35,944 nt of DNA from Candidatus Pacebacteria bacterium RIFOXYA1_FULL_38_18 (GTDB lineage Bacteria > Patescibacteriota > Microgenomatia > UBA1400 > PJMF01): NCBI GenBank assembly GCA_001787405.1, contig MFWV01000007.1, positions 79,694 to 115,637 on the forward strand, in the 5' to 3' direction. Shown here in pieces: positions 1 through 35,944 of the stretch. Each line of letters opens with the position of its first letter. The first letter of the stretch is position 1. The notes under the pieces were generated by a model. The model did not search any database. It was not told the DNA's origin and worked only from the letters and a program-made list of their open reading frames with translations. The translations under genes were made by a program, and so were the position numbers.

Positions 1-1
1 T

Positions 2-394
2 AAAGAAACTCCTCAAGAAATAGCCCAAAAAGCTGAGCTAGCTTTGGAGGCTGGTATCACACCCATTGTTTGTGTTAGTGAGCAGACTTTAACAGCACAA
101 GTTAGTGCATTTAATTCATCACTGACTGAACGTTGCATCATAGCCTACGAACCGCTTGAGGCAATTGGTACAGGCAAGAATGCTTCATTGGAAATCGTTA
201 AAGAATTTCAAAGCAAAGTAAAGTCATTATTTGGTAGTGTGCCGTTTTTATATGGTGGAAGTGTTGATGAGCTCAATGTAGGTGAGTATTTATTGGTGAC
301 CGATGGTGTGCTTGTTGGTACGGCTTCTCTCAAAGCTGAACAATTTATTAATTTACTTCAAACTGCCCAAGGCGATCAGCCAGCAGTAACATGA
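2..394 (+). CDS. tpiA: Triosephosphate isomerase, C-terminal part (5' truncated by window edge)
   Basis: Frame is open from base 2 (KETPQEIAQKAELALEAGITPIVCVSE...); motifs AYEPLEAIGTG and FLYGGSV...GVLVGTASLKAEQF are typical of TIM. Confidence 0.9.
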   Translation, partial: KETPQEIAQKAELALEAGITPIVCVSEQTLTAQVSAFNSSLTERCIIAYEPLEAIGTGKNASLEIVKEFQSKVKSLFGSVPFLYGGSVDELNVGEYLLVTDGVLVGTASLKAEQFINLLQTAQGDQPAVT

Positions 395-1659
395 AACGTT
401 ATTTTTCTTTAACATCTTTTTTGGCATTAATTGCTATTTTGATCTTTGCTTGGTTGACCAGAATTTATCAATTAAATTTTCCTCAAAGTTTTATTTTTGA
501 TGAAACTTATCATGTGCCGACTATCAAATTGATAGCGGAAAATGATCAGCGTGCTTTTGAATGGTGGCACGGTCCAATTTATAGTGTTGATCATCATGAT
601 TGGCTTCATCCTCCACTGGCAAAATATTTACAGGCTTGGAGTTGGAACGAATTTGGTCAAACGGCTTTTGCTTGGCGATTGCCGGCCGTAATCTTTGGTG
701 TGTTGGGAATATTGCTTACTTTTGTAGTGGCCGAACTGACTTTTCATCGCCGAACGATTAGTTTGCTGGCTGCTTTTTTAATTGCTTTGGATGGTTTATG
801 GTTGGTTCAATCTAGAATAGCCATGAATGATGTTTTTATGGCTGTTTGGTTACTGGCCACAGTGGCAGCCTATCTTTTTTACAAACAAAATCAAAACCTC
901 AAACTTTTATTATTAGTGGGATTTTTGGGAGGATTGGGGCTGGCTAGTAAATGGTCTGCGCTCCTATGGTTAATTGGATTATTACTTTGGGAAAGCATTG
1001 AGCAAATTCGAGCCAAACGAAGTCACTTATTAGCTTGGATTTTTTTCTGTTTAATAATTTTACCTTTTGGTTTATATGTGATGAGTTTTTTGCCTATGTT
1101 TTTACAAGGCAAAAGTATCAGTTATTTTGTTGAGTTGCATCTACAAATTTGGCGCTATCAAATTCTGGGTGCCGGCACGCATCTTTATCAATCAGGACCA
1201 GTGCAGTGGTTGTTTAATTGGCGTCCTGTTTGGTATTGGTCAAATGGCTCAGATAGACAGATTTATGCACTAAATAATCCACTTTTGGCTTGGTTTGAGT
1301 TGAGTGCTTTGGTTTTATTGTTTGCTGGTTTACTTGGCAAAGCAAAACAACAAACTAGATATGCTCTGGATTTATTATTGATGTTAATAGGAGTGATGTC
1401 GATTCCTTGGTTTTTTAGCCCCAGAATTGCTTTCTATTATCATTACACACCGATAGCTCCGATTATGGCAATTTTATTGGCTTACACTTTGGATGTTATT
1501 TATCTTGGTCGTTCTATTCATTATCTTAAACTAATTTTTCTATTGTTAATTACCGGTTTAATTTGGATTTTTTGGTTGTATTATCCTCATTGGATCGGCC
1601 TACCGGTTACTGAAGAATTTCGTCAAACAGTTTATTGGTTGTTACCCAGCTGGCGTTGA
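391..1659 (+). CDS. PMT-like phospholipid carrier-dependent glycosyltransferase (multi-pass membrane)
   Basis: FDETYHVP...HPPLAKYLQAWSWNEFG...WRLPAVIFG is the PMT/ArnT-type first-loop pattern; ATGA overlap with tpiA. Confidence 0.85.
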   Translation: MKRYFSLTSFLALIAILIFAWLTRIYQLNFPQSFIFDETYHVPTIKLIAENDQRAFEWWHGPIYSVDHHDWLHPPLAKYLQAWSWNEFGQTAFAWRLPAVIFGVLGILLTFVVAELTFHRRTISLLAAFLIALDGLWLVQSRIAMNDVFMAVWLLATVAAYLFYKQNQNLKLLLLVGFLGGLGLASKWSALLWLIGLLLWESIEQIRAKRSHLLAWIFFCLIILPFGLYVMSFLPMFLQGKSISYFVELHLQIWRYQILGAGTHLYQSGPVQWLFNWRPVWYWSNGSDRQIYALNNPLLAWFELSALVLLFAGLLGKAKQQTRYALDLLLMLIGVMSIPWFFSPRIAFYYHYTPIAPIMAILLAYTLDVIYLGRSIHYLKLIFLLLITGLIWIFWLYYPHWIGLPVTEEFRQTVYWLLPSWR

Positions 1660-1752
1660 TAAATTTTTGGTTGTCAGTGAATTGTGGAATATTAAAGATT
1701 GTTTGTAATTGGTGGTCTTCTAGTTTGGTAGTAATTTTGTTATCATTTTTCT

Positions 1753-3810
1753 ATGTTTAGCGACTTTTTATTGTTATTATTTTTTGCCACATCCACATTG
1801 TTACTACAATTTCTAGGTTTTCCTTTTCTTCTAAATTGGTTAAAAAAATCTGCTCCTCAGCCAGAGTGGTGGGCTTGGGGCAGAATAATTGGTTGGTTGG
1901 TTATGGGTTTGACTATTTGGTTTACGGCTCATCTAGGTTTGCCAATTAATAATACTGTTGGTTTTTGGGCTGTTTTTGTTTTTTGGTTGGTGGCAGTTTA
2001 TTACTTTTTTCCTTGGAAATCGCTTCAGTCTATGAAAAAGTTTGTGCGCACCTACCGGCAACAAATATTTATGCAAGAGATGTTATTTCTCACTGGGTTT
2101 TTGTTTTTGGGATTGATAAGGACTTTCAATCCCATGGTTTTGGATTTGGAAAAATTCATGAACATTGGTTTGATGCAGGGTTATCTGCGCTCCCCTACTT
2201 TACCGGCAATTGATATGTGGCTGGCAGGAGAAATAATTAATTATTATAGTTTTGGTCATTTTTTGGGCAGTTTATTACTCAGGTTTTGGCATGTATCGGC
2301 AGAATTTGGTTTTAATTTATTGGCTGGGTGGATGATGGGTTTGATCTTGATGGAAGCTTATGTTTTGATTCAAACTTTATTGAGAAACTTTATTTCAATC
2401 AAAAACAAACTTTCTTGGTCATTGGCGATCGCTGGTTTGATGGGAGCTTTATTGATCGTATTTGGTGGCAACTCTCACCCCATATGGTATTGGCTGACCA
2501 ACCGTAGTTTTACTGGTTATTGGTACCCGGAAGCCGTGCGTTTTATTAATTTTACGATCCATGAAATTCCTGCTTATAGTTTTGTTGTTAGTGATTTGCA
2601 CGCTCATTTTTGGAGTATTCCGTTGGTGCTTTTTACGATTTTTGTGGCTTGGCAATGGGCTCAGACTATTTTTGATTTAAAAATAGTAAAGAGCAAAAAA
2701 CTAATTAAAAACTCATCGCTGATAATCAACAATCTAATTTTGGGAGGTATGTTGGGAGTGTTGGGCATGACCAACACTTGGGACATGATGATTTATGGAC
2801 TTTTTCTAATTATTTTGGGAAGCATGATGATGGTGGCATCCAAAAAAACTTTTTGGGTAATAGTCATGGCTAGTTGGCAAGTCATTGCTGGAGCGTTAAT
2901 TGCAATTGCACCTTGGTGGTTGAATTTTTACTCAATTGTGAAAGGAGTATTTTGGGTGTCTGGTCGTTCCCCTCTTTGGCAGTTGGCTGTTTTGTGGTCT
3001 GGTCATGTATTGTTAAGTTTGATAGCCATCATAATGGTGGGATTTTTATTAAAAAAACAACCAAAACTAAAATCATCAACGATTTTCATTTTGAGTTTGG
3101 GATTAATTTCATTGATTTGTATTTTGTTACCTGAAGTGATTTATTTCAAAGATATCTATCCAACTTTTCAGCGAGCAAACACCATGTTTAAGTTTACTTT
3201 TCAAGGTTTTATTTTAATGAATTTATTAATTGGTTGGCTGATAGGTTTTTTAATGCAAAAACAGACCTGGTTGGGAATTATTTGGCGAGGAATTTTATTA
3301 GCCATTATTGGTTTATTTTTTTTATTAGTCATGAACTATCCTTTTTTGAGTTATCCCAATTATTATCAGCAGTTTCGTAAAAGACAGAGTTTGAACGGTC
3401 TAACTTGGTTGGCCAATGCCAATCCTGCAGAATATCAAGCTATTCTTTGGTTGAGAAATCAGACTGAGGGAAGACCAGTGGTGTTGGAGGCAGTGGGAGA
3501 AAGTTATTCTGTTTTTGCCAGAGTGTCCGCTTTCTCTGGCCTGCCCACTGTGATTGGTTGGCGGGCGCACGAGTGGTTGTGGCGTGGTGGTCCTGAAATT
3601 CCTACAGAACGCAGTCGTGATGTGCAATGGATTTATGAAAAACCACTTAGTCTTCAAGCCAGTTATTTTTTGGATAAACATCAAGTTCGTTATATTTTTA
3701 TTGGCAATAAAGAAAGAGAAGCTTATAAATTTGATTTAAAAGAAGTCTTAACTTTGGGGGAAATTGTTTTTCAGCAAGGTTCAGTTATCATTTTAGAAAG
3801 AACAAGATGA
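1753..3810 (+). CDS. DUF2298 / YYY-type polytopic membrane protein
   Basis: Multi-TM protein with FNPMVLDLEKFMNIGLM...DMWLAGEIINYYSFGHF, VVSDLHAHFWSIP, NTWDMMIYG and FKDIYPTFQRANTMFKFTFQ, characteristic of the family. Confidence 0.85.
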   Translation: MFSDFLLLLFFATSTLLLQFLGFPFLLNWLKKSAPQPEWWAWGRIIGWLVMGLTIWFTAHLGLPINNTVGFWAVFVFWLVAVYYFFPWKSLQSMKKFVRTYRQQIFMQEMLFLTGFLFLGLIRTFNPMVLDLEKFMNIGLMQGYLRSPTLPAIDMWLAGEIINYYSFGHFLGSLLLRFWHVSAEFGFNLLAGWMMGLILMEAYVLIQTLLRNFISIKNKLSWSLAIAGLMGALLIVFGGNSHPIWYWLTNRSFTGYWYPEAVRFINFTIHEIPAYSFVVSDLHAHFWSIPLVLFTIFVAWQWAQTIFDLKIVKSKKLIKNSSLIINNLILGGMLGVLGMTNTWDMMIYGLFLIILGSMMMVASKKTFWVIVMASWQVIAGALIAIAPWWLNFYSIVKGVFWVSGRSPLWQLAVLWSGHVLLSLIAIIMVGFLLKKQPKLKSSTIFILSLGLISLICILLPEVIYFKDIYPTFQRANTMFKFTFQGFILMNLLIGWLIGFLMQKQTWLGIIWRGILLAIIGLFFLLVMNYPFLSYPNYYQQFRKRQSLNGLTWLANANPAEYQAILWLRNQTEGRPVVLEAVGESYSVFARVSAFSGLPTVIGWRAHEWLWRGGPEIPTERSRDVQWIYEKPLSLQASYFLDKHQVRYIFIGNKEREAYKFDLKEVLTLGEIVFQQGSVIILERTR

Positions 3811-4619
3811 AAATATTATTGATAATTATTCCTCTTTTATCTTTATTGGCTAGTTTGGGTTTGTATCGTTACAACGGCAAAAAAGAAATTTTACGTTTTG
3901 ATTTGGTGCAGTTTTTTTATGCTTTTATCTTAATGCCAATGATTTACATTTGGTTTAAAAGTTTTTTATTTTTTATCTTACGAACAGAGTTTGCCATGTC
4001 GCTGACACAGGCTAATTTGCTGTTTTGGGATACTTTATATTCAGTCATTTTTCTGTTTATATATGCTTTTACGGTGATTCATTCTTTAACCAAAAGTTTT
4101 TCATTAAAGCGCGAAAAAGATCCTCTCTATGATCTATTTGAACATGCAGAGTATTATCATCTTTGGGTAACTCACACTATTGTTTTTGTGGGAGGAATGA
4201 TTATTTCTTTTTTTCTAGCTTTGCTAAATGCTTGGTTGGATCTGCCATGGATGATTACTCAATTGCAATTTTATACTGTTTTGATTGTGGGATTGGTAAT
4301 GGCAAGTTTAATTTTTAAAGCTTTTCTGATTACCGACTTTGGCGATTTTCGATTTTTAAAATTGATGAAGTTAATTTCAGCTTTTTTCTTAGTGCTTCAC
4401 ATCTGTATCTATGCTTTTTTTGAGCCAAGTTTTTCTGGAGAAAAGGTAATGTATTGGTATCAGTTAACTACTTTTTTTGGCTTGTCTGTCATTGGTTTGA
4501 TTCATGAAAATGAACCAATTGGCTTACCAATCCATCGGCGAATTACCAACAAATTTCGTTGGGTAAGATTGAGAATGATCAGAGAAATAAGGCGTTTCAG
4601 CGACCGATTTCAAAAATAA
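3807..4619 (+). CDS. Hypothetical multi-pass membrane protein
   Basis: ORF with several hydrophobic segments; ATGA overlap with the preceding DUF2298 gene. Confidence 0.7.
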   Translation: MKILLIIIPLLSLLASLGLYRYNGKKEILRFDLVQFFYAFILMPMIYIWFKSFLFFILRTEFAMSLTQANLLFWDTLYSVIFLFIYAFTVIHSLTKSFSLKREKDPLYDLFEHAEYYHLWVTHTIVFVGGMIISFFLALLNAWLDLPWMITQLQFYTVLIVGLVMASLIFKAFLITDFGDFRFLKLMKLISAFFLVLHICIYAFFEPSFSGEKVMYWYQLTTFFGLSVIGLIHENEPIGLPIHRRITNKFRWVRLRMIREIRRFSDRFQK

Positions 4620-5379
4620 CCACAATGGATTTATAAATGGTCTGCGAACCTGGCTCGATTGGTACATCAATGCTGGAATCAGCTCTCATCACTCCTCCAC
4701 CAGCCATGGGTAGAGCAAAATATGAATTATCACCTGTTTCCGAGATACTGATTACTTTTTTAATTTTTTGATTGGTACCAGCCAGTAGTAGCTCAGCTTT
4801 TGTTCGAGCATCTTCCATAGCTTCGGTGAGTAACTGATGATCAAGATCAGTGGTGTCATCAACAGTAAAGTTTGGTCCGTAAACATCGGTTGCTCCAGAA
4901 TTGGTTAACAAAGTAGCCAATTCTGAAGCTTTGCTAATGTCTCTCAAAGTAACATGAATGGTATTGCTGGCTTGCCACATAGGCTGACCATCGCGCGGAG
5001 GGCTGGGTGGCATGGAATCTTGAAAAAGTAAAATTTCTGGTTCTGGTTCTTTATATTCATAAACACTGATTTGATCGGTGCGTAAATCTTTGTCAGCGAT
5101 GCCAAATTCTTTGAGTTGGGTAATCAATTGCTCCATTTGTTTATTGACGGTTTGAGTAGCTATTTCTTTATCAGCGTCACTGACCATAACACTGGCGGTG
5201 AAACTGGCTATTTGATTGATTTGTTGGCCATCAGCCTGACCAGTCACGGTTACCGTAGCGGTGGGAGCCAGTTCTAGACTGCCCCAATTGATTGGAAGCC
5301 ACTGACTAGTGAAGATAATCAACACCAACGCAGCGACGATCAGCATTGTTTTTTGTAAGAAAGAAAGATTGGTAGGCAT
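4597..5379 (-). CDS. SIMPL domain (DUF541) protein with N-terminal TM/signal segment
   Basis: VTVTGQADGQ..., RTDQISVYEYKEPE..., EDARTKAELLLAG...KKVISISE are SIMPL motifs. Confidence 0.85.
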   Translation of the reverse strand: MPTNLSFLQKTMLIVAALVLIIFTSQWLPINWGSLELAPTATVTVTGQADGQQINQIASFTASVMVSDADKEIATQTVNKQMEQLITQLKEFGIADKDLRTDQISVYEYKEPEPEILLFQDSMPPSPPRDGQPMWQASNTIHVTLRDISKASELATLLTNSGATDVYGPNFTVDDTTDLDHQLLTEAMEDARTKAELLLAGTNQKIKKVISISETGDNSYFALPMAGGGVMRADSSIDVPIEPGSQTIYKSIVVIFEIGR

Positions 5380-5399
5380 GAAACCTAGTATAGCAATTT

Positions 5400-6302
5400 T
5401 TAATTAATCTGTGTACTGTCGGTTGCTATTTTTTGACTGTATTTAGCACTTACCCAGCCTGGTTGGCCATCAAAATTAATTTGTAACCAATCAGTAATTT
5501 CACCCAAGTATGGATAGTATTTGCCAACCAATGCAAAACCCAGTTCTAATGCGTTTTGACTGGCACTTTCTCTGACGCGTAAAACTTCTTGATCATTAAC
5601 AAAGAAGCCGGTTTGAAGAATTTGCACTTGAGGACCGGTAGTTGACGTTGTGGTTTCTAAAAGATCTGGTTTAGAGTTGGTTTCTTGCTGAGTATTTTGT
5701 TGATTGTTTTGTTGGGTATCTAAATTTAAATCTTCAGTAGTTCTACCCAAAATTACTGTAATGGCTACTCGATAACCTTTAGGAACATTAAAGGTATGTT
5801 GTTGAGTTTCATAAGAAGGAAGACTAACTTCAAATTCATGAATTCCTTCTGCAACGCCGGCGACAAGCAGAGGACTGAATTGTTTTGAGCCTTGATCCAT
5901 GGTAATAATTGCTCCATCAGGAATAGATTGCAACTCTATTTGAGTGTCATTATTTTTCAATTTTTCCATTTCATAAATTACTCCACTAGAAGTTTCCAAG
6001 GAAAGTTTTGGTTTCCAATTTACTACAGTAATAGTTCCTTTGTTCAGTTTGATTGGTGTTTCATAAGAGGCGTAAGCAGAATCATCTGGTTGGATACGCA
6101 AAACATAGTTTTTTGGTTGAATTTTTTTATCAATAAATGGTGATTTGTCTAGATATTGATCATCCAAAAAGAGAGTGGCTGGAATGTTGTCAGTATTTAC
6201 TTGTAAGCCAGCTTTTTGTTTGAGTGCCAAGAGTTGATTGCCATTCAAAACGAGCACCAAAACAATGATGATAATCAGCGAAAAAAGTCCAACTTTATAC
6301 AT
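5400..6302 (-). CDS. Membrane-anchored PEGA-domain protein with C-terminal SH3-like domain
   Basis: N-terminal TM; PEGA-like LQSIPDGAIITMDQG and EGIHEFEVSLPSYE; C-terminal VLRVRESASQNALELGFALVGKYYPYLGEITDWLQINFDGQPGWVSAKYS. Confidence 0.8.
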   Translation of the reverse strand: MYKVGLFSLIIIIVLVLVLNGNQLLALKQKAGLQVNTDNIPATLFLDDQYLDKSPFIDKKIQPKNYVLRIQPDDSAYASYETPIKLNKGTITVVNWKPKLSLETSSGVIYEMEKLKNNDTQIELQSIPDGAIITMDQGSKQFSPLLVAGVAEGIHEFEVSLPSYETQQHTFNVPKGYRVAITVILGRTTEDLNLDTQQNNQQNTQQETNSKPDLLETTTSTTGPQVQILQTGFFVNDQEVLRVRESASQNALELGFALVGKYYPYLGEITDWLQINFDGQPGWVSAKYSQKIATDSTQIN

Positions 6303-6328
6303 AAAGGTAGTGTATCAGACTCTTCAAT

Positions 6329-8734
6329 CTACTTAGCAAAAACGATTTTTAATAACTCATCGATATGACTAATAGGTTTGAAGGTAATGGTTTTTTTGAC
6401 AGATTCGGCAATTTTAATTAAATCGCGTTGATTATCTTTGGGAATAATGACAGTCTTGATGCCAGCTCGATGGGCGGCAATGGCTTTTTCTTTCAAACCA
6501 CCAATGCGCAGTACTTTGCCACGCAAGGTTATTTCTCCAGTCATAGCGACTGAGTTTTTTATAGGTTTGCCGGTAAAAGCAGAAATGATGGCGGTAGTGA
6601 GAGTGACGCCAGCAGAGGGGCCGTCTTTGGGTACTGCTCCTTCTGGAACGTGAATGTGTACATCAGTAGTTTCGATGATTTTTTGATTGATCTTCAATTC
6701 TTTGGCGTGAGCTTTAACATAAGTAATGGCAGCTTGGGCTGATTCTTTCATTACCTCACCCAATTTGCCGGTTAAATTAATTTTACCTTTACCGGGAGTA
6801 AGGGCTACTTCAATGAATAAAATATCACCTCCCACTGGTGTCCAAGCCAAGCCAGTAGCAGTGCCGATTAAATCTTGTTTTTCTGCCAAATTTTCATCAT
6901 ATTCTTGAGGTCCAAGCAATTTAGACAACTTAGCTGGAGTAATTGATACTTTTTTCTTTTTGAGGTTGGTAACCAATTCTTTGGCAATTTTTCTAGCCAA
7001 AGCATGAAGTTTGCGCTCCAAACTGCGCACTCCTGCTTCACGCGTATAGCCGGCAATGATTTTTTCCAAAGAAGAATCGGTGTAGCTTAGGTTTTTTTCG
7101 TTCAAACCATTGGCAGTAATGACTTTTTTAACCAAATGACGTTTGGCAATCTGCAGTTTTTCTTCTAGGGTATAACCGGTGTAACGAATAATTTCTAAGC
7201 GATCTCTGAGGGCGGGAGGAATAGTATCTAGAGTATTGGCAGTAGTAATGAACATGACTTGGGATAAATCAAAAGGAATATCTAAATAATGATCCACAAA
7301 CCCCCTGTTTTGTTCTGGATCCAGTACTTCCAGCAAGGCGGAAGAAGGATCTCCTCGGAAATCACTACCTACTTTGTCTATTTCATCCAGCATGAAAATG
7401 GGATCGGTGCTATCAGCTTGTTTCATGCCGTTGATGATTTTTCCCGGCATGGCGCCAACATAAGTACGGCGGTGGCCGCGAATTTCCGCTTCATCACGAA
7501 TGCCGCCCAAAGAAATCTTGACAAAGGATTTGCCCAGCGCGTCTGCGATGGAGCGGCCAATACTGGTCTTACCTACTCCGGGTGGTCCAACAAAACACAG
7601 AATAGTTGGCACTTGCTGATCTTTGGTAGCTTTATTTTGTTGTTTGAGTTGCAAAACAGCAATGTGTTCCAACACTCTATCTTTAACTTCTTCCAAACCG
7701 TAGTGTGCTTCATCTAGAACCTGTTGGGCTTTTTTCAAATCAATTTGAGTTTTATTTTTTTTGCCCCAAGGCAAATCAAAAACAGTATCTATCCAAGAGC
7801 GAATATAACCGCTTTCTGGATTATTGGGCGACATTTGTTTGAGTCTTTTTATTTCTTTGCTGATTTTTTCTTTGATCTCGTCACTGACTTTGAGCTTTTT
7901 CAATTTTTTGACATAGTTGGAGGCTACCTCTTCTTCATCTTCCAGTTCACCTAGTTCTTTTTGAATGGTGCGCAAACGCTCTCGCAAAACACCTTCACGC
8001 ATATGTTTGTCAAATTCTTCCTGAGTTTTATGAACCACATCTTTTTCAATTTCCATCACTTTGGTTTCGTGAGTCAGGTGTTTGACCACCAAACGCAATC
8101 GTTCTTTGATATTGAGGGTTTCTAGGATTTCTTGCTTGATGGCAGTGGCAACGCTTAGCGTACTAGCCACTTGATCGGCCAGCTCTCCTGGTTTAACTCC
8201 TCCCAATAGTTTCATAAAGTTTAGAAACTCCACTGGTTTGCCCAGCTGAACTGTTTTACGGAAAGATTTTTGCAAATGATTGGTCAAAGCCTTAGTTTCG
8301 CTATCTTCAATTTCTAGGTCTTTGAGGCTAGAAACTTTGGCAGAAAAATAAGGTTTAACTTGGGTGAAGGTATCGATTTTTACCCGCTCCAAGCCCTTAA
8401 CCAGCGCGCTAACCGCATCTTCAGTTTTGATGGTTCTTTCGATAATGGCCAAAGTGCCTACTTCATATAAGTCACTTGCTTTGGGAGAAATAAGATTTGG
8501 TTTTTTTTGCGAAACCAAAACCACCATATTGTTGGAGGTTTTGGCAGCAGCTCTAATGCCTTCCAAAGAGATATCTCGCCCAAAATTCAAGACAGATTCT
8601 GTTTGAGGAAATAACACTCCTTCTCTGATTGGCACGACTGGATAGATCAATTGAGTATCTATTGCTGAGGAAGTTTTTTTATTTTCAGCCTCGTTTTGAA
8701 TGGAGCTTGGTTTTTTACTAGAAATGCCGGCCAT
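6329..8734 (-). CDS. lon: Lon protease (AAA+ ATP-dependent serine protease)
   Basis: GPPGVGKTSIGRSIA Walker A, HRRTYVGAMPGKII, and PKDGPSAGVTLTTA Ser-Lys catalytic region. Confidence 0.97.
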   Translation of the reverse strand: MAGISSKKPSSIQNEAENKKTSSAIDTQLIYPVVPIREGVLFPQTESVLNFGRDISLEGIRAAAKTSNNMVVLVSQKKPNLISPKASDLYEVGTLAIIERTIKTEDAVSALVKGLERVKIDTFTQVKPYFSAKVSSLKDLEIEDSETKALTNHLQKSFRKTVQLGKPVEFLNFMKLLGGVKPGELADQVASTLSVATAIKQEILETLNIKERLRLVVKHLTHETKVMEIEKDVVHKTQEEFDKHMREGVLRERLRTIQKELGELEDEEEVASNYVKKLKKLKVSDEIKEKISKEIKRLKQMSPNNPESGYIRSWIDTVFDLPWGKKNKTQIDLKKAQQVLDEAHYGLEEVKDRVLEHIAVLQLKQQNKATKDQQVPTILCFVGPPGVGKTSIGRSIADALGKSFVKISLGGIRDEAEIRGHRRTYVGAMPGKIINGMKQADSTDPIFMLDEIDKVGSDFRGDPSSALLEVLDPEQNRGFVDHYLDIPFDLSQVMFITTANTLDTIPPALRDRLEIIRYTGYTLEEKLQIAKRHLVKKVITANGLNEKNLSYTDSSLEKIIAGYTREAGVRSLERKLHALARKIAKELVTNLKKKKVSITPAKLSKLLGPQEYDENLAEKQDLIGTATGLAWTPVGGDILFIEVALTPGKGKINLTGKLGEVMKESAQAAITYVKAHAKELKINQKIIETTDVHIHVPEGAVPKDGPSAGVTLTTAIISAFTGKPIKNSVAMTGEITLRGKVLRIGGLKEKAIAAHRAGIKTVIIPKDNQRDLIKIAESVKKTITFKPISHIDELLKIVFAK

Positions 8735-8803
8735 AATCTTTATTTAATTAGTGGAATTAGCATTCTAAAGCTTTGTCTGCTAAATGGCAAGATAGAAATA
8801 CTG

Positions 8804-8877
8804 TGGGTGTGCCATGATTTGAACATGGGACCTCTGTCTTATCAGGACAGCGCTCTAACCAACTGAGCTACACACCC
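8804..8877 (-). tRNA. tRNA-Ile (GAU)
   Basis: Minus strand folds as a cloverleaf: acceptor GGGTGTG/CACACCC, anticodon loop CTGATAA, T-loop TTCAAAT; no encoded CCA. Confidence 0.93.
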
Positions 8878-8962
8878 ATTTGAACAGAGGGTATTGTAGC
8901 ATGCATGATCGAGAAAAGTGAAATTTAATTGCTTTTTTATTGACCAATAGTTTGTTAGTGAT

Positions 8963-11521
8963 TTAGCTGATAATAATTTTGCGTCCATCAAAATCAACCT
9001 TGACCGTATCACCATCTTTAATGGTTTTTTTAATGATTTCCATGGAAAGCGCATCAAGTAATTCGGTTTCAATCAAGCGTTTGAGCGGTCTGGCTCCAAA
9101 AACCTCGTCATAACCGGCGCTAGCAAAATAATCAACAACTTTATCAGTGATAACTAGCTTAATTTCTTTTTGTTGAAGGCGTTTTTTAATTATCTCTAAT
9201 TGTAGTTTGACGATTTCTTTAATCTCTTTGGCAGTTAGAGGTTGAAAAATCACGATGTCATCAATCCGATTCAAGAATTCTGGACGGAATTGAGTTTTGA
9301 GCAAGCCGTGAATAGTTTCTTCTTGTTTGACTGGTTCGCTATGATGTTGTGCGATCAAGTCACTGCCCAAGTTTGAAGTCATGATAATGATGGTGTTTTT
9401 GAAGTCTACGGTTTTGCCTTTGCTGTCTGTCAAGCGACCATCATCAAGAATCTGTAAAAGGATATTAAAAACATCGGCGTGAGCTTTTTCTATTTCATCA
9501 AAAAGAATGACTGAATAAGGTCGGCGACGGATTGCTTCGGTAAGTTGTCCGCCTTCTTCATAGCCAACGTATCCTGGTGGCGAGCCGATTAGGCGAGCCA
9601 CCGCATGTTTTTCCATATACTCACTCATGTCGATACGAACCATCATTTTTTCGTCATTAAATAATTCTTCCGCTAAAGTTTTGGCTAGTTCAGTTTTTCC
9701 TACCCCAGTAGGTCCTAGAAAAATAAATGAACCAATTGGTCTGTTTTCCTCACCAATGCCGGCTCGATTGCGACGAATAGCATTGGCTACGGCTTTGATG
9801 GCTGGTTTTTGACCAATGACTCGTTTGGCAATCTCTTCTTCAAGTCTAGCTAGCTTATCCCCTTCTCCCTCCAACATTTTTTGCACAGGAATGCCGGTCC
9901 AGCGAGAAACTACAGTAGCAATATCTTCTTCGGTAACTTCTTCTTTGAGGATTTGTTGACCCTTTTGTATTTTTTTCAGCTCAAGCTTGGCAGTTTCTAC
10001 TTGTTTTTCTAGCTCAGGAATTTGACCATAATTAATTTCTGCTACTTTTTGCAAATCATAATTGCGCTCGGCTTGAGCAGCTTGTTCTTTTAGTTCATCT
10101 ATTTTTTGGCTGGATTCTTTAATTTTATCGATTGCTTGTTTTTCAGCTTGCCAGTGCAAGTCAAGCTGTTTATGTTCTTCCTGCATCTCTGCCAGTTCTT
10201 TTTCGATTTCTTTGAGCCTGTTTTTACTGGCTTGATCTTTTTCTTTTTTGAGGGCTTCTTTTTCAATTTCTAGCTGGCGAATTTTTCTTTCCAACTGATC
10301 GATCACCGTGGGTTTACTATCAATTTCAATACGAATGGCAGAAGCGGCTTCATCCATCAAGTCAATGGCTTTATCCGGCAAAAATCGATCAGCAATATAG
10401 CGATCAGAAAGCTTGGTAGCTGCCACTAGTGCATTGTCTCTAATCTTGACTCCATGATGAGTTTCGTATTTTTCTTTGATGCCTCGCAAAATGGAAATGG
10501 TATCTTCCACAGAAGGCTCCTCTACCATCACTGGTTGAAAACGTCGTTCCAAAGCAGCATCTTTTTCTACATACTTGCGATATTCTTTGAGAGTAGTGGC
10601 TCCGATAGTGCGCAATCTACCCCGGGCAAGCGCCGGCTTGAGCAAGTTTCCGGCATCAGTAGATCCCTCTTGAGCGCCGGCGCCCACCACCGTATGCAAT
10701 TCGTCAATAAATAAAATTACTTGACCATCAGAATTTTCTACGTCTTTGATGACTGCTTTAAGCCTATCCTCAAACTCGCCTCGGTATTTGGCCCCGGCGA
10801 TTAATGAGCCCATATCCAAATTTAAAATGCGTTTATTTTTCAATGCATCAGGCACATCATTGTCAATGATTTTTTTGGCCAAACCTTCCACAATGGCAGT
10901 TTTGCCGGTGCCAGGTTCGCCTACCAAGACAGGATTATTTTTAGTTCGACGCGATAAAATTTGGGTAATGCGACGAATTTCTTCATCACGGCCAATAACG
11001 GGATCGATTTTGCCCTCTTCAGCCAGCGCCGTAAAATCTTGAGTGTATTTTTCCAAAGCTTGATATTTGCCTTCTGGATCAGGATCAGTGACGCGATGAT
11101 TGCCACGTAAATCTTGTAAGGTTGTCAGTACTTTTTTTTTGTCAAAATCAAAGATTTTTTTGATCTCAGCACTATTTAATAAACCCAAAAAAAGATGTTC
11201 GGTACTGAGATACTCATCTCTGAGTTTGCCAGCCTCGCTCTCAGCGTCAGCAAAGACCTTTTGCAACTCTGGAGAAACATAGGCTTGAGTTGCTTGATCA
11301 GAAGTAGGCAGTTCAGTTAAGGCTTTTTTGGTTTTTTCTTGTAATTCAACCAGATCTTGTTCTAGTTTTTTAATTAATGAAGGAATTAGACCATCTTTTT
11401 GTGTCAACAATACAGAAAATAGATGCAAAGGCTGAAGAGCTGGATGATTGAGTTTACCAGCTAGTTGTATTGAGCCTTGGATCGCTTCAGCTGATTTGGT
11501 GGTAAAACGATTAAAATCCAT
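8963..11521 (-). CDS. clpB: ClpB disaggregase (Hsp100, two AAA+ domains)
   Basis: [30 protein letters not shown], coiled-coil M domain, [52 protein letters not shown]. Confidence 0.97.
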
Positions 11522-11523
11522 AC

Positions 11524-11550
11524 TTAGCAGTCATTATATATGAGTGCTAA
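11524..11550 (-). promoter_or_regulatory. CIRCE-like inverted repeat (putative HrcA operator) upstream of clpB
   Basis: Plus-strand TTAGCAGTC-N9-GAGTGCTAA, one mismatch from the CIRCE consensus TTAGCACTC-N9-GAGTGCTAA; ends 2 nt from the clpB ATG. Confidence 0.85.
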
Positions 11551-11669
11551 TAGAAAATGCAAGTAAAAAACTCTCATTCATCAGGGTTTTTTTACGTCTA
11601 TTTGATAGAGAAAAATATATTTATATATATTTTGATATATTAATTAAAAGAGCTTGTTTTTCGATTTAA

Positions 11670-11849
11670 CTATTTTTTGATAAGTTGATTATTCAATCTT
11701 TCGATTCTTCTTTGATAACAAGCAACTTCTTTTTCAGAAAGATTTCCTGAATCAATTCTTTTTTGAAGGGCTTTGATTTCTGCTTCAATACTGTCTCTTA
11801 CTGAATTTTCTAAAAAAGGACCTGAATTGAACGTTAGTCTCTCTGCCAT
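11670..11849 (-). CDS. Small hypothetical protein (59 aa)
   Basis: MAERLTFNSGPFLENSVRDSIEAEIKALQKRIDSGNLSEKEVACYQRRIERLNNQLIKK; TATAAT just upstream of ATG; below the cutoff of the supplied ORF track. Confidence 0.5.
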   Translation of the reverse strand: MAERLTFNSGPFLENSVRDSIEAEIKALQKRIDSGNLSEKEVACYQRRIERLNNQLIKK

Positions 11850-11876
11850 AGTGATTTTATTATATCTTACTCATCC

Positions 11877-11902
11877 AAAAACCCCATCTGATGATGGGGT
11901 TT
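11877..11902 (-). terminator. Putative Rho-independent terminator of the 16S transcription unit
   Basis: Perfect 10-bp stem AAACCCCATC/GATGGGGTTT with 4-nt loop, followed by a T run on the minus strand. Confidence 0.7.
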
Positions 11903-11958
11903 GATTTGACAGTCAAAAGATTAAGGACTCTTTTTTGACAAAATTTTTAGACAAACTA

Positions 11959-11994
11959 GTGATGTTTACAGACACAAACACAGTGGTGAAAATG
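11959..11994 (-). other. 3' arm of the 16S pre-rRNA processing stem
   Basis: Complementary to 13712-13747: a 24-bp core with 3 G.U wobbles and no mismatches, extending outward with a few mismatches. Confidence 0.8.
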
Positions 11995-12087
11995 GCCTGG
12001 ATATGATAGTCACAGGACTTGTTATTTCACAGACATTACTGTCTGAGGGAGAAAGGGGTCGTGATTTCCCCTACCCATTCTCCTTAG

Positions 12088-13607
<1,520 letters not shown>

Positions 13608-13711
13608 GTTTAATTATTTAAGTAGATTGAAACTGATCTTTATTATCTTTGTTATCTAGATTCAGTATTTGGAATTAACGGGTTTTATATTTCAAAAACC
13701 CATTAAAGTTT

Positions 13712-13747
13712 CATTTTCACCACTATGTTTACGTCAGTAATCATGAT
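13712..13747 (-). other. 5' arm of the 16S pre-rRNA processing stem
   Basis: Minus strand GACGTAAACATAGTGGTGAAAATG pairs with CATTTTCACCACTGTGTTTGTGTC in the trailer. Confidence 0.8.
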
Positions 13748-13775
13748 GATAAATTGTTTGTCGTTGTCTATTCAG

Positions 13776-13788
13776 TTGTTAAAGAGCT
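13776..13788 (-). promoter_or_regulatory. boxA antitermination element in the 16S leader
   Basis: Minus strand AGCTCTTTAACAA closely matches the rrn boxA core GCTCTTTAACAA. Confidence 0.8.
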
Positions 13789-13922
13789 TTCCTTCAAACA
13801 GAAAAAAAAGAAACAACCCCTTTTGGAATGTCTCTTTTTCATGATGTCTTTTGGTTGCCCAAGTACATCAATCTGGAATGTCTGAATTCTACGTTATGAA
13901 ACGAGAATTGTGAAGTATGGGT

Positions 13923-13950
13923 ATTGTAACAAGATCCAGAGGAAAGTCAA
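13923..13950 (-). promoter_or_regulatory. Putative sigma70-type promoter of the 16S unit
   Basis: Minus strand TTGACT-N16-TACAAT, about 135 bp upstream of boxA; the -35 overlaps the mnmA 3' end. Confidence 0.75.
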
Positions 13951-15125
13951 AAGATGATTGCACCGCCCAAACACTTGTTTGGCTGATCGCTAGTATAGAA
14001 CACGGCTGATTGGCCAGCAGCTATTCCTTCAAGAGGTTGATTGAGTTTTATTTGAAAAGAATCAAGTTGCTTGATGATTGAACAGTCGACCAGTTTCCCG
14101 ATATTGCGAATGCGAACTTTTGGCTTGGTTTGTTTGAGTAATTCTTGCTCGGTTAGATTGATGAGTTGCAATTTGTCAACCAAAAACTCTCTAACTTCAG
14201 TGGCTTGTTTGGGACCAATGACTAATTGATTGGCAGTTTGGTTTTTTGCAATCACGTAAAGTGCTGGTAACTCACTTTTATCAAATTCTGCATGAAGTTT
14301 GGCATACTTTTTTTTATCAATGACAAAGCCGTGACGTTGGCCGATAGTGTGGAACCAGAGTCCTCTGTGTTGGCCGACCACTCTTCCCTGTTTATCAACT
14401 ATTTCACCAGGATTTTCGCCCAGATTTTTTTTCAAAAATTTGGGGATGTTGATGTCACCCACAAAACAAATACCGACCGAGTCTTTTTTATTAGCCACTG
14501 GCAGTTTGGCTTGCTCTGCGATTTTGCGCACCTCCAGTTTGGTTAGTTCAGCCAAGGGAAACAGTACGCGGGCTAATTGTGCTTCCTTAATTTCATAGAG
14601 AAAATAGGTTTGATCTTTGGCAGTGTCTTTGGGTATATACAAACACTGACCATCAGTATCCGCATAGTGGCCAGTGGCGATGGCGTCATAGCCTCGTTTC
14701 ATGGCCCAGTCATAAAACAAACCGAACTTGATAATTTTGTTGCACATCACATCGGGATTGGGAGTGCGACCGGCTTGATATTCGTCCAGAAAATATTGCA
14801 TCACTTTTTCCCGATAAGGTTTTTTGAAGTCCAATACTTGAAATGGTAAATTCAATTGAAGAGCAATCTGCAAAGCATCTCTGCGGTCTCCCTCAGCTCG
14901 ACAACCAGGCTCGCTCCAACATTCTATGTAAGCAGTTTCCACCTGATAGCCCTGTTTTTTTAAGAGAATTGCCGCCACTGCAGAGTCTACTCCTCCGGAA
15001 AGACCGAGTAATATTTTGGTCGGTGGTTTGCTGATTAACTTATTTTTCACTGCAGTTATTATACTGGTGCTTTGTGAAAATAACTCATTTTGAGTTTTGC
15101 TGCTAAGTTCTACGCACTCTTGCAA
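13947..15125 (-). CDS. mnmA: tRNA-specific 2-thiouridylase MnmA
   Basis: LLGLSGGVDSAVAAILLKKQGYQV PP-loop, TPNPDVMCNKIIKFG, ATGHYAD, KDQTYFLY, GQRHGF. Confidence 0.95.
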   Translation of the reverse strand: MQECVELSSKTQNELFSQSTSIITAVKNKLISKPPTKILLGLSGGVDSAVAAILLKKQGYQVETAYIECWSEPGCRAEGDRRDALQIALQLNLPFQVLDFKKPYREKVMQYFLDEYQAGRTPNPDVMCNKIIKFGLFYDWAMKRGYDAIATGHYADTDGQCLYIPKDTAKDQTYFLYEIKEAQLARVLFPLAELTKLEVRKIAEQAKLPVANKKDSVGICFVGDINIPKFLKKNLGENPGEIVDKQGRVVGQHRGLWFHTIGQRHGFVIDKKKYAKLHAEFDKSELPALYVIAKNQTANQLVIGPKQATEVREFLVDKLQLINLTEQELLKQTKPKVRIRNIGKLVDCSIIKQLDSFQIKLNQPLEGIAAGQSAVFYTSDQPNKCLGGAIIF

Positions 15126-15154
15126 TTTTTCAATTTGAAAGAAAGTTTATAAGT

Positions 15155-16117
15155 CTAAATAAAGAAGTTGGTTTCGGCAATCAATCGCACTTGGCGCTGA
15201 TATGCTTGTGGATTTTGGGTATAAAAAATAGGCAAAATTGGTTGAAAATCTGGGTTGAGTTCTTTTGCTCGGTCAATGTCTTGCCAAGAAATTTTACCAA
15301 AATAAAGTTCTTTAATGGGGAAATCATTATTGATCAAAAATTTGGTAATTTCTGCCAAGCCTTCAAAATAAACCAAGTCTTTAGTGAAACCACCGGGCTG
15401 GCTGGTGTCCGTCAAACCTCTTTTCTTTTTGAAAGTCATGGCAAAGGCGCGTTCTTCATCTGTAATATATTGGCGAATAAAATGCCAGATTTCCAAGAAA
15501 GAACTAGTTTGGGCTTGTTGTATTGTCAAATAATTAATAGCTGCTAGATAAGCGATTGGATCAGTTTGAGGTAACAAAGAATGAATAGAAGCCAATCCCT
15601 CTTCGGTTTTGATATATGGAGAAAAACCAAATTTTCTTTTCTTTTTATACCAAGGTTGCTGAAAATAGTTGAGTCGACGCAGAGCGTGAGTGCCAAGCTC
15701 GTGATAAATCAATCCTGTCAAATCCTGTTCTCGAATAAGACAGGGCAAACGCAGTTTAACAAGATTTTCATCAGTAACAGAAGCACGACTGACGAATTCT
15801 TCAGACCAAACCAAAGAAATTTGGGTTTCCAAATGATGAGCAGCAATAAAATCTTTAATGGCTTTTGTAACGGTAGCTTGATCAAGAAGTGGACCTCGAC
15901 GATTTTCAAATTCTTCAGGAGTAAACTGAGAAGAAGCGGTGTCAAGTATTTGTTGCGCCAAACTTAAATAGTTTGTTGAAGGCAAACCTTTACTAAGTAG
16001 TTCTTCGGTAGAAAACTGTCTAACATAACGAAACTGTGGATTAAAATTGGGGTTAGCAAGAAATTGGTTTTTTTGCTCCTGATAATTAATTGGATTGAGA
16101 TCAGAAATTAATCCCAT
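15155..16117 (-). CDS. DUF1704 / MATCAP-like (QEGLA-type) putative metallocarboxypeptidase
   Basis: LIYHELGTHALRRLNYFQQPW...KTEEGLASIHS: HExxxH plus downstream EEGLA as in the DUF1704/MATCAP family. Confidence 0.85.
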   Translation of the reverse strand: MGLISDLNPINYQEQKNQFLANPNFNPQFRYVRQFSTEELLSKGLPSTNYLSLAQQILDTASSQFTPEEFENRRGPLLDQATVTKAIKDFIAAHHLETQISLVWSEEFVSRASVTDENLVKLRLPCLIREQDLTGLIYHELGTHALRRLNYFQQPWYKKKRKFGFSPYIKTEEGLASIHSLLPQTDPIAYLAAINYLTIQQAQTSSFLEIWHFIRQYITDEERAFAMTFKKKRGLTDTSQPGGFTKDLVYFEGLAEITKFLINNDFPIKELYFGKISWQDIDRAKELNPDFQPILPIFYTQNPQAYQRQVRLIAETNFFI

Positions 16118-16122
16118 GATTT

Positions 16123-17403
16123 TTAACTTGGTCGAATGACAAAACCCGACAAATCCTTTCGGCCAATTTCTACTTTTTGAGAACTAGTGTTCAGTTTTTT
16201 GGAAACAATCATGGATGTGCTAATTTTTCTGCCTTTTAATCTGAATTTTACTTCCACCACTGGTTGTTTTCCCTCGCCAGCTATTTGTTGGAACCAGAGC
16301 AAATCATCAACATCAATCAATCCTAGTTTTTTTACCAATTGGCTGGCAATTGCAGAGCGAAAACGACCAGTATTAATCAAAGCTTTAGCTTCTTCTTTCA
16401 ATCCCTCTTCACCATAAACAGTAACGGTTTCTTCGATTTCCAAAATGGGTATTTCTCCCTTACCGCTAATCTTATCACTAAAGTTTTCAGCGAAAAGAGC
16501 TTGGCCAATGCGCATGCCGTGATCAGCATTGAGAACATTGAGATCTTGTACTCGTTCAATTCTGCGCCGTAAGCCAGCTTTATTAGCCACTTGAATGGAG
16601 AGACCTGGATAAGCATTCAGCTCCACCACCATGGGGCCTTTGGTTTTATGAATAAAAAGATCTACGCCGGTATACATTAATCCAGCTGCACGAGCTGCTT
16701 CAATGGAAGTTTTTAGTAATTGATTCCAAAAAGGAATACGAATGCCATTAAGTTTTAACTTGGTTCCAGGTATGTATTGAATGAGTTGATTTTTGTGTTC
16801 TACACCGTGAGTGGTAATACCAGTGGCGATATCAATGCCGGTCATGATGGCTCCCTGGCTGATGTTGGCTCTACCTCCCGATTCTTCAGTTGGCAAACGA
16901 AGCTTGGCCATAATGGGCACGCTGTTGAAAACAATTACCCTCACGTCAGGGGTGCCTTTGAAAGTGTATTTTAATAATTTGGGATGAATGGGTATTCGTT
17001 CTTCAATGATGACGTTATGATTGGAACCATGAGTGCTGTATTGACCTGACAGAGTATCTTGGCAATGTAGCTTAATATCTTCCAAACTCCAGATTTTACC
17101 AACCACATCGGTCCAGTGTTTTTGATCGGCATGTTGTTTGCGAAAAGCCACTACCCCCTTGCCAGCATGACCATTGGTGGGTTTAATTACGAAGTCTTTT
17201 TTGAGGCTGACCCAATCAAAATCTTCCACATCTTCGGGAGTGCCAAGAATGGCATAAATTTTGGCGGTGGCAATATTTTTGCTTTGTAAAAGTAGCTTGG
17301 TGGCGTATTTTGATTTACAGATTGCTCTAGCTCTAGGAGAATTAAGCGGTACGAACAGCTGGTTGCGGGCATTCATGCCCAATATTTCATTTGCCTGTAC
17401 CAT
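16123..17403 (-). CDS. RimK-like ATP-grasp (alpha-L-glutamate ligase-like) fused to C-terminal retropepsin-like (RimB/Zn_protease family) domain
   Basis: ATP-grasp motifs FVIKPTNGHAGKGVV, VIIEERIP, GVDLFIHKTKGPMVVELNAYPGLSIQ; C-terminal AKALINTGRFRSAIAS...IGRKDLSGFVIRPS resembles the DTGA...LGR.dL domain. Confidence 0.85.
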   Translation of the reverse strand: MVQANEILGMNARNQLFVPLNSPRARAICKSKYATKLLLQSKNIATAKIYAILGTPEDVEDFDWVSLKKDFVIKPTNGHAGKGVVAFRKQHADQKHWTDVVGKIWSLEDIKLHCQDTLSGQYSTHGSNHNVIIEERIPIHPKLLKYTFKGTPDVRVIVFNSVPIMAKLRLPTEESGGRANISQGAIMTGIDIATGITTHGVEHKNQLIQYIPGTKLKLNGIRIPFWNQLLKTSIEAARAAGLMYTGVDLFIHKTKGPMVVELNAYPGLSIQVANKAGLRRRIERVQDLNVLNADHGMRIGQALFAENFSDKISGKGEIPILEIEETVTVYGEEGLKEEAKALINTGRFRSAIASQLVKKLGLIDVDDLLWFQQIAGEGKQPVVEVKFRLKGRKISTSMIVSKKLNTSSQKVEIGRKDLSGFVIRPS

Positions 17404-17412
17404 GGGCCTCCT

Positions 17413-18339
17413 TTATTCTTCTTCAATGATGGATTGAAAACGAGTTCTCTCCAATAAACGCAATCCTGTATATTTACCTACTAACAAATTGATAGTAGCT
17501 ACTCCCAACAAACTTAATTCTGGATAAAGTAATACGAATTGTTGAATGATTTCCAAGTTGATTAATAAGGCACAGCCAACCGCGATAATCAATGTTTCAA
17601 AAGTAATACTTAAGGCCTCTTTTTGACTACTAAAAAGTTGAGTACTCATGAAATTTTCGGTGAGCAACATCACAATTAACAACGGGAAAATATTAAGAGT
17701 CAATAAAGAAGAAAAGCCGAACCAAGATGAAGCGATTAATAGAGCGGTGATTAAAAAACTGACTACCCAAAGAACCATGGCAGTTCTGGGTAAAAATGGC
17801 AGTTTTAGGTGTCGTACAATCAATCTAGCCAATGAAGAAGCAATCAAGACAGCAATGAAAATAATTAAACCGGCGGCAATACCGGTTGAGACAAAAGCGA
17901 CTGAAAGTACGGCCGGAATGTAAACACCAAAACCCTTGAGTCCTACTACATGTCTAGATGCAGCAATGATGGAGGCAATTAGCGGAAATAATAACAATAA
18001 AACCAAGATATTGGCTGGTAAACCATTGGCTACTGCCTGACGAATAGCGTGCTGAAGTGGATTATGCCAAGTAAGAGATCCAATGGGGTGTTCGTCAAGA
18101 AAGGCGGTTAGTTTACTTTTTTTACTGCCACCGGTTTCGGTAATATCTTGATCTTTTTTATCTTGCAAACGCTGCTCTGCTTCCGCTGAGGCAGAAGCCA
18201 AACTACCTTCAGTAGCTTCTGAAGCAGGCGAAGCATCTAGAGATTGTTCAACAGAATCAAGATTTTGGGCGATAACGGGCTGAATAAAAACCATCAAGCC
18301 AGTGCCAATTACCAATAAGCTTAAAAGAAATTTTTTCAT
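17413..18339 (-). CDS. 7TM_transglut-like membrane protein (UUP1-type 7TM module without the fused transglutaminase domain)
   Basis: Signal peptide, acidic/Ala-Ser linker, then polytopic region with ILVLLLLFPLIASIIAASRHVVGLKGFGVYIPAVLSVAF; adjacent to the ATP-grasp gene as in known neighbourhoods. Confidence 0.75.
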   Translation of the reverse strand: MKKFLLSLLVIGTGLMVFIQPVIAQNLDSVEQSLDASPASEATEGSLASASAEAEQRLQDKKDQDITETGGSKKSKLTAFLDEHPIGSLTWHNPLQHAIRQAVANGLPANILVLLLLFPLIASIIAASRHVVGLKGFGVYIPAVLSVAFVSTGIAAGLIIFIAVLIASSLARLIVRHLKLPFLPRTAMVLWVVSFLITALLIASSWFGFSSLLTLNIFPLLIVMLLTENFMSTQLFSSQKEALSITFETLIIAVGCALLINLEIIQQFVLLYPELSLLGVATINLLVGKYTGLRLLERTRFQSIIEEE

Positions 18340-18424
18340 GAGTAGAATTATAACAGGATTTTAGTCTCGAGTTTAAGTGGAGTAATTATTTTAAAAAATG
18401 ATGATTGATAATTATTGAAATTAT

Positions 18425-18787
18425 TTAAAGTACAAATGCCACAAAAGATTGCACCAAGCCGATCAAGATAGAAGCCAGTAAAATTGAAAAGAATTGATTG
18501 AGATGTATTCCCATTACCACCATGTTGGTAATTTGAAAACCCGGTACCAGGTAAGTAACCAACCAAAGCAAACCGACATTGATCACTATCGAAAATAAGC
18601 CAAGAGTCACAATGTTAATTGGTAAAAATAATAACTTGACAATGGGCCGAACAAATTGATTGACTAGCACCATTACGATACTAGCCAAAATAAGAGTGGT
18701 CCAATCACCAATATTGATAGTGGGCAAAAAATAAGACAAAATCCACAAACTAGTGCCAGTCACAATAAGTGGTTTGAGTAGTTTCAT
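18425..18787 (-). CDS. Phage holin family 4 (PF04020)-like small membrane protein
   Basis: 120 aa, four TM segments, LVNQFVRPIVKLLFLPINIVTLGLFSIVINVGLLWLVTYLVPGFQI. Confidence 0.8.
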   Translation of the reverse strand: MKLLKPLIVTGTSLWILSYFLPTINIGDWTTLILASIVMVLVNQFVRPIVKLLFLPINIVTLGLFSIVINVGLLWLVTYLVPGFQITNMVVMGIHLNQFFSILLASILIGLVQSFVAFVL

Positions 18788-18836
18788 GTACTTCTACGGT
18801 AGCACAAAAAAGAAGAGTATTTAAAGATGCTAATAA

Positions 18837-19139
18837 TCAATAAGGGAATTCTACCTTTTTTCCCTCGGGAGCGATTAGTAGGTAGTTGTCACTTTCAGTA
18901 ACAAAAATTCTTCCTCCTGCTTGCAAAAAAGCTAATTCCTTCCGTGTGATTTCTAAGATTAACCCACGATATATTTTACTTTTGATTTCTTCAACTGTTA
19001 CTTCAAACCTAATTCCACTGCTCCAGTCCCCTTTTACTCTGGACATGTCTACTTCTTCCGCTCGTCCAGGAATGGTGATGCTTTGAGGAAGTTTCTCTTT
19101 AGTTTTTGAAATTGGTGATTTTTCTGAATCTGAAACCAT
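18837..19139 (-). CDS. Hypothetical protein
   Basis: 100-aa ORF, intergenic to flanking genes on the same strand. Confidence 0.6.
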   Translation of the reverse strand: MVSDSEKSPISKTKEKLPQSITIPGRAEEVDMSRVKGDWSSGIRFEVTVEEIKSKIYRGLILEITRKELAFLQAGGRIFVTESDNYLLIAPEGKKVEFPY

Positions 19140-19190
19140 GATTTTCCTTTGTTGATGTTATTAATAAGTCAAAGTATATCATAATTAAAC

Positions 19191-20546
19191 TTATCGTAAA
19201 AGTTGTTTAGTGTGTCTTCTGGCGAATTGCTGTTTGGCAAATCGATGCGCCTCATCACGAATTTGGGCAATTAACTTGAGAGTGGGATGATTTGTTGGCA
19301 GTTTCAAGATTTCATAATCAATTTTTTTTCCCTCTTGTTTGGTAGGAATAATTAAACGATCTGGATTTTTGGCAATGCCGATAACTGGATTGTTCCACTG
19401 CCAAACTTTCAAAGCTGCTCTCACCTGTCCTTTTCCTCCATCAATCACCACCAGACTTGGTTTTTTCCACTCGGGATGATTTTGCCGGCGCTGTAAAGCC
19501 TCTTGCAACATTTGATAATCATTGGGAGTGTTTAGGGTGTAGATATTGAATAAACGATAGTGTTGTTTTTTGGCTTGACCAGCCATAAAAACCACCATAC
19601 TAACGGCTGCATTTGTGCCCTGAATATTACTAACATCATAGCCTTCAATGCGGGTGAGTTTAGCCGTGCGAGGAAAATTGGTATAGGTTTGTAAGATTTT
19701 TCGCAATTCTGTCAAACCTTGCTGGGCTTGTTCCATGCCAAAGCCAGGCAATACTAAAGCAGGAGCTAAACGGTATTGTTTATGAGTAACTTCTTCGATC
19801 AGTTGAATTTTTTGTTTATAAAGTTGGGCTTTTTCAAATTGTTGTTGTTTGGCCGCCTGTTTCATTTTGGCGATTAAGTTTTTGACGATAATTCGCTTTT
19901 TACCACGCAAAAATAAAATTAAAGATTTGATGTTTTCTTGATACTCATTCGCTGTAATTTGACCTACACAAGCTCCTGGACATAAATCCAAATGATAATA
20001 AAAACAAGGACGATCGGTTTGAGGATGAGCGCACCAAGGAAATATTTTTCTGGTAATTTTCAAGACCTCATTCAATTTGGCGCTACTAGGAAAAGGTCCT
20101 AGAATCGTGCCTTTTGGTTTTTCTTTAATTAAATCTGACTTTCTTTTTTTGATAACGCGCGGAAAGGTTTCATTACTAATTACTAAATAAATTGGAGATT
20201 TGTCATCTTTCAATCTGATGTTAAAAAATGGCTGATGAACACGAATTAATTCTGCCTCAATGAGTAGAGCTTCCAGTTCACTATCTAGAATTTCAAACTT
20301 GAGTTGTTGAGCAGTGGTGACTAGTTTTTTGATCCGCGGAGCCAATTGATCGAACTGAGTGTAATTTGCGAGACGATTCTTGAGATTTTTGGCTTTACCA
20401 ACATAAAGGATTTCACCGTTTTCGGCGAAAAACGAGTAAACTCCCGGCTCCGAGGGCCAAGAGGATGCTGCCTGCGACCAAACCAATGAGGGTGTACGGG
20501 TGCGCAACATACTGGACAAATTGGGGGGCGTTTTCAATTTCGACAT
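19191..20546 (-). CDS. uvrC: UvrC-like excinuclease subunit C, short form (start uncertain)
   Basis: GIY-YIG PGVYSFFAENGEILYVGKAKNLKNRL, UVR region, RNase H-like YDVSNIQGT / VVIDGGKGQ / RDEAHRFA; stops directly after that domain. Confidence 0.92.
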   Translation of the reverse strand: MSKLKTPPNLSSMLRTRTPSLVWSQAASSWPSEPGVYSFFAENGEILYVGKAKNLKNRLANYTQFDQLAPRIKKLVTTAQQLKFEILDSELEALLIEAELIRVHQPFFNIRLKDDKSPIYLVISNETFPRVIKKRKSDLIKEKPKGTILGPFPSSAKLNEVLKITRKIFPWCAHPQTDRPCFYYHLDLCPGACVGQITANEYQENIKSLILFLRGKKRIIVKNLIAKMKQAAKQQQFEKAQLYKQKIQLIEEVTHKQYRLAPALVLPGFGMEQAQQGLTELRKILQTYTNFPRTAKLTRIEGYDVSNIQGTNAAVSMVVFMAGQAKKQHYRLFNIYTLNTPNDYQMLQEALQRRQNHPEWKKPSLVVIDGGKGQVRAALKVWQWNNPVIGIAKNPDRLIIPTKQEGKKIDYEILKLPTNHPTLKLIAQIRDEAHRFAKQQFARRHTKQLLR

Positions 20547-22281
20547 GATCTACAAAAACTTCTTGTTCATTAACTTTAATATTGATGGCTAGTTGATCTT
20601 TTTCTGGCCAAGCATTGTTCATATTATAAACAAAGATTGAAATCGTGACTGATTGATAAGGTAGTAGGGCGGGAATGTCAGTAGCTCCAAAAACTCTCAC
20701 TTGAGAATTTTCTGAAGAAAGATCAAAGCTGATGTTATACCAAGCTGCCCCCGTAGGATTTTCTATATTGACGTTGTAAAAGCCGGGCAAAATAGAAAAA
20801 TTGGAACGTTGAGGAGTGATTTTGCCTATTAATTCTGGTGCTTGATTGGGAAAGCGAGTGCCAAAACTTACTTCCAAAGTTTTTTCTGTTTGTTGCTCGT
20901 TTTTATAAGAACCGGCTGGATAAGGCAGATTACTGGATTGGCCGTTAATAGCTAAAACAACGTGATTGAGGTCAAATTGATTAAAATAATCAACACCACC
21001 AGTAGTGTTTCCCCAAGTAGGATCGACTGGTTGCCAATTTCCAGAATCTTCATTCCAAAATTCTGGCCAAGCATGCAAAATATCCTCCACTAAACTCAAA
21101 GGTCGCAAACGACTATTTTCTGTATAAGCGTAACCAGTAATCAAGCGAGTGGGAATATTATTTGCTCTAGCCAAAGTGATAAATAAATCAGAAAATTCTT
21201 GACAGGCAGCATCTTCTGGATTACTAAGTGCTTGTATGGCTCCTTGTCTTTTCAGTTGATCTAGAGATTCAACGTTTTTATAAATCAAATTGTTGGTAAC
21301 AAAATCATAAATAGTTTTGGGAGTATTATATTCTTGAGCTAATTGTTGAATGGTGTGGTGATTAATGTCCCAAAAAGGTTGGGCTTGAATGTGAAAGTCC
21401 TGAGGTTGAATGACAGGTACCATTTGATTTTGTTCCAAAGTCAAGACCACAGTGGCCGCAGCTTCCACTGTCTGAGCAGTATTGCCACCCAAATAAAAAG
21501 TGGCAATCCAGTTACCATCTTTGTCGCGTTCTATGTTTTCTGGTCTTGGTTCGATTTGTTCATAATTCAGACGTTGAAAAGGAGTATCCGGAGGGAGAGC
21601 TACTTGCAACAAGACTGGCTGAGAATCATTGTTTTCCAAAAAATAACGAAACTTCAAATCAAAAACTTGCTGAAAACCATAAATAGCCGAAACACCTTGT
21701 CCATGAAGATCATTGAAAGTGAGCGATACTTGCTGATTGCGGTTGTTAATACTGTAATTGCTGTTTGGAGTTACCCTAGTTGGCTCGCCATAAAGCAAAG
21801 GAGAATTAAGGACAACAGTGATTTGATCATATTGTTCAGGATCTGCTTGTTTGGGAATAGCTACTTCCAGAACCTGACCATGAATTTGAGCTAGGTCAGG
21901 ATTGATATAGGTAATCGTAAATTGTCGTATCTTTCCTTCTCCGACCAATTGATTGGGAAAAGTAATCCCAATATTGGTTTGGTTGTCGGTTTGAGTTACT
22001 TCTGCCGGAATTTCTCCACTGCTATCAGAAACTCTGACACTCTTGATATTGGGCGAACTGATACGTAAACCATGACGATTGACGAAATAAGTGGGAGTCA
22101 GATTTTTGATGGTAAAAGCATGCTGAACCAATACTTCTCCATTATTTTGCACGGTATAAGTGCTAGTGAGGGTATTTTCAAAAGATTTGGCAGTTTCTTC
22201 TTGAGCTAATACAGTAAAGGGAATAAATAAAATTAAAAATAAAAACAAAAAATGAACTATCAATTGATAAATTTTTTTCAT
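20413..22281 (-). CDS. Secreted/membrane-anchored transglutaminase-like protein
   Basis: Signal peptide; EDAACQEFSDLFITLARANNIPTRLITGY...HAWPEFW...WQPVDPTWG gives Cys-His-Asp; C-terminal TM plus RRKR. Confidence 0.88.
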   Translation of the reverse strand: MKKIYQLIVHFLFLFLILFIPFTVLAQEETAKSFENTLTSTYTVQNNGEVLVQHAFTIKNLTPTYFVNRHGLRISSPNIKSVRVSDSSGEIPAEVTQTDNQTNIGITFPNQLVGEGKIRQFTITYINPDLAQIHGQVLEVAIPKQADPEQYDQITVVLNSPLLYGEPTRVTPNSNYSINNRNQQVSLTFNDLHGQGVSAIYGFQQVFDLKFRYFLENNDSQPVLLQVALPPDTPFQRLNYEQIEPRPENIERDKDGNWIATFYLGGNTAQTVEAAATVVLTLEQNQMVPVIQPQDFHIQAQPFWDINHHTIQQLAQEYNTPKTIYDFVTNNLIYKNVESLDQLKRQGAIQALSNPEDAACQEFSDLFITLARANNIPTRLITGYAYTENSRLRPLSLVEDILHAWPEFWNEDSGNWQPVDPTWGNTTGGVDYFNQFDLNHVVLAINGQSSNLPYPAGSYKNEQQTEKTLEVSFGTRFPNQAPELIGKITPQRSNFSILPGFYNVNIENPTGAAWYNISFDLSSENSQVRVFGATDIPALLPYQSVTISIFVYNMNNAWPEKDQLAINIKVNEQEVFVDHVEIENAPQFVQYVAHPYTLIGLVAGSILLALGAGSLLVFRRKR

Positions 22282-25247
22282 GTTTTTAATTCATCTTTCA
22301 GGTACCGACCAGTGAATGACTGAGAATTTTTGGCCACTTGGGTTGGTGTGCCAGCTGCCACTACTTCTCCGCCATAATCTCCACCTTCAGGACCCAAATC
22401 AATCAACCAATCTGCATTCTTTATGATATCTAAATTATGCTCAATCACAATCACTGTATTATTTTGGCTGACTAAAGTATGCAGGACATTGAGTAATTTT
22501 TGTACATCTGCAAAGTGCAAACCAGTAGTGGGTTCGTCCAGAAGATAAACAACATGATCAGTAGTGCGAATACTTAATTCTCGAGCTAGTTTAACGCGCT
22601 GAGCCTCACCACCACTCAAAGTTGGAGCTGGTTGACCAAGCTCTAGATAGCCTAAACCCACATCAACTAAAACTTGTAATTTGTGTTTGAGAGTGCCGTG
22701 ATGATCAAAGAAATCTAGAGCGTCTTCGATGCTCAAATCCAAAACTTCAGCAATGTTTTTACCTTTATATAGTACTTGTAAAGTTTCATCGTTGTAACGT
22801 TTGCCATTACAAACATCGCACCTTACGTAAACATCCGGCAAAAACTGCATCTCGATCTTGATTTGACCATCACCTTGACAAGTTTCGCAACGTCCTCCTT
22901 TGACATTAAAACTGAAACGTCCAGGATGATAGCCACGCAGATGAGCTTCTTTGGTATTGGCAAAAATCTTGCGTATATAATCAAAAACCTTGGTGTAAGT
23001 AGCTGGATTGGATCGTGGAGTTTTACCAATTGGGCTTTGATCGATCAGAGTTACTCGTTTGACAGCATCAGGCACCATTAATTGATCAACAAACCCAGGT
23101 TGTTTATCTGTTTGTCGCTCCAAATGTTTCATTAATTGATAAAAAAGAGTGTCATGTAATAAAGTGGATTTTCCGGAACCAGATAAACCGGTGATACAGG
23201 TCAAAGAATTAAGGGGAAACTCCACGTCGATTTTTTTGAGATTATGATGATTGGCACCACGCAGAGTAATCACGCCGTCTTCCCCCCTCGCCTTGGCAGT
23301 TTCATCTGCGCCAATCAGCATTCTTTCTGGTTTAACCTGTCTGACTATTTCTTTTTTACGAGCCAAATATTTACCAGTGATTGATTTACGATTAGCAACG
23401 ATTTGTTGGGGAGTGCCTTCGGCAATGATTTTTCCACCGTGTTTACCAGCTCCCGGTCCAAAATCAAAAATATAATCGCAGGAAAGCATTATTTCCCGAT
23501 CGTGTTCTACTACAACAACGGTATTGCCCTGATTTTTGAGTTTTTTCAAGGTTTCTATCAATCGATCATTGTCATGAGGATGCAAACCAATTGTTGGCTC
23601 ATCCAAAATATACAAAACCCCAGTCAAACCCGTACCAATTTGTGAAGCCAAACGAATACGCTGAGCTTCACCACCGGCTAGAGTAGAGGCTTCTCGATTG
23701 AGAGTTAAATAATTGAGTCCTACTGAGCTTAAAAATTTTAGACGAGCAATGATTTCTTTCAAAATAGGTTGACTAATTTCTTGTTCTTGGGGGGATAATT
23801 TTTGTTTTTTGGTCAAATCTTGATGCCAAGTTAAGGCTTGATGAATGGTTAAGTTTGTCACATCGGCAATACTATATTTATCCACAGTAACTGCCAAAAC
23901 CGATGGCTTGAGTCGCTGACCATGACAGTCTGGACAGGTTTCTTTTTGCATAAATTGAGAAATTTCTTTGCGAATAAACTCGCTGTCTGTTTCTTCATAG
24001 CGTCGTTCTAAATTGGTGATGAATCCTTCAAATTTTTCCGAAATCTGTGTTTCCTTGCCAAATCGATTTTGACCGGTTACTCGATAAAATTTATCAGAAC
24101 CAGTGAGTAATTTTTGTTGAAACTCCGGAGCTATGTCTTGCCAGGGAGTTTTTCGAAAATCAAAACCAGCCTCTTCTACGACTACTCTCACCAGTCTGGC
24201 CCACCAAGTGTCATGACTTAAACTACGAGCAAAAGGAATCACGGCTCCTTCGCTAAGGGTGAGGCTGGGAGCAATGATTTTTTCTGAGTTAATTCTCAGC
24301 AATGAGCCCAGACCATTACAAGTGAGACAAGCACCTTCTGGTGAATTGAATGAAAACATTCGTGGCTCTGATTCTGGTAAAGAGATGCCACAGTGACTAC
24401 AAGCCAACTTTTCACTAAATAAATAATCTTTCATTTGGGTAGGTTTGCTAGGAAAATCCAAGGAGTCGTCATTTACTAAAGTAGCGATTACCAAACCAGC
24501 AGAAAGTTTAAGTGCTTCTTCGATGGTTTGTGATAATCGGGACTTGAGAGTTCTCATTTCCTGTACATCATTGAGTTGTTTTTTATCAATACTCAAGCGA
24601 TCTAGAATGACATCAATTTGATGTTTATTGGTTTTAATCAAACCAATTTTTTCATTTACACTGTAAACTTGGCCGTCAATGCGGACGCGACTATAACCTT
24701 GTTTTTCCAGATTGGTCAACAGAGCCGAGAACTCACCTTTGCGATTTCTGACTACTGGAGACAAAATCATCAAACGAGTTGGCTTGGTTGCTGATTTTTC
24801 AGTCAAGATCTCAATGATGTGATTGATAATTTGATCTACGCTTTGAGTGCTCACTTCCCGACCACAATCAGGGCAGTGTGGATGGCCGATTCTGGCAAAT
24901 AGCAAACGCAAATAATCATAAATCTCAGTGATAGTACCCACCGTAGAACGAGGATTGTGAGAAGTAGTTTTTTGGTCAATAGAGATTGCTGGAGATAAGC
25001 CTTCAATTTGATCTACATCTGGTTTTTGCATGATGCCCAAAAATTGACGAGCATAAGAACTCAAAGATTCTACATAGCGTCGTTGTCCTTCTGCATAGAG
25101 GGTGTCAAAAGCCAATGAAGTTTTCCCACTACCAGAAAGACCGGTAAAAACTACCAGTTTATTTTTGGGAACAGCTAGCGAAATATCTTGAAGATTATGT
25201 TCTCTAGCACCAGAGATGATGATGTGATCCAGTGATGTTTTGGCCAT
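22278..25247 (-). CDS. uvrA: UvrA excinuclease ABC subunit A
   Basis: GLSGSGKTSLAFDTLYAEGQRRYVESLSSYARQFL, zinc CxxC motifs, two ABC signatures (LAGGEAQRIRLASQIG, LSGGEAQRVKLARELS). Confidence 0.97.
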   Translation of the reverse strand: MAKTSLDHIIISGAREHNLQDISLAVPKNKLVVFTGLSGSGKTSLAFDTLYAEGQRRYVESLSSYARQFLGIMQKPDVDQIEGLSPAISIDQKTTSHNPRSTVGTITEIYDYLRLLFARIGHPHCPDCGREVSTQSVDQIINHIIEILTEKSATKPTRLMILSPVVRNRKGEFSALLTNLEKQGYSRVRIDGQVYSVNEKIGLIKTNKHQIDVILDRLSIDKKQLNDVQEMRTLKSRLSQTIEEALKLSAGLVIATLVNDDSLDFPSKPTQMKDYLFSEKLACSHCGISLPESEPRMFSFNSPEGACLTCNGLGSLLRINSEKIIAPSLTLSEGAVIPFARSLSHDTWWARLVRVVVEEAGFDFRKTPWQDIAPEFQQKLLTGSDKFYRVTGQNRFGKETQISEKFEGFITNLERRYEETDSEFIRKEISQFMQKETCPDCHGQRLKPSVLAVTVDKYSIADVTNLTIHQALTWHQDLTKKQKLSPQEQEISQPILKEIIARLKFLSSVGLNYLTLNREASTLAGGEAQRIRLASQIGTGLTGVLYILDEPTIGLHPHDNDRLIETLKKLKNQGNTVVVVEHDREIMLSCDYIFDFGPGAGKHGGKIIAEGTPQQIVANRKSITGKYLARKKEIVRQVKPERMLIGADETAKARGEDGVITLRGANHHNLKKIDVEFPLNSLTCITGLSGSGKSTLLHDTLFYQLMKHLERQTDKQPGFVDQLMVPDAVKRVTLIDQSPIGKTPRSNPATYTKVFDYIRKIFANTKEAHLRGYHPGRFSFNVKGGRCETCQGDGQIKIEMQFLPDVYVRCDVCNGKRYNDETLQVLYKGKNIAEVLDLSIEDALDFFDHHGTLKHKLQVLVDVGLGYLELGQPAPTLSGGEAQRVKLARELSIRTTDHVVYLLDEPTTGLHFADVQKLLNVLHTLVSQNNTVIVIEHNLDIIKNADWLIDLGPEGGDYGGEVVAAGTPTQVAKNSQSFTGRYLKDELKT

Positions 25248-25338
25248 AAAAACGAAAAGCTATTATAGCGTTATTGAGGGAAAGTTTCGAGTGTCATCAA
25301 TCTTGAAAATAAAATACCACTCTCAAAGCGAGGAGTAC

Positions 25339-27579
25339 TCACTGAAGTTGACCAATAGTATCTCGCAAAATAGTAGCCAGTTCAAAATCCAAGTCTTTGG
25401 CAGCTTGATTCATTCTACGTGTTAATTTTCTTGCCAAACCAGTTTTTTCAACGGGAGTGAGAGCTTCTGGTTTAATGGCCGTGAGATCAATGATTTCTTT
25501 TTTATTTAGTCGAACGATAGTGCCAGTCAGTTTTTCTGGTTTATTTTTACGACTTAGTTTTTCAGCATAAGTTTCTTCTCTATTCAATAGTTTTTCACGA
25601 ATCGGTTTGTTGATACTGATGGGAGTAATATTATGTTTTTGATTATAAGCAACCTGAGTGGCTCTTCTGCGTTGAGTTTCTTCAATGGCTTGTTCCATAG
25701 ATTTAGTCATTTTGTCAGCAAAAAGCAAGGTTCGGCCATCTTCGTGACGAGCCGCGCGACCCATGGTTTGAATGAGAGCGGTGGCAGAACGCAAAAAGCC
25801 TTCTTTATCAGCATCCAAAATAGCCACCAAACTTACTTCCGGCAAATCAAGTCCTTCGCGCAATAAATTGATACCTATGATCACGTCATATTCTCCTTTG
25901 CGCAAATCATCCAGAATGTCTGAGCGGTCCAAAGTAGTAATATCGGAATGTAGGTAAGCAACCTTTGGTTTCGGTATTTCTTCGAGTTTTTCAATTGGCA
26001 TAATGCGTTTGTAATATGATTGGTCAATCAAACCAATTTTCATCTTTTGAACATTAATATATTCAGAGCGTTGGTAGCCATGGTCAGGATCAGGTGTGGC
26101 GTTCTTTTCCCGAAAACGTTTGATCAAAATCTCTATTTTTTCTGGTGTATTTAAATATTCCGTGAGTGCCTCAGCCATCTTTTTGGTCAGAGTAGTAACT
26201 AGTACTCTTTGTCTCAACGCTTTACGACGAATGATTTCAATGACGAGATCTTCCACCTGATTCTCAATGGGCCTTAATTCAATCAGCGGATCGACCAATC
26301 CAGTCGGTCTGATTAATTGTTCCGCTACTTTTCCATGAGATTGTTGCTGTTCCCAATCATTGGGTGTGGCGGATACATATAAATTTTGCGGGGTGCGTTC
26401 CAAAAATTCATGAAATTGCAATGGACGATTATCCAAAGCACTAGGCAATCGAAAACCGTATTCTATTAAGGTTTCTTTGCGAGATCGATCGCCATGAAAC
26501 ATTCCGCGAATTTGAGGAATCGTCATGTGGCTTTCATCAATAATGGTAAGAAAAGAATCCAGCCCAAAACGTCGCTGATTTTCTGCAAAATAATCCAAAA
26601 GAGTGTAGGGAGGTTGACCTGGTTGACGGCCATCAAAATAACGTGAGTAATTCTCGATGCCATTCACAAAACCAAATTCGCGAATCATTTCTAGGTCATA
26701 ATTTACTTTTTGTTTCAATCGATAGCCTTCCAAAGTTTTACCAGCTCGTTCCATTACTTTCAGACGCTGAGCCAATTCTTGCTCAATTTCTTGAAGGCCT
26801 TTTTTTTGAGCTTGTTCGTTGAGCATGTAGTGTTTGGCCGGATAAATAACAAATCGTTTAACTTGATTTTGATCGGCATTCATAATGGGAGTGCCACTGA
26901 GCGGATCAATTTCTCGAATTTCAGTAATACGATTTTCCAAGGTTTCTATTTTGAAAGCTGTATCTTGATAGGCTGGCCAAACGCGCAGAGTATCTCCGCG
27001 CAATTGATAAGTTCCTCGACGAAAATCCGTGCTACTGCGCTCATATTGAAGATTGGCCAATTGCAATAAAACAGTTTTTTGTTTAATTATTTCTCCTTCT
27101 GTCAGTTGCAACATATATTGACCGTACTCTATCGGCGAGCCGAGATTGTAAATGCAGGAAACCGAGGCTACGACGATTACGTCCTGACGAGTGAGTAGAT
27201 TGGTGGTGGCGGCGAGCCGAAGTTTGTCAATTTCATCGTTGATATCAGCCTCTTTTTCAATGTAAGTATCGGTAGTGGGTAAATATGCCTCAGGTTGATA
27301 ATAATCATAATAAGACACAAAATAACTAACCGCATTTTCTGGAAAATAATCCCGAAACTCTTGATAAAGCTGGGCAGCCAAAGTTTTATTATGAGCAATT
27401 ACCAATGTCGGTCGTTGAGTGTTGGCAATCACGTTGGCCATAGTAAAGGTTTTGCCAGAACCAGTTACTCCCAGTAAAGTTTGGTGTTGCTCTCCCCTTT
27501 CAACTCCCTTAGTTAGTTGATCAATAGCTTGAGGCTGATCTCCAGTCGGTTGATAAGAAGTTTTTAATTTGAAGTTCAC
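25339..27579 (-). CDS. uvrB: UvrB excinuclease ABC subunit B with an insertion in the second helicase domain
   Basis: LLGVTGSGKTFTMANVIA, SYYDYYQPEAYLP, GINLLREGLDLPEVSLVAILDADKEGFLRS, C-terminal UVR domain. Confidence 0.97.
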   Translation of the reverse strand: MNFKLKTSYQPTGDQPQAIDQLTKGVERGEQHQTLLGVTGSGKTFTMANVIANTQRPTLVIAHNKTLAAQLYQEFRDYFPENAVSYFVSYYDYYQPEAYLPTTDTYIEKEADINDEIDKLRLAATTNLLTRQDVIVVASVSCIYNLGSPIEYGQYMLQLTEGEIIKQKTVLLQLANLQYERSSTDFRRGTYQLRGDTLRVWPAYQDTAFKIETLENRITEIREIDPLSGTPIMNADQNQVKRFVIYPAKHYMLNEQAQKKGLQEIEQELAQRLKVMERAGKTLEGYRLKQKVNYDLEMIREFGFVNGIENYSRYFDGRQPGQPPYTLLDYFAENQRRFGLDSFLTIIDESHMTIPQIRGMFHGDRSRKETLIEYGFRLPSALDNRPLQFHEFLERTPQNLYVSATPNDWEQQQSHGKVAEQLIRPTGLVDPLIELRPIENQVEDLVIEIIRRKALRQRVLVTTLTKKMAEALTEYLNTPEKIEILIKRFREKNATPDPDHGYQRSEYINVQKMKIGLIDQSYYKRIMPIEKLEEIPKPKVAYLHSDITTLDRSDILDDLRKGEYDVIIGINLLREGLDLPEVSLVAILDADKEGFLRSATALIQTMGRAARHEDGRTLLFADKMTKSMEQAIEETQRRRATQVAYNQKHNITPISINKPIREKLLNREETYAEKLSRKNKPEKLTGTIVRLNKKEIIDLTAIKPEALTPVEKTGLARKLTRRMNQAAKDLDFELATILRDTIGQLQ

Positions 27580-27627
27580 AGCTGTATTGTAAACGTACAG
27601 GCAATTTTGATATATAATGTAGTACTT

Positions 27628-27807
27628 ATGCGAAGCAAAGAGAGAATTTCTTTAAAAGGAATCATTTCTTCAGGTTTAGAAAAAGTGAAGAAAAAAATGA
27701 AGCCTGGCGTAGATGGTTGGCCAACATCTAAAAAACCAAAACCTGAGCAAGCCGCGGTCTGTCCAGAGGCAGAAAAAATGATTACTGATCATTTTGATGA
27801 TCTTTAA
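27628..27807 (+). CDS. Small basic hypothetical protein
   Basis: MRSKERISLKGIISSGLEKVKKKMKPGVDGWPTSKKPKPEQ...; TATAAT box just upstream (~27613-27618). Confidence 0.5.
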   Translation: MRSKERISLKGIISSGLEKVKKKMKPGVDGWPTSKKPKPEQAAVCPEAEKMITDHFDDL

Positions 27808-27875
27808 TTTTTTCATTTTTCAACTTCACTGGTAAAAAAACTTGATTTTTGAGAAAATACTCTATCTGACCAAAT

Positions 27876-27949
27876 GCGCCAATAGCTCAGCTGGATAGAG
27901 CAACTGCCTTCTAAGCAGTAGGTCACAGGTTCAAATCCTGTTTGGCGCA
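27876..27949 (+). tRNA. tRNA-Arg (UCU)
   Basis: Acceptor GCGCCAA/TTGGCGC, anticodon stem ACTGC/GCAGT with loop CTTCTAA, T-arm ACAGGTTCAAATCCTGT. Confidence 0.95.
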
Positions 27950-27974
27950 CTCGAGCAACTTAAAAATAAAAAAT

Positions 27975-28049
27975 GGTGGTTGTAGCTCAGTTGGTTAGAG
28001 CGCGTCCCTGTGGAGGATGAGGTCGCCGGTTCGAGTCCGGTCAGCCACC
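27975..28049 (+). tRNA. tRNA-His (GUG)
   Basis: G-1 plus GTGGTTG/CAGCCAC acceptor, anticodon loop CTGTGGA, T-arm CCGGTTCGAGTCCGG. Confidence 0.95.
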
Positions 28050-28124
28050 CACAACTAATTTGATTAAGTTTAGTTTTTAAGTAAAATTATTTTTAAATTA
28101 ATCAGTCCAATGATTAATTAAGAA

Positions 28125-28547
28125 ATGCAAACTACGCAAGCAGATATTTATCCGCCGACCAAAATAGTGATCAAAAATACCCCAAGCAAAGGCAGAGGCG
28201 TGTTTGCCATCTCACCGATCAGCAAAAATGAAGTGATTGAAATAGCACCGATTGTTGTGCTGGGCAAATATGATTCTGAAATAATAAATAACAAAAATTC
28301 AGTTCTTTATTATTATTCTTTAGAGCAAGTGAGACTGAAAAGAGATTGTATTATGTTGGGTTATTCTTCACTTTACAATCATAGTGATCAACCCAATTGT
28401 GATTGGGAATATGATGACAACAAAGAAAATAGGTTTTTGAGAATTAGAGCCTTGGTGGATATTAATCCCGGGGAAGAATTGACAATAGACTATGATGATT
28501 CTTCAACGGAACAAGAATTCATGCCGGAAGAAATGTTGAAATTATAA
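28125..28547 (+). CDS. SET domain protein (putative protein-lysine methyltransferase)
   Basis: SKGRGVFAISPISKNEVIEIAP...LGYSSLYNHSDQPNCDWEY...LRIRALVDINPGEELTIDYDD. Confidence 0.9.
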   Translation: MQTTQADIYPPTKIVIKNTPSKGRGVFAISPISKNEVIEIAPIVVLGKYDSEIINNKNSVLYYYSLEQVRLKRDCIMLGYSSLYNHSDQPNCDWEYDDNKENRFLRIRALVDINPGEELTIDYDDSSTEQEFMPEEMLKL

Positions 28548-28674
28548 TTATTGATATTTTTTAAATTGCCAATATGAACGGTAGGTCGATCACTCCCCTT
28601 TCCAACCCTGGTAATATTTGTATATAATGAAATAGTAAATACTGCCCGTGTTTTCACGGACTTTAGAAAATATT

Positions 28675-30093
28675 ATGCAAAAACTGACTGCAATTGTGGC
28701 GACCATTGGTCCAGCTTCTTCGTCTGAAGAGATTATTAAACAATTAATTTTGGCTGGGATGAATGTGGCGCGATTTAATACCAAACATGGCGAGGTAGCT
28801 TGGCACCGAGAAAAAATTAAATTAGTTCATGAAGTAGCACATAAGCTTAATAAACCCATTGCGATTTTATTGGATTTACAAGGACCAGAAGTTCGTATTG
28901 ATTTGCCGGATGGTAAAAGTTTTTCAGTGAAGACGGATGAAGAAGTAACTTTTACCAGCAATAGATCAAAAAATGGAGAAAGAATTATTTATGTACCAGA
29001 AAAAGTAATCTCGATTTTAAAGTCGGAGAGCTTGGTTCTGTTGGACGATGGTGCCTGCGAATTCAAAGTGACTGCTCAGACATTTACGGATTTAACGGCT
29101 AGGGCTTTGGGTGATTGCGAAGTCAAACATCGTAAAACTCTCAATACTCCTGGTTTAGTGGTTGATATGCCTTCATTGATAGAAACAGATTTTACTCATT
29201 TAGATCATGTTGCCGAATTAAAAATTGATTATGTAGGTTTGTCTTATGTGCGTGATAAAAATGACATAGATTTTTTGCGTCAAGAATTGGCGAAAAGACA
29301 AGTGAAAGCAAATATCATTGCCAAGATTGAAAATCAATCTGCTCTAGACAACATAGATGAAATTATTATGGCTAGCGATGCAGTGATGGTGGCTCGTGGA
29401 GATTTGGCAGTAGAAGTGCCTTTTGAACAACTTTCATTTTGGCAAAAAATGATTATTACCAAATGTCGAGTGGCAGCCAAACCAGTAATTACTGCTACGC
29501 AAATGCTCAAATCTATGGTGGATAATCCCCGACCAACTCGTGCTGAAGTGAGTGATGTGGCCAATGCAGTTTATGACAGTACCAGTGCAGTAATGCTATC
29601 CGAAGAGACTGCGATGGGCAAATATCCAGTAAAGGCAGTCGCAACTCAAGCCAAAATCGTTGCTTTTAACGAGCAATATGTAGAATCAAATTGTGGTGAT
29701 TGGACAGATGGAGATAAGTCTAGCAGTATTACTCATGCAGCCATGTATCTCATTGATCATCAACAGAAAGTGATAGATAGCATTATTTGTTTAACCGAAA
29801 CAGGAAAAACCGCTAGCTTACTTTCTCGTTTTCGACCCAAAATACCCATTCATGTTTTGACTAGTAATGAACAAACTTATCGCAAGTTAGCATTATATTT
29901 TGGAGTGATTCCTCACATTATAGAATTTCCAGAAAATGGTCTTCAGGAACCATATGAAATTGTCAAAGAAGCAGGTTTGTTGGGTATTGTTGAGCCAGAA
30001 AAAAATGTCTTGGTAGTTTATGGTTCAATTTGGAAAACTCCCGGTTTGACCAATAGCCTGTCGCTAATGACAGTTCCGGGAAGAAGGGATTAA
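28675..30093 (+). CDS. pyk: Pyruvate kinase (start taken at MQKLTAIVATIGPAS)
   Basis: TIGPASSSEEIIKQLILAGMNVARFNTKHG, LDLQGPEVRI, IIAKIENQSALDNIDEIIMASDAVMVARGDLAVEVP, TATQMLKSM. Confidence 0.95.
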   Translation: MQKLTAIVATIGPASSSEEIIKQLILAGMNVARFNTKHGEVAWHREKIKLVHEVAHKLNKPIAILLDLQGPEVRIDLPDGKSFSVKTDEEVTFTSNRSKNGERIIYVPEKVISILKSESLVLLDDGACEFKVTAQTFTDLTARALGDCEVKHRKTLNTPGLVVDMPSLIETDFTHLDHVAELKIDYVGLSYVRDKNDIDFLRQELAKRQVKANIIAKIENQSALDNIDEIIMASDAVMVARGDLAVEVPFEQLSFWQKMIITKCRVAAKPVITATQMLKSMVDNPRPTRAEVSDVANAVYDSTSAVMLSEETAMGKYPVKAVATQAKIVAFNEQYVESNCGDWTDGDKSSSITHAAMYLIDHQQKVIDSIICLTETGKTASLLSRFRPKIPIHVLTSNEQTYRKLALYFGVIPHIIEFPENGLQEPYEIVKEAGLLGIVEPEKNVLVVYGSIWKTPGLTNSLSLMTVPGRRD

Positions 30094-30193
30094 CTCAATA
30101 TTGGGAACTTGAAAGTAAAAAGTAAAAATTAGAAGTAAGCAGTTACTTTTTAAAATTAAAAAAAGTTAAACTGTAAATTTAAAGAAAGGGTAT

Positions 30194-30445
30194 ATGGCAA
30201 AACAACGCAAAGGCTTATTGGCTTTCATAGTAGGAGCTGCTGCAGGAGCTGCTGCTGCTTTTTTATCTGATAAGGATAATCGAGAAAAAACGGTTCGCGC
30301 AGCCAAACAAGCTGTTAGAAAAGGCAAGGCTGTTCAAAAACAAACTACTGCCAAAGTCAAACAAGCTGTCAGAAAAGGCAAGCAAACTGCTCGCAGAGCT
30401 GTGAGTAATGCCCGCAAAACTGCCAAACGAGTTGGTAGAAAATAA
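30194..30445 (+). CDS. YtxH-like N-terminal glycine/alanine membrane segment with Lys/Arg/Ala-rich histone H1-like tail
   Basis: LLAFIVGAAAGAAAAFLSDKDNREK followed by KQAVRKGK repeated and ARKTAKRVGRK; RBS-like AAAGAAAGG upstream. Confidence 0.75.
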   Translation: MAKQRKGLLAFIVGAAAGAAAAFLSDKDNREKTVRAAKQAVRKGKAVQKQTTAKVKQAVRKGKQTARRAVSNARKTAKRVGRK

Positions 30446-30456
30446 ATTATTTAAAT

Positions 30457-31713
30457 TTAAATAAGCTGTAATTTTTTTCCAGCTTGTTGGGCCACTTGAA
30501 GAAATTGGTCAATGTCTTTTTTGGTGTGAGCTGCACTTAGTTGTACCCTAATTTCGTCTTTTCCCTGAGGAACAACTGGATAGTTGATGTTGGTAACCAA
30601 AACGCCTTGTTCATAGAAGGCTTGTTTCAAGTTTTTTGTTTTGGCGGTGTCCCCGATGAGAACTGCCTGAATGGGATGTTCTGATTTTGCAGCAAAACGA
30701 TAGCCCAAATTTAGCATTTTTTCTTTAAAATAAATGATGTTTGTTTTTAAAGTATCTGCAACTTTTTTACCTTCAGTAGTGTCTAATAATTTTACTGCAG
30801 TCAAAGCAGCAGCAGCCGTACCAGGAGCAATGTTGTTGGAATAAATATAGGTGGCAGCTGATTCACGTAAATAATCGATTATTATCTTGGAACTGACTAC
30901 ATAGCCACCATCCGCACCAAAAGCCTTGCCCATAGTGCCAATCAGCACGTCGGCTTTGGCATTTGAGATTTCTTCGGTACCCCTGCCAGTGGCACCAAAG
31001 GCTCCGACTCCATGCGCATCGTCCACGACCAGGAGCACTCCCAGTTCATACTGATTATTAAAATCGTCTATGACTTTACGGATTTTGGCCAAATCTTGAT
31101 ATTCACCCAACATACTAAACACTCCGTCTGTTACCACCAGAGCGCGCTTATATTTACCCAATTTTTCTTTTAGTACTTCTCGCAGATGATCGGCGTCTAG
31201 ATGTTTGAAGATGGCTTTTTGTTCTTTTTCTAAATTGGCCACCCGAATGCCATCAATAATACTGCGATGATTGAGCTCGTCAGAAATAACCACGGCACTA
31301 TTGTCTACCAAAGAATCTTTACTTTGACCTTTGAGCAATGAAAATAACACGGCCAAGTTGGTGGCAAAGGCGGAAGAAAAAATCATGGCATCCTCACGTC
31401 CATGAAATTTTGCCAGAGCTTTTTCCAAATCACGATGAACCTTCAATGCTCCGGAAATAAAGCGAACTGCCCCAGGTCCAGTACCATACTGTTCAGTGGC
31501 TCTATGCTCGGCAGCTATTAATTGAGGATGATGTCTGAGTCCCAGATAATCATTGGAATTGAAAACCAAAAAAGGTTTTCCATCGATCAAAGCTCGCGGA
31601 GAAGGTTGGAGCTCAAAACCTTCAATAATAGTTTCTTGACGTTTTGTAGTGTGAGCTGCATCAATGCGAGCCACTTCTGCTTCTAATTGTTTGAAAAATT
31701 TTTGATTATTCAT
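30457..31713 (-). CDS. Alpha-oxoamine synthase family (KBL/BioF-like), PLP-dependent
   Basis: FNSNDYLGLRHHPQLI, GTGPGAVRFISGALKVHRDLEKALAKFHGRE, VVDDAHGVGAFGATGRG, IGTMGKAFGADGGYV. Confidence 0.93.
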   Translation of the reverse strand: MNNQKFFKQLEAEVARIDAAHTTKRQETIIEGFELQPSPRALIDGKPFLVFNSNDYLGLRHHPQLIAAEHRATEQYGTGPGAVRFISGALKVHRDLEKALAKFHGREDAMIFSSAFATNLAVLFSLLKGQSKDSLVDNSAVVISDELNHRSIIDGIRVANLEKEQKAIFKHLDADHLREVLKEKLGKYKRALVVTDGVFSMLGEYQDLAKIRKVIDDFNNQYELGVLLVVDDAHGVGAFGATGRGTEEISNAKADVLIGTMGKAFGADGGYVVSSKIIIDYLRESAATYIYSNNIAPGTAAAALTAVKLLDTTEGKKVADTLKTNIIYFKEKMLNLGYRFAAKSEHPIQAVLIGDTAKTKNLKQAFYEQGVLVTNINYPVVPQGKDEIRVQLSAAHTKKDIDQFLQVAQQAGKKLQLI

Positions 31714-31723
31714 AAACTCTTTT

Positions 31724-32437
31724 CTAGTTTTCTACAACTTGGATACTTTGTATGGTAACTGGAGTGACTGGTTTGGATCTTTCTCCGCTAGCGCTAATAG
31801 CTACAGGGGCGGTGGCAATAGCATCAACTGTTTCCATGCCACTGACTACTTCCCCAAAAATCACGTAATTGGCAGGCAAAGCATAATCTTGATGCATGAT
31901 GAAAAACTGACTGCCATTGGTGTTTGGTCCAGCATTGGCCATGGCTACAGTACCTCTATTATATTCACCGGTAAAAGGCTCATCAGCAAACTTATATCCC
32001 GGACCGCCCCTACCAGTACCCTCTGGATCGCCACCTTGAATCATAAAACCCTGGATGGCACGATGAAAAATAGTATTGTCATAAAAACCTTCTTTGGCCA
32101 AAAAGACAAAATTATTGACAGTAATGGGAGTTTGGTCGGCATGAAGCTTGATAGTAATATCTCCCTTGGAAGTGCGTAGAGTCACCTGATATTGTTTGGT
32201 TTCGTCAATCTGCATGGTTGGTTGTTGATCGTATTGTTTTTTGTCCATAGCACTTTCTGTTTGTGGATTACTACTATCAGAGATTACTTGCTTATCAATT
32301 AATTGATCACTAGTTAAGTCGGAATTAATAGCAGTTTTCCTGCGCGTCAACAAAAATCCCAGACTAATGATGATAATAATTGTAATGATTATCCAAAAAA
32401 TATTATTTTTCATATTTGTTAAAAGCTCAATAAACAC
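31724..32437 (-). CDS. Membrane-anchored cyclophilin-type peptidyl-prolyl cis-trans isomerase
   Basis: TM anchor; FHRAIQGFMIQGGDPEGTGRGGPGYKFADE and GTVAMANAGPNTNGSQFFI. Confidence 0.95.
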   Translation of the reverse strand: MFIELLTNMKNNIFWIIITIIIIISLGFLLTRRKTAINSDLTSDQLIDKQVISDSSNPQTESAMDKKQYDQQPTMQIDETKQYQVTLRTSKGDITIKLHADQTPITVNNFVFLAKEGFYDNTIFHRAIQGFMIQGGDPEGTGRGGPGYKFADEPFTGEYNRGTVAMANAGPNTNGSQFFIMHQDYALPANYVIFGEVVSGMETVDAIATAPVAISASGERSKPVTPVTIQSIQVVEN

Positions 32438-32541
32438 AGTATACTAAAATGAATAAACTATCAAAGTGTAGTTTGTTGCCAACTATTTTTTGGCTAGCAA
32501 ATTGGGTTAATTTTAGTCTTCCATCAACTGCGCTTCGCTTG

Positions 32542-32601
32542 TTGATGCCAATCATAGAGGAAATACGAACTTTTTTATTGAGAATGAAGATTGTTTTATT
32601 T
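32542..32601. repeat. Dispersed ~62-bp imperfect repeat, copy A
   Basis: ttgatgccaatcatagaggaaatacgaacttttttattgagaatgaagattgttttattt; about 80% identical by eye to copy B. Confidence 0.7.
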
Positions 32602-32922
32602 TTAATCCTGCTTAATTTTATCAATTCTCCAACCCAATAATGAACCAAGAATTAGCGTCATTATTAGTATTGGCAATAAACTAATTGGATTACCCCATCC
32701 TATTAAGATGGCCGTAGGAAACATTATAGTTATTGCAATACTTATACCTTTAATTGCTCCTTTTAATTTGAGATCGGTTTTCGCTATAAAAAATGCTGTT
32801 ACCACCCAAAAGAAAAAGGCAGACAAGTTGGCATCCCATGTGAGTTTTTGAGCAATCATTGGAATAACATCAATAATTCCAGCAATAACACCTAATAATA
32901 AGGATTTTTGCATTTTTGTCAT
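32602..32922 (-). CDS. Hypothetical small membrane protein
   Basis: 106 aa with about four hydrophobic segments. Confidence 0.65.
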   Translation of the reverse strand: MTKMQKSLLLGVIAGIIDVIPMIAQKLTWDANLSAFFFWVVTAFFIAKTDLKLKGAIKGISIAITIMFPTAILIGWGNPISLLPILIMTLILGSLLGWRIDKIKQD

Positions 32923-33018
32923 GGTGGGGAAATTATAGCAAAAATTAAAGTGGTTCGTAGATTGTCCAAGATTAGGCCTGACTCCAGATGTGATGGCTCT
33001 GTTGGATTATGTCAACGA

Positions 33019-33291
33019 CTACTTGGCGCAAAGAGAGTAATTTTGCAATAAAATACTATACATCAGAAGCTTCTCAGCTCGAGATTCATCCAAGTGATGG
33101 TCTCCATTTTCCAAATCTATAATTATTTTCTTAAGATAATCCTTAAGATCATAGTTTTTAAGTTCACTTGTCCATCTTTTTGATTCAAGTAAAAACTTAT
33201 TTGCAGCATTCATAGAACCACGCTGAACTAAACTGGCAACTCTGTACAAGTCATTTGAAAGTGAGCCAATGAGCATTTTTTCTTCTGTCAT
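33019..33291 (-). CDS. Hypothetical protein, partner of DUF5674-like gene
   Basis: 90-aa ORF with a 4-nt overlap with the upstream DUF5674-like gene. Confidence 0.6.
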   Translation of the reverse strand: MTEEKMLIGSLSNDLYRVASLVQRGSMNAANKFLLESKRWTSELKNYDLKDYLKKIIIDLENGDHHLDESRAEKLLMYSILLQNYSLCAK

Positions 33292-33626
33292 AAAATTTCT
33301 CCAAAAAAATATTTCGTTAGTTTTTTATAAACTTTTTTTATTTCTTCATCTTGAATTTCATTCTTAGTGTTGTTGTCACGAGGACGAATATTGATGAAAG
33401 AATTGAAATCAATTTCGTTTGTTTCCAAATCAATGCCACCTCCCCACAAATCCTTTTGCTTAGATCCTTGACTTAATAATATTTGTTCACCCTCAAAATG
33501 ACGATTCATGCCTGCTGAACAAACTTTATTTTCAATATCGATGACTGTTTTGATATAAACTTCAAACTCTTCTTTAAGTTTTTTTATTTCTTCTTTGGTG
33601 AAAGGCTGAGATTTAGTGAGAATCAC
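33288..33626 (-). CDS. DUF5674-like protein
   Basis: TVIDIENKVCSAGMNRHFEGEQILLSQGSKQKDLWGGGIDLETNEIDFNSFINIRPRDNN resembles the DUF5674 core (SAGxxLHxD/E...LLxxGS.Q.dLWG...I.F.S.INIRP). Confidence 0.7.
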   Translation of the reverse strand: MILTKSQPFTKEEIKKLKEEFEVYIKTVIDIENKVCSAGMNRHFEGEQILLSQGSKQKDLWGGGIDLETNEIDFNSFINIRPRDNNTKNEIQDEEIKKVYKKLTKYFFGEIL

Positions 33627-33660
33627 ACTTATATGATAGCAGATTGAAAAAGTTTAAATT

Positions 33661-33722
33661 TTGATGCCAATAATCAACGAAATACGAACTTTTTTTGTGG
33701 AGAATAGTGATTGTTTTATTTA
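33661..33722. repeat. Dispersed ~62-bp imperfect repeat, copy B
   Basis: ttgatgccaataatcaacgaaatacgaactttttttgtggagaatagtgattgttttattta; matches copy A. Confidence 0.7.
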
Positions 33723-34238
33723 TTCTCCAAAAACTTCACAAGCCAAACTACCGAGTTTTTCATTAAATCTATAATGTGTATAAGAAATAGGATTTTTATC
33801 TGCATTCAGTTCAACTCCTGTTAAACTAATAGAGTCAGAAGACTCACTAACATAAATCTTAATCTCGGCATTATTTCCACTGATTACTAAAGTGTTATCA
33901 ACTAATTCAACACTAGTAATTTTTTTTATAGGAAAATTAGAAGCTAACTTTTCCATCCGATCAAAGTAAGTTATCTGATCATTATTATTTACTTGGCGAG
34001 ACTCTACTAATTCACCTTTGATATATACTTCCCAATCGCTATGAACATGGATTTGATATTGACCTTTTTCATAAAGTTCATCTTTGCCATCTTTACCAGG
34101 CAAAGTATCAATATATTTTTCACCAATATCAATAGTCAACCACCCGTCAGCAGGATGAATAACTTTCCAAATTGATTTGCCAATAATCACTCTAAAACTA
34201 TCAGCAAAAACTGGTAGTGAAATTTGTTTTGTATTCAT
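33720..34238 (-). CDS. Hypothetical protein, paralogue of 34653..35114
   Basis: GWLTIDIGE...EKGQYQIHVHSDWEVYIKGELV...NAEIKIYVSESSDSISL aligns with the second copy. Confidence 0.65.
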   Translation of the reverse strand: MNTKQISLPVFADSFRVIIGKSIWKVIHPADGWLTIDIGEKYIDTLPGKDGKDELYEKGQYQIHVHSDWEVYIKGELVESRQVNNNDQITYFDRMEKLASNFPIKKITSVELVDNTLVISGNNAEIKIYVSESSDSISLTGVELNADKNPISYTHYRFNEKLGSLACEVFGE

Positions 34239-34398
34239 GAGTTAATTTTACCAGATACCCATTTATATATTACCTACATTCAACGTTGAATCCGCGCACC
34301 AATAGTTTTTAATTATTTGTGAATTACAATGATATATTGTGTTATAATAAGTGGTCGGTTTTGATCTGGCGTTTTTCAGTTTACTAAGGAGGCAAAAA

Positions 34399-34587
34399 AT
34401 GCCAAGATCAGTTCACGAAACAGAAGCGGCCAATTTCCAACGGCTGATGGATAACTATTCGCGTCTGAAAAATGACCGAGACCATCGCGAACGTTTCAAG
34501 CGCCACTTGGAGCAAGACTTCATCCGTGGCGTAGATAAGCCAGAAACCTATGACCAATTGGAGCGTGCATACCTGAATTGGCGTTAG
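34399..34587 (+). CDS. Small hypothetical protein (62 aa)
   Basis: MPRSVHETEAANFQRLMDNYSRLKNDRDHRERFKRHLEQDF...; strong SD AAGGAGG upstream, TATAAT at 34343-34348, terminator downstream. Confidence 0.75.
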   Translation: MPRSVHETEAANFQRLMDNYSRLKNDRDHRERFKRHLEQDFIRGVDKPETYDQLERAYLNWR

Positions 34588-34624
34588 CGCCAACAAACAG
34601 GTGATGTCAGGTCAAACCGATATT

Positions 34625-34660
34625 AGCCCTCGCTTACACAAGTGAGGGCTTTTTACTTTT
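34625..34660 (+). terminator. Rho-independent terminator
   Basis: AGCCCTCGCTT-ACAC-AAGTGAGGGCT followed by TTTTACTTTT. Confidence 0.9.
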
Positions 34661-35114
34661 GAATCTTCATGGAACCATTAGAAGAAAGAAGGGTTTTTGT
34701 TCTGTTATCAAATAAAAAAAACCAATCATCAGTATCTGAAAAAGGAACAACGATTTTTATATCATGACTTAGTAGAAATTCCGTATTGTGTCCTGATTTA
34801 TCAAAAACAATTCCCTTTATTTTAATCACAGGTTGTACTTCGTTAAAAAATAGCTTAACTTTATCATCTTCAAAGTCAGGCCATTCAAATAATAATTTAT
34901 CATTTTTAAGAATTTTCCATTTTCCCTCAATAGAAATGATATATTGTCCTGCTTTCAGACCCCATTCAGCTTTTTGTTTAGTTCCAGTCTTGATTTCACC
35001 AATATCAATGCTCAATCCGCCTGCATAAATAGTATTTACTCGTAAAGGTAAATTAAAGGATTGATTTAAAATTTCTCTGGCTTGGATTATGTCCAATACT
35101 TTAGTATTTTTCAT
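34653..35114 (-). CDS. Hypothetical protein, paralogue of 33720..34238
   Basis: GGLSIDIGE...KAGQYIISIEGKWKILKNDKLL...HDIKIVVPFSDTDDWFFL. Confidence 0.65.
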   Translation of the reverse strand: MKNTKVLDIIQAREILNQSFNLPLRVNTIYAGGLSIDIGEIKTGTKQKAEWGLKAGQYIISIEGKWKILKNDKLLFEWPDFEDDKVKLFFNEVQPVIKIKGIVFDKSGHNTEFLLSHDIKIVVPFSDTDDWFFLFDNRTKTLLSSNGSMKIQK

Positions 35115-35192
35115 ACCGTAATTATAAGCTAATTTATAAGAGATAACTAGTTGTTTGTTGTCGAATAGCCTTATGGAAAAATTGTCCTCTTA

Positions 35193-35220
35193 TTGACTCA
35201 TGTTTTGTAAGCAGAATAAT
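35193..35220 (+). promoter_or_regulatory. Putative promoter for the HTH gene pair
   Basis: TTGACT-N16-AATAAT upstream of 35249. Confidence 0.45.
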
Positions 35221-35248
35221 CAATCTAATAACAACAAATGAGATTGAA

Positions 35249-35461
35249 ATGTCCACAAAAAAACCACTTTCCCAAAAACAAATAATTAGAAAAATTAACA
35301 GACAAACTCGTAAGAGCTACAAATTTTGTTATGAGTTGTTGAGCTTGAGATTACCAGTCTCAAAACTATATGACAATAATCCTGTAATTTCGCAAGGCGT
35401 CGTTTATGGAGGCGTGGAGAAAGTCTTAATAATTCAAGACAATACTAACTTTGATAGATGA
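35249..35461 (+). CDS. Hypothetical basic protein upstream of and overlapping an Xre-family gene
   Basis: 70-aa ORF, 11-nt overlap with the next ORF. Confidence 0.5.
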   Translation: MSTKKPLSQKQIIRKINRQTRKSYKFCYELLSLRLPVSKLYDNNPVISQGVVYGGVEKVLIIQDNTNFDR

Positions 35462-35678
35462 AGATGAACTATATAAAAAAATTGGCAAAAACATTCAGAA
35501 ATACCGCAAGCATAAAGGATTTTTGCAAGATAACCTTAGTTATGCTTCAAATGTTTGTCGTGGCTATTTTGGCAGATGTGAGCGTGGCGAAAATCATCCT
35601 AGTATTTCAACAATTTGCAAAATATCTCAGACATTAGAAGTGCCTTTATATAAATTTCTCATCTTTGATGAAAGATAA
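35451..35678 (+). CDS. HTH (Cro/C1, Xre-family) transcriptional regulator
   Basis: IGKNIQKYRKHKGFLQDNLSYASNVCRGYFGRCERGENHPSISTICKISQTLEVPLYKFL. Confidence 0.85.
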   Translation: MIDEDELYKKIGKNIQKYRKHKGFLQDNLSYASNVCRGYFGRCERGENHPSISTICKISQTLEVPLYKFLIFDER

Positions 35679-35791
35679 ATTTATGAAAAAATTGTTTTTA
35701 ATTATCCCAATTTTAATTGTTTCTGCCCTAGTGTTTTCAGCCTGCACTCAGTCAGGTGAAGTTAAAGAGGCATTTAATAAAGGCTACTCAG

Positions 35792-35862
35792 ATGCCCGAC
35801 TTGGATTCGAACCAAGATTGACGGCTTCAAAGGCCGCTGTCCTGCCATTGGACGATCGGGCA
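35792..35862 (-). tRNA. tRNA-Gln (UUG)
   Basis: Minus strand TGCCCGA/TCGGGCA acceptor (U1-A72), D-stem GTCC/GGAC, anticodon loop CTTTGAA, T-arm CTTGGTTCGAATCCAAG. Confidence 0.93.
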
Positions 35863-35944
35863 ATATATAAAGAACTTGGTTATTCTATCTGGGAGTAGGC
35901 AATGTTTCAAGTTTTTCTTAAAACTACATAATGATTGAGGTTTT

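Follow-up and report, generated by a model that had tools for sequence, protein, structure and literature searches.

A putative variant of the rlo operon in a Candidatus Pacebacteria genome, with a MATCAP-type metallocarboxypeptidase beside a ligase-fused, degenerate retropepsin domain

Results

Gene content of the locus

We analyzed a window of 35,944 nucleotides from the genome of Candidatus Pacebacteria bacterium RIFOXYA1_FULL_38_18 (G000; 0.83 Mb, 96% complete). Here, three open reading frames are found on the minus strand (18339-17413, 17403-16123, and 16117-15155), which encode proteins of 308, 426, and 320 amino acids and are separated by gaps of 9 and 5 nt. An earlier sequence-only reading had described these frames as a close-set unit followed by mnmA and had placed them in the 7TM, ATP-grasp, and DUF1704/MATCAP families; both the layout and the family assignments were confirmed. 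The mnmA gene (13947-15125, minus strand; PF03054, E = 1.5e-68) begins with a TTG start codon 29 nt beyond the MATCAP frame. Its distance to the operon is not constant among the relatives in our neighborhood comparison, and it is probably an unrelated housekeeping gene. About 340 nt downstream of mnmA there is a complete 16S rRNA gene (12088-13606, minus strand).

On the other side of the unit, the same strand encodes a four-TM protein (18425-18787; PF04020, E = 1e-24) and a membrane protein with a transglutaminase core (20413-22281; PF01841, E = 4e-18), in which the Cys, His, and Asp residues were found to be present by eye. In the family to which the window belongs, both proteins are usually encoded upstream of the operon. 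The transglutaminase-core protein is kept across the family and might correspond, in detached form, to the inactive transglutaminase that is part of Pseudomonas RloB. A role in anti-phage defence was rejected, with a PADLOC match for none of the four proteins tested.

The first gene of the unit (17413-18339, minus strand) encodes an RloB-like 7TM membrane protein (PF14402, E = 9.8e-29). The NCBIfam RloB model matched the C-terminal part of this protein only (E = 5.5e-19), and the N-terminal extra-membrane domain present in longer relatives is lacking. Whereas Pseudomonas RloB carries an inactive transglutaminase, no such domain is fused to the short window protein, and just its 7TM portion is matched by Pfam and NCBIfam. 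Long RloB proteins outside the class (L176:1632-3167; L226:561-2156) have a PKD domain preceding the 7TM part, and no transglutaminase was detected in them.

The ligase and its retropepsin-like domain

The second gene (16123-17403, minus strand) encodes an RloC-like ATP-grasp amino-acid ligase with a C-terminal retropepsin-like domain. The ligase part (residues 3-291) is matched by PF14397 (ATPgrasp_ST, E = 1e-57) and by TIGR02291 (E = 2e-69). The latter match leaves no doubt about homology, but its score of 234 bits is below the curated cut-off of 314.2 bits, which was passed by no member in the 287 genomes of the phylum; glutamate specificity is therefore an assumption. The match to the tubulin tyrosine ligase family was not significant (TTL, PF03133, E = 0.24), and a closer kinship with TTL than membership in the ATP-grasp superfamily was rejected.

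The C-terminal domain (residues 318-426; 16126-16452, minus strand) receives no Pfam call in the window sequence. However, it aligns with relatives that Pfam assigns to PF05618, PF13650, or PF13975, and its AlphaFold model (pLDDT of 87) was matched by Foldseek to DDI1 (E = 2.5e-5) and to RloA (9g58, TM 0.67). The retropepsin fold that had been proposed from the sequence is thus upheld. What had been missed is that the catalytic Asp is an Asn: alignment column counts indicated that DTGA is replaced by NTGR, so that the D-[TS]-G motif of clan AA, A2 is absent. When K46, R114, and R137 of RloA were placed on the alignment by their spacing in 9g58, a mapping made in this analysis, the window protein was found to carry Leu, Gln, and Lys at these positions. 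The D48N and D48A variants of RloA are inactive and have served as inactive control (PMC12239564, mBio 2025). With the catalytic Asp and most of the poly-Glu contacts lost, the domain is probably not a protease, judging from its residues. A separate gene of the RimB/RloA type (PF05618) was not found over the cut-off in the window's family.

The MATCAP protein

The third gene (15155-16117, minus strand) encodes a predicted MATCAP/DUF1704 metallocarboxypeptidase of 320 residues, which scored 89.9 bits against a PF08014 cut-off of 27 (E = 2.1e-25). Its HELGTH and TEEGLAS motifs are intact. In phmmer, it aligned with human MATCAP1 (7z5g) over the full length (E = 1e-40, 143 bits), and the structural comparison gave a TM score of 0.89 at 30% identity. 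The sequence-only reading had likened the ligase and the peptidase to the TTL/MATCAP pair of the tubulin code. For the peptidase this likeness is one of full-length homology, and for the ligase it is an analogy, in that the amino acid it adds would be one that MATCAP takes off. We know of no tubulin substrate in these bacteria and would expect none.

Conservation of the operon in relatives

Conserved co-occurrence of the three genes, which the earlier reading had made a point to be checked, was found. PF14402 is present in 40 and MATCAP in 39 of the 42 genomes of the family, and both are absent from G024 and G035. MATCAP lies close to the RloC gene in 35/40 family genomes and away from it in four (G013, G016, G017, and G041); in G006, a contig end cuts off the MATCAP side of the locus. 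The order and strand RloB-RloC-MATCAP are common to the neighborhoods we fetched, with gaps of mostly a few bases or overlaps. This arrangement recurs through 22 genera of the family and is thus not a product of chance. Named close relatives of the window MATCAP gene come mostly from metagenome-assembled genomes labelled Ca. Pacebacteria, Paceibacterota, Patescibacteria, or Microgenomates.

Within the class but beyond the family, MATCAP is rare: it was detected in 17 of 187 genomes of the class, nine of them members of the family. In these other class genomes, the genes that come after RloB-RloC often encode RimK-like ATP-grasp ligases in place of MATCAP. Across the phylum (287 genomes), MATCAP was found in 64 genomes, and in 52 of these PF14402 is present as well (Fisher p = 2e-22, kinship uncorrected). 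In 24 genomes of other lineages of the phylum (Peregrinibacteria, Peribacteria, and others) ligase, retropepsin domain, and MATCAP form a single protein of about 800 residues. This fusion and the strong co-occurrence make a shared ligase/peptidase function likely, as far as gene arrangement can tell.

Several clades have other neighbors. In one (f22; L176:1632-7318; L178, L180, L181, L182), RloB-RloC is followed by a protein of about 940 residues and the retropepsin domain is intact; on inspection, the protein of L176 resembles a class A penicillin-binding protein. In another clade (f30; L058:344-2535; L202:147-2344; L218, L220), MATCAP adjoins mreB (PF06723, E = 2e-127 in L202), and convergent RimK-like ATP-grasp genes are found there too. 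It is possible that MATCAP trims the tail of a bacterial cytoskeletal protein there. Two members of the window's family (L215, L217) have MATCAP off the operon and beside a membrane protein, which in L217 bears a Schlafen/AlbA domain (PF04326).

Loss of the retropepsin active site goes along with a linked MATCAP gene

We compared 132 ligases for the D[TS]G triad. Of the 67 that have a MATCAP linked or fused to them, 58 have lost it, and of the 65 without such a MATCAP, 61 have kept it (Fisher p = 1e-22, kinship uncorrected). The four unlinked losses are two genomes that have MATCAP elsewhere (G016, G017), one fused-type gene split in the assembly (G146), and one contig edge (G006). In 44 ligases lacking a MATCAP, position 46 is Lys or Arg, D48, G50, and A51 are invariant, and R114 and R137 are Arg wherever aligned. 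In the window's family together with G405, D48 is lost in 34/40 and K46 in 38/40 sequences (Arg in the other two), R114 is mostly lost, and A51 is always replaced by Arg. The fused clades have also largely lost these contact and catalytic residues (K46, D48, G50, A51, R114, R137), and NTG-R or NTQ-R with an adjoining MATCAP occurs in four genomes of neighboring families (G509, G510, G511, G518).

In the ligase-domain tree, the losses fall into about three separated clades, which are the family plus G405 (SH-aLRT 100) and two fused clades, a large one (97) and a small one (99). Independent events are therefore few and the association is suggestive only; the independent-pairs test of MATCAP against active-site loss, which corrects for phylogeny, did not reach significance because there were too few events. 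A fully intact retropepsin domain was found with a nearby MATCAP in seven genomes (G061, G062, G063, G116, G141, G144, G169), several of which carry distant MATCAP subtypes, so that both enzymes can coexist. The f30 clade keeps DTG and has its MATCAP elsewhere. Relative to the ligase, the conservation pace of the dead domain in the window's family (0.85) equals that of intact domains (0.84), which indicates that the domain is retained. The same ratio is 0.57 in the fused clade, where, unlike in the window's family, the domain is decaying by this sequence measure.

Discussion

Comparison with known systems

The 7TM, ATP-grasp, and retropepsin genes constitute the rlo operon of Pseudomonas (PMC12239564, mBio 2025). 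The window operon resembles it in encoding a PF14402 7TM protein, an ATP-grasp ligase, and a PF05618-type retropepsin together, and here too the 7TM gene adjoins the ligase gene. By sequence, it appears to be a variant of that operon, with an RloB-like 7TM protein, an RloC-like ligase fused to an RloA/RimB-type retropepsin, and MATCAP in addition. The Pseudomonas retropepsin is an active, secreted protein of its own, whereas in the window it is fused to the ligase and has Asn for the catalytic Asp; the Pseudomonas operon is without MATCAP. A second parallel is the pairing or fusion of an ATP-grasp ligase with a retropepsin in RimK-RimB and in the RimBK hybrid, which has the two parts in the opposite order and has been made and assayed (PMC11957791, JBC 2025). 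The RimBK protease domain is N-terminal and active, while that of the window is C-terminal and degenerate; moreover, the window ligase is of the TIGR02291 type and is accompanied by the 7TM protein and MATCAP.

Neither the single components nor the pairing of a ligase with a retropepsin are new, and with RimBK as precedent the fusion as such was rejected as a novelty. The earlier suggestion of an undescribed combination holds for the set of three genes, which, like the MATCAP-tied decay of the retropepsin and the fusions of ligase, pseudoretropepsin, and MATCAP, was not found in the open-access literature searched. To our knowledge, few bacterial proteins are known to be polyglutamylated.

Proposed function

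RimK adds glutamate, and RimB cuts poly-Glu and activates RimK (PMC11957791). RloA also cuts poly-Glu (PMC12239564), and the eukaryotic TMCP/MATCAP enzymes (TMCP1/2) take off C-terminal residues, Glu among them, and make poly-Glu chains shorter (PMC10499314). By analogy, the simplest model would combine a Glu-adding ligase with MATCAP as trimmer. We thus regard it as somewhat probable that the locus arose from an rlo-type one and encodes an add-and-trim system of the cytosol, in which RloC adds Glu-type residues and MATCAP has replaced the retropepsin as trimmer. This reading builds on the gene order, the co-occurrence, the fusion in other lineages, the active-site loss tied to a linked MATCAP, and the intact MATCAP motifs. 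Using ATP, RloC would attach glutamate, or an acidic residue like it, to an acceptor, either C-terminally or on a side chain, or would synthesize poly-alpha-glutamate. Glutamate is preferred over tyrosine since Glu is what RimK-type enzymes add and is also among the residues that TMCP/MATCAP enzymes take off (PMC10499314). MATCAP would shorten the chain from its end and so take over trimming from the retropepsin domain that has no catalytic aspartate. The dead domain may be kept as a structural or ligase-activating module, for which the activation of RimK by RimB offers a possible precedent of a non-proteolytic role (PMC11957791). RloB may anchor the unit in the membrane or let the product pass across it. 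We place the system in the cytosol because neither RloC nor MATCAP shows a signal peptide on inspection. Ribosomal S6 was rejected as acceptor, its C-termini in the family being variable and not consistently acidic where readable.

Somewhat unlikely, in our judgement, is a system without any protein tag, whose product would be a small free peptide or an osmolyte (poly-alpha-glutamate or a peptide of mixed composition), built by the ligase, trimmed by MATCAP, and exported by RloB. Both in vitro and in vivo, RimK together with RimB does form free poly-alpha-Glu (PMC11957791). The rlo operon has an effect on osmotic tolerance, and deletion of rloB or rloC rescues rloA mutants, which would fit a product that is made and exported (PMC12239564). 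The additional RimK-like ligases in the operons of many relatives also recall peptide-building pathways. However, with no apparent signal peptide on either enzyme, extracellular trimming of an exported product is not obvious.

We consider it unlikely that the system regulates peptidoglycan synthesis or cell shape by modifying a cell-wall enzyme or a precursor peptide. Pseudomonas rloA mutants have shape and antibiotic defects (PMC12239564), and relatives have a PBP1a-like protein after RloB-RloC (L176, with a same-size gene in L178 and L180-L182) or MATCAP next to mreB. Such neighbors are clade-specific, though, and neither gene is found at the window locus.

That MATCAP merely acts on another substrate, for instance by maturing RloC or RloB through C-terminal trimming, and that the retropepsin was lost by coincidence in a few clades is quite improbable: independent losses are few, some genomes keep both enzymes intact, and MATCAP lies elsewhere in a few family members (in L217 beside the Schlafen/AlbA-domain protein), but the substrate-contact residues decay along with the catalytic Asp in separate clades and the loss is accompanied by MATCAP fusion in two of them.

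That an unrelated enzyme seems to have taken the place of the first eraser, next to one and the same ligase, would suggest that the two erasers share a product, and it gives a short list of purified enzymes to assay. The sequences would also suggest that such a cycle, in which acidic amino acids are added and trimmed off, is ancient.

Relation to human MATCAP1

The window protein has in common with eukaryotic MATCAP/TMCP (7z5g) the HExxTH and EEGLA motifs besides full-length homology; it differs in being 320 residues long and encoded in an operon with a ligase. Its score of 143 bits against human MATCAP1 compares with 192 bits for G405, 131 bits for another family member, and 39-62 bits for three other MATCAP types of the phylum. 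It thus appears to be among the closest bacterial relatives of human MATCAP1 found here, where the genome-wide search was a single scan for one motif, which human MATCAP1 itself lacks. In trees with one eukaryotic sequence, which sits on a long branch, and with few bacteria from outside the phylum, human MATCAP1 fell inside the MATCAP clade of the window's order, where it joined G405 and relatives of G405 (100/100 with five of these). The AU test rejected the bacterial MATCAPs of the order as a clade excluding the human sequence at p = 0.032 (p = 0.069 with fewer sequences), for a group chosen after the first tree had been seen. We take a bacterial origin of human MATCAP1 as a lead from these trees. 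In the open-access papers, we found nothing direct on MATCAP in bacteria, on its horizontal transfer, or on DUF1704/QEGLA function. Tentatively, the tubulin-trimming MATCAPs of eukaryotes might descend from a peptidase that, in Patescibacteria, took over from a decayed retropepsin the task of erasing what an ATP-grasp ligase adds. Bacteria would then have a counterpart to the tubulin code with its pair of ligase and carboxypeptidase, and the eraser of that code would come from this or a close lineage. If human MATCAP1 does stem from here, the tubulin eraser would be of bacterial origin, with a candidate for its ancestral job.

MATCAP also occurs in a plasmid-borne Photobacterium protein (L303:3068-5053), where it is fused (E = 2e-109) to an N-formylglutamate amidohydrolase domain (PF05013, E = 3e-14). 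This domain combination may be another glutamate-related link.
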